This document shows, piece by piece, positions 1 to 64,000 of a stretch of 64,000 nt of DNA. A program made the position numbers and the translations under genes. The notes beneath the pieces are model-generated. The model saw nothing but the letters and a program-made list of their open reading frames with translations, was not told where the DNA came from and did not search any database. Location of the stretch: contig JAAYCN010000067.1 of NCBI GenBank assembly GCA_012729755.1, forward strand, positions 1 to 64,000, given 5' to 3'. This DNA comes from Chloroflexota bacterium (GTDB lineage: Bacteria > Chloroflexota > Anaerolineae > Anaerolineales > Anaerolineaceae). The stretch's first letter is position 1. Each line of letters starts with the position of its first letter.

Positions 1-1
1 C

Positions 2-175
2 CTTCAAAGGCGTTCCCCCTGGATGCATCTTGTCACTGCTTCTCCTGATTTAGATGCTAAAATCAGGTTCGTACCCCCTATCCTTCTGGATAATATCGCT
101 GTCCAGCTCGGTGATTGGAGTGGTTACTATCTGCTGGCTTCTCACCTTATCAAAAAAGTAATGTCAAAAAAGTAA
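2..175 (+). CDS. C-terminal fragment of a hypothetical protein truncated by the window edge (...FVPPILLDNIAVQLGDWSGYYLLASHLIKKVMSKK*)
   Basis: Open frame from base 2 to TAA at 173-175. Confidence 0.4.
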   Translation, partial: LQRRSPWMHLVTASPDLDAKIRFVPPILLDNIAVQLGDWSGYYLLASHLIKKVMSKK

Positions 176-189
176 TTAAATACTGAGGA

Positions 190-990
190 TTATCTCAGCG
201 CGTCTGCCAGCCCTGCTGACGTGCACATTGGGGCGAACCCGTAGCCGCGTTGGCTGAGTTCATGTAGCACCAAAGCCAATGATTTAATGGTATTCTCGCG
301 CTTTTCCCCCCCGTCGTGCATGAGGATCACATCGCCTGGCTTAACTTTTTCAACTACAGCTTGAATTACTTCACTGGGATCCGGGTTTTTCCAGTCCTCG
401 GTGTCAATCGTCCAAAGAGTGACCCACATGCCAAGCGCGCTCGCGTTCTGATAAAGGCTGGGGCTTGTCTCGCCGTAGGGCGGACGCAAACAGGGGGTGA
501 TTTGAGAGAGAAGCTCCGGCTCGTCTTCGACAGCTGCTTTAAGATAATATGCCGTGTCATTTACTTCAGCGCTGAAAGTAGAAAACCCGACGTAACCCAG
601 CGCGGTATGGTTGAAGCTGTGATTACCGAAAAACTGACCGGCTTCGGCTGCTTGCTTGATTACCGTGGGGTTCGACACAACGCTTCGGCCAAGGACAAAA
701 AAAGTCGCCTGAGCCTGATATGCCTTCAGAAGTTTGACGATTTCAGGCGTCCAACGCGGGTCTGGCCCGTCGTCAAAAGTCAAATAAACCACCTTGTCGG
801 CTTGCGGCGTGGGCGGTAAAGGCGCGGCAGTTGGCTGTGGGTGGTCTGAAACCGACCAGCGCCGCGCGAAATTTTCCAATGCGCTGACGGCAGTAGTGGG
901 CGGATCAGGCTGCTGCGCCTGGGCAGGTTCGACCCATGCTGAAAAAAACAGCAGCAATAACAAAAGAAAAGCAGGCATCTTCTTGATCAT
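190..990 (-). CDS. Secreted polysaccharide deacetylase (NodB homology domain)
   Basis: Signal peptide; NodB motifs VYLTFDDGPDPRWTPEIVKLL, FGNHSFNH, LRPPYGE. Confidence 0.92.
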   Translation of the reverse strand: MIKKMPAFLLLLLLFFSAWVEPAQAQQPDPPTTAVSALENFARRWSVSDHPQPTAAPLPPTPQADKVVYLTFDDGPDPRWTPEIVKLLKAYQAQATFFVLGRSVVSNPTVIKQAAEAGQFFGNHSFNHTALGYVGFSTFSAEVNDTAYYLKAAVEDEPELLSQITPCLRPPYGETSPSLYQNASALGMWVTLWTIDTEDWKNPDPSEVIQAVVEKVKPGDVILMHDGGEKRENTIKSLALVLHELSQRGYGFAPMCTSAGLADALR

Positions 991-1084
991 TTCAACTCTT
1001 TGCCGTATTTTAGCCTATCTCAGCAAACCCGCAAGTTATGCATAGAAGCTTATCGGAAAAGATGCAATTTATAGGCCATTTGTT

Positions 1085-1966
1085 TTGTTTGAGCTGGTCG
1101 TGATACCATATTGTTTAACCGTTACAAGGAGTGACATGTCCTCTCAAACTGTATATCAACCTTCTCCGAACATCTTAGTGCGGCAATCTTCCCTTTATCA
1201 AACCAACAGCGGCATCGTTTTGGCTGGCGGCAAGGCGGCTCTGGTCGACCCAGGCATTTTTAAAACAGATCTTGACGAGCTCGACCAACTGCGCAAGCCA
1301 CATCCGATCGCCTTTGGGCTGATCACGCACGCTCACTGGGACCACATTCTCTGGTCACCCCGATTTGACCCCGCGCCGCGCTACTGCAGCATTGGAACAG
1401 ATTATCATCTCCAATTGGATGAAACCAGCCTGAGGGCTCAGCTGCAACAAGCCGAACAGGAAAATGGAAGCCAATTCGGCACGTGGGACCAGGCCAGGTT
1501 CTTTGACCGTCAGGTTTTGGTCCCCGGTACTTATGATTTGGAGAGCTTTCATTTTGAGGTGGTGGAGTTGCCCGGTCATTGTCCGGGTCAGGCAGGCTTC
1601 GTGTTCAAGGACCAGAGTGTGGTTTTCGTGGCGGACACACTCTCAGACGCCGAAGTGCCGACCGTGCCAGATCGTGCTTCGATTGCGATTTACCTGGAGA
1701 CTCTCAATCAACTTGAACTCATCATCCAACAATTGCATTGGGTCGTCCCGGGTCATGGATCGCCGGCAACTTCATTGGAAGCCTTGCAGAGATTGACTTT
1801 AGATCGGGCCTACTTGTCATCCCTGGCTCGTTTCAATGGGTTCTCCAGCCCTGTCAATCGTGAAACTGAAGCGCGTTCATTCCTTGACCGGTTGGGCGAA
1901 ACCCGCGCCAACCTCGAACCAGGCTGGAGCATGCACCTTGAAAACCTCGACAATATCAGTAGATAA
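1085..1966 (+). CDS. MBL-fold metallo-hydrolase (start may be ATG 1136)
   Basis: THAHWDH motif, LPGHCPGQAGF, VVPGHGSP. Confidence 0.88.
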   Translation: MFELVVIPYCLTVTRSDMSSQTVYQPSPNILVRQSSLYQTNSGIVLAGGKAALVDPGIFKTDLDELDQLRKPHPIAFGLITHAHWDHILWSPRFDPAPRYCSIGTDYHLQLDETSLRAQLQQAEQENGSQFGTWDQARFFDRQVLVPGTYDLESFHFEVVELPGHCPGQAGFVFKDQSVVFVADTLSDAEVPTVPDRASIAIYLETLNQLELIIQQLHWVVPGHGSPATSLEALQRLTLDRAYLSSLARFNGFSSPVNRETEARSFLDRLGETRANLEPGWSMHLENLDNISR

Positions 1967-1972
1967 AAACTG

Positions 1973-2695
1973 CTAAGACTCGCTTTCGCTGATGGATCTC
2001 AGCCGCCAGGCTATAGCTGCCAGGCACATCGCTGAAATCAGCAGCAGCGGCCACAGGTTTGCCCAACTGAGCTGGGACGCAGTGAGCGCTTTAAAACCCC
2101 AGGTGGCTGGCAGAACCAATGCCATTTTCTGTAAAAAACCGGGCAGATAGCTGCTTGGGAACATAATGCCCGCCAGCAGGACGGATGGTAGAAACAAAGC
2201 CTGTGACAGCAGCGTCAATTTGGCAGTGGTTTTCACCAGCAAGCCAAACAAACAGCCAACCAAGAGGCTGGTGGACAGAAAAACAACCAGTCCGGCAATA
2301 AAAGCGGGTAAGTTGACCGGTGCATCCGCGTTGAACACCAGTGGCGCGAGGGTACTGATGAATATCGCTACCAAGCCCAGGTGAAAGAATCCCGAGACAA
2401 ACGTCCAAACTAGTTCTGCCCATATCGGAATGCCTCCTGCTTGGAAGGCTTTGCGCACCACGCCGCCATAGTGCTCAATCAGAGGGATAGGCGTGCCGAG
2501 CGCAGAACCCATCGTTATGGCGAAAACGACCATGCTGCCTGTCAGGGTTGACTTGGATTCTGGAGTGATATAACTGAAAATACCTCCCATCAGGAAGAAG
2601 AAAGCCAAAGGTACCAGATAATAAGTAATCAGGACGTCTTTATTGCGCAGATCCAGCCTGAAATGCAACAGCAAGCCATAAATAAAAGATTTCAT
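1973..2695 (-). CDS. ABC-2 type transporter permease
   Basis: Multiple TM segments; overlaps the upstream ABC ATPase gene. Confidence 0.85.
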   Translation of the reverse strand: MKSFIYGLLLHFRLDLRNKDVLITYYLVPLAFFFLMGGIFSYITPESKSTLTGSMVVFAITMGSALGTPIPLIEHYGGVVRKAFQAGGIPIWAELVWTFVSGFFHLGLVAIFISTLAPLVFNADAPVNLPAFIAGLVVFLSTSLLVGCLFGLLVKTTAKLTLLSQALFLPSVLLAGIMFPSSYLPGFLQKMALVLPATWGFKALTASQLSWANLWPLLLISAMCLAAIAWRLRSISESES

Positions 2696-3558
2696 TTGAC
2701 CTCCCTGCTCGCGATCTCGAGAAACCGTTTCTCGAGGCTCGGTTTTGACACTATCAGGTCTTCAATGACCAGCCCCTTCTCCGAAATTTTTTCTAGCAAT
2801 CGTGCCAGGTGATTGCCCAGGTCCGCGCATTCAAAATAAAAGTATCCTTTTTCCTCGTCCAAAACGCCGAGATTATTTTTTTCAACTTCTTCAAGGCGAC
2901 CCTTTATCTTCACTCCGATGCTTGAGGCTTCACCCACCTTTTCTCTGAGCGAGCCGGTAGAGCCTGAAAAAGCAATCGTGCCGTCTTTCAAAATCGCGAT
3001 GTGGTCTGTCAAATCTTCCACTTCCGCCAGGTCGTGACTGGCAAGCAAGATGGTCTTGCCTTGCCGTTGCAGGCGTTTGATTTCCCCATGTAAAGCCGCT
3101 CGCCCTTCCACGTCCAGACCGGCGGTCGGTTCGTCCAAAATTAGGATGTCCGGATTTCCCAGCATGGCTAAAACCAGGTGCAACCGACGTTTCTGACCTG
3201 TAGACATTGACCAATAAGGTTTTTCCAAGGTTTCAACAGCCCCAATGCGTTCAATCAAGGCCTGATCAGCGTTGGTATGGCGGTAGAGACTGAACAGTTT
3301 TATTGCTTCCCTGCCTCTAATTTGCGAAGGCAACGTGGTTGATTGACATTGCACGCCAAGGCTGCCATTTACTTCCAGTTTTCCTGAAGTGGGCTGGCGC
3401 AGCCCTTCAATGATCTCGAGCGTAGTGGTCTTACCAGCGCCGTTCACACCCAACAGGGCGAAGGTGGTTCCTATCGGCACGGCAAATCGAATGCCGTTAA
3501 GCACCAGATTTTCGCCATAACGCTTGACGAGGTCTGTTACAACGATTGCGTTACTCAT
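2692..3558 (-). CDS. ABC transporter ATP-binding protein (drug-export type)
   Basis: Walker A GVNGAGKTT, signature MSTGQKRRLHL, Walker B ILILDEPTAGLD. Confidence 0.93.
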   Translation of the reverse strand: MSNAIVVTDLVKRYGENLVLNGIRFAVPIGTTFALLGVNGAGKTTTLEIIEGLRQPTSGKLEVNGSLGVQCQSTTLPSQIRGREAIKLFSLYRHTNADQALIERIGAVETLEKPYWSMSTGQKRRLHLVLAMLGNPDILILDEPTAGLDVEGRAALHGEIKRLQRQGKTILLASHDLAEVEDLTDHIAILKDGTIAFSGSTGSLREKVGEASSIGVKIKGRLEEVEKNNLGVLDEEKGYFYFECADLGNHLARLLEKISEKGLVIEDLIVSKPSLEKRFLEIASREVK

Positions 3559-4351
3559 TCAATCCCTCCAATCCTTCCGGCAATTTGGCAAGCTGTGCGA
3601 AATAACCACGCATGGCCTCCGTCAGGTAATCATCAATGCTTGCCTGCCTGGCTTTAAGTTCCTCGCTCCAACCACTTTTGCTTTCATTGGCTGCCAACAA
3701 CTTGGCCAATATCTCGGAGTTGCCACCGGTGAATTCTTCAACCATACCCCACCAGCGTCTGGCAATATCGGCTGCTTCGGGTGAAGAAGGCTCAACCCCC
3801 GCGTCTTTCAGAGCAAGTACTTCCCTGCTGAGCTGTTCGTAACTTTCATATAACCTGACAGCCTTTTCAGGCTGCTCCTCAAAACGTTGCTGAATATGCT
3901 CCCATAGTTCAGAGTCGAACATCTTGACGGCCCAATACAACTTATTGTGGTTTTGAAGCAGGGTTAGAATATAGGCATATCGGGTAAAATCCACTTTTCC
4001 CATCTGCCTGACTTCTTCTTCAAGCTTGGTGAGATCCTCCAAAACGCTGCTAAGCTCGCGGATTTGCTGGCTGAGCACTTCTCTCTGCCTGGTAAGCGCC
4101 ACCAGGACGTCATCGGTGGTTTCGAGCGACAGCAATTTGTCTTTTATCGCACTCAGCGAGAACCCCAGGTGTTTCAACCCTAAAATCTGGTGCAGCCTCA
4201 CCTGGTCCCGGTCTGAATACAGCCTCCGACCACCTTCGGTACTGCCACTGGGTGAAAGCAGACCCATTTGATCGTAGTATTGCAGCGTGCGAACGCTTAC
4301 GCCCATCTTTCTTGCCAATTCGCCAACCAACATCAATCCAGTTTGTTCCAT
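3551..4351 (-). CDS. MerR family transcriptional regulator
   Basis: N-terminal MerR HTH (GELARKMGVSVRTLQYYDQMGLLSPS); overlaps the ABC ATPase start. Confidence 0.92.
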   Translation of the reverse strand: MEQTGLMLVGELARKMGVSVRTLQYYDQMGLLSPSGSTEGGRRLYSDRDQVRLHQILGLKHLGFSLSAIKDKLLSLETTDDVLVALTRQREVLSQQIRELSSVLEDLTKLEEEVRQMGKVDFTRYAYILTLLQNHNKLYWAVKMFDSELWEHIQQRFEEQPEKAVRLYESYEQLSREVLALKDAGVEPSSPEAADIARRWWGMVEEFTGGNSEILAKLLAANESKSGWSEELKARQASIDDYLTEAMRGYFAQLAKLPEGLEGLNE

Positions 4352-4370
4352 ACTTTACTTTACCAATCAG

Positions 4371-4401
4371 ATTCTAATACATGACGTAACGTCATGAGCA
4401 A
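4371..4401 (-). promoter_or_regulatory. MerR-type promoter/operator: -35 TTGCTC, 19-nt spacer with palindrome CATGACGT-T-ACGTCATG, -10 TAGAAT
   Basis: Perfect 8-1-8 palindrome at 4380-4396 directly upstream of the merR start. Confidence 0.75.
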
Positions 4402-4432
4402 GGGCTTGTCTAATTCGACTTGAAGTTGAAAA

Positions 4433-5737
4433 CTATGGCAGCAGTTTGGTTGGCAGGAGGGTCCAACTGATCCCGCCATCGATGCTCAAATAGAGCTTAT
4501 TCTCATCAAAATTATTCCCATTGGATGGGTTCGTGATTAATATTCCCAGACTTGGCGTGCTGAAATTGAAGCTCACCACAGTTTCACCAGCGGGCAAACC
4601 AGTTGACAAATCTTCCCATGATCGCGCTTCATCTATGCTGCGCATCAAGTGGTTTTCGTCCCCCACCCAGCCGTGCTGAGAATCAACGAACTGCTGTAGG
4701 TTGATTTCATCGAGAATCGAAGCGAAGTTCCAGGTTTCTCCGTGGTCACTGGTATGACAAAATACTGTTTTCATCTCCGCTGCTCCGTAGAAGACCTTAA
4801 TGCGCAGGAAGGCTTCAGTGCCGCTGACCCATTCGGGTGGATAGGTGTCATACATGACTGTTTCGGCGACCTGCTGCATATCGCAGGTTTGAGCGGACCA
4901 GCTTTTTCCCAGATCAGCGCTGTGATAGAGGTATAGAAAATTTTCAATCGGCGCTGACCCCGCGACCCACAGCCTCTGATCGCCGTTATAGCTGAGACCG
5001 CTCTTGGTTCCTCCGGCAGGGAGGGCGCTCTGGCCCTCTCCGGGGGTGTGCGTGAAGGTCTGTTGCCAGGTTTGGCCGCCGTCGGCGCTTACGTAGATCG
5101 CGATCCACTGCGACCCCGCGCCGGCGCCCAGATCCGAAAAGATAACGCCGCTGGCTTTGCCGGTATTATCAGCGTGGACGAACTGAATTTTCCCGCCCGC
5201 GAATGGTAATTCTGACTTTTTCCAACTTTTAGCGCCGTCAGTTGTATAAAACAGGGTTGAAGACTGTTCACCCTGGCTTAACAGCAGCCAGGCGTTATTT
5301 GAACCGAGAAAAGCGTTGGCCGCGCCATGATGCCTGACCTCCGCAGCTTCGGGCGGGGTGACTTCTTTCCAGGTTGTTCCGCTATCCTCTGAACGGAAGA
5401 TGCGGTTCTGTGAAAGATTACTTCCCCAGGCAAAATGGGGCGCTTCGAGCTGAACTTTGAATACCGGGATTAGGTCGGCGATTACCGCTTTTACCGTTGG
5501 CGTTGGAGTGGGCGGCAATGTGGCGGTAAAGGTCGCCGTAAGGGTTGCGGTAGGCGGCAGAGGCGTTGGTTCGGGTGTGTAAGACTCGTTTAAGAGGGGT
5601 TTGAGCGTTGAAACCGGAGTTGGTGTTGTCTGTTTTGGCGGGTTTTTCACGTCGCAGGCGTTCAAGATTGTCAGTAACAGCAAGATTCCCACCGCCAACA
5701 CTCTGAGTTTCTTTGCGATTTTTATATTCTTAACCAT
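4433..5737 (-). CDS. Lipoprotein with BNR/sialidase-like or YCF48-like beta-propeller repeats
   Basis: Lipobox-like LLTILNAC; Pro/Thr linker; repeated S.DGG.SW / S.D.G.TW motifs. Confidence 0.7.
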   Translation of the reverse strand: MVKNIKIAKKLRVLAVGILLLLTILNACDVKNPPKQTTPTPVSTLKPLLNESYTPEPTPLPPTATLTATFTATLPPTPTPTVKAVIADLIPVFKVQLEAPHFAWGSNLSQNRIFRSEDSGTTWKEVTPPEAAEVRHHGAANAFLGSNNAWLLLSQGEQSSTLFYTTDGAKSWKKSELPFAGGKIQFVHADNTGKASGVIFSDLGAGAGSQWIAIYVSADGGQTWQQTFTHTPGEGQSALPAGGTKSGLSYNGDQRLWVAGSAPIENFLYLYHSADLGKSWSAQTCDMQQVAETVMYDTYPPEWVSGTEAFLRIKVFYGAAEMKTVFCHTSDHGETWNFASILDEINLQQFVDSQHGWVGDENHLMRSIDEARSWEDLSTGLPAGETVVSFNFSTPSLGILITNPSNGNNFDENKLYLSIDGGISWTLLPTKLLP

Positions 5738-6061
5738 AAGACACCGTCTAATCCAAGCCGTCTACCGCACTGAAAGCGGCTAATCAGCTGCTGTATGTAC
5801 TCAAAAAAGGTGCAACTTATATGCCTTGCGTCAGAGATCGGTAATTATGCCGGGTTGAAGCAGCAGTTTATTGAGACGAACGGCTATCTCTGGGCGATTG
5901 TTTTAATGCTAAATTAATCAGGAAAGAAATAGATAGGGAGATGGAGTAAGTAGCGATAAAATAAAGCCAGTTACTGGAAGAGACCATTAATAACGCGTCA
6001 GATACTTAATTATGTGCTGACACGGAAGGGTAACATGGGGTAAATCTGGGAAAAATAAAAA

Positions 6062-6134
6062 TGTCCTCGGCGCGAGTCGAACGCGCAACCTACTGCTCCG
6101 CAAGCAGGTGCTCTATCCATTAAGCTACGAGGAC
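6062..6134 (-). tRNA. tRNA-Arg, anticodon read as GCG
   Basis: Cloverleaf on the minus strand: acceptor GTCCTCG/CGAGGAC, anticodon loop TTGCGGA, T arm GCGCG-TTCGACT-CGCGC. Confidence 0.88.
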
Positions 6135-6229
6135 ATACAGGTTGGGGATTCTATCCCCTTTTCAGCGCAGGGTCAAGGGCAAAATTTGGCGCGCTGTGAG
6201 GAGGCCAGCACATGGTATACAGTTTATGA

Positions 6230-6900
6230 ACTGGAACTTGACTGGATATCGCAATCGCTGCTGGGGCTATGGGAATGAGATATAAAGGCATCGAGGTAGC
6301 ATTGATCAAAGATATCGCCCACTTGGACTGCCAAGAATTGAGTCAAAGTAGTCCAGAAGCAGTGCGGCGAACGATACTGCAAGTCCACAAAACGTGATCC
6401 GGGAACATCTCCCAAACAGCCCGGACCCTGAACGTCACGCAGGCCACCCTGAAGGATAGGAGCAAAACCCTAAACGGTAGCGAATAAAGCATCTGAGGGA
6501 CTGGGGGGAGCGGGTGCTGGCCTTGCGCGAGCAAACCCGCTATGGATCGCAGTGGCTAATGGAAGAACTGGAGGAAGTGGCTGGAATACGACTTTCCCAC
6601 CATGCCATCCGCAACATTCTCAGGTGTCATTTCGTCAGCAAAACAGCTCATAAACTCCACAAAAAGCCAAACGCGCCTTTGTCGATTGGTATCAGGCCAA
6701 AGCTTTCGAGATCGTCTAAATTGACCTCAAATACATCATTGACTAAAAGGCGCTTTCGACGGAACAAATCCAACACCACTATGCACACAATCTGCCCCTC
6801 TATCAGCAGTCCGCTCTTGATGTTAACTCCCGCTTCAAGCTGATGGCCTATTCTTATCAGCGTAACTGGATCAGTGGACTCGCTTTTTTCCTTTAGGCCC
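6230..6900 (+). pseudogene. Degenerate integrase-core (DDE) transposase
   Basis: At about 6670-6897 one frame reads AKRAFVDWYQAKAFEIV*IDLKYIID*KALSTEQIQHHYAHNLPLYQQSALDVNSRFKLMAYSYQRNWISGLAFFL*; frameshifted against the upstream HTH-like segment. Confidence 0.75.
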
Positions 6901-6927
6901 TTTTTAAACAGCCCCAGACTTAATTCA

Positions 6928-7020
6928 TCGGGTTCCGCCCGACCCGCTTAACTTCCCTTACGCAGGTGGGGTAGAGCGCCCGTACGCTTCACCCAGCCTA
7001 CAACTTCCAATGCGCAACCC
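6928..7020. repeat. Dispersed non-coding repeat, copy 1 (hairpin CGGGTTccGCCCG then ACGCAGGTGGGGTAGAGCG..CGTAC..)
   Basis: Shares a motif series with 11728-11816. Confidence 0.5.
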
Positions 7021-7356
7021 AACACATCCTGTGCATTGCAGGCTTCAGCATGTACGTCAAAACACCCTCTTCAGCCTCGTCTCGGTGTGCCTCTCTGTGA
7101 AACGGATTAAAGGCTAACGAAAAGGGCTACTTTGAATCAGAAGCAAAATCTATCTAATCTCCAAGTGCGCAGATTGTTTTGTTTGGATAAACCGAAAACC
7201 TGTTTTTACTTCATTTGTTTCGCCTATTCTATTGGGAGTAGCCAAACAGGAAAAATACGGCGGAGTGAATATGAAATAAATAGTATGTCCAGTTTGATTT
7301 GCATCCATCTCTTTTCTTAGGCAATATTAGTGAAACATGGATGTCAGGATGGACAT

Positions 7357-7372
7357 TGTTTCACGTGAAACA
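7357..7372. promoter_or_regulatory. parS (ParB-binding) site TGTTTCACGTGAAACA
   Basis: Exact 16-bp palindromic chromosomal parS consensus. Confidence 0.95.
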
Positions 7373-7489
7373 TGTCCGGACTGTAAATCATTTAAACCTG
7401 GAGAACAAGTCGCGATCGCAGCCTGAACGCTTCGACAACTTTTTTGATAAGTTTGAAAGTGTTCAATCGAATGATCGTTATTCCGGCTA

Positions 7490-7505
7490 TGTTTCACGTG
7501 AAACA
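7490..7505. promoter_or_regulatory. parS (ParB-binding) site TGTTTCACGTGAAACA
   Basis: Second exact copy, 133 bp from the first. Confidence 0.95.
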
Positions 7506-7539
7506 TTAATCGCTATTGAGGCTGCTGTCTTGCTTAAAA

Positions 7540-9790
7540 CCCCCGGGCCATCGCACTGGTGTCGTCCATTCCCATGTTGAAGGTGGTATTTGGGACAATA
7601 GCCAGAAACTCTGATCAGGCGCGAGAGATGTTCCAGCCCTTCGTTGGCCTGGATAAATTCGCCCAGATGGTTGGAGAGTCTTCAAAACAGTTTTTTTCGA
7701 ACAGGTTTTTGCTGGTGGAAATGACCAAAGGGTAGATTTGTCCCTCAAGCAGGTCCTGGGAAAAGTGCGTTCCCAGTGATGGTTCAGCGTCCATGACGTT
7801 TTCGCCGAGATATTCAATTAATGCTTTGCGGTTAAAAATATCGAACTAATCTATGTGAACCCCGAGTTCAGGCTTGGAGCTCCAGCGGCCTGACCCAATG
7901 GTGTTATGGTTTTTCTCCTCGAGCGCGCTGTTTAGTTTTTCGTTATCCTTTTGAGTTTAAATCGATCCTGGGTGTGTTTGGTCGAGAAAATATGCCCCGA
8001 TGGGCACGTAAAGCACGTAGTGAATATTTTCCAGGCGACTGCCAGAAACCAGACTGGGGGCTGAACAGTTTGTCTGCCTGAAAAATGCTGCCTGACATCG
8101 ATGCGGCGGCGCCTTCTTTGGGTATCGCCAGCGGACGGCACTGGACAGCGTCCGCTTGATGGAAGGCTGGAGGTGGCTATCATCAATCCGAGCGGTGAAT
8201 TCAATGTCTACAGGGATTGATACTCACGCTCCAACGTCCGCGAGGACTCTTTCATCTTTGTTGGGAAGTTCGTCTGATTCATTGGTCCATCAAAATTCAG
8301 AATCAAATTTCGCGGACTGCCATCGACTAGCGTGCTGCGCTGGGAGCTGATGCAGCCTTCGCTTGCTACTGCGCAAGATAACACCGGCAAGGAGTCTGAC
8401 AAGCAAGGAGTCTGACCGCTGATCATTTGGTGAACCGACAAAATGATAAATTCGTTGCTTCCAGGTCGATCAGGTCAATGTATTATTGGGAATAATGTTT
8501 GATCCGCAGTATATCGCTGGATGGTTTGCGCGTGGGATGGGAAAGGCCGCCAGGCGGGGATAGTCGTTGCCAATTCTGTCCACTGCCCGCTGCCTGACCC
8601 ATAGACCATTCTTATGAAACCATCGCAAGTTCCGATTTGCGGTGATTAACGGTGCGTATTATAGTGTGGCTGAAATCTGCCCAGCTAACTGCGGGCAATA
8701 ATAATGGCTGTCAGCCTGTCCTCCGACTACTTGGATCAGCAAGACCATATGCTCGTTGTAATCGAACAATCCGCGGCTCTTGCGGTATTGAATGGGGCTG
8801 GGTTGAGCGGGGAGACGCAAATGTGCCGTTACTTTAATGCGCGTAGGTGTATTATAACTTGCCCTGATTGCGCAAAAAGATGCTGTCGTACTTGCCTGTG
8901 AAGGATGTGCCGAGGTTGTCCTCCAGCGAACTCGACGGTATGACAATCAACGGCCGTTTTTCGTCATCAAGAGATATTGCAGGACTCTCGACGGAAAGCC
9001 GCTTCCTTCGTATTCCTTGACGGTCAGCGGATAGTCAGCGCGCATCCGCTCATCAGTTTTGTGTTTTCGGTCGTTCCAGCGCAGCAGGTTATTGATCGAC
9101 ATGAAGGTGTGCAACAGGCAGCGCTTACATAGAGGAAACCGGCTGTCTCAGCATATTTTTGATTTCGTCGCTGGTTTTCTTTCAGGATGCGCATCACCAA
9201 CAGCATACCGGCAGCTTACCGCCAATGTGACCTTGTCCCGGTTTGTATAGTGCCTGATGTCGACCAGGTCCGAAATTGAAAACCAATCCTGGCGATATAG
9301 CGAGCTGATTATTTTGCGGATCAAAACTACTTTAATCTCGCACAACTGGAAATATCACGCCCGCTGGTCTTCTTCAAGGTTTTCAAGCGGCATTCCCTGA
9401 GTGAGAAACAGCTCTAAAGGGGTCTCGGGATTGAAATCGATCTGGGTATCCCATCCGCTGATACCACGTTCTGAAAAAACCTGACCGACTACCTCGAACA
9501 GCTCCTCATAGGGCAAGATACAGGTGGAATAATGATTAGTCAGCTGATAAAACCGTACCGATATTCCCAGGCTTCCGCTGATTCCTAGTTGATCAGATCA
9601 GTGATGCCTTCAAATTCCTGGGTTTTGAGGGTCCGCGATTGGCTTTGTGGTTTGAGCTTTGGGAGGGTGATGATCCCCGCTTTGGCAGATGCTGGCGCAT
9701 CAGCTCGAGGCTGCATGGCTACAACAATGGATGTTGCGCTAATGTCAGATAGATACTGATAATGCGTTCTGAACTACTGCCGGTCATGAC
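7540..9790 (-). pseudogene. Shattered PEP/pyruvate-binding domain (PEP synthase/PPDK N-terminal-like) gene
   Basis: Minus-strand fragments: RMRADYPLTVKEYEGSGFPSRVLQYLL; RPLIVIPSSSLEDNLGTSFTGKYDSIFLRNQGKL; TIGSGRWSSKPELGVHID*FDIFNRKALIEYLGENVMDAEPSLGTHFSQDLLEGQIYPLVI, separated by frameshifts and stops. Confidence 0.7.
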
Positions 9791-10020
9791 TCGTCTCGGG
9801 GTTATATTGCATGATTTGATTATTGCACAATGACATATTTGCTGAGACCTGGTGTATAAACATTACACAGCCCTCTATCCGCCATTATTAAGAAATTGCT
9901 GAACATTGAGGAAGTTTTCCGCGGCTATCCCGTTTAGATAGTTTGATTTGTCATATCGTGATCAACGCTTTAATAGAAAAGCGGCGCAAACGCGCCGCTA
10001 TGCAATCTCAACGAAAGAGA

Positions 10021-11157
10021 TTACCTCGAAATATTCATCGGCATGATGATATGTTTAAAGCTGTCATCTCCCACCGGGCGGATCATGCCTGGTGTGTTCG
10101 CGGCGTTCGTCTCGATCAGGACATTGGCCGTGCGAATGACCTCAAGCGCTTCGCGCAAATAACGGATATTGAACGAAATCAAGAGCGGACTGCCATCAAC
10201 TGAGGCATCCACAATCACTTCGCTGGTGCCGGTTTGTTCCGAAGCAGCCGAAATCTGCATCTGGGATGCCTGACTGCCGCCGTTTTCGGGCTGAATGTCA
10301 ATCTTGGCGACATAATTGCCTTCGCGGGCAATGATCTCAGTCTGGCGGCATGCCTTGAGCAGGCCGGCGGTTGAGAGTACTGTGCGAGTCTTGAAGGACT
10401 GAGGCACGATCGCCTGGTAATTTGGGAAGTTGCCCTCGATTAACTGCGAAACCAACTCAACATCAGTCAGATGGAAGATTACCTGTCCACGGCCGGGCGG
10501 AAAGGCCATCAGCAGTGTCTCATCGCCATTCACAGCCACTCTCGCCAGTTCCGAAAGCGCCCGCGCCGGGATCAAAGCGTCCAGTTTCTGTGTCGGTTTT
10601 TGGGCAACCGCGTTTTGTGTGATCGAGATGCGGTAGCCATCAGTAGCTGCCATCACCAGGTTGTCGCCTTCGAAGGTCATGTGCACGCCAGTCAGGTTGG
10701 GGCGGGTGTCTTCAGTCGAAGCAGCGAATACCACCTGCTGGATCATCTCTTTAAAATTCGCCACGTTCAGAGGGATTGCGGTATCCATGTCCGGAGCGGG
10801 CATGGGCGGGAATTCCTCAGCGCTGATGCCTTTAATATCGGTGTTCAAGGTGCCACATTTCACATTCAATGTCTGCGTGTGCCCGTCTACGGTCAGGGTC
10901 ACGCTGTCGTTGGGCAGGTTATTAACCAGGTCGGCGAAAGTTCGCGCAGGTACCGTAATGGCGCCTTCTTCAGTAACACTTCCGCCAATCCACGCGCTGA
11001 TGCCTAACTCAAGATTGGTAGCGGAAAGTCTCAGCCGGCCTTCATCCGTTTTAATCAGGATGTTCGAGAGCACTGGCAGGGTTGAACGCGAGGTTACCGC
11101 GCGGGCAACCACGGCAACACCGTGGGCAAGTTGTTGTTGCTGAACAGTAACTTTCAT
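10021..11157 (-). CDS. dnaN: DNA polymerase III subunit beta (sliding clamp)
   Basis: Full-length DnaN-like protein (MKVTVQQQQLAHGVAVVARAVTSRSTLPVLSNILI ... RPVGDDSFKHIIMPMNIS). Confidence 0.96.
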   Translation of the reverse strand: MKVTVQQQQLAHGVAVVARAVTSRSTLPVLSNILIKTDEGRLRLSATNLELGISAWIGGSVTEEGAITVPARTFADLVNNLPNDSVTLTVDGHTQTLNVKCGTLNTDIKGISAEEFPPMPAPDMDTAIPLNVANFKEMIQQVVFAASTEDTRPNLTGVHMTFEGDNLVMAATDGYRISITQNAVAQKPTQKLDALIPARALSELARVAVNGDETLLMAFPPGRGQVIFHLTDVELVSQLIEGNFPNYQAIVPQSFKTRTVLSTAGLLKACRQTEIIAREGNYVAKIDIQPENGGSQASQMQISAASEQTGTSEVIVDASVDGSPLLISFNIRYLREALEVIRTANVLIETNAANTPGMIRPVGDDSFKHIIMPMNISR

Positions 11158-11727
11158 CGAATCCTCCGCAAAAAAAGGCGAAATTTATCAATTAAGTATA
11201 CCGTGAAGGCGGCATTATGACCAGTTTTAGGTCACATCCCATATCGTATCTTATTTTTCAGTAAAGCCTCCAAATCAAAGTGTACAGCGAGGGCTCTTTT
11301 AGATTAAGTTTCCATTTCGCCTGGAAATAAACATTGGTTTTGAATGGTAAAAAAAGATGGGATAAGCGAGAAAAAGTATGTTTGCCGTAAATTGATTGTC
11401 AAAACGAGTTAAATTCATTTGGACCTCCCCCGTAGAAGGTTGGCGTAACTGGAAGGGATGAACACACTGATAGACGATGCAAACTTCGGCAAACACAAAA
11501 AACACTCTCTTCAGTCTCGCTGCGCTTGCCAGAGGCTGACCCAAAAGCCTGGAATTAGAAAAAAATTCACTAAAAGTGGGGGCAATGTTTTTTTTATCCT
11601 ATAAAAAGCAGTGCATTCCCAAAATAATGGCAAAAAAGACCTGAAAGTGGGGATGCAAAATCCTGACTTTGGCTTTTGGGTCAGCCTCCTCGTACAGGTC
11701 TCTTCTGATCAACCCAATTTCTTTTTT

Positions 11728-11816
11728 GTCGGGTTTCACCCGACCTGCATTTTTACGCAGGTTGGGTGGAGCGACTACGTACCTAGCCCAACATACACCT
11801 TCTGGAGCGCAACATA
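11728..11816. repeat. Dispersed non-coding repeat, copy 2 (hairpin GTCGGGTTTCACCCGACC then ACGCAGGTTGGGTGGAGCG..CGTAC..)
   Basis: Motif series shared with 6928-7020. Confidence 0.5.
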
Positions 11817-12332
11817 ATAGAGGTGCGCGCGCCCGGGCAGTGCACGTACAAAGTGGGGTTGACCACGCCGGAAGAAACGGACGTGGAGGTCATCAGGCTG
11901 TTGACCCTTGTCTATCATCAGAATTAACTCTTTACATTATTGCATCGAAACGAATTATTTAGAAAGGGTCGACAAAATAAACCTGGACGAGCATCCGAAA
12001 ATATGAAAAATTAGCGCGTGGTCATCACTGCGCTTTTAATCTTTACAAACTGCTAATGGACCTATTAACTGGAACGAAAACATTCCTTGTGGCATTTTGT
12101 GACAATTGGAGAATAGCCTGCTGACCGCTTGTTTTGATCTGAATATATGGATAATTACACAGATAGCTTCCTTATAGGCTAATCGATGTATTTCGGGGTT
12201 CCTTTCTATATTTTTACTAACTGTTTAAAGACCAAATAACTTATATTTCGCAATATTTACGTATTTGGGGTTTGATAATCGCCACCGGATTATTATAATA
12301 TATGGATAGAAATTGAATTTCGAAAGGGGCAT

Positions 12333-14909
12333 ATGATGAAATTTCAAATTATTAGGTTGGTATCAATTTATCTTATTATCGTCATTGTTGTGACAGGGTG
12401 TACTCCGATCTTGCGGCAGATAGATGGTTTGCTCGAACTGGCTGGTCTAAACAAATCAGATGGTTCAGATGAACGCGCAAACGATAAGGTAGATAGCCCA
12501 CCTAAGCCTATATCAGAGGATAAGGCAGTGGGTTCCACCTGGTTTGGGATGGGTTCCAATACCCACATGAGGTCGAATCAAATCGATAGTGACTACGCAG
12601 AAATGGCACGATTAGGCGTTAAGATGGTTCGGGAAGATATACCCTGGCAGGAGGTTCAAACTGGGGTTAACAGTTATAACCTTGATTATCGCGGAGGGAT
12701 TCTTCAGCAGGCGGTTGCGTCGGCTGAGCGTTATGGATTAAATATCGTCGCGTTATTAGCTTATTCGCCCCCTGAGCATCTGTCTTACAGCACAGAGGCA
12801 GAATTTATTGAATATTGGAAAGGTTATGTTCGATCAGTCGTAGATCGTTATGGCGACCAGATTGATTATTGGGAGGTTGGAAACGAAGTTAATACCTGGT
12901 GGCATAAAGTCAGAGGAAAAACGGAATTTGAACCTGGCGTTTATATGAAAATGCTTTATGAGGCATGGGAGGTCATCAAGAAAGCTGACCCGAGTGACAC
13001 GGTAATCTTGTCATCCCTCGTCAATATTGATAGCGCTGCGGCAGGCTTGGACCCCTTTGAGACTCTTCGCCGACTTGCCGACTTAAATGTACAACGTTAT
13101 TGTGATGCGCTTGCTTTGCATGTATATTGGCCAAACATGGATCCGGATCAGGTAAAGACCAATATTATTTTTGGTGAAGAACAAGCATCCAACATGGTTG
13201 ATTATGTGAAAACGTTCATTGAACAGAGTGAGCGATACTTGGGAAAGAGACTCCCGATATGGATTACTGAGACTGGCTATGATCTTGATTGGCTCGAGAA
13301 TTTTCGCTCAGACTACCATCTTGAATTAGGTCAATTGCAAGCGGTCATGCTGCTGAAAACTTATGTATCCTTGCTTTCAATTCCAGAAGTTCAAAGCGTA
13401 TTTTGGTACAGCTGGCTGAATGACGAAACCGACCAGAACTTCGCTATCTCTGCCTCTGCGAAGGAGACGTTTCAGACAATGACATCCGCGATTGGTCAAG
13501 GCAGAAGTGTTGGCCGGTTTGACGCATTCTCAGCCCAAGGAGAGCTTCTGGAGCCGATAATGGACTATCGTTTCGAACGTGGCGATGGAAAGATAATCAG
13601 TTACAGTTGGTCTCGGGTGCCAGGCACGGACAATGAGTGGGCGAGGTTGGAACCAGTCGAACCAGGGTTGGTCCTTCGCTATAATCCGGACAAGAATTTC
13701 ACTGATCAGCCGGGAGCAATTGGACCGGAAGATCCATTCCTGGTCGGGCTGATACCTGCCATGCTTATTGGCGAAATTTCGCCATCAGCGCATATTGTTA
13801 TCGGCGACGTGTCCGCAGCAGTCACCCCACCTCTTGTTTATACCAAGGATGGTAATATCTGGGCATATTACCTCGATGAAGATCGAAAGATTCAAGTTAC
13901 CCAAGATGGCGCGCCTTTCGGTGCATCTGGAGAAAGCTACTCGGATCCACGCGTTTCACCTAATGGCCGATATGTTGCTTTTGTTCATGGTGGGTTTGAG
14001 TTTGTTCTATACAACCTGGAAAATCACTCCCAATCAAGCATACCAATGGCTTCTTCAGCAGATATTTTGGGAGACACTCTGTTAGGTTGGAGTGAGAATA
14101 ATGAGTTGTATTACACGAGGATGGTGGGCGGTTGTTCGTTTGATCCGTTAAAAGGTCCTGAAGCCATACAGGTCTATCTTTATAATCCCGAAACTGATCA
14201 ATCTGAGTATCAATTTGACTTGCCGAAAGTGAACCCAGCTGCGCACGCGTACAGTATCGGTATTCGCATCTCACCTAATGGCAGGAAGGTGCTGGCCTAT
14301 AACGCAGCTTGCAGCGTAGGTCTTGGGTCGACCTTTATCTTTGACAGTGAAACAGGATCGTATTCGCCACCCGATGACATCATGCAGGATTTTTCAGTCG
14401 ATGGCTTATACACTGCTGTCTCAGAATACCAGCCACAGCTCACTCAACAGGTCACTTACTGGATTAATATTTTTGATAGCAACGGAGAAGAAATCAATGT
14501 AGTGCATATGGGTGACGCTGCGGGGGAATTGGCTATCGACCCGCATTTTTCCAGTACGGGCAAATATCTTGCTTTCATTGAGGCAGTCTCGTTGGAAAGC
14601 GGATGGACTCAATTGGATACGATGACAAGGCTTGCGGTCACCCGTCCCGATCAGCTTTATCTCTATGTTTTAGATGACCTGTACCCGGGTTTTTCAGATG
14701 ATTTGCCTTATTTGTTTACCCCCGTTGGATCTCATGACTCACAATGGTTCAGGTTTGGGGCTTTCTCTCCTGATGACAAGCACCTTGCTTTTTTTGAAGG
14801 ACAGCCTGGGAACTGGAATGACCCAGTCAGTTTAACCGTCGTGGATATTGGGTCACAAACGCTTATCGCAGTTGATCAGGTGATGAGAAATGATGCGGTC
14901 GATTGGTGA
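12333..14909 (+). CDS. Lipoprotein: GH5/GH39-like (beta/alpha)8 domain followed by a TolB/WD40-like propeller
   Basis: Lipobox VIVVTGC; YWEVGNEVN and WITETGYD active-site-like motifs; C-terminal DPRVSPNGRYVAFV / ISPNGRKVLAY / FSPDDKHLAFF repeats. Confidence 0.78.
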   Translation: MMKFQIIRLVSIYLIIVIVVTGCTPILRQIDGLLELAGLNKSDGSDERANDKVDSPPKPISEDKAVGSTWFGMGSNTHMRSNQIDSDYAEMARLGVKMVREDIPWQEVQTGVNSYNLDYRGGILQQAVASAERYGLNIVALLAYSPPEHLSYSTEAEFIEYWKGYVRSVVDRYGDQIDYWEVGNEVNTWWHKVRGKTEFEPGVYMKMLYEAWEVIKKADPSDTVILSSLVNIDSAAAGLDPFETLRRLADLNVQRYCDALALHVYWPNMDPDQVKTNIIFGEEQASNMVDYVKTFIEQSERYLGKRLPIWITETGYDLDWLENFRSDYHLELGQLQAVMLLKTYVSLLSIPEVQSVFWYSWLNDETDQNFAISASAKETFQTMTSAIGQGRSVGRFDAFSAQGELLEPIMDYRFERGDGKIISYSWSRVPGTDNEWARLEPVEPGLVLRYNPDKNFTDQPGAIGPEDPFLVGLIPAMLIGEISPSAHIVIGDVSAAVTPPLVYTKDGNIWAYYLDEDRKIQVTQDGAPFGASGESYSDPRVSPNGRYVAFVHGGFEFVLYNLENHSQSSIPMASSADILGDTLLGWSENNELYYTRMVGGCSFDPLKGPEAIQVYLYNPETDQSEYQFDLPKVNPAAHAYSIGIRISPNGRKVLAYNAACSVGLGSTFIFDSETGSYSPPDDIMQDFSVDGLYTAVSEYQPQLTQQVTYWINIFDSNGEEINVVHMGDAAGELAIDPHFSSTGKYLAFIEAVSLESGWTQLDTMTRLAVTRPDQLYLYVLDDLYPGFSDDLPYLFTPVGSHDSQWFRFGAFSPDDKHLAFFEGQPGNWNDPVSLTVVDIGSQTLIAVDQVMRNDAVDW

Positions 14910-15110
14910 TCTCAACCACTATTAACGTTTCATCATAAAAGCAAGCCTCAAAGACTCTTCAGTATTCAAATTTGGTAGAATACGCTTGTCGAAAGTCTTT
15001 TTCCTCGTGCTATTGAGGAAAGACCCGCCTGATTTCCCCTGTCGAAATTGGAAAAACGGGATTAACCAGACAGGTGGCTTTGAGAAAAGCCGTTAGTTAG
15101 GAGGTATGCC

Positions 15111-17645
15111 GTGGCTGGCATGGATCAGTTTACACAAAAAGCCAAACACGTGCTGAGCTTCACACAGGCTGAAGCGGAACGGCTCGGGGTGGAGGCGATT
15201 AACACAAATCACCTTTTGGCTGGGTTGTTATTAGAAGAAGACTCAATTTCCCAACGCGTCCTGAAGGACCTTGGGTTGGACATGGAATCGCTTAAAGCGC
15301 ATCTTGTTCCCACCGGGGTGCATGTCGCCGCTGAAAAAATACACCTGGACGAGGAAATCAAACAGGCGATTGAAGACGCAATTGAAGAAGCACGCCAGGG
15401 TGGGCAGTCAAGCGTTGGCACTGAACATTTGCTGTTGGGCATGGCGAAGAATGAAGCCAGCCAGGGGATGCAGACCCTGCTTAAATCAGGCATCACCCCT
15501 GAACAGGTACGCCGTCAGACTCGTCGTGTCATTCAGAAATTCAGACGTGAGCGGGAACTGTCTGCTCAGGAGGCTGCTCAGCAGCTTGAAAAACATGAAG
15601 TTTCAAACGCCAAGCCGGCTCGCGGTAAGTCTGAGCCTGATGAGAGCAATACACCTTTGGTTGACCAGCTGGCGACTGACCTCACCAATCTGGCTGAACA
15701 AGGTCGGCTGGACCCGGTGATCGGACGCAACAGGGAAATTGAACGGGTCATCCAGATTTTGGCGCGTCGCAGCAAGAATAACCCCGCCCTGATCGGTGAA
15801 CCGGGGGTAGGCAAGACAGCCATCGTTGAAGGATTGGCGCAGGCGATTGTCGAAGGTGACGTGCCGGCGCTGCTGCTCAACAAACGGGTGATGCAGCTTG
15901 ATGTCGGCTCATTGGTGGCCGGCACGATGTATCGCGGACAATTCGAGGAGCGTCTCAAACGCGTGATCGACGAGTTGAAAACCAGCGGCGCGATCGTCTT
16001 TATTGACGAACTGCACATGCTGGTAGGCGCGGGAGGCGCGGGGGGCCAGGTTGACGCGGCTAATATTCTTAAGCCAGCTCTCTCACGGGGTGAGCTGCAG
16101 GTGATTGGCGCGACGACGCTCAACGAATATCGCAAGCATATTGAGGGCGACGCTGCGCTCGAACGCCGCTTTCAGCCGATTGTGGTTGATCAACCCACTG
16201 TGGATGAAACCATTGATATTCTAAAGGGCTTGCGGCCGAATTATGAAGAGCACCATCGCCTGAGCATTACCGACAGCGCGCTTGAAGCCGCCGCGAAACT
16301 GTCAAACCGATATGTGACTGAACGTTTTCTGCCCGATAAGGCAATTGACCTGGTGGATGAGGCTTCCAGCCGTGTGCGCATGTACAAGAGTACCTCGGCG
16401 GTTACCAGCAAAGACCTGATGAAACAGCTCAAGGACGTGCGCAAGCAAATTAAAGCCGCTCAAAGCATCGACGACAATGACGAAATTCAGACCCTCATCA
16501 ACAAGCGAACTGCCCTCGAAGACCAGCTGAAGGTCTTGCAGGGCGGTTGGGATCGCGCCAGCGCGCCGAGCGTCACCGAAGAGGATATCGCTGAAGTGAT
16601 ATCGATGTGGACGGGTATTCCGCTGACGCAGATCGCTACCGAAGAATCCGCTAAGCTGCTCAACATGGAAGAAGAACTTTCCAAGTTGATTATTGGTCAA
16701 AAGGAAGCCATCGAGGCAGTCTCGAAGGCGGTGCGCCGAGCCCGGGCTGGGCTCAAGGACCCTCACCGTCCGGTCGGCTCATTCCTGTTCCTTGGCCCCA
16801 CCGGAGTTGGCAAGACTGAGCTCACTAAGGCTCTCGCGAAAACCATGTTTGGCACTGAAGACGCCATGATACAGATTGACATGTCCGAATTTATGGAACG
16901 TCATTCCGTCAGCCGTCTGGTTGGCGCGCCTCCTGGTTATGTCGGATTTGATGAGGCTGGCCAGTTGACCGAAGCCATCCGTCGCAAACCTTATTCGATT
17001 GTCGTCTTTGACGAGATCGAAAAAGCTCACCCCGAAGCCCTGCACCTCCTGCTTCAAATCATGGAAGAAGGACACCTGAGCGACGCTAAGGGACACAAGG
17101 TTGATTTTAAGAACGCCATCGTGATCATGACGACCAATATTGGCGCGGATCTGATCAAACGACAGAGCTCGCTGGGGTTCACGCTCGATGTCGACGCGAA
17201 CCTGGCTGATCAGCTGGCTTATGATGAGATGCACAAGAAACTGATGGAGGCTCTCAAACGCACCCTGCGGCCGGAATTTATCAACCGTCTTGATTCGGTG
17301 ATTGTCTTCAGAGCGCTCAATCTCGAAGATATTCGTGAGATCGTGCGTCTTGAAATCGCCAAGGTTGGGGAACGCCTGTCAGAGTATCAGCTGACAATTG
17401 AACCTGCCGCGAGCGCGCTTGAACATCTGGCTGAGATTGGCTTTGACCCCGAAATGGGCGCCCGCCCAGTGCGGCGGGTTATCCAGCAGGAAGTTGAAGA
17501 ACAGCTCTCTGACGCTATTCTGGCGGAAACCTTCAAAGCTGGCGATACCGTTGTCATTGATTTGATCGAATCGGTCAATGAAGATGGCGAACCCGTCAAG
17601 AGACTCGAGCTGCGCAAAAAAGAAATGGTGCCGACCCCGGCTTAA
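15111..17645 (+). CDS. clpC: ATP-dependent Clp protease ATP-binding subunit ClpC
   Basis: Clp_N repeats, two AAA+ modules (GEPGVGKTAIVEGLA, GPTGVGKTELTKALA). Confidence 0.96.
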   Translation: MAGMDQFTQKAKHVLSFTQAEAERLGVEAINTNHLLAGLLLEEDSISQRVLKDLGLDMESLKAHLVPTGVHVAAEKIHLDEEIKQAIEDAIEEARQGGQSSVGTEHLLLGMAKNEASQGMQTLLKSGITPEQVRRQTRRVIQKFRRERELSAQEAAQQLEKHEVSNAKPARGKSEPDESNTPLVDQLATDLTNLAEQGRLDPVIGRNREIERVIQILARRSKNNPALIGEPGVGKTAIVEGLAQAIVEGDVPALLLNKRVMQLDVGSLVAGTMYRGQFEERLKRVIDELKTSGAIVFIDELHMLVGAGGAGGQVDAANILKPALSRGELQVIGATTLNEYRKHIEGDAALERRFQPIVVDQPTVDETIDILKGLRPNYEEHHRLSITDSALEAAAKLSNRYVTERFLPDKAIDLVDEASSRVRMYKSTSAVTSKDLMKQLKDVRKQIKAAQSIDDNDEIQTLINKRTALEDQLKVLQGGWDRASAPSVTEEDIAEVISMWTGIPLTQIATEESAKLLNMEEELSKLIIGQKEAIEAVSKAVRRARAGLKDPHRPVGSFLFLGPTGVGKTELTKALAKTMFGTEDAMIQIDMSEFMERHSVSRLVGAPPGYVGFDEAGQLTEAIRRKPYSIVVFDEIEKAHPEALHLLLQIMEEGHLSDAKGHKVDFKNAIVIMTTNIGADLIKRQSSLGFTLDVDANLADQLAYDEMHKKLMEALKRTLRPEFINRLDSVIVFRALNLEDIREIVRLEIAKVGERLSEYQLTIEPAASALEHLAEIGFDPEMGARPVRRVIQQEVEEQLSDAILAETFKAGDTVVIDLIESVNEDGEPVKRLELRKKEMVPTPA

Positions 17646-17657
17646 GAGGCGAAGTCT

Positions 17658-19097
17658 ATGCCGAAACTCTACACGCGCTATGTTTGTCAGTCATGCGGGA
17701 AGGTCTCATCCCAGGCTTTTGGGCGCTGCCCTGGATGCGGCGCGTGGGATTCGATGGTCGAAGAGGTGGTGGAGGCAGAGGCAAACTCAGCCAAACAAAC
17801 CAACCCGGTTCGGGGACTCTCCGCTTATTCAAAACCCAGACCGATTAATCAGATTGAGAGCGAGCGCGAAGAACGCATCAGGCTCGATATGGAAGAGTTC
17901 GCGCGCGTATTGGGCGGGGGCATTGTGCCTGGTTCAATCGTCTTAATTGGCGGAGATCCTGGTATTGGCAAGTCAACCCTCACCCTGCAAATGTCGATGC
18001 AGATGGCAAAAAACAGCCGCGTCTTGTACGTCTCAGGTGAAGAATCGGAGCATCAGATTAAAATGCGCGCCAACCGCCTCGCGCTGAACGGCGCCAACAG
18101 CAAACTCGGATTGCCAGAAGAGCTTTACCTGGTAACCGAGACCAACCTGTCGACCGTTTTCGATCACATTGGCGCTTTGAAGCCAAAGCTGGTCATCATC
18201 GACTCAATCCAGACGATGACCCTGCCGGAAATGGAATCCTCCGCGGGCTCGATTAGCCAGGTGCGTGAATGCGCGGCAAGACTGCGCGAACTGGCAAAAA
18301 ACACCGGGATTTCAGTCTTTCTGATTGGTCATGTCACCAAGGAAGGCACTATCGCCGGCCCGCGCGTGCTCGAACATATTGTCGATACCGTTCTTTACCT
18401 GGAAGGCGAACAGTTTCAGAGTTATCGCCTTTTGCGTTCGGTAAAAAACCGCTTTGGAACGACCAGCGAGGTGGGCGTTTTCGAGATGCAGGAAAAAGGC
18501 ATGGTCGAAGTAACCAACCCCAGTGAGGTTTTTTTGGCTGAACGGATGGTGAATACGCCTGGCTCTGCGATCGCTGTCACCATGGAAGGGACACGCCCGC
18601 TGCTTGTGGAGGTGCAGGGGCTGACCACCCAATCTGGCCTCGGCAACCCGCGCCGCACTGCCAATGGGGTCGATTTCAACCGCCTGATGCTGATCACCGC
18701 GGTGCTCACCCGCCGGCTGGGTCTGCGGCTGTCTGACCAGGATGTGTTCAGCAATGTAGTAGGCGGCTTGCGTGTCAGCGAGCCCGCCGCGGATCTGGCG
18801 ATTGCCACCGCCATCGCCTCTTCACTGCGTGATCGGCCGGTAAGGGCTGACACGGTGCTGATTGGCGAGGTGGGGCTTTCGGGTGAGCTGCGCATGGTTG
18901 GGCAGATAAGCCATCGCCTGCGCGAGGCTGCGAAGTTGGGCTTTAAGCGTGCTGTCATCCCCCACCGCGTGCGCAAGGGCGAACCCTGGCCAAAAGGCAT
19001 CGAAGTCATTGAAGCCCGATCTTTGCGCGACGCCTTAAGCGAGGCGCTCATGCCGGCTGACAGAGAGGCAAAAGGGGGAGCTGATGCAGATCATTGA
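17658..19097 (+). CDS. radA: DNA repair protein RadA/Sms
   Basis: N-terminal CQSCGKVS..GRCPGCGAWDS zinc finger, GGDPGIGKSTL, KNRFGTTSEVGVFEM. Confidence 0.97.
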   Translation: MPKLYTRYVCQSCGKVSSQAFGRCPGCGAWDSMVEEVVEAEANSAKQTNPVRGLSAYSKPRPINQIESEREERIRLDMEEFARVLGGGIVPGSIVLIGGDPGIGKSTLTLQMSMQMAKNSRVLYVSGEESEHQIKMRANRLALNGANSKLGLPEELYLVTETNLSTVFDHIGALKPKLVIIDSIQTMTLPEMESSAGSISQVRECAARLRELAKNTGISVFLIGHVTKEGTIAGPRVLEHIVDTVLYLEGEQFQSYRLLRSVKNRFGTTSEVGVFEMQEKGMVEVTNPSEVFLAERMVNTPGSAIAVTMEGTRPLLVEVQGLTTQSGLGNPRRTANGVDFNRLMLITAVLTRRLGLRLSDQDVFSNVVGGLRVSEPAADLAIATAIASSLRDRPVRADTVLIGEVGLSGELRMVGQISHRLREAAKLGFKRAVIPHRVRKGEPWPKGIEVIEARSLRDALSEALMPADREAKGGADADH

Positions 19098-19932
19098 GAT
19101 GATCGATGATTATGCCCGGATGGTGGAAGAGTCTAAAACCATCGGCAAGTTCAATGCCTACAAAGCCTATACTGAAAAGTTCCCCGATCTGTTCGGGTTC
19201 ATTTTTGAGCACCTGTATATGCAGCCAATTTCGGCCTTGCAGGGATTGATCGAACAAGCGGATTTTGAGTGTCTGCTTAAACAGGGTCTTGAAAACCGTC
19301 GGATTGGGATGGCCCGTCAGATTGTCACCTCAGCCAGCGCTGTCGCGGATGATCTAGACTTCGATAAGGACTTCAGAATATATTTAGGCATGGAGCTTGG
19401 GAACATCGGAGGCTGCCTGGCTAGCGTTGACCCAGCCAGGCCAGCGCTATTTATCGGCACCGAGGTGACGCGCTCGGCTGAATTCATTGATCAGATCGTG
19501 CCGCATGAGTTCAATCACATGGTTCGTGCCAGTGCGGTTGGAGCGGATCTGAGCGAGATTAACACGGTACTGGGGCGTGCTATGGCTGAAGGCCTGGCGG
19601 TCTATTATGATGGCCTCGCATTCAATCACCAGCCTTTCAGCGATGAGAGCTTCGCGCTGCAGAACGGTCTGAGCCAGGCACAAATTCGTTATCTTTCCAA
19701 GAGTGGTGACTCATTACTTACTGAAATGGAAACCAAACTTGATCTGCCGCCCACCGAAGCGTTGCACCGCGATTTATTTATCGTCAATTCGGGGGATGAC
19801 CAGTCCTGCGTTCCGGGTTATTATTATGGCACGTCTGTAATCGCCAGGTTGGTGGAATCTGGGCAGTCACTTGCCGAACTAACCCGCCTGCCATCCCAAC
19901 AGATTTACGACGCTTATCTCAAATTAAAATAA
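19084..19932 (+). CDS. DUF2268-like putative Zn-dependent protease
   Basis: IVPHEFNHMVRAS (HExxH-like) motif. Confidence 0.6.
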   Translation: MQIIEMIDDYARMVEESKTIGKFNAYKAYTEKFPDLFGFIFEHLYMQPISALQGLIEQADFECLLKQGLENRRIGMARQIVTSASAVADDLDFDKDFRIYLGMELGNIGGCLASVDPARPALFIGTEVTRSAEFIDQIVPHEFNHMVRASAVGADLSEINTVLGRAMAEGLAVYYDGLAFNHQPFSDESFALQNGLSQAQIRYLSKSGDSLLTEMETKLDLPPTEALHRDLFIVNSGDDQSCVPGYYYGTSVIARLVESGQSLAELTRLPSQQIYDAYLKLK

Positions 19933-19948
19933 GAACAGGAACCCGCCT

Positions 19949-20461
19949 ATGGCTAACCCGCTCAGCACCCTTCCGATCATCAATACCACCCGGCGCAACC
20001 ACGCCCTCGAACACGCCACCATGCATGTTTTGGCGGCGAGGTATCCGGGTGTCAAGATGGCCGGCATGAGCGGACCTGCTGGCTTTGTTTTGTATGCGGA
20101 CTTGCCTACCGAGATTATCACCGACGGCGTGCTCGAAGCTCAAAAACGGCTGGCTAACGGCGAAGCTGAGCTTGCCATTCACACGAACTGCGGCACGAAC
20201 CTGGTTGTTTCATCCCTGTTGGCAGGGTCGGTCGCTTTTATGACTTTGATGGCTTCGAGCGGAAAGCGCAAACCCAACCTGTTCAACTATCTGCTTGCTG
20301 CCGCTGCGGCAATCCCGGTCTACATTGCCAGTCGGCCTCTCGGGCCTCGCGTACAGCGCCTGCTCACCACTGACCCCGACCGGGGTAATCGCCAGGTGCG
20401 CCTGGTGGAGAGTCGCAGAACCCCGCATGGTTTCGTTCACTACATTACCATTGGTCTGTAA
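19949..20461 (+). CDS. DUF6391-like conserved protein
   Basis: NTTRRNHALEHATMHVLAARYPGVKMAGMSGP; family assigned from memory. Confidence 0.55.
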   Translation: MANPLSTLPIINTTRRNHALEHATMHVLAARYPGVKMAGMSGPAGFVLYADLPTEIITDGVLEAQKRLANGEAELAIHTNCGTNLVVSSLLAGSVAFMTLMASSGKRKPNLFNYLLAAAAAIPVYIASRPLGPRVQRLLTTDPDRGNRQVRLVESRRTPHGFVHYITIGL

Positions 20462-20470
20462 AACTCGATC

Positions 20471-21478
20471 ATGCCTAACTTGATCATCCTGAGGGGCGAC
20501 GACCCCACCCGCGTCACAGAGCTGCTCGCTGGCTACCGCGAAAGCCTTGGTGACCCAGGTACGGCTGATCTTAATTACACCGTTGTTGAGGGAGAAAACC
20601 TTAACCTTGAATCTTTGCGGGCAGATATCTCCACCATGCCCTTTTTGGCTGACAAACGATTAGTGGTTGTCAATAACGCCCAGGTCTTTCTCTCCAAAAC
20701 AAAAAAAGAAGATCGCCAACGTACCCTTGACTTGTTTAATGAACTGCCTGATACGAGTTTGCTTGTTTTAGTGATTGACGATGTCTCTAAACGCAAGAGG
20801 GGAATGATTAGCTGGGAAAATGATAAGGCCTACAACTGGTTGACCGATTGGGTCAATAAAAAAACAAACAACATTGAGTGGATCGATTGCGCCTTACCAA
20901 GTGAGGGCGAGATGAGCCAGTGGATTATCGCTCAGGCTAAACAGCAGGGCGGGGGCTTTCAGCCCGACGCGGCGAGGCTGTTGGGCAGTTATGTGGGCAA
21001 CAACACCCTGCGCGCCCGACAGGAGATTGACAAGCTGCTTACCTACGTCGGGCCTTCACGAGTGGTAACCCCCGAGGATGTCGTTTTATTGACCGCCCAG
21101 GAACAGGAGGGCGATATTTTCGCCTTTACCGACGCGTTGGGCGAACGCGACAGCGCGAAAGCGATGGATCAATTCCAGCGGCTGACCGACCGCGCTGATG
21201 TGGTTGAGCTGGCGCCGATGATCCATCGTCAATTCAGGCTGCTCATCCAAGCGCGTGAAATCATGGATGAGGATGGTCGGGCGGCTCAGATCGAAAAAGA
21301 ACTCGGGGTCTTATCTTTCATCGCCCAGAAGCTTGAAAAACAAGCCCGATTGTTTAAATTGCCTCAGCTGCTGGCGATTTATCAGCGGCTTTTGAAAATC
21401 GACGAAGACATGAAAACCGGCGGCATGCCTGGCGATGTGGCTTTTGAACTTTTCATCGCTGATCTGACCCGTAAGTAA
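20471..21478 (+). CDS. holA: DNA polymerase III subunit delta
   Basis: HolA-like architecture (LIILRGDDPTRVTELL ... NTLRARQEIDKLLTYVG). Confidence 0.9.
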   Translation: MPNLIILRGDDPTRVTELLAGYRESLGDPGTADLNYTVVEGENLNLESLRADISTMPFLADKRLVVVNNAQVFLSKTKKEDRQRTLDLFNELPDTSLLVLVIDDVSKRKRGMISWENDKAYNWLTDWVNKKTNNIEWIDCALPSEGEMSQWIIAQAKQQGGGFQPDAARLLGSYVGNNTLRARQEIDKLLTYVGPSRVVTPEDVVLLTAQEQEGDIFAFTDALGERDSAKAMDQFQRLTDRADVVELAPMIHRQFRLLIQAREIMDEDGRAAQIEKELGVLSFIAQKLEKQARLFKLPQLLAIYQRLLKIDEDMKTGGMPGDVAFELFIADLTRK

Positions 21479-21600
21479 ACGACTCTTCGCGCTGGCGTGG
21501 GGCTGGTTTGACCCAAATCCGCCGAAAGGACGAACAAATACTGTCTATTTGAACCAATTGCGTCGTTATCCCCTCATGATGCAACTATAATTTCTCCACG

Positions 21601-22830
21601 ATGACTCAAGACACTTCACCCGCAAAGCCGCAGTCACTGCGTGAGAAACTGCGGCGCAACATTCCGCTCAATTACCTGTTCACTTTTCTGATGGAATTTG
21701 GCCTGGCGCGCGGCATCTGGATGCTCTATCTGGCCGCGAAAGGTTTGAGTCTGTTTCAGATTGGCTTGATGGAAACTGTCTTTCACGTCACCTCTTTTCT
21801 GATGGAAGTGCCTACCGGTGTTGTCGCTGATTTGTACGGCCGCAAGGTCAGCCGGGCGTTGGGTCGGGCGGCGGATGTCGTTTCCACCGCGCTAATCCTG
21901 CTCTCTCACAATTTCACCGGAATCGCCATCGGCTTTATCTTTTCGGCGCTCAGCTACAATCTTGAGTCCGGAGCCGGGGAAGCTTTGGTGTTTGACTCGA
22001 TGAAACAGCTCGGGGAAGAAGACCGGTTCATTGGCGTGCGCGGTAGGACCGAAATGATCTATCAGGGGGTCAGCGTGATCAGCCTGCTTATTGGCGGCTA
22101 TATTGCCACTCTGAACTTTGACCGCGTCTATCAGGCCTCCCTGGTAATCAGCCTTCTGGCGTTGGCCAGCGCGCTGACCTTCACCGAACCAACCATCGTC
22201 GGGCAAGAACACAGCGGCAACGTCTTCAAACTGATGTGGAAGCAGTTCACCGACAGCCTGTCAGTCATTCGCGGCAGCCGCAAGGTGATGGCGCTGATTG
22301 TGCTCTCCGAGCTGGTCGGTGTGTTCAGCACCACGCTTTTTTTCTATATTCAGAATTATTACAAAAGTCAGGGGCTGAATGAGTTTCAGATTGGCGTGAT
22401 TCTGGCGGTGGGAGGGGTTTTGGCGGCGCTTTCGGCGAGCCAGGCCAGCCGTGTTAAACGTCTTGGCAAGCTGCGCATGCTGATCACAGCGCTCTCACTG
22501 GCGATGGTGGTGTGCTTCTGGGGTGTGCTGGCGGGGCGAAGCGGGGCGATCTTTTTCGCCTTGCTTGGGGCTCTTTACAGCATAATTTGGATATTGATCG
22601 GCGACGCGATCCATCAGCTTATTCCCAGTGAACAGCGCGCCACGATCATTTCAATGCAGAGCATGCTGTTCAGCCTGCTGATGATTTTGCTTTTCCCTGC
22701 GGTTGGCAAACTGGGGGATCTATACGGCCTGCGCCAGGCTTTCGTTTTTGTCGCTCTGTCAGCAACGCTGGCTTTGGGGGGCTTTATCACCGCGATCAAT
22801 ATTGTTTCGCGGCGCTCAAACACCGCTTAG
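21601..22830 (+). CDS. MFS transporter
   Basis: 12-TM pattern; MEVPTGVVADLYGRK motif. Confidence 0.9.
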   Translation: MTQDTSPAKPQSLREKLRRNIPLNYLFTFLMEFGLARGIWMLYLAAKGLSLFQIGLMETVFHVTSFLMEVPTGVVADLYGRKVSRALGRAADVVSTALILLSHNFTGIAIGFIFSALSYNLESGAGEALVFDSMKQLGEEDRFIGVRGRTEMIYQGVSVISLLIGGYIATLNFDRVYQASLVISLLALASALTFTEPTIVGQEHSGNVFKLMWKQFTDSLSVIRGSRKVMALIVLSELVGVFSTTLFFYIQNYYKSQGLNEFQIGVILAVGGVLAALSASQASRVKRLGKLRMLITALSLAMVVCFWGVLAGRSGAIFFALLGALYSIIWILIGDAIHQLIPSEQRATIISMQSMLFSLLMILLFPAVGKLGDLYGLRQAFVFVALSATLALGGFITAINIVSRRSNTA

Positions 22831-22835
22831 CTTGT

Positions 22836-23645
22836 TTATAAACCCTGCGCGAAGCGCTCCGCCCGCAGGATCGCGTCTAATTGTGGGAAGATGGCCTGAT
22901 TGGCAGCGATGATATCTGGCGTGCCCGAGAGCAGGTCTCCCTCGCCCCACAGCGGTTCGACCCTGACGCCAGCTTCACGGCAGATCAAAATCCCCGCGGC
23001 TACGTCCCAGGGGTTCAGCGCGATCTCCCAGAAACCTTCCACCCGCCCGTTAGCCACATAGGCGAGATCAAGCGCGGCTGAGCCCAGCCGCCTGACGCAC
23101 TGCGCCTCCAGCATCACACGGTTGAAATAAGGCAGGTTTGAGCGCGGCGTGTTGAAGAACTGGAAGCGAAACCCGGTGATTAGCATGGCGTCGATCATCT
23201 GGTCAATTGTCGAGGGACGGATCGGTTTGCCATTGAGCCAGGCGCCTTTGCCGGCTTCGGCGCTGAAGCATTCGTCCAGGCTCGGGTCATAGATTACGCC
23301 CAGTTTCAGCTCGCCTTTGAAGGCGTAGGCGATTGAGACCGAATAGATCCTCAGCCCATGTGCGTAATTGAGCGTGCCATCCAGCGGGTCAATATACCAG
23401 CGGTGATCGCTGTCGCCCTGGTGTTCGCCTGATTCTTCCGCGTTGATCGTATGGGTCGGGAAAGCCTTTCCGATCTCACCCAGCAGGTAAGCCTCGCTGG
23501 CCATATCAGCGGCGGTCACCAGGTCGGCTTTGGATTTGTGCCGCGTGTTCAGCTCGCCATCCTGCATGTCCCGCAGGATTCTCCCGGCTTCTTTTGCCCA
23601 GCTGATCAGCTGGCTGAGTTGGGGTGTGTCTGGCTCGTTTGACAT
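22836..23645 (-). CDS. Inositol monophosphatase family protein
   Basis: NAEESGEHQ, WYIDPLDGTLNYAHG, NPWDVAAGILICREAG; likely start MSNEPDTPQ at 23645. Confidence 0.92.
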   Translation of the reverse strand: MSNEPDTPQLSQLISWAKEAGRILRDMQDGELNTRHKSKADLVTAADMASEAYLLGEIGKAFPTHTINAEESGEHQGDSDHRWYIDPLDGTLNYAHGLRIYSVSIAYAFKGELKLGVIYDPSLDECFSAEAGKGAWLNGKPIRPSTIDQMIDAMLITGFRFQFFNTPRSNLPYFNRVMLEAQCVRRLGSAALDLAYVANGRVEGFWEIALNPWDVAAGILICREAGVRVEPLWGEGDLLSGTPDIIAANQAIFPQLDAILRAERFAQGL

Positions 23646-23858
23646 TTTTGATAACCTTTCGCCGCGCAGATTTTGCCTGTCTATTCTAACGCAGTGAGCG
23701 TAAATGAGTCGCCAAAATATATAAAATAGAAAGTGATGCGGAGTGTTATGTTGTTCTGAGATCAACTTCGCATGTGTAATAAAGTCTAATTAAAAACTCT
23801 GTGGCGGGGAATTATCTGATAAGATTAATAAAGGTTAACAGTTTTCTTGGGGTTTGAA

Positions 23859-24770
23859 ATGATAAATGCCTATATCGGCGTGACAGATAATCAATGGTTT
23901 TCGCTCCTAAAATCTCAACCCGATACTGATGAAGTAAATTTTTGGTCGCCTTCTGGAAAATTCTTTAAGGCGTTGAAGCCTGGCGAACTTTTTCTTTTTA
24001 AACTCCATTATCCTGAAAACTTTGTTGTCGGCGGAGGAATTTTTGCCCACTCTACTGTCTTGCCGATTTCTCTAGCCTGGGAGGCATTTGGAATAAAAAA
24101 TGGAGCTTCCAGTCTAACTGATCTGCGCGAAAAAATTGACAAGTATCGTAAGATTCCAGGAGATCCATATGAAGATTATCAAATAGGCTGTATCCTGATT
24201 CAACAACCATTTTTTCTTCCCGAGAACAAATGGATTCTTCCACCTGATGATATGCCAAAGAATATTGTTTCTGGCAAAAGGTATGATTTGAGCGTTGAAC
24301 CAGGTTTATCTATATGGAATCAACTTAAGATCGCTCGAAGTCAAAAGAATGTAATCCAAGAGCCAGCCGTTAGATATGGCAAACCAACAATTGTCTTACC
24401 ACGGCTTGGGCAAGGTTCGTTCCGGATTCTGGTTACAGATGCCTATGAAAGGAAATGTGCCATATCCAGTGAACGCACTTTGCCAGTACTTGAAGCGGCT
24501 CATATAAAACCATATAGTGCCTCTGGAGAGCATAAGGTTAATAATGGAATCCTGTTCCGACAGGATATTCACACTCTTTTCGATAGAGGGTATTTGACTG
24601 TTACACCCGATTTGAAGGTTGAAGTGAGTAGGAAAATTCGCGAAGAATTTGAAAACGGCAAGGAGTATTACAAATTTCATGGGCAACTGTTGAAAACTCC
24701 TAAAAGTTGGATGGACCAGCCATCTCCTGAGTATTTGGCTTGGCATAACGATAACGTTTATAGAGGTTGA
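23859..24770 (+). CDS. HNH endonuclease with N-terminal PUA-like domain (candidate modification-dependent restriction enzyme)
   Basis: AYIGVTDNQWFSLLKSQPDTDEVNFWSP N-domain; HNH core RKCAISSERTLPVLEAAHIKPYS..NGILFRQDIHTLFDRGYLTV; locally AT-rich. Confidence 0.8.
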   Translation: MINAYIGVTDNQWFSLLKSQPDTDEVNFWSPSGKFFKALKPGELFLFKLHYPENFVVGGGIFAHSTVLPISLAWEAFGIKNGASSLTDLREKIDKYRKIPGDPYEDYQIGCILIQQPFFLPENKWILPPDDMPKNIVSGKRYDLSVEPGLSIWNQLKIARSQKNVIQEPAVRYGKPTIVLPRLGQGSFRILVTDAYERKCAISSERTLPVLEAAHIKPYSASGEHKVNNGILFRQDIHTLFDRGYLTVTPDLKVEVSRKIREEFENGKEYYKFHGQLLKTPKSWMDQPSPEYLAWHNDNVYRG

Positions 24771-24887
24771 ATAATCATCACGGAGTTGCTTCGCCTTCGA
24801 AGGATACAATCATGGTTATTATCTCAACAGAGGCAGGCTTTCACATTTGTCTGCTTTACAGCCAAAATATCAGTTCTCGCATCAAGC

Positions 24888-24997
24888 TGTGTAAAACTTG
24901 TGGAAAATTTTAACAATTCTGTGGACGCAAGGTTGAAGCAAGGGGCTATAATTGTGGAAAATCCCTTTAAATATGTGGAAAGATAGCCTGTGATATT
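24888..24997 (-). other. Candidate oriC: phased one-strand DnaA-box-like array
   Basis: TGTGTAAAA (24888), TGTGGAAAA (24899), TGTGGACGC (24920), TGTGGAAAA (24953), TGTGGAAAG (24974), TGTGATATT (24989); three match the complement of TTWTNCACA exactly. Confidence 0.6.
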
Positions 24998-25197
24998 CTC
25001 TCCAAGCCAAAGATTTCTCTCCCCCGACATAAAGGCGATGACACCAAGAGGACAGCAATTCTGCCCTATTCGGAAAGTTGAGGCTGCATGACGCAAAACA
25101 ACCCGCTGTCAAAGTTCGCTGTATTACAGCTCCCGGGCTGTTCGGACAATTCTCTGTCTGCGCAACCTTGTAAGCAGGCACCCCAGACAAACTATTT

Positions 25198-26727
25198 ATG
25201 AGCACAAAGTTCCTGGTGAAGTGGCTGATGGCTTTGGTCGGGCTGGCCTTGTTGATTGGGGTCTGCGGTTCTGAAGCGCCATTGACGTGGGCAGCAGTGA
25301 ACAGCTTGCCGGGCAATGACATGGCTTGTTACCGGAATTTGGCCGAGATTGAATCGCGGTTGACCGAATTGGTTAACCTTTACCCGAGCCTGGCAGAGAA
25401 GATTGACATCGGGAACTCATGGGAAAAGGATCATTTGGTTGGCGGCGGAGCGGGCAGCGATATTTTGGTGTTAAAGCTGACCAACCAGTCACTCATGGGC
25501 AACAAACCGAAGCTGTTCGTGGTCAGCGGGTTAGATGCGAGGGACATCATGGGGGCGGAGATTAACCTGCGCTTCGCGGAGCGCCTGCTGTCGGGGTATG
25601 ACAGCAACGCAAACACGCGCATGACGCTCGATTTCAGCGAGGTGCACCTGCTGATTGTCGCTAATCCAGATGGACGGGCTTATCTTGAAAATCAGTTCGC
25701 TGAATCCCGGGAGAATTCACAAGATCTGCCCACTTACCAGGAAGCCTGGGGGCGCAACCGCAATACCGCTGGCTGCCCTGTCAGCGAATTAATCGGCGTT
25801 GATCTGAGTCGAAACTTCCCCGTCGGGTTCATGCCGAATAGCGACGCGTGTTGGGATGATTACCCGGGCGCCGAAGCTAAGTCGGAACCTGAAACAGAAG
25901 CGATCGCGGATTATATGCAGTCTCTTTATGGTATGGAGAGAACTGATTTAAACTCGCTTATTCCTGAAACAACCCCTGGGATGGTCATTAATCTTACGGA
26001 GTGGGCGAAAACTAACAAAATTTATCACGCTTATCACCACACGGTGGATGATCATGAGAACAATCAAGCTTTGGCGAGCCGATTAGCCTTCAAATTAGCT
26101 CACTCTCAAGACGCGGTCGAAACAATTGAAATCAAGCAGCCAGCTGACGCTCCTGACTCGCGTTACGGCAATCTTATTGATACATCCTATGGGCTTTCGG
26201 GTGTGTCTTCTTTCGAATTTCAATTAAAGGGGTTCCTCTTTCCATCTCAATTTACCCCATGTACTTATTTTGAAGGCTCATTCGCTGACAGCTGGTCTGA
26301 AGTTTTAGTGTTAGCAGCCCGTGCGGCGGCGAGGCCTTATGAGTTTGGGCAGGGGCCCGAAATTATGTCGATCGAATCAAACCTTATCGGCACTCTCGGT
26401 CAGCTGTGGAGCGCTTCGGGCGCTGTCGACAGCCAGTTTGGAGTCCAATCTGTTCCCTCAGTCCCTCCTGACCCGACCGGCGTGGTTTACTCACTTCGGA
26501 CGCCCGCATGGTGGTCAGGTGGAACCGCTGTTGAAGCAACCTACATCCCAAATTCTCAAAACCCCCGTTTTGGCACATTTAACGCGAGCTTTAACTTCCC
26601 TGAACTCGGACCAGACCAATCTTTGGTGTTTTTTCAATCTGTCAATCAGGATGGGAAAAGGGGCATTCCCTGCGCGGTGAGCATCTACCGCAGATACTAT
26701 CTCCTGCTGCCGGTCGTTCAAAGATAG
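25198..26727 (+). CDS. Secreted M14-family zinc carboxypeptidase
   Basis: Signal peptide; LFVVSGLDARDIMGAEINLRFAERLL, VDLSRNFPVGF, FEFQLKGFLFPSQF. Confidence 0.8.
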   Translation: MSTKFLVKWLMALVGLALLIGVCGSEAPLTWAAVNSLPGNDMACYRNLAEIESRLTELVNLYPSLAEKIDIGNSWEKDHLVGGGAGSDILVLKLTNQSLMGNKPKLFVVSGLDARDIMGAEINLRFAERLLSGYDSNANTRMTLDFSEVHLLIVANPDGRAYLENQFAESRENSQDLPTYQEAWGRNRNTAGCPVSELIGVDLSRNFPVGFMPNSDACWDDYPGAEAKSEPETEAIADYMQSLYGMERTDLNSLIPETTPGMVINLTEWAKTNKIYHAYHHTVDDHENNQALASRLAFKLAHSQDAVETIEIKQPADAPDSRYGNLIDTSYGLSGVSSFEFQLKGFLFPSQFTPCTYFEGSFADSWSEVLVLAARAAARPYEFGQGPEIMSIESNLIGTLGQLWSASGAVDSQFGVQSVPSVPPDPTGVVYSLRTPAWWSGGTAVEATYIPNSQNPRFGTFNASFNFPELGPDQSLVFFQSVNQDGKRGIPCAVSIYRRYYLLLPVVQR

Positions 26728-26853
26728 TATTGGAAAAAATCAACGATGATAAAGGGGGAATCTAGAAAATTGAAGCGGTTTGATATGCGCAATGTTGCTG
26801 ATTAGACTTCCATCTAATATAATAGATATATATCTAACATAAGGTCTATCATC

Positions 26854-27915
26854 ATGGCAACGGCACCACTGCGCACAAAACTTTATTGGGATTTTGGCAC
26901 GGCATATGACCTGTTTCTATCCCTGCATGTCTTGCATGAGCCGGACATCTTCGGGTTGAAGGCATCCTGGGCTGCGGGAGTACGGTCGAGGATCCCGAGT
27001 GAACATCGACAGACGCTTGAACTGATGCGAAATATCATGTCGATGCCGCATTATTTTGTTCACAACCTGCCACAGCCTAAATCCGCTGAAACGCTGTTGG
27101 ATGCCCTGATGAAAATGCCGACGGGGATGCGACTTCCGGCGCTGTATTTCAGAGGGAACAGCCCCAAGGAGCTGCGTGAGATTTTGCACAACTGCTCGGC
27201 TCGCGCCAAATGGACGAGGGCGGAGAAAAATGTGATCGTTGAGTCGTTCCGGATGAACAATCACGAGGCGCACCAGACAGTTTTAGAGCAGCTGCACTAT
27301 GCCTGGTCTCATCGGGAAGAGTATGGCGAGGCGCTGCTGGCGGCGCTGAAGTCATACTTTGACAATTTCTTCGCCGAGGAGGAACAGCGCATCCTGCCGG
27401 TATTGAAGCAGGGATTGTCGCACGCGCAGATGCGTTCGGGCTCGCTGCCGTTGGCGGCGATGCTCGAGGAGTTGAGCAGCGGTGTGCGCTACCGCGACTT
27501 GGAGCAAATCAATGGCATTCACCTGGCGCCGAGCTTTTGGGGCGCGCCGCTGTTGTTTTATGACGAGCTGGATAACGACGAGATGCTGATGTTGTTCCCA
27601 GCCCGACCGGAGACAATGGCAATTATCCCCGGGGAAATCGTGCCGGATGCTCTGTTGAATGGGTTGAAAGCGCTATCTGACTCGACCCGCCTGCGCATTT
27701 TGAGGTATCTGACCCATTGCCCTCAGACTGCCGCGCAGCTGTCGCGCGCTTTGCGGTTGAGGCCGCCGACAGTGGCGCACCATTTGATGGGACTGCGCAT
27801 GGCTGGCGTGGTGCAGGTGATTATCAGCCACGAAGGCGACCGGCAGTACGCGACCCGCTTTGAGGGGTTTGATACCATCCAGGATCTGCTGTACCACTTT
27901 GTGCACGGAGATTAG
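26854..27915 (+). CDS. ArsR-type winged-helix transcriptional regulator
   Basis: C-terminal LKALSDSTRLRILRYLTHCPQTAAQLSRALRLRPPTVAHHLMGLRMAGVV. Confidence 0.85.
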   Translation: MATAPLRTKLYWDFGTAYDLFLSLHVLHEPDIFGLKASWAAGVRSRIPSEHRQTLELMRNIMSMPHYFVHNLPQPKSAETLLDALMKMPTGMRLPALYFRGNSPKELREILHNCSARAKWTRAEKNVIVESFRMNNHEAHQTVLEQLHYAWSHREEYGEALLAALKSYFDNFFAEEEQRILPVLKQGLSHAQMRSGSLPLAAMLEELSSGVRYRDLEQINGIHLAPSFWGAPLLFYDELDNDEMLMLFPARPETMAIIPGEIVPDALLNGLKALSDSTRLRILRYLTHCPQTAAQLSRALRLRPPTVAHHLMGLRMAGVVQVIISHEGDRQYATRFEGFDTIQDLLYHFVHGD

Positions 27916-27916
27916 A

Positions 27917-29245
27917 TTGAGAACGCAAAGCGCAGTTGGCGACGGGAAAGACTCGTTCATTAGTACCTACATCGACCGGGTGAGGTCGTTCAGCCCTAAT
28001 GCGCGCCTTTATTTAACCGGCGCGGTGATCTACGGCACCGTGATGGGGGTATTTCAGCTGCTGTTTAACTTTTATATGCTCAGTCTGGGATACGACGAGG
28101 TGGTAATCGGAAATTTGGTAACCATACGCAGCGCGACTTCACTGGTGGCGGCGCTGCCGATGGGATACCTGACCGACCGTATCGGCCGCAAAAACGCTTT
28201 TTTCTTTGGGTATATCACAGTGGGATTTTCGGTGGCAATGATGTTGGTAGCGCCGAAGATTCTTGTGCTGAACGTAATGAATGTTCTGATGGGCTTCGGC
28301 CAATCGCTTTCGATGGTAGCGATGGGGCCTTTTTTGATGGAAAACAGCACCGAGAAAGAACGCACGTATCTGTTTAGTTTTTCGAGCGGGATCGGCATGG
28401 TGGCGGCTTCTATCGGGCAATGGCTGGGCGGATACCTGCCGACGTGGATGGGGAGTTTGTTTAAGGTGCCGGCTTCAAGCTCGACGGCGTATGCCTGGTC
28501 TTTGAGCATTATTATCGTTGGGACGCTGTTGGCGCTGGTGCCGAACCTGATGATGACACGCAACAGGTTGTTGACCAGTGAGCGATCGGTTTTCGCGCCA
28601 TTGGAATATATGAAGGTTAATCCGGGCGGCCTGACACGGCTGATCACGCCGATGCTGATCACTTCAATTGGCGCGGGCATGATCATGCCGTTTATGAATC
28701 TGTTTTTCAGGAATGTGCATCTTCAAAGCGACGCGGTAATCGGCACAATGTTCGCCTGGGGGTCGCTGGCGATGGCGATCGGCCTGCTAATCGCGCCGGC
28801 ACTGGCGGAAAAATATGGAAAGATCGAAATTGTGGTGCTAACCCAGGCGCTGTCGGTTCCTTTCCTGGCGCTGTTGGGTTTTTCGCCGATCTTCACTTTG
28901 AGCCTGGTTGCGTATTATGTGAGAATCATGCTGATGAACATGAGCAGCCCAGTGTATTCAACGTTCGTCATGGAGCAGGTGGACGGCAAGTATCGGGCGA
29001 TGGTGGCTTCGCTGTCGAGCATGGCGAACCAGTTTGGCTGGGCTTTCAGCCCGACAATCAGCGGGTTTATCCAAGTCAGGTATGGGTTTAAACCGGCGTT
29101 TATGCTGACCATTGTGTTTTATGTCATTGCGATCAGCATGTATTATGTGTGGTTCTGGAAGAATCGGAAACCTGTGATGACAGCCGAACCAACCGCGCAG
29201 CAGAATGAGACTGAGGGGGATGGGGTTAAAAAAGCCGAGGTTTAG
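27917..29245 (+). CDS. MFS transporter (TTG start proposed just after the arsR-type stop)
   Basis: 12-TM; LPMGYLTDRIGRKNAFF motif. Confidence 0.88.
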   Translation: MRTQSAVGDGKDSFISTYIDRVRSFSPNARLYLTGAVIYGTVMGVFQLLFNFYMLSLGYDEVVIGNLVTIRSATSLVAALPMGYLTDRIGRKNAFFFGYITVGFSVAMMLVAPKILVLNVMNVLMGFGQSLSMVAMGPFLMENSTEKERTYLFSFSSGIGMVAASIGQWLGGYLPTWMGSLFKVPASSSTAYAWSLSIIIVGTLLALVPNLMMTRNRLLTSERSVFAPLEYMKVNPGGLTRLITPMLITSIGAGMIMPFMNLFFRNVHLQSDAVIGTMFAWGSLAMAIGLLIAPALAEKYGKIEIVVLTQALSVPFLALLGFSPIFTLSLVAYYVRIMLMNMSSPVYSTFVMEQVDGKYRAMVASLSSMANQFGWAFSPTISGFIQVRYGFKPAFMLTIVFYVIAISMYYVWFWKNRKPVMTAEPTAQQNETEGDGVKKAEV

Positions 29246-29256
29246 TTTTGGAAAAC

Positions 29257-30174
29257 TCAGTCTGATTCGGGATTGGTGTTGTCTCTGAAATCGTAGATGC
29301 CGTCGGCGAAAGTCCATTCATGCCCACAGCCCGGGCAGGTCTGCGATTGGTCAGTTTCGGGCAGGGGGGCGGCGCAAAGCGGGCATTGGAAAAACATACC
29401 TGCCGGAATGGCAGGGGATAAACCTGTGGCGCTGGAGCGGGTGAAGAGGCTGGGGGAATACTGCCAGAAAGCTCCGGTTGGCTGGAGGAGCTTATCAAGG
29501 TTGACAAGAAGTTGATGGGGGAGATGGCGTTTGAGCCATGCCGAACGAAAGTGAGAGACGGCGAGCTGCTTTTCAAGTTTGAAACCAGCCTGCCGCAATT
29601 GAAGACGGATAGTTTGGGGATGAAAGTTGAAATTGAGTTTAACAAACTCAACCGGGTCAGGCTGGAATGGATTCCAGGTCTGGCGGCCGACGAGATAACG
29701 CAGGACTGATTTAAAGTTGCGTTTGTTGGCGTACTCGAGGATGAAAATGCCGCTTTGGGCCATGACCCGGCGGACGTTAGCCAGCGCGAGGTCTGGACGC
29801 CGCATGTGATGAAGGGTGCGGATCATCGTGGCACCGTCAAAGAGGCCATCCATGAAGGGCAATTTGTAGATATCGGCAGCAACGTAGAGATGACGCGGTG
29901 AATCGCCAAGCCGTTGGCGTGCTTGAAGAAGCTGGGTGCGGGAATAGTCGAGAAGGACAACGCGCTGGTAGCCCTGATAGCGTGGAGTGTTGCGGCCCGC
30001 TCCGGCACCGAGCTCAAGCAAGAGGCTGCCTGAAGCGGGCAGGAGTCGTTTGAGGGCGATTTCTTCGGCGGCGTCTTCGTAGCGGCGTTCGCCGGTGTCC
30101 CAAAAAGTGGCCTGATAGTCGGAATCAGTGTAATCGCAGACGGGCGGGGTTTCGGCAGGTTGAGAGTTGTTCAT
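29257..30174 (-). CDS. Class I SAM methyltransferase with C-terminal zinc ribbon
   Basis: LLLELGAGAGRNTPRY; CPLCAAPL..CPGCGHEW; start MNNSQPAET chosen because the longer ORF enters the SRP RNA. Confidence 0.83.
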   Translation of the reverse strand: MNNSQPAETPPVCDYTDSDYQATFWDTGERRYEDAAEEIALKRLLPASGSLLLELGAGAGRNTPRYQGYQRVVLLDYSRTQLLQARQRLGDSPRHLYVAADIYKLPFMDGLFDGATMIRTLHHMRRPDLALANVRRVMAQSGIFILEYANKRNFKSVLRYLVGRQTWNPFQPDPVEFVKLNFNFHPQTIRLQLRQAGFKLEKQLAVSHFRSAWLKRHLPHQLLVNLDKLLQPTGAFWQYSPSLFTRSSATGLSPAIPAGMFFQCPLCAAPLPETDQSQTCPGCGHEWTFADGIYDFRDNTNPESD

Positions 30175-30221
30175 AGCAAGATAACTGTTCGCGCATGGAT
30201 AATTGTAAATCAGTTTAACGC

Positions 30222-30326
30222 GTTCGGGCAGGTTTGCCGGCAACACCCGAAGTTACCTCCTTACCGCTGCTTCCTCTCGGACCTGACGGGGTTCGCAGGG
30301 TTTCGCCGTGCCGGTCCCGCCCGAAC
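30222..30326 (-). ncRNA. ffs: Signal recognition particle RNA (small bacterial 4.5S type)
   Basis: GTCAGGTCCGAGAGGAAGCAGCGGTAA apical motif; 5' GTTCGGGCGGGACCGGC pairs with 3' GCCGGCAAACCTGCCCGAAC. Confidence 0.95.
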
Positions 30327-30434
30327 GTGATAAAGGATAATCGAGAGGGCGTGGGATGTCAATCAGATGGGATCGGCACAGGACAGATCTGCGCGAGCAA
30401 TACAGCGTGATAAGAAATGGCGCCGGTCGGCGGG

Positions 30435-31115
30435 TCAGACGCGTTTGGATCCCATTTCGAAACCGGGGATGCGGGTTTTGCGTTCAGCCCATTTGAGGAG
30501 GGCGGAGACGGCGAACACCATGACGAGATAGATTACCGCGGCAGCGAGATAGCTGCCTACCGGATTGTAGGTAACGGTAGCAGCGCGTTTGGCGCGCGCC
30601 ATGAGGTCCTGAACGGCAATCAGAAAAACAACTGCGGTGGTTTTGAGCAGTGAGATGGGTTCATTAGACCAGGAAGGCAAGGCGAGGCGCAGGGCTTGCG
30701 GGAGAATCACAAAACGGATGGTTTGCCAGGTGGTGAGCCCGATGGAGCGGCCAGCCATCATCTGCGACTGGCCGATGGCTTGAATAGCGCCGCGCAGGTA
30801 TTCAGCCTGATAGGCAGCGCTGTTGAAGCCGAGGGCGATATAGGCAGAGAGAGATTGAGAAAGGGTTAGGCCGAGCGACGGCAAGCCATAATAGATTAGA
30901 AAGAGCTGAACGAGCAGGGGCGTGCCGCGAAAGATCTCTATATAGCCGGTCGCGAAAGCTCTTAACCATTTTGGGCCATAAACCCTGGCCAGGGCAAGAG
31001 CGAGGCCAAAAATAAAACCGAGACCCAAGCCGATAAAAGTCAGCTCGAGGGTGACCCCAGCCCCGGCAATGAAGCTGGACAGGTAACGCTTGAAAAGAGC
31101 GAGCCAACCGGACAT
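30435..31115 (-). CDS. Polar amino acid ABC transporter permease
   Basis: HisM/GlnP-like: GYIEIFRGTPLLVQLFLIYYGLP, EYLRGAIQAI. Confidence 0.92.
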   Translation of the reverse strand: MSGWLALFKRYLSSFIAGAGVTLELTFIGLGLGFIFGLALALARVYGPKWLRAFATGYIEIFRGTPLLVQLFLIYYGLPSLGLTLSQSLSAYIALGFNSAAYQAEYLRGAIQAIGQSQMMAGRSIGLTTWQTIRFVILPQALRLALPSWSNEPISLLKTTAVVFLIAVQDLMARAKRAATVTYNPVGSYLAAAVIYLVMVFAVSALLKWAERKTRIPGFEMGSKRV

Positions 31116-31936
31116 CAGGCGTTTTCCTCCGCGGCTGGTTGATTTGATTCGGTATCTTCGGCTGCTGACGGACCATCAGCGTTTTCTTTCTTGCCGTAAA
31201 GTTCGGTGATTTTCCAGAGGAATTCGCGCGTACGCTCGAATTTGGGGCGATAGAAAAGATCATCAGGGGAACCTTCTTCAACGATGTTGCCTTTTTCCAT
31301 GAAGACAATGCGGTCGGCCACTTCACGGGCGAACCCCATCTCGTGGGTGACAACGAGCATGGTCATGCCGGATTTGGACAGGTCGCGCATGACTTCGAGG
31401 ACTTCGCCAATCAACTCAGGATCCAGGGCTGAGGTGGGCTCATCGAAGAGCATGATGCGGGGATCCATGGCAAGGGCGCGGGCGATGGCGACACGCTGCT
31501 GCTGGCCGCCGGAGAGTTGGCCAGGGTAGTGGTGAGCCCGATCGGAGAGACCAACCCGCTTGAGTTCTTCAAAAGCTTTCGCCTCGGCGGCTTTGTCGTT
31601 CATGTGCTTGACTTTGGTGAGTCCGAGTTTGACGTTATCAAGCGCGGTCAGGTGGTTGAAGAGCAGGAAATTCTGAAAAACCATGCCAATATGCTGTCTC
31701 ACCAGGTCTTCATTGGCGCCTTTGGCGGTAATTTCATCAGCATCAAGCCAAATCTCGCCACCGTCAGGATGGGTGAGCAGGTTGATGCAGCGCAGCAGGG
31801 TGCTCTTGCCGGTGCCGCTGGGGCCGATGATGACAATGGTATCGCCTTCCGCAACCGTAAGGTCGATGTCACGGAAGATGACATTATTGCCATAGATCTT
31901 GGTGAGTTTTTTGATAGTAAGAATGGGTTGTGGCAT
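31115..31936 (-). CDS. Polar amino acid ABC transporter ATP-binding protein
   Basis: [45 protein letters not shown]. Confidence 0.95.
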
Positions 31937-31950
31937 AGAGGCTCCGGGCG

Positions 31951-32595
31951 TTATGGGTTAGCGGGAATCTCAAGCTTCTTCTCAAGCAAACCGAGCAGAC
32001 GGCCGGAGGCGAAAACGAGAGCGAAGTAAATGAGAGCAGCGGTGAGGTAAGCAGGGAGGTAGGAACCCGAACTAGCGCCAATCAGCTGAGCGCGGCGCAG
32101 GATTTCGGGCACTCCCAAAGCGTAAACGAGAGATGAGTCTTTGATGATGATGGCTGCTTCATTGGACCAGGGCGCGATGGCGTTACGCAGGGTCTGAGGC
32201 AGGATGATATTGATAATCGCCTGCATGCGGGTGAGACCTATAGCGCGGGCGGCCATCATCTGGCCAGCTGACACCGAGAGGATGGCGCCACGCACAATTT
32301 CCATCTGATACGCGCTGCTGATGATGCCGAGGGAAATTGAGCCCGCCCAGAATGGGGAGAGGTTGATCTCGCCGGACATGACAAAATATAGAATCAGCAA
32401 GAGCACAATGGGCGGAATACCGCGCATGACAGTGCTGTAGAGACTCATAACCTGCTTGAGGGTTTTGCCGCCATAAACGGCGAGCAGGGCAAAGAGGGTG
32501 CCCAAAATTAACCCTGAAGGTAAAGCAACCGCGGTCACCCCAAGGGTATAAACTGTGCCTTGGAGAATGTATTTTATGAAGTTTGCAACATCCAA
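31951..32595 (-). CDS. Amino acid ABC transporter permease
   Basis: Same permease family as 30435-31115. Confidence 0.9.
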
Positions 32596-32632
32596 ATTAA
32601 TCTCTCCAGAGGATTAATCACTGAATGAGATG

Positions 32633-32664
32633 AAACTGACCCCGGTTTTTGCCGGGGTCAGTTT
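32633..32664 (-). terminator. 13-bp perfect stem-loop between substrate-binding protein and permease genes (attenuator/mRNA stabiliser candidate)
   Basis: AAACTGACCCCGG-tttttg-CCGGGGTCAGTTT. Confidence 0.7.
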
Positions 32665-32671
32665 TGAATGA

Positions 32672-33496
32672 TTATTCTGAGAAGTATTTCTGGGCTAATT
32701 CTTCAATTTTGCCAGAGTCTTGAAGAGCCTTAATCTGTTTGTCAATCTCGGCCTTCAGAGCGACATCGCCGTCGGGAAGGACAATGTTGAGTGGGCCGGT
32801 GGAGAGCTCTGCACTGAGGACGATATTGAAGCCTTCATATTGACTGACCAGGTTCTTGGCAGGGACTTCATCAAGCATGAGTACGTCAACGCGCCCTGCT
32901 TGCAAGTCGAGAGCAGCCTGGTCAACACGTTCGTAGCGGGAGAGGTTCTCTTCTTTGAGCAAGCCCGTGTCGATCAGATTAGAAGTCAGCCAATCATCCT
33001 GAACTGTTCCAGATTGAACGCCGACTTTAAGGGTGACAACATCTTCTGGTTTGGCGATGGTGCCTGAGAAGCCTTTGGCGACAAGGAATGCGTCTTTGGA
33101 AGTGTAGTAGGCTTCTGAGAAGTCAACCTGTTGATCGCGTTCTTCACTGTAGTTGAAGCAGGATATAGAGAGGTCGATTTTATTTTCCTGCACGGCGGCG
33201 ATGAGGCTATCGAAGGGCATATCGACCCATTCGAGTTTCACGCCCATGCCTTCAGCAATGGCGGCCATCAGTTCGATATCGAAGCCAATATATTTGCCTG
33301 ACTCATCCACCGACTCATAGGGCGGATAATCAGCCGAAGTGCCGACCATGATTTTGCCCGCTGTGTTGATGGAATCCAATTTTGAAGGGGAGCTGGGGGG
33401 ATTTGAGGTCTGTTCTAATGGGGCCTCAGGTTGACAGCCTAGTAAGCTGCCAGTAATCAGGATTACAAGAACAAGCAGGATCAAACCTTTTTTCAT
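32672..33496 (-). CDS. Amino acid ABC transporter substrate-binding lipoprotein
   Basis: Lipobox SLLGC; SBP_bac_3 features (VGTSADYPPYESVDESGKYIGFDIELMAAIAEGMG). Confidence 0.94.
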   Translation of the reverse strand: MKKGLILLVLVILITGSLLGCQPEAPLEQTSNPPSSPSKLDSINTAGKIMVGTSADYPPYESVDESGKYIGFDIELMAAIAEGMGVKLEWVDMPFDSLIAAVQENKIDLSISCFNYSEERDQQVDFSEAYYTSKDAFLVAKGFSGTIAKPEDVVTLKVGVQSGTVQDDWLTSNLIDTGLLKEENLSRYERVDQAALDLQAGRVDVLMLDEVPAKNLVSQYEGFNIVLSAELSTGPLNIVLPDGDVALKAEIDKQIKALQDSGKIEELAQKYFSE

Positions 33497-33627
33497 CAGT
33501 AACCTCCAATATTAATTAAACTGTTAAGTGCCTGCTCTTATATTATAAGGGAAAATCAAAAGGTTGTTAATGATTTGCGGAGTCACAAAAAGAACTTTTT
33601 CAAATTATTATGCGGGTCTTTCTTAAA

Positions 33628-34149
33628 TCAGAGGCGTTGGTCGCAAAGAGAGCGGTAGCCGCAAGCTCTGCAGCGCGATGTCTGGTGATGGGAACGGTTA
33701 GGGAACACGGATTGACATTCGCAGGAGCGCATCGCTGTGATCACCTCTATTAATACTGATTCCTGCTGTGGGGTGTAATCGATTTGGAAGGTTTTATCGG
33801 CGTAGCGGATCAAACCGTGGGGCGGGCGCCGCCCATATGATATTTCGCATAAATAGCAATAGGCAGTCAATTGTAAAACATGGGAATCGTAAGGCCGATC
33901 TGGCGCGGGATGGCTTTTGTATTCAACAGGGATGAACGTGCCGTCTTTAAGAGCGACGATGTAATCGGGCTTGCCTGCCAAATTGAGGGCTGAATCGTAG
34001 AGCGGTCGGGGCAAACTTTGAAAGACCCGGTTGTCGGAATAGACAATTTTACCGGAGGGGAGGCCGGATTGGTGAGCTTTATAGCGGCTGAGCAGAAAAA
34101 ACAAACCAGCCACCACCAGAAGGAGCAGGCCAAGTTGAACGGTCGTCAT
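33628..34149 (-). CDS. Cas4-like PD-(D/E)XK nuclease, C-terminal half with N-terminal TM helix
   Basis: MTTVQLGLLLLVVAGLFFLLSRYKAHQSG TM; KPDYIVALKDGTFIPVEYKS (D..ExK), LQLTAYCYLCE (QxxxY-like), C-terminal CRACGYRSLC. Confidence 0.8.
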   Translation of the reverse strand: MTTVQLGLLLLVVAGLFFLLSRYKAHQSGLPSGKIVYSDNRVFQSLPRPLYDSALNLAGKPDYIVALKDGTFIPVEYKSHPAPDRPYDSHVLQLTAYCYLCEISYGRRPPHGLIRYADKTFQIDYTPQQESVLIEVITAMRSCECQSVFPNRSHHQTSRCRACGYRSLCDQRL

Positions 34150-34373
34150 CGCAACAAGCTCACAAAAATCAAGGCGAGGGCGATCAGCAGGAGGCCTAAC
34201 GCCAGCCATTTGAGCAATATGCTGATCTTGGCGTTAAATGCGTGTTGGCTGTGGTGGAACTTGCCGTTCGCTAGCGCAGCCGTGTTTTCGGAGGCGATTC
34301 CCTGACGCTGATACCACCAGGCGCGTCGGCAGTATAGAAAAGAGCCGAGTTCGGAGGCTTTGATCGTACACAT
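34146..34373 (-). CDS. Cas4-like N-terminal half with C-terminal TM helix
   Basis: MCTIKASELGSFLYCRRAWWYQRQGIASENTAALANGKFHH then ISILLKWLALGLLLIALALIFVSLLR*; 4-bp ATGA overlap with the next gene. Confidence 0.75.
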   Translation of the reverse strand: MCTIKASELGSFLYCRRAWWYQRQGIASENTAALANGKFHHSQHAFNAKISILLKWLALGLLLIALALIFVSLLR

Positions 34374-34406
34374 AAGATAATTAAGCCCTAACTTTACATA
34401 AAATGA

Positions 34407-34428
34407 AGAGGCGCCGGGAGGCACCTCT
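34407..34428 (-). terminator. Possible weak terminator/attenuator hairpin AGAGGTGCC-tccc-GGCGCCTCT
   Basis: 9-bp stem with one G-U; poor T tract (TCATTTTA). Confidence 0.45.
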
Positions 34429-34451
34429 GTTCAAAGCGGTAATTAAAAGGG

Positions 34452-35090
34452 TTATGCAGGGTCATCCAGCTGTTTAGAAAGCTTGGAAAGAGCCGCTTCG
34501 AGCTCACTCTGGCGGAAAGCCACAGTGATATCAGCACGTGTACGCTCAATAATGCCACGCGCAAGATCAGTGCGGCGACGCAATCCATCAGTAATAGCAT
34601 CAGGATAATCCATGGTAACCAGCTGAGTGAAGACGTCATCCATCGCTGCGAGAAGGCGTTCGACTTCGGCTGAATATCCGGGGCGCAGCAGGTCAAGACA
34701 GCGTCGGCGTAATTCCCCAAGGGTCTCGGTAAGGCCATTGAGGTAAGCGGCTGGTTCAGCGCCAAGATCTTCGGGAGTTGGCAATTGATTGCCGCGGATT
34801 AACGCGACTGTCAGATGAGCCTCGACATGTTCTTTGAGTGCGTCCTGGGTGTAACCGGCGAAATAAAGATCTGGATGAGGCGCCAGGCTGGTTTTCAACT
34901 CCTCAGCCAACCTTTTGCAGGTGTCCAGCTCAAGGTCAGCCTCGGCGTGGTCTTCACGGTGAACCGCGCGAATGGACAGAGAGGCATGTCGGGTAAGTTC
35001 CCGCGCCTTGCTGAGCGCCTGATCGCGCAGAGCGGTTTTTTGATCGAAAACCTGGCGAATCTGGTTGCAAATATCATCGAGATCAGGCAT
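34452..35090 (-). CDS. Translin-family protein
   Basis: All-helical; C-terminal LRRRTDLARGIIERTRADITVAFRQSELEAAL resembles the translin signature. Confidence 0.7.
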   Translation of the reverse strand: MPDLDDICNQIRQVFDQKTALRDQALSKARELTRHASLSIRAVHREDHAEADLELDTCKRLAEELKTSLAPHPDLYFAGYTQDALKEHVEAHLTVALIRGNQLPTPEDLGAEPAAYLNGLTETLGELRRRCLDLLRPGYSAEVERLLAAMDDVFTQLVTMDYPDAITDGLRRRTDLARGIIERTRADITVAFRQSELEAALSKLSKQLDDPA

Positions 35091-35407
35091 TAATCCTCGC
35101 TACCTGAAGTTTGGGGACCACAGGGTCTGAAGAGGTCGTCAGCAAGGGTATGACCGCTGGGTAAACGAATTTCGCCGAAGGTGGCTTCGTAGCGGCGCAG
35201 GTTGTCGGTGATGGCATGCTGCATCAACTTCATCCCGAGGGGTGAAAGAATGACGCGGGTTGAGACCTTGGGGTCTTCGACGCCGGGAAGCACCGCGGTG
35301 AAGTCAAGCACAAATTCGCCAGGGGTATGGGCGATGCGCACCATATTGACGAATTGTGCTTTGAGGTCTTCGGGCAGAACGACGTTCAGAGGTTTGGCTT
35401 CGGACAT
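35090..35407 (-). CDS. DUF3467 family protein
   Basis: VRIAHTPGEFVLDFTAVLPG...VSTRVILSPLGMKLMQHAITDNLRRYEATFGEI. Confidence 0.8.
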   Translation of the reverse strand: MSEAKPLNVVLPEDLKAQFVNMVRIAHTPGEFVLDFTAVLPGVEDPKVSTRVILSPLGMKLMQHAITDNLRRYEATFGEIRLPSGHTLADDLFRPCGPQTSGSED

Positions 35408-35410
35408 GGT

Positions 35411-35800
35411 TTAGAAGGGAATATCGTCGTCGCCGGCGTCGTCCATGCCGCTGGGTGAGCCGCTAACCTCGCCCTTGGCAGAGAGGAAGCGCACGTTTTC
35501 AGCAGTGACCTCATAGCTGGCAGCCCAGGTGCCGTCTTTTTTCTGGAAAACTCTGGGTCCGCCGTTGGAATCTGGGGAAAGGCGACCTTCTACGAGGACT
35601 TTGGAGCCTTTTTGGAGATATTGGTTGACACTTTCGGCTTGTTTGCCCCAAACAGAGACGCGAAACCAGGTGGTTTCGTCGTTGTCTTTGTATCTGCGGC
35701 TGGTAGCGACACTGATTTGGGTGACAGGATTGCCATCGGGGGTGAAGCGCATTTCGGGGTCGCGACCGAGATTACCGATGATGATTAGCTTTTGATACAT
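35411..35800 (-). CDS. ssb: Single-stranded DNA-binding protein
   Basis: MYQKLIIIGNLGRDPEMRFTPDGNPVTQISVATSRR; acidic tail DDAGDDDIPF. Confidence 0.95.
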   Translation of the reverse strand: MYQKLIIIGNLGRDPEMRFTPDGNPVTQISVATSRRYKDNDETTWFRVSVWGKQAESVNQYLQKGSKVLVEGRLSPDSNGGPRVFQKKDGTWAASYEVTAENVRFLSAKGEVSGSPSGMDDAGDDDIPF

Positions 35801-35981
35801 GGGATTTCCTTTCGTGATCTGTTGGTCAAATTTTGCATATAGCTATATTTGACTTAATTTTACTTCAGAATATCGCAAGGTCGACGGCCTAATCGGGTAA
35901 AATCAGGATAACTGGCATGGTGGCGCAAAAAGAACTGGTCAGCGTCAATGTTGGCAACGGCAATAATCTGTGGAGGGTATG

Positions 35982-37184
35982 ATGTGCGATACATTGGGTG
36001 TCATTCTGGAAGACAAAGCGCTTTTCGCTAAAAACAGCGACCGCAGCCCGAATGAGCCGCAAGTGTGTGAATTTTATCCGGCAAGAGACCCATCAGAGCC
36101 GATGCTCAAAGCAACCTATATTGAAATCGATCAGGTTTCTCACACGCACAGCTGCCTGCTCTCGCGGCCGAGCTGGATGTGGGGAGCAGAGATGGGTGTC
36201 AACGAGCATGGCGTGTGTATCGGCAATGAAGCCGTTTTCACGAAGGGGGCCTATGCGAAGACCGGACTGACCGGGATGGACCTGCTGAGATTAGCTTTGG
36301 AGCGCGGGGCAAGCGCGGCGGAAGCACGAGATGTGATCATCAACCTGCTTGAGCGGCATGGACAGGGGGGAAACTGTGGCTTTGACCATAATTTTTATTA
36401 CGACAACGCCTTTCTGATTATGGACCGCCGGGAATTGTTCGTGCTTGAGACGGCTGGGCGGAATTGGGTATATAAGCAATACCCAAAGGCAAGCATCTCG
36501 AATCGCCTGACCATTGGGAGAGAGGGCGATGCGTACAGCGGGGGAGAGGCTGTCGATTTTAAAAAGAAATACAGCGACCTGCTGTTCACATTTTTTTCGG
36601 GGTCGCGATCGCGGTGGGAGCAGACCTGTGAAGCGCTTGGCCAGGCAAACTCTGTTGAAGCTTTGATGGGGACTTTGCGGCGACATGACCGGAAAGTGAA
36701 GAATCCTTTGTGTCAGGGAAGTGTGAGCAGTACATGCATGCACGCGGGAGGATTGATCGGCGATCATACGACAGCGAGCATGGTGGTTGAGCTGGATGAA
36801 GAAATCAAAATCTGGCTGACAGGCAGTTCAACCCCCTGCATTTCACTTTTTAAACCATGGAAGTTTGGTGAACCAGTTGGGTTACCGGTGATGGCGGCTG
36901 GAGAGGAGAAGCCTGAGGCGGACTGGATAAAGCGCGAACAATTTCATCGCTCGGCGCTTGGAAGAGAGCTGCCCGCCCAATTTTATGAGGATCGGGACGC
37001 TCTTGAGACTAACTGGCTTAACGCCGCGCGGGGATCCCGCGATTGGGCAGACTTAAATGAGCGCGCGAGGGCGGAGGAAGAAGCGTTTTATAAGCGCTGG
37101 GTGAACCAGATCAGCGTGGAAGCCTGCGGATCAAACGCGTTTAAGCGCTATTGGGCAAAGAAGAACGAACAATTGACTGGTTAG
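35982..37184 (+). CDS. C69-family dipeptidase / acyl-transferase-like Ntn hydrolase
   Basis: MCDTLGVILEDKALFAKNSDRSPNEPQ; Cys2 nucleophile expected. Confidence 0.88.
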   Translation: MCDTLGVILEDKALFAKNSDRSPNEPQVCEFYPARDPSEPMLKATYIEIDQVSHTHSCLLSRPSWMWGAEMGVNEHGVCIGNEAVFTKGAYAKTGLTGMDLLRLALERGASAAEARDVIINLLERHGQGGNCGFDHNFYYDNAFLIMDRRELFVLETAGRNWVYKQYPKASISNRLTIGREGDAYSGGEAVDFKKKYSDLLFTFFSGSRSRWEQTCEALGQANSVEALMGTLRRHDRKVKNPLCQGSVSSTCMHAGGLIGDHTTASMVVELDEEIKIWLTGSSTPCISLFKPWKFGEPVGLPVMAAGEEKPEADWIKREQFHRSALGRELPAQFYEDRDALETNWLNAARGSRDWADLNERARAEEEAFYKRWVNQISVEACGSNAFKRYWAKKNEQLTG

Positions 37185-37192
37185 AGCGAGGG

Positions 37193-38116
37193 TCACCAAC
37201 CCTGCGCGTACCACTTGAGATAGGCGGCTATATTCTCTGCCCAATAAGCTCCATCATGGGAACCGCTGAACAGATGCCAGCTGTGAGGGATATCCAGTTT
37301 GGCCAGTTCGTGTTCGAAGTTGCGCGCGAGGTATTGTTCTGGGTCGCTGTCGCCTACGTCGAGGAAAAGTTCGGGTCTTTCGTCCTTACCAATTTCGCCA
37401 ATTGCTTTGGCAAAACGGTTTGATTCGTCAATAAGCATTGGAAAGCTGTGCATGCCGATTTTCCGGAAGAGTGTGCGGTGGTTGAAACCGATGCGCAGCG
37501 CGAGGGTAGCGCCGCGGGAAATACCACCGATAGCGCGGTGATCACGATCAGCCAACGTCGGGTAAGTTGAATCGATATGAGGGATGAGTTCTTCGGGGAT
37601 GACCTGATGAATGGGAAATTTGCGCGAAATATCGGTATTGATGAGGCGAGGCATTACCACGATAAAAGCCGTATCGATTTCCGCGATCAGTTCGTCTGCT
37701 GCTTTCGAGAGCCCGATGTCATTCCATTGGCTTTCATCGGTATAGAGACCGTGAAGCAGATAGAGAACAGGATAGCGTCGGTCTGCGAAGGGATCGAAAC
37801 AGGGGGGAAGATAAACCTGGTAGTGTAAAGTTTCGCCGAGGATCGCGCTCGGCATGTCTTCGGCATGGAGCGACCCTGAAAGGGTGGAGCAAGCCGAGGC
37901 ACCAACAGGGGTTTGAGCAGGTGTTGGCGAGGGTTGTGATAAAGCCTGAGTCGCCGAATTTGTCTGAGCAGTTGAAAGGATTGACAACGGCAAGAGGTTG
38001 GAGGGATGGGCGCGATAGGCATTGATGACGACGACCGCGAAAACAAGGACCAAAACTAAGACAAACCCGGAGAAAAACCGATGGAAGGTGGTGCGTCCTT
38101 GACGAGCATTCATCAT
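37193..38116 (-). CDS. Esterase-family alpha/beta hydrolase
   Basis: YPVLYLLHGLYTDESQWNDIG, AIGGISRGATLALR; start moved downstream because the long ORF enters tRNA-Pro. Confidence 0.87.
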   Translation of the reverse strand: MMNARQGRTTFHRFFSGFVLVLVLVFAVVVINAYRAHPSNLLPLSILSTAQTNSATQALSQPSPTPAQTPVGASACSTLSGSLHAEDMPSAILGETLHYQVYLPPCFDPFADRRYPVLYLLHGLYTDESQWNDIGLSKAADELIAEIDTAFIVVMPRLINTDISRKFPIHQVIPEELIPHIDSTYPTLADRDHRAIGGISRGATLALRIGFNHRTLFRKIGMHSFPMLIDESNRFAKAIGEIGKDERPELFLDVGDSDPEQYLARNFEHELAKLDIPHSWHLFSGSHDGAYWAENIAAYLKWYAQGW

Positions 38117-38138
38117 TCCGATTATACTTTGATCTCGC

Positions 38139-38212
38139 CGGGGTGTAGCGCAGTTGGCCAGCGCGCTGCGTTTGGGACGCAGAAGTCGGCGGTTCAAGTC
38201 CGCCCACCCCGA
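38139..38212 (+). tRNA. tRNA-Pro(UGG)
   Basis: Acceptor CGGGGTG/CACCCCG, anticodon arm CTGCG-TTTGGGA-CGCAG, T arm GGCGG-TTCAAGT-CCGCC. Confidence 0.95.
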
Positions 38213-38234
38213 CTTGATGGTTAAAGGGCGAGCT

Positions 38235-38984
38235 ATGAAATTTATTTATCCATCTGATAATCCTTTTTTGTCCATTATCATCCCTGCGCATAATGAATCT
38301 AACCGACTACCTCAGTCGCTTAACTCGATTCGGGAGTTCGTGAACGCTCAACCCTATAGCTGCGAAGTGATTGTGGTCGAGAATGGCAGCAGTGATAATA
38401 CGGGCAAGATTGTGAGAGATCTGCTTGGATCATGGCCTGAGCTGCAGCTGATCGAGCTCAAAGCAAGCGGCAAAGGGCTGGCAGTCAGAGAAGGCATGTT
38501 GGCGGCGAAGGGGTATTATCGCTTTATGATGGATGCTGACCTGTCGATGGCGGTCGAAGAGGTGAATAAATTTTTGCCGCCTCGGCTGGACGTACCGGTG
38601 GCGATCGCCTCGCGCGAGGCGCCTGGCGCGGTGCGTGTGAATGAACCGCCTGTCAGGCATTTGATCGGGCGTCTGTTTAACACGATGGTGCGTACGCTGG
38701 TCTTGCCTGGGGTGCAAGATTCGCAATGCGGCTTTAAATGTTTCAGCGCGGCAGCCGCTGAGCGTATTTTTAGGCTACAGACCCTGACAGGATGGAGCTT
38801 TGATGTAGAAATATTGGCAATCGCGCGGGATTTGGGGTTTGACCTGAGGGAAGTGCCCATCCGGTGGACTTATGATCCGGGCAGTCGGGTAAGCGTATTG
38901 AAAGACTCGTTGAGAATGGCCAGAGAGCTGTTTGAAATCCGTTCGAAAGTCATGCGTGGGCTGTACCGTGAGAAGAAAGTTTGA
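38235..38984 (+). CDS. Glycosyltransferase family 2 (dolichyl-phosphate glucosyltransferase-like)
   Basis: LSIIIPAHNESNRLPQSLNSI, VVENGSSDNT, MDADLSM, DSQCGFKCF. Confidence 0.9.
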   Translation: MKFIYPSDNPFLSIIIPAHNESNRLPQSLNSIREFVNAQPYSCEVIVVENGSSDNTGKIVRDLLGSWPELQLIELKASGKGLAVREGMLAAKGYYRFMMDADLSMAVEEVNKFLPPRLDVPVAIASREAPGAVRVNEPPVRHLIGRLFNTMVRTLVLPGVQDSQCGFKCFSAAAAERIFRLQTLTGWSFDVEILAIARDLGFDLREVPIRWTYDPGSRVSVLKDSLRMARELFEIRSKVMRGLYREKKV

Positions 38985-39633
38985 TTCTGGCCTGCTGCCG
39001 AAATCTCCCAATCTTGAATTTGAAAATTACTTGTGGCGCAAAGGCTTGCGCGTTGTAACTGGTCTTGATGAAGCTGGCCGCGGCGCGTTAGCTGGGCCTT
39101 TATATGGAGCGGCTGTTGTGCTGCCTTGCGAGATGTCGGAAGCAACCCAGAAGCTTCTGAGTGGGGTGAGGGATTCAAAGCAGCTTAGCGCGAAGCAACG
39201 GGACGTAGCGGCGATTGTGGTAAAGCAAGCTGTGTGTGAATGGAGCGTTGGGGTAGTGGAAGCGGCTGAGATTGACGAACTCGGCATGGGCAGGGCTGGG
39301 CGGTTGGTCTTTAGGCGAGCGTTGGATGGACTCGGGATTAAACCGGAACATTTATTGATCGATTATTTCTCAGTGCCGGAAATTATGATTGAGCAGACCG
39401 CCCTGGTGAAGGGAGATCAGCGCTCGCTTTCGATTGCCTGTGCCTCGATTTTGGCGAAAACAGCGCGTGATCAGCGAATGAGAGAACTGGCAGGGAATTA
39501 TCCGCAGTATCGATTTGATTTAAACAAGGGCTATGCCACGCGCGGACATCGGGCAGCTTTGGCGAAATTTGGCGCCTGTCCGGAGCATCGAAAAAGCTTT
39601 CAGCTGTGGAAATTGCAGGACGCGTTGTTTTGA
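38932..39633 (+). CDS. rnhB: Ribonuclease HII
   Basis: GLDEAGRGALAGPLYGAAVVL, VRDSKQLS, SIACASILAKTARDQRM; alternative GTG start near 38968. Confidence 0.95.
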   Translation: MKSVRKSCVGCTVRRKFDSGLLPKSPNLEFENYLWRKGLRVVTGLDEAGRGALAGPLYGAAVVLPCEMSEATQKLLSGVRDSKQLSAKQRDVAAIVVKQAVCEWSVGVVEAAEIDELGMGRAGRLVFRRALDGLGIKPEHLLIDYFSVPEIMIEQTALVKGDQRSLSIACASILAKTARDQRMRELAGNYPQYRFDLNKGYATRGHRAALAKFGACPEHRKSFQLWKLQDALF

Positions 39634-39699
39634 TGTGAAACGCTGACCGGAATTGTAGACTTGAGATATGTTACACTTTTAGATAGTAAGGAGTGGCTT

Positions 39700-39957
39700 A
39701 TGAGTGAACAACCAACCTATACAAAAGAAGAAAAGATTGAGGGTTTGATTGACCAGATCAGCGCATATATCGAACAATATCACCGCGGCTGGATTGAACT
39801 GGTAGAGATTAAAGACAATAAAATCAAAGTCAAATTTGGCGGGGCATGTGAAGGCTGCGCCTTGTTGCCTGCGACCATGCAGGGCTGGGTAGCGGGCACG
39901 ATTAGACAATTCTTTCCGGATATGGAAGTTGTCGCGGCGACTGAAGAATCAGCATAA
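39700..39957 (+). CDS. NifU-like (C-terminal) Fe-S scaffold protein
   Basis: VKFGGACEGCALLPATMQGWV (CxxC NifU motif). Confidence 0.88.
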   Translation: MSEQPTYTKEEKIEGLIDQISAYIEQYHRGWIELVEIKDNKIKVKFGGACEGCALLPATMQGWVAGTIRQFFPDMEVVAATEESA

Positions 39958-39978
39958 GCAGTTGTTGTTTATGATCGT

Positions 39979-40013
39979 AAAAAAGGGAGCCTAACAGCTC
40001 CCATTTGTTTTAA
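39979..40013. terminator. Bidirectional Rho-independent terminator
   Basis: AAAAAAGGGAGC-ctaaca-GCTCCCATTTGTTTT between convergent genes. Confidence 0.85.
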
Positions 40014-40037
40014 GGGATCATTTCAGGCTGAGGACTG

Positions 40038-40862
40038 TCAGAGCGCCGCCCCGCGACTGGTGATCGAAGTTGGGGCGTTCATCTCTTTTTGAACAGTCTG
40101 ATAAAGTGTGTCGCTCCTTAGATCATCAAGGCTATAGCAAACCGCGCCCATGTGATCGGCGAGGTTTTTGGCTAAACCCTGATCAAAGGCCTTATGCTCC
40201 ATGTTAATAACAACGGAATGGATATTTTCGGCGGCGAAAAGAGTGGCGAGAGCGTCAATTTCAGTCTGAACGGGACCAGCACCGAGCGGGACATTACCAG
40301 CGCCATCCGTAAGTACAATCAGCAGGGGTTGGACATCTGGGTGAAGTGTTTTTTCACGTTTAATCACTTCGTAAGCCATCTGTAAGCCAGCAGCAAGGGG
40401 GGTCTTGCCGCCGACGGGGATACTGGCAAGCGCGCGTTGGGCAAGCAAGACGGAATTCGTTGGGGCAAGAACGAGCGTCGCGCGGTCTTTCTGAAATACC
40501 ACCAGGCCGACCCGATCGCGGCGCTGGTAGGCGTCTGTCAGCAGCGAGAGAATGGCGCCTTTGGTAGCGCTCATACGCTCAGCGACGGCCATACTCCAGG
40601 AGCCATCTACGAGGAAGAGAATCAGGTTGGCCGTCTTTTTCACGCGTACTTTTTTTTGATAATCATCGCTGCGGATGGCGAAAGCGACAAGGCGTTCTTT
40701 TTTGAGATCTCCCCGCCGGGATTGAAAGACAGCAGCGGCGCGAAGGGTGGCATCAAAAGCTACATCGGTGATATCGCTGGGGGCGGGACGTGCCTGGATG
40801 TAGCGGCCGCGCTTGTTTTTAGAAATTGTTTGAGAACGGCGACCGCCCTGCTTGCGCACCAT
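40038..40862 (-). CDS. VWA-domain protein (magnesium/cobalto-chelatase ChlD-like C-terminal module)
   Basis: LILFLVDGSWSMAVAERMSATKGA (MIDAS); reading frame stays open upstream to about 41031. Confidence 0.88.
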   Translation of the reverse strand: MVRKQGGRRSQTISKNKRGRYIQARPAPSDITDVAFDATLRAAAVFQSRRGDLKKERLVAFAIRSDDYQKKVRVKKTANLILFLVDGSWSMAVAERMSATKGAILSLLTDAYQRRDRVGLVVFQKDRATLVLAPTNSVLLAQRALASIPVGGKTPLAAGLQMAYEVIKREKTLHPDVQPLLIVLTDGAGNVPLGAGPVQTEIDALATLFAAENIHSVVINMEHKAFDQGLAKNLADHMGAVCYSLDDLRSDTLYQTVQKEMNAPTSITSRGAAL

Positions 40863-41014
40863 CTCATCGAGAGGGGTGTCGAGTTGCCGTGGTTCGAAGG
40901 TCTCACCAGGCTTGACGGTCTTGCCCCCATCCCACCAGCGCGCGTCGAGGTAGGTAAAAATTTCCTGCTGGGCTTCGCCAACCGGGATGGGTGTGTCGTC
41001 ATCCTGTTTATCGC

Positions 41015-42133
41015 TTATGTCAGGGGAGTTATTTTTTTTTTAGCGTCCTCATCCTCAGCGTCTTCAGATTCTTGACGCTGGTCGCCAGGAACGGTTTGCC
41101 CTTTGAGCTGTTCAATGCGTTCATCAAGAGCCTGAATGCCCATTTCGGACTTTCGGAAAGGTCCGGCTTTGACGCGGTGAGGCAGGGCAAGCTCCGCGGC
41201 GAGAGCGATATCGTGAGGGGTAATGGCCCCACGGCCTTCAAAGGCGGCCTGGGCGCGGGCGCCTTTGAGGATGACAAGGTCAGAGCGGTGGCCGTCAACC
41301 TCCATGGAGGAGGTCAGATCAGCTATGATCAGCAAGTCGCGTGAGGTATAAGCCACATGAGGCAGCAGTTTGCGGGCTTGAGCGATCTGTTTGGAAAGGG
41401 CTTCTTCGGCGTCGAGCCACATCCCGTGAAATTGTCTGGGGTCAGTTTCGAAACCAAGGTTGCGGCGCATGATCTCGACGCGCTGGCGTTTGTCGAGAAT
41501 GCCGTGAATTTCAACGGAAAAGGCAAAACGGTCAAGGAGCTGTGGGCGAAGATCGCCTTCCTCAGGGTTCATCGTGCCAACCAGAATGAACTTGGCTGGA
41601 TGAATAAATGAAATGCCTTCGCGTTCAACAATATTGACGCCCATGGCGGCTGAGTCGAGCAAAATGTCAACGACGTGATCATCGAGCAGGTTGACCTCGT
41701 CTATATATAACATGCCGCGATTGGCTGCGGCCAGGATGCCGGGCTCAAAATGGCGTTCACCTTTTTGGATGGCTTGTTCGATATCAAGCGTGCCGACCAC
41801 ACGATCTTCGGTCGCGGAAACGGGCAAGTCTATGAATGGCGTGCGGCGGATGGCAATGGGCAGAGGGTCCGCGCTGATCGCAGCGCGTTCCTGACATTCT
41901 GTGCACCAATTGAGCGTATCATGTGGGTCGCACCCAAAGCGGCAGCCTTCGACGACCTCGACCGCCGGCAACAGCGCAGCCAGCGCGCGGGCGGCAGTAG
42001 ATTTGGCAGTGCCGCGCTCACCGCGAATCAGGACACCGCCAATACGCGGGTCAACCGCGTTGAGAATCAGCGCGCGAAGCATGCGTTCCTGCCCAACGAT
42101 GGCGGTGAAGGGGAAGATGGTGCGAATTGTCAT
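41015..42133 (-). CDS. Magnesium chelatase ChlI-like AAA+ ATPase
   Basis: FPFTAIVGQERMLRALILNAVDPRIGGVLIRGERGTAKSTAARALA; ends right after an A10 run. Confidence 0.92.
   Translation of the reverse strand: MTIRTIFPFTAIVGQERMLRALILNAVDPRIGGVLIRGERGTAKSTAARALAALLPAVEVVEGCRFGCDPHDTLNWCTECQERAAISADPLPIAIRRTPFIDLPVSATEDRVVGTLDIEQAIQKGERHFEPGILAAANRGMLYIDEVNLLDDHVVDILLDSAAMGVNIVEREGISFIHPAKFILVGTMNPEEGDLRPQLLDRFAFSVEIHGILDKRQRVEIMRRNLGFETDPRQFHGMWLDAEEALSKQIAQARKLLPHVAYTSRDLLIIADLTSSMEVDGHRSDLVILKGARAQAAFEGRGAITPHDIALAAELALPHRVKAGPFRKSEMGIQALDERIEQLKGQTVPGDQRQESEDAEDEDAKKKITPLT
41032..41041 (-). promoter_or_regulatory. A10 slippery homopolymer, candidate -1 frameshift/transcript slippage site
   Basis: GCT AAA AAA AAA ATA ACT CCC CTG ACA TAA; the -1 frame is open into the VWA ORF. 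Confidence 0.6.
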
Positions 42134-42225
42134 AAATCTAATCCTTTGCCATGGGTGATTATACACACATCCAGAGCGCTTTGCGAGCGAGATCATTGGT
42201 TAATGGAAAGGGGTTGAAAAAGGCG

Positions 42226-42765
42226 TTATTTTTTGGAGGGGCGCCAGCCGTTGGCTTCAGCTTCGGCAGGAGTACAGAACCATCTTTCGCCCTTTTCGGG
42301 GCTGATCTTGGTTTGGTCGTAATAAGCCTGGTGAGGCATGTGGTAGATTTTGACGCCCTTGTTGTTGATGTTGCCTTTGATGTCGCAGCCGGGTTGATGA
42401 GAGGCGCAGCCATTTGGACAAGCCGATTGAGCCTGGGTGGGCGAATTCGAATCAGACAGCATTGTGGATTGAGCTGTCTCAGTCGGCTTGGGAACTTTTG
42501 TTGGCAGGCTGGTTGGTTTTGGAGTTGAGCTGGGCTTTGATTTCGTTGGGGTTGGCGAGATCCTGGCGGGCGTCGGAGTCTTCGCGGCGGTTGGTTCGAT
42601 GGTCAGGACGGCATGTGGGGTAAAGACTTTAGTTGAAGGTTCCGCGATGATGTTAGAAGTTCGCGAGTTGGGGACGGGTGTTGTGCAGGCCACAAGCAGA
42701 AAGCTCAGCAGAAGTAGCGCAGTAAATCGTACAGTTGGAGCAATCTTAAAAGGTATAGTCATCAT
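42226..42765 (-). CDS. Lipoprotein with Pro/Thr-rich linker and C-terminal sunset-like domain
   Basis: LLVACTTP lipobox; CDIKGNINNKGVKIYHMPHQAYYDQTKISPEKGERWFCTPAEAEANGWRPSKK. Confidence 0.75.
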   Translation of the reverse strand: MMTIPFKIAPTVRFTALLLLSFLLVACTTPVPNSRTSNIIAEPSTKVFTPHAVLTIEPTAAKTPTPARISPTPTKSKPSSTPKPTSLPTKVPKPTETAQSTMLSDSNSPTQAQSACPNGCASHQPGCDIKGNINNKGVKIYHMPHQAYYDQTKISPEKGERWFCTPAEAEANGWRPSKK

Positions 42766-43004
42766 TCAGCTGCGGATGGATGATCTTTAACTGATTGTAC
42801 TCTGAGTCGATGAAATAAACAGGGTTGATGTTTTTTGTCGGTTCAGGCGTTCACGGGCCGTTTGGCGAATGGCGGTCTGCCCTGACAATTTTGCCGCGCT
42901 GATTAGCTTCTTCCGAGGGGAGCTTGACGGTTTCAGCGCGGCTCGCTTGCAACTGTCTTTCTCACATGAAAGACTGAAATTCAGATTTTCGTCAACGCCT
43001 GTGT

Positions 43005-44411
43005 CTACTGACCAGGGATGCGCGAGGAAACGTCGTCACCGAGCACGATGACAAGGTCATAAGCGGCGCTGGGGTCGTAGCTGTAGACAATATGCGACGA
43101 TGGAGTAATCTGCAGCAGGTCGATCAGATATCTGGCGGTATGGGGCTTGCCGTCGTAAATGGTGATCGAGGTATAGCCCTGATAAGCGCCCTGAGAAGTG
43201 CTGCTCACGTTGACCCCCTGTTTTCTGAGGTAGTCAGCAGCAGTGGTCTCAAGGGCAGGTGTATTTGAACCATTAATAATAGAAACAAGCGCGTTTTCCT
43301 GCTCGAGATTGGTTTGGCGGGTTTGGGCAGCTTGTTCGGGGGAAACCGTTGCCCCATAAAATACCTGATCGCGCAGTTCGCGGATGCGGTCGGGGATTGG
43401 GCGCAAGATAGCTTCGTTCATCGGCCCTGTACCGGGATTGACGTGGTTAAAGTCAATAACATAATGTTGGATATTGTTGCGGTCCATCTCGAGAATGCGC
43501 CGAGCGAGGCTGAAAGCCTGCGAAAGCTCAAGGTTTGTCTTGATGCCTCGCGAGAGGTCTTTATAAAGAACATCCGCCTCAGCTAATAGTTTGGGCAGCT
43601 GATCATATTGAATCAGACGATCCCGCACCGCGAGGATGACCTGCTGTTGGCGCTTGGCGCGGTCGATGTCGCCATTGCCGCCATCGCGATTACGCACATA
43701 TGCGAGGGCGTAGCTGCCATTGAACACGTAACGGCCAGGCTCAACCGAGGCAAACCCGCCATTCTCAACAAAGGCCAGATCAATAGGTTGTTCAACCGTT
43801 ACTTTGACACCGCCAATATGGTCTATGAAGTCGATGAAAGCGAAAAAGTCGATTTGGGCGTAATAATGGATGGGAACGCCCAAAAAGTCCTCAACGGTTT
43901 CGGCGGCTAAGGCCGGCCCACCGCCAGGCAGCTGGAGGGATTCACCGACACTGTAAGCAGTATTGATTCTGGCGTAATCGCCGCCAGGAATCTTAACCCA
44001 CAAGTCGCGGGGAATGGAAAGCATGCCGGCAGTATTCGACACAGGGTCAAAGGTAAATAAGATCATGGTGTCTGAAAGTGGCGCCGTCGCGTCAGGACTG
44101 CGCGCGTCAACTCCCATAACGAGCATGTTAACCCGAGTTTTACCGTCCCAAGATTCGGGAAGAGCAACCATTGGGGGCGGAGCTTCAGTCACGACGGGGA
44201 TCGGCTCACCGGGGAGGATCGCTGCTTCAGGCGCGGATTCCTCCATGACGGGTTCACCAGGCAATTTGAGGATGGTCATGCCGGCGATAAAATTACTGCT
44301 GACGCGACTGACACCATATCCCAGAAGAAAACCTACCAGAACCAAAATGCCCAGGATAATTAGAGGCTTTTGGCTGGTGGGTGGGGTTGATTTTCTGTTC
44401 TTTTTTTCCAT
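43005..44411 (-). CDS. LCP (LytR-CpsA-Psr) family protein with LytR C-terminal domain
   Basis: VNMLVMGVDARS..LSDTMILFTFDPVSNTAGMLSIPRDLWVKIPG; YVRNRDGGNGDIDRAKRQQQV. Confidence 0.93.
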   Translation of the reverse strand: MEKKNRKSTPPTSQKPLIILGILVLVGFLLGYGVSRVSSNFIAGMTILKLPGEPVMEESAPEAAILPGEPIPVVTEAPPPMVALPESWDGKTRVNMLVMGVDARSPDATAPLSDTMILFTFDPVSNTAGMLSIPRDLWVKIPGGDYARINTAYSVGESLQLPGGGPALAAETVEDFLGVPIHYYAQIDFFAFIDFIDHIGGVKVTVEQPIDLAFVENGGFASVEPGRYVFNGSYALAYVRNRDGGNGDIDRAKRQQQVILAVRDRLIQYDQLPKLLAEADVLYKDLSRGIKTNLELSQAFSLARRILEMDRNNIQHYVIDFNHVNPGTGPMNEAILRPIPDRIRELRDQVFYGATVSPEQAAQTRQTNLEQENALVSIINGSNTPALETTAADYLRKQGVNVSSTSQGAYQGYTSITIYDGKPHTARYLIDLLQITPSSHIVYSYDPSAAYDLVIVLGDDVSSRIPGQ

Positions 44412-44470
44412 TGCTTGTACTTTCAAATAAAGCGCCTGGGCTGACAATCCAGGCGAATAGGGCGGACTGC

Positions 44471-44692
44471 TTATTGTGGTCTGGGTGGAGGGACAGCCAG
44501 GTCTTCTTTTTTGGTCTGCTGCCACTTGTCGCCTTCGGAAATGAGCATCACAGGGATTTCTTCCCAAACCGGATATTTTCGATCGCAATCCTGACAAACG
44601 AGCCAGCTTTCTTTGTAATATTCTAACGCTCCGGTTTTTTCTTTAACACAGACCGGGCAGCGCAGTAAATCGAGTAATTCCTGATTGAGCAT
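44471..44692 (-). CDS. Trm112 family protein
   Basis: MLNQELLDLLRCPVC..CQDCDRKYPVWEEIPVML. Confidence 0.88.
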   Translation of the reverse strand: MLNQELLDLLRCPVCVKEKTGALEYYKESWLVCQDCDRKYPVWEEIPVMLISEGDKWQQTKKEDLAVPPPRPQ

Positions 44693-44770
44693 GAAAACCT
44701 CCACACTGACTGCTTAAGATAACCGCGGCTATTTTACCATGAAGACGAATTGGCTATTTTTCGGCCTAAT

Positions 44771-46627
44771 TCAATGCCTCAAGCCGCTGATATCGGTGCC
44801 AGGCCCATAAGTATACTGATCTGGCCAGGCAACATAATGGGTATGGAAGGCGTCGGTAAGATAGACTTGGCCATCTTTATTGACCGTGCGATAAACACTG
44901 ACTGAAGCGCCTTCCACCGCCCAGTCAACTTGTTTGATTTGTCCTTCGGCCAATTTTGGATCCTCATGATAGACGGGTTCGGGCGGGGGTTCAATATTGG
45001 TGACGCCGGTGGTGGTCCAGTCCACCGTGCGGCCGTCACTGGTGCCGTAGAACTTCCAGGTCAGTGAGTAGCCGTCCATATAAGTTTCCATGAGCAGCCA
45101 GTTGGGGGTATCGTTGCGGAATTTGAAATCGACTAAAGGAACGTAGACAGTGGCGTCCAGACCAGCCAAATTAGAATTAGACCACCCATTGGCTTGCTGT
45201 TCGTAGTAGCCAACACGGTACGCGTGCGCATGGCGTTCGACAATCGGAAAACCAGCGAAAAAAACAGTGCGAAAAAGCGTCGTGCTGACTTGGCAAACTC
45301 CGCCGCCCACCCCGGTTACGGTTTGGTCACCAACAATAATGAGCGCTTCGGCGTAACCATTTTCGAGGCTGATATCAGTCAGATAATCAGCCATCGAAAA
45401 GACCGCGCCAGGAGGGACAAAGACACCGTGGAAGCTCTGAGAAGCCGCGTGGATATTCTGAAGGCGGGCAGGCTCTGAGCCATAAAAATAAGAAGCGTCT
45501 TCAAAGACCAACTCTCGAATGCCGAGGCTTTCGGGGGCGGTATCGTCACGAACGGCGGGATCAATGGTTTTCATCACCAGAGAAACAGTGTGTTCGCCAG
45601 CCTGAAACTTTTCAGTAACAGCGGTTAGGCTGGCTTCAACATCCAGGGCACGGCCAATGACGGCGTTCCGGATGACGTTGAAAGTACGCGAGTCAGGGTT
45701 GAAGGTCATGCGGGCGTTGACTGGGTTGAGCGCTATGGCAGGGGCAATGCCAGTCAGGTAATTCTCAAGCGCGGGTTGGTTGAGGCTGATCTCAAAACCT
45801 GCTTTGGCAGGGTCGGAGGAACGTTGAAAGATGAGCAGCTTGGCCAGATCTGGGGGTTCAATTGTCCATGGACCAACGGAACTATCGCTATCCGGCATGA
45901 CCAGGGTGAGCGGTTGACTCAACATGGAGGCTGTCTGAGCAGCGGTGGTGGAAACGTCCATGATCTCGGGTTTGGTTTCTTTGATAACGAGATTAACGAT
46001 GCCCTCCTGCCGGGAAAAGAGCAGGTTTTCGAGCTGTTTAAGAGTCGCGAGAATATTGACCGAGTAGCCAATCTGACCTGAGGTGACGGAAATATCGGTG
46101 CCATTGAGAGCGATAGCGGCTTCAACTACCGGTTTGTCAATCTGCCTGGCGATGTCCTGCAAGCGAGCGTAGGACTGTCGTTGATCGTAGGTGGTTTCGG
46201 GGTCAATTTGAAGACCAACACGGGAGGTGTTGAGTTGTTCTGAGAGATTGCGGAGGCTATTGGATGAGCGCCCGACGCGATAAGCTTTATCGATGCTGGC
46301 GATGGTATTGATGGAGAGTCCAAGCTGCTCGGGTGTATAGACCCATCTGTCAGTGCCATCGGTAAGCGTGATGTGACCGCTGGTTGGGTAGGAAAAGTTG
46401 GTATTGAGTTTAATCAGGGCTTCTCCCATGGTTAGACCAGAGAGGTCTACTCCGGCGACACTGACGCCAGGGTAAATTCGATCAGCATTGCGCGTTTGAA
46501 AAATGGCGAGCGCAACCAGTCCAACGAGCAAGGCAAGGCCCAAACCCATCACCAGGACAAATTTCAGCTGAGTAACCGGTTGGTAGGCTGCCCCTTTGGT
46601 TTTACGAAGCATTACTTGTTGCGTCAT
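44771..46627 (-). CDS. VanW family protein with peptidoglycan-binding (YoaR-like) domains
   Basis: NIHAASQSFHGVFVPPGAVFSMADYL..GGGVCQVSTTLFRTVFFAGFPIVERHAHAYRV. Confidence 0.9.
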   Translation of the reverse strand: MTQQVMLRKTKGAAYQPVTQLKFVLVMGLGLALLVGLVALAIFQTRNADRIYPGVSVAGVDLSGLTMGEALIKLNTNFSYPTSGHITLTDGTDRWVYTPEQLGLSINTIASIDKAYRVGRSSNSLRNLSEQLNTSRVGLQIDPETTYDQRQSYARLQDIARQIDKPVVEAAIALNGTDISVTSGQIGYSVNILATLKQLENLLFSRQEGIVNLVIKETKPEIMDVSTTAAQTASMLSQPLTLVMPDSDSSVGPWTIEPPDLAKLLIFQRSSDPAKAGFEISLNQPALENYLTGIAPAIALNPVNARMTFNPDSRTFNVIRNAVIGRALDVEASLTAVTEKFQAGEHTVSLVMKTIDPAVRDDTAPESLGIRELVFEDASYFYGSEPARLQNIHAASQSFHGVFVPPGAVFSMADYLTDISLENGYAEALIIVGDQTVTGVGGGVCQVSTTLFRTVFFAGFPIVERHAHAYRVGYYEQQANGWSNSNLAGLDATVYVPLVDFKFRNDTPNWLLMETYMDGYSLTWKFYGTSDGRTVDWTTTGVTNIEPPPEPVYHEDPKLAEGQIKQVDWAVEGASVSVYRTVNKDGQVYLTDAFHTHYVAWPDQYTYGPGTDISGLRH

Positions 46628-46788
46628 ATTGTTTCACATTATAGTGCAAGCGGTTTTCTTCAACCATAAACTGCCTAAACTATTAATCGCTGTCTATGTT
46701 TATTGACGTCATTGGCGCGCGATCTGTTCCCTCTGGACAAAAGTAGGATGGGCGATGTGAGTTATAATCGGATTAAAGACAGCTAAAA

Positions 46789-47751
46789 ATGAAGTTGAAA
46801 CAGCCATTTTATGTGATTTGTATTGCCCTGCTGATGGTTTCAGGTTTGTTGGTTATGGTTGTGATTCCCCCGGTCGCTTCAGCGGCGGGCGGCGCCAATA
46901 CCCCCAACCCTGTTTCCCACTATTTGGCAACAGCAACGCCATCAGCGGATGGCGCGTTATATCATACAGTGTTAGAAGGACAAAATCCGTATATGATCGC
47001 CGAATTGTACGGCATCGACATTGACAGCCTGCTCACGAAAAACAATCTGGACTATTCGTCGATCATTAATATCGGCGATGTGCTGTTAATTCGCACAGCG
47101 AGTGAAAGGCTGCCAGGAGAGGTCGTCGACACCTCGACGCTCACGCCAATGGCTAATGAGGGCAATCAGACCGGACAGTCTAATACGGCTGGCAGTTTAG
47201 GAAACGGTAACAGTTCCGCGGCAGCGTCAACTTCGTTGGGAGCGGAGACGAGTCATGACTTGGGCGCGGCAACTGAAGGCGAGCAACTGGCAGAAGGCCT
47301 GGGGTTGGATAGCGAAGGCCAGGCAGGAGCGAGCGGCAGTTATGCGCTGCTGCAGGCGCAGTTGATTCAACAATTCAGTCAATCGGGACAATTGGTCAAC
47401 CTGGCAAACACGCCAATCGCGCCTGAAATGGCGATGAGCGCTGCGCAAAGTGGAGATGCTTATATTCGCTTGCCCAGCGGTGAGACAGGCATGCGCACCG
47501 CGACCGCGGTAGCCGCTTTAGGTGTGCCGGTGATGACGTTGGGCGAGCATAATAATTTGGCGATTCCGGCTATTCAAGCGGTAGCGCTCTCGCCCGACGC
47601 ACAAAAATTGATCAAATCAGCAGCTGAAACCCCTAATCTTGTCGAACGTATTTTCAGCAATAACACAAAATATCTAGCCTTGGCAGTCATCCTGATGGTA
47701 TTGATTGGCTTACTGCTGTTGGTAATCAGCGCGCGACGGCTGAGAGAGTAA
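46789..47751 (+). CDS. LysM-domain secreted/membrane protein
   Basis: YHTVLEGQNPYMIAELYGIDIDSLLTKNNLDYSSIINIGDVLLI; C-terminal TM. Confidence 0.8.
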   Translation: MKLKQPFYVICIALLMVSGLLVMVVIPPVASAAGGANTPNPVSHYLATATPSADGALYHTVLEGQNPYMIAELYGIDIDSLLTKNNLDYSSIINIGDVLLIRTASERLPGEVVDTSTLTPMANEGNQTGQSNTAGSLGNGNSSAAASTSLGAETSHDLGAATEGEQLAEGLGLDSEGQAGASGSYALLQAQLIQQFSQSGQLVNLANTPIAPEMAMSAAQSGDAYIRLPSGETGMRTATAVAALGVPVMTLGEHNNLAIPAIQAVALSPDAQKLIKSAAETPNLVERIFSNNTKYLALAVILMVLIGLLLLVISARRLRE

Positions 47752-49164
47752 TCACGGCTGAATAACCCGAGCGCCATCTGAAGCCTGGCAGGGGTAAACT
47801 GCCAGGTCTTTTTTTGTGTGGCGATAGTATTCGGCCTTGAGATTTTTGATAAACGATTCGACCTGCTGAGAGGCAACAAGGTTGACCGTACAGCCGCCAA
47901 AGCCAGCGCCGGTCAGCCGCGCGCCGTAACAGCCGGGCGATATGCTGGCGATGTCAACCAGCAGGTTGAGGACTGACGTGCTGACCCCATAGAGGTCTTT
48001 GAGGCTCTGATGACTTTCGAGCATCAGCTTTCCGAAGGCGGCGGCGTCGTGGGCGTTCAACGCTTTCAGCGCTTTTTCAACACGGTGAATCTCGTTGACC
48101 ACATGCAAAGCGCGCAGACTGATATGGGTGGGAAGTTTGTGGATGTGTTTGCGCAGGTCGGCAGGGGTAACATCGCGCAGGCTCTGGATGTCAGGGAGCC
48201 AATGCTTGAGCAGCTCAACCGCTTTTGTGCATTCTTCGCGCCTCTGGTTATAAGTTGTCGTGGCAAGATCGCGGCGCTGAGACGAGTCAACGATGACGAT
48301 ACTTGTTTCTGGCGGCAGTTGAATGACTGACCAGCCAAGTGAGCGGGTATCGAAGCTGAGCAAATGATCTTTAACGCCTTCAAGACAGGCAAACTGATCC
48401 ATCAAGCCGCTCTGCACGCCGACATAATGATTTTCGGATCGCTGGCATAACTTTGCCAATTCCAGACCGGTGAGGTTCCAGCCGCCGATGTGATTCCAGA
48501 GTCTGGCGAAACCCACCTGTACCGCGGCGGAAGAACTAAGCCCTGAACCAATCGGGATATTTGATTTGTAGGTCACTTCGATGCCTGTTGGAATGAATCC
48601 GGCATCTTGCAGCGCCCAGGCAACCCCGGCGGGATAGAGAGCAAAACCAGGCAGCAGCTGACCCTGGCAATCAGTTTTTTCAGTGAGCTTATCGAGGGGG
48701 ATGGAGATTGACTGGTTCAGATCAAGGGCATGAAGGACAAGAATTGGTTCTGATAGACGTTTGGCGGTCAGGTTGACATAGCGGTCGATCGCGGCAGGAA
48801 GAACCACGCCATCGTTGTAATCAATGTGTTCACCGAGCATGTTGACTCTCCCAGGGGAGAGCACTTCGATCACATCGGATGAGTAATGTGAATTGACGAA
48901 TTGATTAACGATGTTGAGGTTTTGATTCATAATCAGCGCTTCTTTTTGTTCTCGGGTGAGTTTTTTGATGGCAATTTCTCGTTTGAGAGCATTACTATGG
49001 TTGGAAACTTCTTCAACATAGGCCAGACTGACAGGGGGATTGATGCGGGTGTAGCGCGCGCCGCGGCCCTTTTGGTGGGCGGTCAGGCGCTTAGCTGGGT
49101 CTTGCGTAGAACCAGTATAAAAGGCCCCATTGACGCATTTGAGGATGTAACAGTAGTACGCCAT
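47752..49164 (-). CDS. galK: GIY-YIG domain fused in frame to galactokinase
   Basis: N-term MAYYCYILKCVNGAFYTGSTQDPAKRLTAHQKGRGARYTRINPPV; from 48930 galactokinase (VLSPGRVNMLGEHIDYNDGVVLPAAIDR, IPIGSGLSSSAAVQVGF, GARLTGAGFGGCTVNLV). Confidence 0.9.
   Translation of the reverse strand: MAYYCYILKCVNGAFYTGSTQDPAKRLTAHQKGRGARYTRINPPVSLAYVEEVSNHSNALKREIAIKKLTREQKEALIMNQNLNIVNQFVNSHYSSDVIEVLSPGRVNMLGEHIDYNDGVVLPAAIDRYVNLTAKRLSEPILVLHALDLNQSISIPLDKLTEKTDCQGQLLPGFALYPAGVAWALQDAGFIPTGIEVTYKSNIPIGSGLSSSAAVQVGFARLWNHIGGWNLTGLELAKLCQRSENHYVGVQSGLMDQFACLEGVKDHLLSFDTRSLGWSVIQLPPETSIVIVDSSQRRDLATTTYNQRREECTKAVELLKHWLPDIQSLRDVTPADLRKHIHKLPTHISLRALHVVNEIHRVEKALKALNAHDAAAFGKLMLESHQSLKDLYGVSTSVLNLLVDIASISPGCYGARLTGAGFGGCTVNLVASQQVESFIKNLKAEYYRHTKKDLAVYPCQASDGARVIQP
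47784..47815 (+). terminator. Rho-independent terminator of the LysM gene, lying in the convergent galK coding end
   Basis: CCTGGCA-ggggtaaac-TGCCAGG-TCTTTTTTT. Confidence 0.85.
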
Positions 49165-49814
49165 CAATAATAGATTCCACCGAGCAGGAGGCGCATGAGG
49201 CTTTTCAGGGGCGCGTAAAAAACCTGGGCGAAAAGGTTAATGCCGAGGCGAGGGAGGATAAAAACAAGCAAGATCAGCAGGAGCGGCCCATAAGGGCGCA
49301 ACAAGGCAAAAGTTGAGCGCCATTGGGGAGGGAGGAGAAATTCGATGACTTTGTCGCCATCCAACGGGGATAGCGGCAGTATGTTGAAGAGGAAGAGCGC
49401 CAGGTTAATGAACGTAAATTCGAGAAAGAACTGGATCGGGGAGGGCAGAAAACTGGCCAGACTAACGGCCGGAAGCAACCTTGAGCGCAGGAGCAGGGCA
49501 GAGAACAGGGCGAGGCAGAGGTTGGTGAGAGGGCCAGCCAGAGAGACCCACATGACGCCAGCCGGAGTGCGGCGGCGCAAGGCGGAAGGGTCGATCGGCA
49601 CCGGTTTAGCCCAGCCGAAACCTGCCAGGATTAGCATGAGAGAGCCCATTGGGTCAAGATGGCGCAGAGGATTGAGGGTAAGCCGGCCGGCAAAGCCAGG
49701 GGTGGGGTCGCCCAAACGATCTGCCATATAGGCGTGAGCAAATTCGTGCAAAGTCAGGGCGATAATTAATGTAACCAGTCGAGTAATCAGGCTGGGTGGG
49801 GTAAGGTTTAACAT
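49164..49814 (-). CDS. Site-2 protease (M50) family membrane protein
   Basis: LTLHEFAHAYMADRLGDPTPGFAGRLTLNPLRHLDPMGSL. Confidence 0.92.
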   Translation of the reverse strand: MLNLTPPSLITRLVTLIIALTLHEFAHAYMADRLGDPTPGFAGRLTLNPLRHLDPMGSLMLILAGFGWAKPVPIDPSALRRRTPAGVMWVSLAGPLTNLCLALFSALLLRSRLLPAVSLASFLPSPIQFFLEFTFINLALFLFNILPLSPLDGDKVIEFLLPPQWRSTFALLRPYGPLLLILLVFILPRLGINLFAQVFYAPLKSLMRLLLGGIYY

Positions 49815-49919
49815 CAGTGATATTCTCTCTCGGCAGTGTTTTTAGATGAGTCGCGTGGCGCTGAGCGGTGACCGGTTGAACGAGGAAAAATTATAACATG
49901 CGGATGGTATAATCGCGGC

Positions 49920-50132
49920 ATGTTAGCTGATTGGAACCTTGGTCAGAGAGTGCAATTGCGCAAACAGCATCCCTGCGGCGGGTACGAGTGGGAAGTGGTG
50001 AGGCTGGGCGCGGATATTGGTTTAGTGTGTGTGACCTGCGGCAGGCGGATCATGCTGTCGCGCAGGGAATTAGCGCGAAGCTTCAAAGTCAGCAAAATAA
50101 AGGCTAATAAAAATGACCCCCCAGGCGTGTGA
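49920..50132 (+). CDS. DUF951 family protein
   Basis: [50 protein letters not shown]. Confidence 0.85.
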
Positions 50133-51276
50133 AAAGCCCCCTCACATCGTTTTTTTGTTCTCTGACACAGGCGGGGGGCATCGCAGCGCGGCGCAGGCAA
50201 TCATAGAAGCGCTGGACGTTGAATTTCCGGAACAATACACCTGGGAAATGGTGGATTTTTTCAGGTATTATGCGCCGCCGCCGTTCAATACCGCAGCAGA
50301 CGCATACGCGCCGATGGCGCAAGTGCCGGATTTATGGGAATTCGGTTTCCTGGCCAGCAATGGCAAATATCGTTCCAGTTTTATTCAACGTGTGCTTTGG
50401 CCATATGTCAAAGGGTCTGTGGCAAAGCTGATTGAAGATCACCCGGCGGATTTACTTTTGTCGGTGCATCCGATTATCAACACGCCTCTGTTGAGAGGGC
50501 TTGGAACAAACCGTCCGAAATATATGACGGTAATTACCGATATGGTCTCGACGCATACCTGGTGGTATGAGAAGAGCGTGGATGTTTTGATTGTGCCGAC
50601 ATATGAAGCGTATCGCCGCGGGTTGGAGCTGGGGGTGGATCCGCATAAGATGCATGTGGTCGGACTGCCAATCGCGGACAAATTTACTCATTTGATGTCA
50701 AAACAAGAAGCGCGAGAGGCTCTGGGCTTGCCCCAGGATTTGCCGTTGGCTTTATTGGTAAGCGGCGGAGATGGAATGGGGCCGCTGGAAGAGACAGTGA
50801 AAGCGATCGTTGACCAAAAGACGCGGATTGGCCTGGTGGCGGTCGCTGGAAAAAACGAGGCGCTCAAAGCAAGGCTGGAGAGTTTGGAATATCCCTGTCC
50901 CGCGTTCATCAAGGGATTTGTGACCAATATGTCTGACTATATGGCGGCCAGCGACGTGATTATTACAAAGGCAGGACCCGGCACGATTAGCGAAGCGTTC
51001 ATCGCCGGGCTGCCGATCATCTTGTACAGCAAGATGCCGGGTCAGGAAGACGGCAACGTGGATTACGTCGTCAACCATGAGGCCGGCCTTTGGCTGCCTG
51101 ACCCACAGGATGTGGCAGCGACCTTAAAGCGCTGGATGGATAACCCTGCCGAGCTGGAAAAATACCGACAAAACTCGGTGAGCCAGGCGCGTCCGGACTC
51201 GTCGAGGATCATCGCGCGGACGGCGATGGGGCTTTTGGGGAAATTCCCGCTTGAGACAATCAAATATTACAATTGA
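50113..51276 (+). CDS. MGDG synthase/MurG-like diacylglycerol glycosyltransferase
   Basis: [47 protein letters not shown]. Confidence 0.9.
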
Positions 51277-51467
51277 AATAGTTCATCAGTTTAAATTGGT
51301 CGATGTTAATCATGAGGCGTGAGATACCGCCTTTTTCGCTGCTTTCTAACCGGCTTTCGCTTGACTCTTTACAATTTTGAAACATGTAAAAATTCGCATA
51401 AAAAAGTCGCGGGCGTATCGCAAGGGTGATTAAGGTATAATCTGAGTGATTAATCTAAGCGAAAACC

Positions 51468-51971
51468 ATGCCAATTCTTGCTCCTCATGCCTTCGAATTT
51501 TTCTCTCACAGCCCTGAACAGACGCGGCGCGTGGGCATTCGTTTAGGCGCGCTGCTGCAGGCCGGAATGGCGATTTGCCTGGAAGGCGATTTAGGTTCAG
51601 GCAAGACGACACTCGTGCAGGGCATCGCCCAGGGTTGGGGGTCGGCCGATCATGTTTCCAGCCCAACTTATGTGATTTTAAATGAATACCGCCACCCAAC
51701 TGGCAGTCATCTCTATCACGCGGACGCTTATCGAATAGCGTCAGAGTCTGGTCTTGACCTGGAACTGTTGGATCTTGAGAGCCTGATTGAAAAAGGGATT
51801 TTAGTGGTGGAATGGGCGGAAAAACTAAAACGTTACCTGCCTAAGGAACATCTATGGATCCAGATGAGCTGGGTGAGCCTTGAGCAAAGGCATCTTATTT
51901 TGACCCCGCGCGGAAAAAACTATGAAGCTGTGCTCAAGAAACTGCAGCAAGCCCTGTTTGGAGCGTTCTGA
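51468..51971 (+). CDS. tsaE: tRNA t6A biosynthesis ATPase TsaE
   Basis: CLEGDLGSGKTTLVQGIAQG, SSPTYVILNEY, YHADAYR. Confidence 0.95.
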   Translation: MPILAPHAFEFFSHSPEQTRRVGIRLGALLQAGMAICLEGDLGSGKTTLVQGIAQGWGSADHVSSPTYVILNEYRHPTGSHLYHADAYRIASESGLDLELLDLESLIEKGILVVEWAEKLKRYLPKEHLWIQMSWVSLEQRHLILTPRGKNYEAVLKKLQQALFGAF

Positions 51972-52642
51972 TGATCATCGCAATTGACACTTCAACTGAG
52001 TGGATCGGACTGGCGATTTATGACGGCGTGCAGGTTTTAGCTGAATCGATTTGGCGCAGCAAAAATTATCATACGGTTGAACTTGTGCCCGCGATAAATC
52101 AATTGCTCGCACGGGCACAGATTAGCTGCGAACAAATTACCGCTGTGGCAGTGGCAATTGGTCCAGGGTCATTTACGGGCCTGCGCATTGGTATGGCAGT
52201 GGCTAAAGGCATCGCCGTAGCGCTGAACGTACCGCTAGTTGGCGTGCCGTCGCTGGAAATTCTCGCTTTGGCTCAACCCGGATTGCGCCGACCGATGATC
52301 GCGTTGTTAAAGGTGGGGCGAGGGCGGTTCGCTTACGCGCGCTATTTATGGAAGAAACATAAGTGGGAAAGACAGGGCGAGATTAAGGTTGGCGAGCCTC
52401 GCGAGATTGCGACGACGATCACTTCGCCAGTCTTTGTCTGCGGCGAAATGGGAGCAGAGGAACGCCAGATTATAGGGCGAAAATGGAAGACCGCCAAACT
52501 CTCCAGCGCGTCGCAAAGTTTGAGAAGACCAGCTGTATTAGCGGAACTTGGCTGGCAGAAAGTGAAAGCGCTGAAAACAGGGAAGCCTGAGGCGATAGTT
52601 CCAATTTATGTTCACACGCTGAGCAACGTTCCGGAAGTATGA
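51971..52642 (+). CDS. tsaB: tRNA t6A biosynthesis protein TsaB
   Basis: MIIAIDTSTEWIGLAIYD, VAIGPGSFTGLRIGMAVAKGIA. Confidence 0.95.
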   Translation: MIIAIDTSTEWIGLAIYDGVQVLAESIWRSKNYHTVELVPAINQLLARAQISCEQITAVAVAIGPGSFTGLRIGMAVAKGIAVALNVPLVGVPSLEILALAQPGLRRPMIALLKVGRGRFAYARYLWKKHKWERQGEIKVGEPREIATTITSPVFVCGEMGAEERQIIGRKWKTAKLSSASQSLRRPAVLAELGWQKVKALKTGKPEAIVPIYVHTLSNVPEV

Positions 52643-53175
52643 CCCCGACAGGAAAGTTTCAAAAACTGACTATCCGAAAGATGGTTGAGAGTGATTTAAG
52701 TGCGGTTGAAGCGCTGGACAGAGCGAGTTTCAACGACCCCTGGCCAGACGGGTCATTCGCCTACGAACTCAAACCAGGTCAGCCTAATCTCTGTCTGGTA
52801 GCGGTGGTTGGCGAGAACGAACAGTTGGTGGGGGCAATCGTGGTGTGGTTGATCGTTGATGAAGCGCATATTGGGACGATTGCGGTTGACCCGGAGTATC
52901 GTCATCATGGCGTCGGGTTAATGCTGTTGGCAACCGCCTTATTGCAGGCTGCCGAATTAGGGGCAACCGCTTCACTATTGGAAGTGCGAGCGGGGAACAC
53001 AGCCGCGCTGAAGTTGTATTATGGGCTGGGGTATGAAGCGGTCGGGTTGCGGGCGGGATATTATAAGGATAATCACAAAGACGCGCTGTTACTGACCAAT
53101 CCACGACTTGATATTGAGAAACTGAAAAAAATCGCAGGTCAATCGCAGGGCAGATTTGAGGATAATCTGGTGTAA
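52639..53175 (+). CDS. rimI: Ribosomal-protein-alanine N-acetyltransferase (GNAT)
   Basis: IGTIAVDPEYRHHGVGLMLL, LEVRAGNTAALKLYYGLGYEAVGLRAGYY; follows tsaB. Confidence 0.92.
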   Translation: MTPTGKFQKLTIRKMVESDLSAVEALDRASFNDPWPDGSFAYELKPGQPNLCLVAVVGENEQLVGAIVVWLIVDEAHIGTIAVDPEYRHHGVGLMLLATALLQAAELGATASLLEVRAGNTAALKLYYGLGYEAVGLRAGYYKDNHKDALLLTNPRLDIEKLKKIAGQSQGRFEDNLV

Positions 53176-53195
53176 AATCCATTGTCGGAGAAAAA

Positions 53196-53828
53196 ATGTC
53201 AGCTACAGAACGCATGGACGCCATTCGGCAGCAGATTAAGGCTTGTAAGAATTGCCCTTTGTATAGAGGCCGTAAGAACGCCGTACCTGGTGAAGGCCCA
53301 TATGACGCGAAATTGATGTGCATCGGCGAAGGCCCAGGATTTCACGAAAACGAACAGGGCAAACCCTTTGTTGGTCAGGCGGGTAAGTTTCTGGATGAGT
53401 TGTTAGCCGCGAGCGGGTTAAAGCGCGAGGAAGTATTTATCACCAACGTAGTGAAATGTCGGCCGCCCTCTAATCGCGACCCTGAGCCCCAGGAATTAGC
53501 AGCTTGCCGCAATTATCTGGATGAACAAATTGAGTTGATCAACCCCAAAGTAATTGTGACGCTGGGTCGATTCTCAATGGGCAGATTTATCGATGGCGGC
53601 CGGATCAGTCAGATTCATGGACGAGCGCATGAAATCGGTGGGCGCATCGTGGTGACGATGTATCACCCGGCTGCCGCGCTGCATCAGCCCGCGCTTAAGG
53701 GGGCTTTGCTGAATGATTTTGCACAGCTTAAAGTTTTGTTGAATCGACAGGAACCTCCTGAGGCACCTGCTTTACCTGAAATGCCCGAGAAAGATCAGCC
53801 GGAAGCAGAACAATTAAGCCTCTTTTGA
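53196..53828 (+). CDS. Uracil-DNA glycosylase (type 4, Fe-S)
   Basis: CKNCPLYRGRKNAVPGEGPYDAKLMCIGEGPGFHENEQGKPFVGQAG, TNVVKCRPP, MYHPAAAL. Confidence 0.95.
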   Translation: MSATERMDAIRQQIKACKNCPLYRGRKNAVPGEGPYDAKLMCIGEGPGFHENEQGKPFVGQAGKFLDELLAASGLKREEVFITNVVKCRPPSNRDPEPQELAACRNYLDEQIELINPKVIVTLGRFSMGRFIDGGRISQIHGRAHEIGGRIVVTMYHPAAALHQPALKGALLNDFAQLKVLLNRQEPPEAPALPEMPEKDQPEAEQLSLF

Positions 53829-53867
53829 CGTCTATAATAAATAGACTTTAATACAAAGGATTTTTAT

Positions 53868-55181
53868 ATGATCAAGGATGACCTGATCCATCTTTTGCAG
53901 AGTAAGCACGCGAACATAGCTGTGATTGGTTTGGGTTATGTAGGCTTGCCTCTGGCGGTAACTTTCGCTAACGCTGGCTTTACAGTCACTGGTATTGACC
54001 CGATTGAAGAAAAAGTTGAGATGCTCAATCGGGGAGAGAGCTATATCAGCGATATTTCAAACGCGATGCTGCGTAAGCATATTGATAGCGGACGCATCAG
54101 AGCGACAACTGATCATTCGGTTCTCGAAGAGATCGACGCAGTATCGATTTGCGTGCCGACACCTCTGCATAAAACCGGCGACCCAAATATGGCGTATATC
54201 ACCTCAGCAAGCGAAGAAATCGCGCCTTACCTGCACCGTGGGATGGTGATTATCCTTGAGTCGAGTACTTATCCGGGCACAACACGCGAATTGGTCTTGC
54301 CGATTCTGACCGCGAACAGTGATCTGGTTGCAGGCGAGGATTTCTTTTTAGCTTTCTCACCTGAGAGGGTAGATCCCGGACGAACTGATTACACGACCGT
54401 CAACACGCCCAAGGTCATCGGCGGAATTACCGCGGCCTGTACGGAAGTGGCTTCAGCATGGTACGCCAAGGCGCTTGAGACGATCGTGCCGGTGTCGTCT
54501 GCCGAAGTGGCTGAGATGACCAAACTGCTCGAGAACACCTTTCGGATGATCAATATTTCGATGGTCAATGAGTTGGCGCAGATGTGCCAGAAGCTCAATA
54601 TTGATGTCTGGGAAGTGATCGACGCGGCAGCGACCAAGCCCTTTGGGTTCATGAAGTTTACGCCCGGCCCTGGGATGGGAGGGCACTGCATTCCGGTTGA
54701 CCCGCTGTATCTGTCGTGGAAGATGAAAACTATCAACTACAACGCGCGGTTTATCGAACTGGCATCAGATATCGATACGAATATGCCGCGCTATGTGGTC
54801 AGCCGTATTCAGGACACGCTCAATCGCTATAAAAAACCGGTTAATGGCAGCAATATTCTGGTATTGGGTGTGGCTTATAAGCCTAATATTAATGACCTGC
54901 GCGAGTCGCCAGCGCTTGATATTATCCACCTGCTCAAAGAAAAAGGCGCGGTGGTGTCTTACCATGACCCTTATGTGCCTGAATTAAACACAGAAGGGAT
55001 TATGATGTGTTCTGAGCGGGATCTGTCGGGAGCAGCAGCCGCGGCGGACCTGGTTGTCATTGTGACCAACCACAGCAAGATAGATTATGAGATGGTGTTG
55101 GATAAATCGCAGGCTATCTTTGACTGCCGAAACGCGATGAAAGGTCTGGGTAAAAACAGCAACAAGGTGGTTAAACTCTGA
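53868..55181 (+). CDS. Nucleotide sugar dehydrogenase (UDP-ManNAc/UDP-glucose dehydrogenase family)
   Basis: VIGLGYVGLPLAVTFANAG; GPGMGGHCIPVDPLYL; YKPNINDLRESPALDI. Confidence 0.93.
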   Translation: MIKDDLIHLLQSKHANIAVIGLGYVGLPLAVTFANAGFTVTGIDPIEEKVEMLNRGESYISDISNAMLRKHIDSGRIRATTDHSVLEEIDAVSICVPTPLHKTGDPNMAYITSASEEIAPYLHRGMVIILESSTYPGTTRELVLPILTANSDLVAGEDFFLAFSPERVDPGRTDYTTVNTPKVIGGITAACTEVASAWYAKALETIVPVSSAEVAEMTKLLENTFRMINISMVNELAQMCQKLNIDVWEVIDAAATKPFGFMKFTPGPGMGGHCIPVDPLYLSWKMKTINYNARFIELASDIDTNMPRYVVSRIQDTLNRYKKPVNGSNILVLGVAYKPNINDLRESPALDIIHLLKEKGAVVSYHDPYVPELNTEGIMMCSERDLSGAAAAADLVVIVTNHSKIDYEMVLDKSQAIFDCRNAMKGLGKNSNKVVKL

Positions 55182-56158
55182 TGGCGACTTATCTGGTGAC
55201 TGGCGCGGCTGGGTTTATTGGCGCAGCCTTGTCAAGGCATATGTTGAACGAAGGACATACTGTTTTGGGTGTGGATAACCTTAGCGAAACCTATGATGCC
55301 AGATTAAAACAATATCGGCTTGACCTGCTTTTAGCTCAGCCGGGTTTTTCTTTTATTAAGGCGGATATTGCCGATCCGGCGATTTTTGAGAAAATCAGCC
55401 AACGCAAACTGCCCTTTGATGCGATCGTCAATCTGGCGGCAATGGCAGGGGTTCGCTTCAGCACGGTTGACCCCTGGTCTTATCTGCATACGAACGTGTT
55501 GGGGATGTTGAACATGCTGGAGTTTGCGCGTCAGCATGGGGTCAAAAAGTTCATCCAGGCTTCTTCTTCTACTGTCTACGGCGCTCAGGGGAAAAGCCCA
55601 TACGCTGAGACTTCGCCAACCGATCATCCGATGCAGCCGTATGCGGCAAGCAAGAAAAGCGCCGAGGCTTATGCTTATGCCTATCATTATTTATACAAGT
55701 TGGATGTAAGCATTTTGCGCTTCTTTAATGTGTATGGCCCAGCTGGCCGGCCGGATATGGCAATTTTCAGGTTCTGCCAGTGGATCGCCGAAGGCAGACC
55801 GGTTAAGGTGAACGGCGATGGAAGTCAAACACGTGGACTGACCTTTATTGACGACATCACAAGGGGCGTCATGCAGGCGATGCGCCCAGTTGGTTATGAT
55901 ATTTTCAACCTGGGGGGACATGAGGTGATCAGCATCAATGACCTGATCGCTTTGCTCGAGAAAAAACTGGGGCGAAAAGCGTTGGTCGAGCATGGACCTG
56001 CCAATCCGGCGGACATGCTGGATAATCAGGCGGACGTGCGTAAAGCGGGCGTTGAACTAGGTTGGGAGCCCAGCATAACCCTGGAAGATGGCGTGGGTCG
56101 GTTGGTTGACTGGTATCGGCGGGAGCGCGAGTGGGTAAAAGACATCCGCACCAGTTAA
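55181..56158 (+). CDS. NAD-dependent epimerase/dehydratase (UDP-glucuronate 4-epimerase-like)
   Basis: TGAAGFIGAALSRHML, SSSTVYG, YAASKKSAEAYAYAYHYLY. Confidence 0.93.
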   Translation: MATYLVTGAAGFIGAALSRHMLNEGHTVLGVDNLSETYDARLKQYRLDLLLAQPGFSFIKADIADPAIFEKISQRKLPFDAIVNLAAMAGVRFSTVDPWSYLHTNVLGMLNMLEFARQHGVKKFIQASSSTVYGAQGKSPYAETSPTDHPMQPYAASKKSAEAYAYAYHYLYKLDVSILRFFNVYGPAGRPDMAIFRFCQWIAEGRPVKVNGDGSQTRGLTFIDDITRGVMQAMRPVGYDIFNLGGHEVISINDLIALLEKKLGRKALVEHGPANPADMLDNQADVRKAGVELGWEPSITLEDGVGRLVDWYRREREWVKDIRTS

Positions 56159-56192
56159 GGCAAACGGCGATCGGTAGAAAAGTGCGGGCACG

Positions 56193-58313
56193 TTGCTTGC
56201 ACTTTATTTTTTAATGGCCAAGAAGCTGAGTTTTTTTCATTTAATTTCGACTGTTTTGCTGCTTTTAAGCAGCGTGGCAGCCTCACCATCGGTGAATATT
56301 GAGCCGCCGACAGTCGCGAATCAAGACCTGCGCGAAGAACTCTGGCTGGCATATCTGGCAGAATTGGATAAATCATCAGCAATTCAGAGCGGACGCGCTA
56401 ACGACCTGCTGACGCCGGTGTTGGATGAGGCTTTCATTAGCGAGGATGGCCAAACAGCGATGCTGTGGATCGCGCTGCAGGACCCAAGCGGGCGGATATT
56501 GGCGACTGAGCCCGGGATGGTATTGGCGCGCAACACTGAGCTCGGCTGGTCGGTGGTCTTCCCGGGTGATCGGGCCTGGGCAGAAACGCTTTCGAGCTTT
56601 CCAGCTGAGCAGATCCCTGTGGAACAGGCTGTTGAAACAAACCGCAAGGTGGAAAAGATTGGAGAGGTCAAGTCGCTGGGAGGATATTATCTACCCTATG
56701 TGGCGGGTACCAGGCGCTGGTTAGAGGGCTCAATTCTCCATTTCCACAGCTTCCCTGAGCGGGGGTATCCATCGTGCAGCCAGAATGACTGCGCTTATGC
56801 GTATGACTTTACGGATGTGAATCATTTTCCCCTGGTGGCTTCAAAGGATGGCACGGTAGCCGCCGCAAAAGACAGCTGCGCTGATGGCAGCAGCTATTGT
56901 ACGAACTATGTGGTCTTGAAATCGACGGATGGCTATTATCAGCTTTACCTGCACCTTGCTTATGGAACTGTGCCGGACAAATTGACGGCAGGCGCTACGG
57001 TAAGGCGTGGCCAATATATCGGCGACACAGATGATACAGGTTACAGTACCTCCAACCATGTACATTTCATGGTGGTAAGGGACTGGTGGATGGGCAGTAG
57101 TGGGTCGCCATGGGGATATTCGGTGGACGTGCGATTCGCGGATGTGGCGATAAACAGCGGTATCCCACGCACCTGCTATGAGGTGACGCAACTTCCGATC
57201 CAAAATGGCGCGACTGAATGTCTGGGCACAAAGACCGATCCTCTGAACGCCAACAACGATTGGTTTCCATCGGGAAATACTGGCGCGTTCCCGCCGAGCG
57301 GGGTGTTGAAAAGGCCGATTGAGGGGAAGGTGGTGGCGACTGCCAATGTATTCATGGATGTCACCGCGCAGGGGACTGACAATGTGAGGGCGACGAAAGT
57401 GGCTTTGCTGGCGTTGGTTGATGATATATGGAAACAAGTTGGGGCTGCGCAGCCGACGGACTCAACCGGGCTGGCAGATTGGGACGCCGATCTGTGCGCG
57501 CTTGGCCCTTTGAATGGGCCGTTGGCGTTAAAGTTAAAGGTGTGGGATCACGAAGGCAACGAGGTGGTGATGCCGGCTGTTACGACAGTGACGGTTGATC
57601 ATGCCTGTTTGCCGCCAGTATCAGCGATGACCACACCGATAACCACTGACAGCACAGCGGTAAGGCTTAACTGGACGGCTGCGCCTTCGCCCTCGGGATT
57701 GAGCAAGTTTGAGCTTCAATGGCGGGTGATAGGGAGCGCTTGGGCGGCGGAGCAAACGATCACTTTGGGGGCCGGAGCCAGGTCGACCTGGTTTGTGGGC
57801 AGCATGGGAAAAATTTATGAGTTCCGCTTGAGGGCGTTTGACACGAATGGTCAGGCGGAAGCGTGGCCAGCGGACGACTCCGCGGAAGTGAGCGTTGCTT
57901 TCCCCTCCACCTGCGCCGCGGATGGCGGGGAACCGGATGATACGTCTCAGACCGCTCGTTTACTCGAACCCGGTATCGCTGAGACGAGAAATTTCTGCCC
58001 GGAAGGTGATGTGGACTGGTTCGAGGTTGACACAGCGGACTGGCCTTATTATCTGGTCGCGTCAACCCCCTTGGGGGAGGCTGGCGCTACGGTGAAAGTA
58101 AGCGTTTACGCTTCTGACGCCGCGACGCTTCTGGCTGAGTCGAATACGCCTTCTTTTCTTGAACCCACGACCTTATTCGCCAACGTGGGAGGCCAGTCAC
58201 ATATGTTTATCAAGGTTGAACCGACGTTAGGGAGCGCGACTGGCACCGCTGCTCAATACGCGTTGGTCATAAAACCGCAATACGCACACTGGCTGCCTTT
58301 AATCTGGAGATAG
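56193..58313 (+). CDS. Secreted M23-like peptidase with fibronectin-III and PPC-like domains
   Basis: Signal peptide; YYQLYLHLAYG...GDTDDTGYSTSNHVHFMVV; C-terminal GEPDDTSQTARLLEPG..EGDVDWFEVD. Confidence 0.75.
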   Translation: MLALYFLMAKKLSFFHLISTVLLLLSSVAASPSVNIEPPTVANQDLREELWLAYLAELDKSSAIQSGRANDLLTPVLDEAFISEDGQTAMLWIALQDPSGRILATEPGMVLARNTELGWSVVFPGDRAWAETLSSFPAEQIPVEQAVETNRKVEKIGEVKSLGGYYLPYVAGTRRWLEGSILHFHSFPERGYPSCSQNDCAYAYDFTDVNHFPLVASKDGTVAAAKDSCADGSSYCTNYVVLKSTDGYYQLYLHLAYGTVPDKLTAGATVRRGQYIGDTDDTGYSTSNHVHFMVVRDWWMGSSGSPWGYSVDVRFADVAINSGIPRTCYEVTQLPIQNGATECLGTKTDPLNANNDWFPSGNTGAFPPSGVLKRPIEGKVVATANVFMDVTAQGTDNVRATKVALLALVDDIWKQVGAAQPTDSTGLADWDADLCALGPLNGPLALKLKVWDHEGNEVVMPAVTTVTVDHACLPPVSAMTTPITTDSTAVRLNWTAAPSPSGLSKFELQWRVIGSAWAAEQTITLGAGARSTWFVGSMGKIYEFRLRAFDTNGQAEAWPADDSAEVSVAFPSTCAADGGEPDDTSQTARLLEPGIAETRNFCPEGDVDWFEVDTADWPYYLVASTPLGEAGATVKVSVYASDAATLLAESNTPSFLEPTTLFANVGGQSHMFIKVEPTLGSATGTAAQYALVIKPQYAHWLPLIWR

Positions 58314-58718
58314 TAAGGCGATATAGCGCAATCGTGTTAAATGAATGACTTTAGCTTAAACAAAAGGTGCGCTTGATAGTAACACGCTGGGTCCTACTTT
58401 GTTTTTGTAGGATGAGGGCTTGTTGAGGTTTCTTTCAGAGAGAAGCTGGCGAGCGCAGCGAGATTGACGAGGTGGTTTAAGGTGTTTTGGTGTGTTTGCT
58501 TAAATCCGCATTAGCTTTAATCATCTTTTAACGTTTATCCAAGAAAAGACCAAAACAAATTTCTCCCCGTTATGCCCCTCGGGGCTTCGACCCTCCTCAA
58601 AGAGACGACTTAATGACTTGTTTGACTAAAAGATAAGATGCGATTGTCCTAGAGTTTTCAGACCAAAAATATGAGCTTGACGAGGTAGAGAGTTGATTTA
58701 TAATTCAGATCCTGAAAT

Positions 58719-61028
<2,310 letters not shown>

Positions 61029-61030
61029 GC

Positions 61031-62311
61031 ATGGATAAAGACACTTCGATCATCGTTAAGGGAATCTCTAAACGCTACAGAATCGGTGTGGCGCAGGAAA
61101 GGGCGGATACGCTGCGCGATCTGATCACCAGCTCAGGCCAGAGAATTGGCAGCATTTTCAGAAAAAAATCAGAACCCAAGGCTGGGATTGACTATATCTG
61201 GGCGCTCAAAGATGTCAGTTTTGAGGTCAAACAGGGCCAGGCATTGGGGATTATCGGCCGCAATGGCGCCGGCAAGAGCACGCTGCTCAAGGTGTTATCG
61301 CGGGTGACTGACCCCACCGAAGGCTATGGCGAACTGCGCGGCCGGGTGGGCTCGCTGCTTGAAGTGGGCACAGGTTTTCACCCCGAACTGAGCGGGCGGG
61401 AAAACATCTTTTTGAACGGGGCGATCTTAGGCATGCACCGTAAGGAAATTGAAGCACGTTTTGACGAGATTGTTGATTTCTCTGAAGTCGGCCAGTTTAT
61501 TGATACGCCGGTGAAGCGTTATTCTTCGGGGATGTATCTTCGGCTGGCTTTCGCTGTCGCGGCTCATCTTGAGCCGGAAATTCTGGTCGTGGATGAGGTG
61601 TTGGCGGTAGGAGACGCGGATTTCCAGCGCAAATGCCTGGGAAAGATGGGCGATGTGGCCAGCGCGGGGCGCACGGTATTGTTTGTGAGTCACAATATGA
61701 GCGCGATTCAGCGCCTGACCCAGGAATCAATCGTTTTAGACAAAGGCACAGTGCTGTTGAGAGCGCCGTCAAATGAAGCGGTGGATTTTTATCTCAACCG
61801 CGGATTATCAAAGCTGGGGGAACGCTATTGGGAGGCAGACGAGGTGCCAGCCGCTTCGGCGCCGTTCAGGCCGCTGGCAATCAGAATTGTCGATAAAAAT
61901 GGCGTGGTTTCAGACTCGGTGCGGTCGGTTGACCCAATCACGCTGGAAATTGACTATCAATTGGAGCAGGAAGTTACCGGGCTGAGGGTGGGGTTCTATT
62001 TGTTCACCACGCGCGGTGAACCGGTTTTCACCAGTTTTGACACCGATTCAAGCGAGTTGTTCGCCGAACACACCTCGCGGGCGAAGGGCGTTTATACCAG
62101 CCGATGTGTTATTCCGGCCAATACCATGAACGAGGGACGGTTCTTTTTGGGTTTGAACGCCAGTTCATACGGCATCAGGCGATATTTTCAGGACGAGCAA
62201 GCTTTGAGCTTCAGCGTGGACGCCAGTGGCGCTCCGGGCACACATTGGCCGGAGGCGCGGCCAGGCGCGGTGAGGCCAGTTTTGAATTGGGAAATCGAGA
62301 AGAAGGCTTAA
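61031..62311 (+). CDS. Polysaccharide ABC transporter ATPase (Wzt-like) with C-terminal glycan-binding domain
   Basis: GIIGRNGAGKSTLLKVLSRVTDPTEG, VKRYSSGMYLRLAFAVAAHLEPEILVVDEVLAVGD. Confidence 0.94.
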   Translation: MDKDTSIIVKGISKRYRIGVAQERADTLRDLITSSGQRIGSIFRKKSEPKAGIDYIWALKDVSFEVKQGQALGIIGRNGAGKSTLLKVLSRVTDPTEGYGELRGRVGSLLEVGTGFHPELSGRENIFLNGAILGMHRKEIEARFDEIVDFSEVGQFIDTPVKRYSSGMYLRLAFAVAAHLEPEILVVDEVLAVGDADFQRKCLGKMGDVASAGRTVLFVSHNMSAIQRLTQESIVLDKGTVLLRAPSNEAVDFYLNRGLSKLGERYWEADEVPAASAPFRPLAIRIVDKNGVVSDSVRSVDPITLEIDYQLEQEVTGLRVGFYLFTTRGEPVFTSFDTDSSELFAEHTSRAKGVYTSRCVIPANTMNEGRFFLGLNASSYGIRRYFQDEQALSFSVDASGAPGTHWPEARPGAVRPVLNWEIEKKA

Positions 62312-62312
62312 G

Positions 62313-63962
62313 ATGGCAGACAAAGAAAAAATCAAACATGCTTTGGGGAAACTGCCATGGGTGAGTGAAGCCTGGTGGGCGGTGAGAGGTAAGAAGAAAC
62401 CTTGGTCATCTCATTTTAAGCTTGAGGGGCTGAGAGGGGTGCTGACGGGGGCGGTGACGGACGTGAGGCAGTTGGCTATGCAAAACGGCCACCCAAAAAA
62501 GGTCTTGGTATTCGCATCGCTGCATTATTGGATCGAACAGGCGGGGTTAATCGCGCTGGCTTTGGCCGGACAGGGGCATAAGGTCGCTTTGGGGTACTTG
62601 CCTTACGCGGATTGGGACAAGCCGATCAACGATTTTGATCTGCGCCGGCAGGCGGTTTATGCGAAAGAAGCGCTTAAGCCGGCTGAAGAGGTGATGAAGG
62701 TGGCTTGTCTGACTGACGCGGCTGTTAAACGTGGCAAGTTGCTCGGCCTGCCCGAAGAGACAGCCGATATTATTGAGCATGTTTCGCGCTACGATGTGAT
62801 GTATACGCGCCAAATTGAAACGGTTGATCCTGAGGATCCGCTTTATCTGCTGAGAATGGAGCGAAATGCCAAGGCTGCCTTGGCTTTATATCGCTGGTTC
62901 AGCCAGGAGAGCCCAGATGTAGTGATTGTGCCTAATGGCACCATCCTCGAAATGGGCGTGGCTTACGCGATGGCGCGCGTGATGGGCATTCACGCGGTCA
63001 CTTTTGAGTTCGCGGATCAACGCGAACGCATCTGGCTGGCGCAGGACAGCGAGATTATGACTCACGATACCACCGCGCTGTGGTCGGCGCTTGGTAATCG
63101 GCCTTTGCCTGAAAGAGCGCGTGAGAAACTCGTCGAACTGTTTAGCGCGCGCAAAAAAGCGATCACCTGGGGCGAATTCGCCAGGCAGTGGCAGGCAAGC
63201 CCTCAGCGCGGTTCAAACGTGGTCAGGGAAGCGTTGGGTCTGGATGAACGTCCGCTTGCCCTGTTGGCGACGAATGTTTTAGGCGACAGTTTGACCCTGG
63301 GGCGTCAAAAAATCAGCGCGAGCATGGCGGAATGGGTCGTGAAAACAATCGATTGGTTTAGAAAGCGGCCGGACTTGCAGCTGGTCGCGCGCATCCACCC
63401 GGGCGAGCTGATCACACACGGTACCTCGATGGTGGAGGTGATTGAAGAACAGTTCGGCGGCCTGCCCGAAAACATTCATGTGATTAAGCCCGGCGAAAAG
63501 GTGAACACCTATGACCTGGTGGATCTGGCTGATTTTGGCCTGGTTTTTACCACCACAGTCGGGCTCGAAATGGCGATGGCTGGGCTGCCGGTGATGGTGG
63601 CTGGCAAGACACACTACGCCAACAAAGGTTTTACGCTGGACCCGCAGGATTGGGAAGAGTATCAGGATATGCTTGAGAAAGTTGCCAGTGACCCGGTCGG
63701 GGCAAGGCTGTCAAAGGCTCAGGTCGAACAGGCCTGGATGTACGCCTATTTGTTCTTCTTCGAATTCTCGCTGCCTTTCCCCTGGCACTTATTGTGGCTG
63801 GCAGATGATTTTAAAGCGCGCCCGATGCGTTATGTGCTGAACCACCAGGGTCAGGAAAAATACGCGAAAACCTTTGGCTACCTGGTTGGCGAGCCGCTCA
63901 ATTGGCAGGAACGCGGCTTAGCGCGCCTCAATGAACAGGCGGAGGTAACCAATGCCGACTGA
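62313..63962 (+). CDS. Capsule/glycan biosynthesis protein, glycosyltransferase-like
   Basis: Position after wzm/wzt; LVARIHPGELITHGTSMVEVIEE and VFTTTVGLEMAMAGLPVMVAGKTHYANKGFT motifs. Confidence 0.65.
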   Translation: MADKEKIKHALGKLPWVSEAWWAVRGKKKPWSSHFKLEGLRGVLTGAVTDVRQLAMQNGHPKKVLVFASLHYWIEQAGLIALALAGQGHKVALGYLPYADWDKPINDFDLRRQAVYAKEALKPAEEVMKVACLTDAAVKRGKLLGLPEETADIIEHVSRYDVMYTRQIETVDPEDPLYLLRMERNAKAALALYRWFSQESPDVVIVPNGTILEMGVAYAMARVMGIHAVTFEFADQRERIWLAQDSEIMTHDTTALWSALGNRPLPERAREKLVELFSARKKAITWGEFARQWQASPQRGSNVVREALGLDERPLALLATNVLGDSLTLGRQKISASMAEWVVKTIDWFRKRPDLQLVARIHPGELITHGTSMVEVIEEQFGGLPENIHVIKPGEKVNTYDLVDLADFGLVFTTTVGLEMAMAGLPVMVAGKTHYANKGFTLDPQDWEEYQDMLEKVASDPVGARLSKAQVEQAWMYAYLFFFEFSLPFPWHLLWLADDFKARPMRYVLNHQGQEKYAKTFGYLVGEPLNWQERGLARLNEQAEVTNAD

Positions 63963-64000
63963 CCAGATCAAGGAGGAAGTCAGCCGCTTCTATAATCAGA
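63952..64000 (+). CDS. 5' end of a truncated gene (MPTDQIKEEVSRFYNQ..., possibly a methyltransferase)
   Basis: ATG at 63952 overlapping the previous stop; runs off the window. Confidence 0.5.
   Translation, partial: MPTDQIKEEVSRFYNQ

Follow-up and report, generated by a model that had tools for sequence, protein, structure and literature searches.

A predicted two-chain, membrane-anchored Cas4-like nuclease encoded by Chloroflexota genomes and by plasmids of other phyla

Introduction

Single-chain Cas4 proteins bind an Fe-S cluster through four cysteines and form a nuclease site from His, Asp, Glu, and Lys residues. The CRISPR-associated members (PF01930, TIGR00372; 8d3l, 4ic1, and 4r5q) combine the PD-(D/E)XK fold with a 1 + 3 arrangement of cysteines, a motif-I histidine, the D/E/K residues, and a Q-Y motif. 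The same fold serves DNA processing outside CRISPR in AddB/AdnAB, Dna2, Exo5, and ACE1 (9iab; Argonaute-associated Cas4 family). To our knowledge, in each of these proteins one polypeptide supplies both the active site and the cluster, and none has a transmembrane (TM) helix. Cas4 family genes outside CRISPR, termed solo-Cas4, have been described in many Chloroflexi, in which they are mostly vertically inherited (Hudaiberdiev et al., 2017; PMC5704561).

In this work, we describe a pair of adjacent genes in a Chloroflexota bacterium, here called UP and DN. Each product is very probably anchored in the inner membrane by a single TM pass, and the two together very probably form one Cas4-like nuclease of the Fe-S PD-(D/E)XK type at the cytoplasmic side of the membrane. 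The pair shares the fold, the 1 + 3 cysteines, the motif-I histidine, the D/E/K residues, and the Q-Y motif with CRISPR-associated Cas4 but differs in having two chains, a TM helix in each, and no adjoining cas1 or cas2. Like the solo-Cas4 of Chloroflexi, it belongs to the Cas4 family outside CRISPR and is mostly vertically inherited. That solo-Cas4 set probably counts DN among its members, and the available part of its description mentions neither a split nor a membrane anchor. No membrane-bound or split Cas4/RecB-family nuclease was found in the literature searched, which included only a minority of subscription papers.

Gene Organization and Domain Assignment

The two genes lie on the minus strand of a 64,000-nucleotide stretch (hereafter the window; contig JAAYCN010000067.1, positions 1 to 64,000). 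UP (34146..34373; 75 aa) starts with the ATG at 34373 and its stop codon ends at 34146; DN (33628..34149; 173 aa) starts with the ATG at 34149 and its stop codon ends at 33628. The UP stop thus overlaps the DN start in the tetranucleotide ATGA at 34146..34149, exactly as an earlier sequence-only reading of this locus had described. UP contains the segment SELGSFLYCRRAWW, the putative cluster cysteine Cys15, the motif-I residue His41, and a TM helix at its C-terminus. DN begins with a TM helix, followed by a PD-(D/E)XK core (D62/E76/K78), the Q93/Y97 motif, and three cysteines (Cys160/163/169).

Upstream of the pair, on the same strand, are genes for a translin-like protein (34452..35090), a DUF3467 protein (35090..35407; PF11950, E = 2.2e-17; 15 loci), and a single-stranded DNA-binding protein (SSB; 35411..35800; PF00436, E = 1.2e-29; 18 loci). 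The translin-like gene is the upstream neighbor of UP in many relatives, with the same cluster found in 23 loci. The name of its product looks doubtful because NCBIfam and Pfam point different ways: the match to PRK14562.1-5 (E = 3.9e-75, below the cut-off) carries the family title 'haloacid dehalogenase superfamily protein', and the match to Pfam Translin is weak (E = 0.0014). The order SSB, DUF3467, translin-like, UP, and DN is frequent in Anaerolineae and in many families continues with NAD kinase, a zinc-finger membrane protein, and RecN. In one Anaerolineae locus (L045:8868-9386), the gene in the NAD kinase/RecN interval encodes a 173-aa protein with a zinc finger and a hydrophobic part but without an NCBIfam match. 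Other lineages have different neighbors of the pair, for example an M50 peptidase gene.

The two products divide one Cas4-type domain between them. DN matches positions 53-158 of the Pfam Cas_Cas4 profile (E = 3.3e-8) above the curated cut-off, as it does PDDEXK_1, and UP matches positions 4-51 of Cas_Cas4 below the cut-off (E = 0.0028), so that the halves tile a single profile end to end. In three genomes in which the two frames coincide (G125, G068, and G046), one PDDEXK_1 match (profile 4-247) runs through UP, the stop codon, and DN. Among 11 diverse DN members, Cas_Cas4 was above the cut-off in all 11 and PDDEXK_1 in 10. The cut-off of the NCBIfam Cas4 equivalog TIGR00372 (65 bits) was not reached by either half (DN, 61.1; UP, 14.7). 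UP is thus predicted to be the N-terminal and DN the C-terminal part of a single Cas4/RecB-family PD-(D/E)XK nuclease, and the Cas4-type similarity that the sequence-only reading had proposed is clear.

Predicted Structures and Membrane Topology

The AlphaFold2 model of DN, built with 59 relatives, has a mean pLDDT of 83, with a TM helix at residues 2-27, a PD-(D/E)XK core modeled with high confidence, and a Cys-rich tail modeled with low confidence, perhaps because it needs the partner chain. The top Foldseek match of this model is the Cas4 subunit 8d3l from the type I-C Cas4-Cas1-Cas2 complex; with the profile matches, DN has both the core fold and the sequence signature of the Cas4/RecB-family superfamily. 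Further matches were ACE1, SSO0001, MGME1, AdnAB, and Dna2; Exo5 is also in this list and AddB is absent from it. Modeled alone, UP forms two helices (pLDDT 87) for which Foldseek returned no significant structural match. Among PDB sequences, UP is most similar to the N-terminus of this Cas4 chain (8d3l), although the match is weak (E = 0.17).

The hydrophobic helices at the end of UP and the start of DN are conserved nearly throughout the family. The median 19-residue Kyte-Doolittle maximum is 2.64 in 149 UP homologs and 2.35 in 166 DN homologs, and a 19-residue window above 1.6 is present in 99% of UPs and 98% of DNs, in agreement with the one helix per half at the break noted earlier from the window alone. 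Such a segment is absent from the corresponding part of 24 single-chain Cas4-type proteins (Kyte-Doolittle maximum 1.09). The mean net charge is +2.9 in the 15 residues preceding the UP helix and +2.9 following the DN helix, whereas the opposite flanks are close to neutral. Under the positive-inside rule, this charge pattern predicts a cytoplasmic location for both catalytic parts.

Distribution, Phylogeny, and Genomic Context

The search covered 151 genomes of the same genus, family, and order (Anaerolineales, Chloroflexota, on the evidence of named relatives). DN was found in 109 and UP in 108 of these; 107 have both, two have DN only, one has UP only, and 41 have neither. When only good-quality relatives are considered, the pair is present in 72 of 88. 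A contig search with the protein of a close relative gave 80 named Chloroflexi loci. In a sample of 400 genomes across the phylum, an UP match accompanies every one of the 86 strong DN matches (E < 1e-50; counted by hand), which come from the class of the window as well as from elsewhere in the phylum; additional families contain more diverged pairs. Most of these genomes are draft metagenome assemblies, and the deep sampling is of Chloroflexota. Pairwise identities of UP and DN correlate at 0.94, a sign of strong shared phylogeny, and few of the sequences are independent.

In a catalytic-domain tree, 30 split forms and 24 single-chain forms are separated by a branch with support of 87/93, and 90% of bootstrap trees require one change between the two groups. 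Copies from Bacillus subtilis and Paludisphaera fall among the split forms. The former is found on plasmids of about 65 kb (plasmid NRS6107_2, L228:2176-2914), annotated as 'hypothetical protein' and 'Dna2/Cas4 domain-containing protein', next to helicase and toprim genes. The latter is on plasmid PALBO2 of Paludisphaera borealis (Planctomycetota; L227:2651-3432), has a 4-nt overlap, and is flanked by umuDC and a DNA methyltransferase gene. In both, the halves are separate genes and TM helices mark the break, and the arrangement is thus not confined to one phylum. A search for phage or viral copies of the split pair found none.

The pair appears to be distinct from CRISPR. The window contains no closely spaced direct repeats of a CRISPR array, and neither cas1 nor cas2 adjoins the pair, as the sequence-only reading had stated. 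An intact cas4-cas1-cas2 set lies on another contig of the genome (C82), and its Cas4 is one soluble chain, unlike UP/DN. Because the genome has this separate set, we consider UP/DN a non-CRISPR enzyme and reject a function as a CRISPR adaptation protein. Presence of the pair is also not linked to cas1 (p = 0.23). Taken together, UP/DN represent a novel form of Cas4/RecB nuclease, which has the fold, cysteines, and active-site residues of the family, and departs from it in CRISPR context and in the single soluble polypeptide, being encoded as two chains in 164 loci with TM helices nearly throughout.

For the cellular role, we tentatively favor membrane-tethered DNA-end processing in repair or recombination. 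The gene context is of the repair type in many relatives, with SSB upstream and RecN downstream, although this order may have been inherited within one class. Two more specific links were considered: a substitute for AddAB was rejected, since AddB-like genes occur in 20 of 107 genomes with the pair and 9 of 41 without it (p = 0.65), and a link to competence was set aside, since ComEC is nearly universal and hence uninformative. The main rival is that the same two-chain membrane nuclease serves in defense or control of DNA entry by cutting DNA of phages or plasmids, or transforming DNA, on its entry into the cytoplasm at the membrane. Incoming DNA would suit a membrane location, and defense or repair has been proposed for solo-Cas4 in the available part of its description (PMC5704561). 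The neighbors of the plasmid copies, namely DNA methyltransferase and umuDC in Paludisphaera and helicase and toprim in B. subtilis, are in line with defense and also with repair or recombination. However, the frequency of the pair in good-quality relatives is housekeeping-like, no recurrent defense genes adjoin it in Anaerolineae, and the lack of a link to cas1 also speaks against defense, which we regard as possible but rather unlikely.

Conserved Residues and the Proposed Enzyme

In the alignment of UP homologs, S7, E8, C15, W19, G37, and H41 are invariant. The full set of metal-binding and catalytic residues, with four cysteines and H, D, E/D, and K when both chains are counted (UP C15 and H41; DN D62, E/D76, K78, C160, C163, and C169), is retained in 146 of 149 aligned pairs. 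Among the three exceptions, two have a gap at the UP cysteine and one (L129) has Arg instead of His41. The proposed partition, with one cysteine and motif I in the first chain and the catalytic D/E/K and remaining cysteines in the second, thus holds far beyond the window. As the set is divided over UP and DN, the predicted active site and Fe-S cluster would be shared between two chains.

In the enzyme that we propose, UP would contribute C15 to the cluster and H41 as the motif-I histidine, whereas D62, E76, K78, the Q93/Y97 motif, and the remaining three cysteines would come from DN. As two TM helices take the place of the continuous chain of single-chain Cas4, neither half would be complete by itself. 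We infer physical assembly, an Fe-S cluster, nuclease activity, and a role for this complex.

It is improbable that the complex is a catalytically idle relative that binds DNA ends or senses redox or iron through a membrane Fe-S cluster. The available part of the solo-Cas4 study (PMC5704561) describes a Cas4 derivative of the archaeal virus TTV1 that is inactivated and has a structural role, and a diverged Chloroflexota side branch (f33; L134 and L138) has DNs that lack the catalytic D and E/K and retain three cysteines and the TM helix. These two pairs are possible pseudo-enzymes on sequence grounds. Against this reading, D, E/D, K, and the UP histidine are conserved nearly throughout the aligned pairs, the pair in the window included.

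Separation of the Two Genes

Among 164 distinct DN loci, 147 have UP on the same strand no more than 3 kb away, and an in-frame fusion of the two was found in none. Neither a fused relative nor an indel that would join the two frames was seen among these loci. The break, with UP ending and DN starting in a TM helix, is the same at all loci read, and the junction itself is variable: the exact 4-nt (-4) overlap occurs in 48 distinct relatives, and the rest show anything between some 20 nt of overlap and a spacing of more than 1 kb. In more than 30 Anaerolineales, UP and DN are separated by an inserted HEAT-like gene that is unrelated to them and about 210 codons long (e.g., L167, L168, and L192); in Pfam, this gene resembles PDS5/Cnd1 only weakly.

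At least five lineages retain both halves at unlinked positions. In a 3.3-Mb genome assembled as one contig (G349), DN is at 244,712 and UP at 3,051,906; the halves are 887 kb apart on a single contig in G427 and 182 kb apart on opposite strands in G484. They are on separate contigs in 10 further genomes (G105, G118, G037, G461, G296, G422, G184, G401, G442, and G139). The unlinked UPs have the cysteine, the TM helix, and a possible start codon in 13 of 13 cases, and the histidine in those read. The unlinked DN remains by its old neighbors, for example NAD kinase and RecN in G037 and G105 (L107 and L069).

These patterns bear on how the two frames are expressed. A single fused product, arising at the overlap through programmed frameshifting or read-through of the stop codon, would fit the 4-nt frame overlap of 48 relatives. 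However, it is very unlikely given the variable junction geometry, the TM helix that DN retains at its own N-terminus, and the start codons at the expected place, and it is rejected by the HEAT-like insertion and the unlinked halves; for the family, unlinked halves rule out a fused product and indicate that two independently expressed chains suffice. An artifact in which one gene was split by a sequencing indel, a recent frameshift, or pseudogene formation is hardly credible: the 4-nt overlap by itself permits it, but the same break in 164 loci, the genes between the halves, their separation, and the invariant active-site residues speak against it.

The break, the helices, and the metal-binding and catalytic residues are conserved over more than 140 distinct pairs, and the arrangement is therefore not a product of chance or of a sequencing slip. 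The lack of fusions, the inserted genes, the unlinked halves, and the near-perfect co-occurrence strongly support two membrane-anchored chains, as had been suggested from the window. The translational coupling suggested with them is not essential, since gapped, gene-interrupted, and unlinked forms exist.

Conclusion

In the sequence-only reading, a membrane-bound, two-chain Cas4-like enzyme outside CRISPR would be an unusual system; the pair is not peculiar to one genome, being phylum-wide and also carried by plasmids. On plasmids, DN is annotated as 'Dna2/Cas4 domain' or 'PD-(D/E)XK' and UP as 'hypothetical', and counts of solo-Cas4 may therefore include half-enzymes. The plasmid matches show that other phyla merit the same search, and the B. 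subtilis copy is experimentally tractable. The finding raises the questions of what purpose is served by keeping a DNA nuclease at the membrane, how two chains jointly build an Fe-S cluster, and whether activity is gated by assembly. The pair probably represents a phylum-wide integral-membrane enzyme whose cluster and active site would form only when two single-pass proteins meet, such that activity would be gated by assembly, and a distinct non-CRISPR branch of the Cas4 family that plasmids also carry. Its conservation across the phylum and beyond, together with the separability of its halves, implies selection for membrane placement and for two-part assembly.
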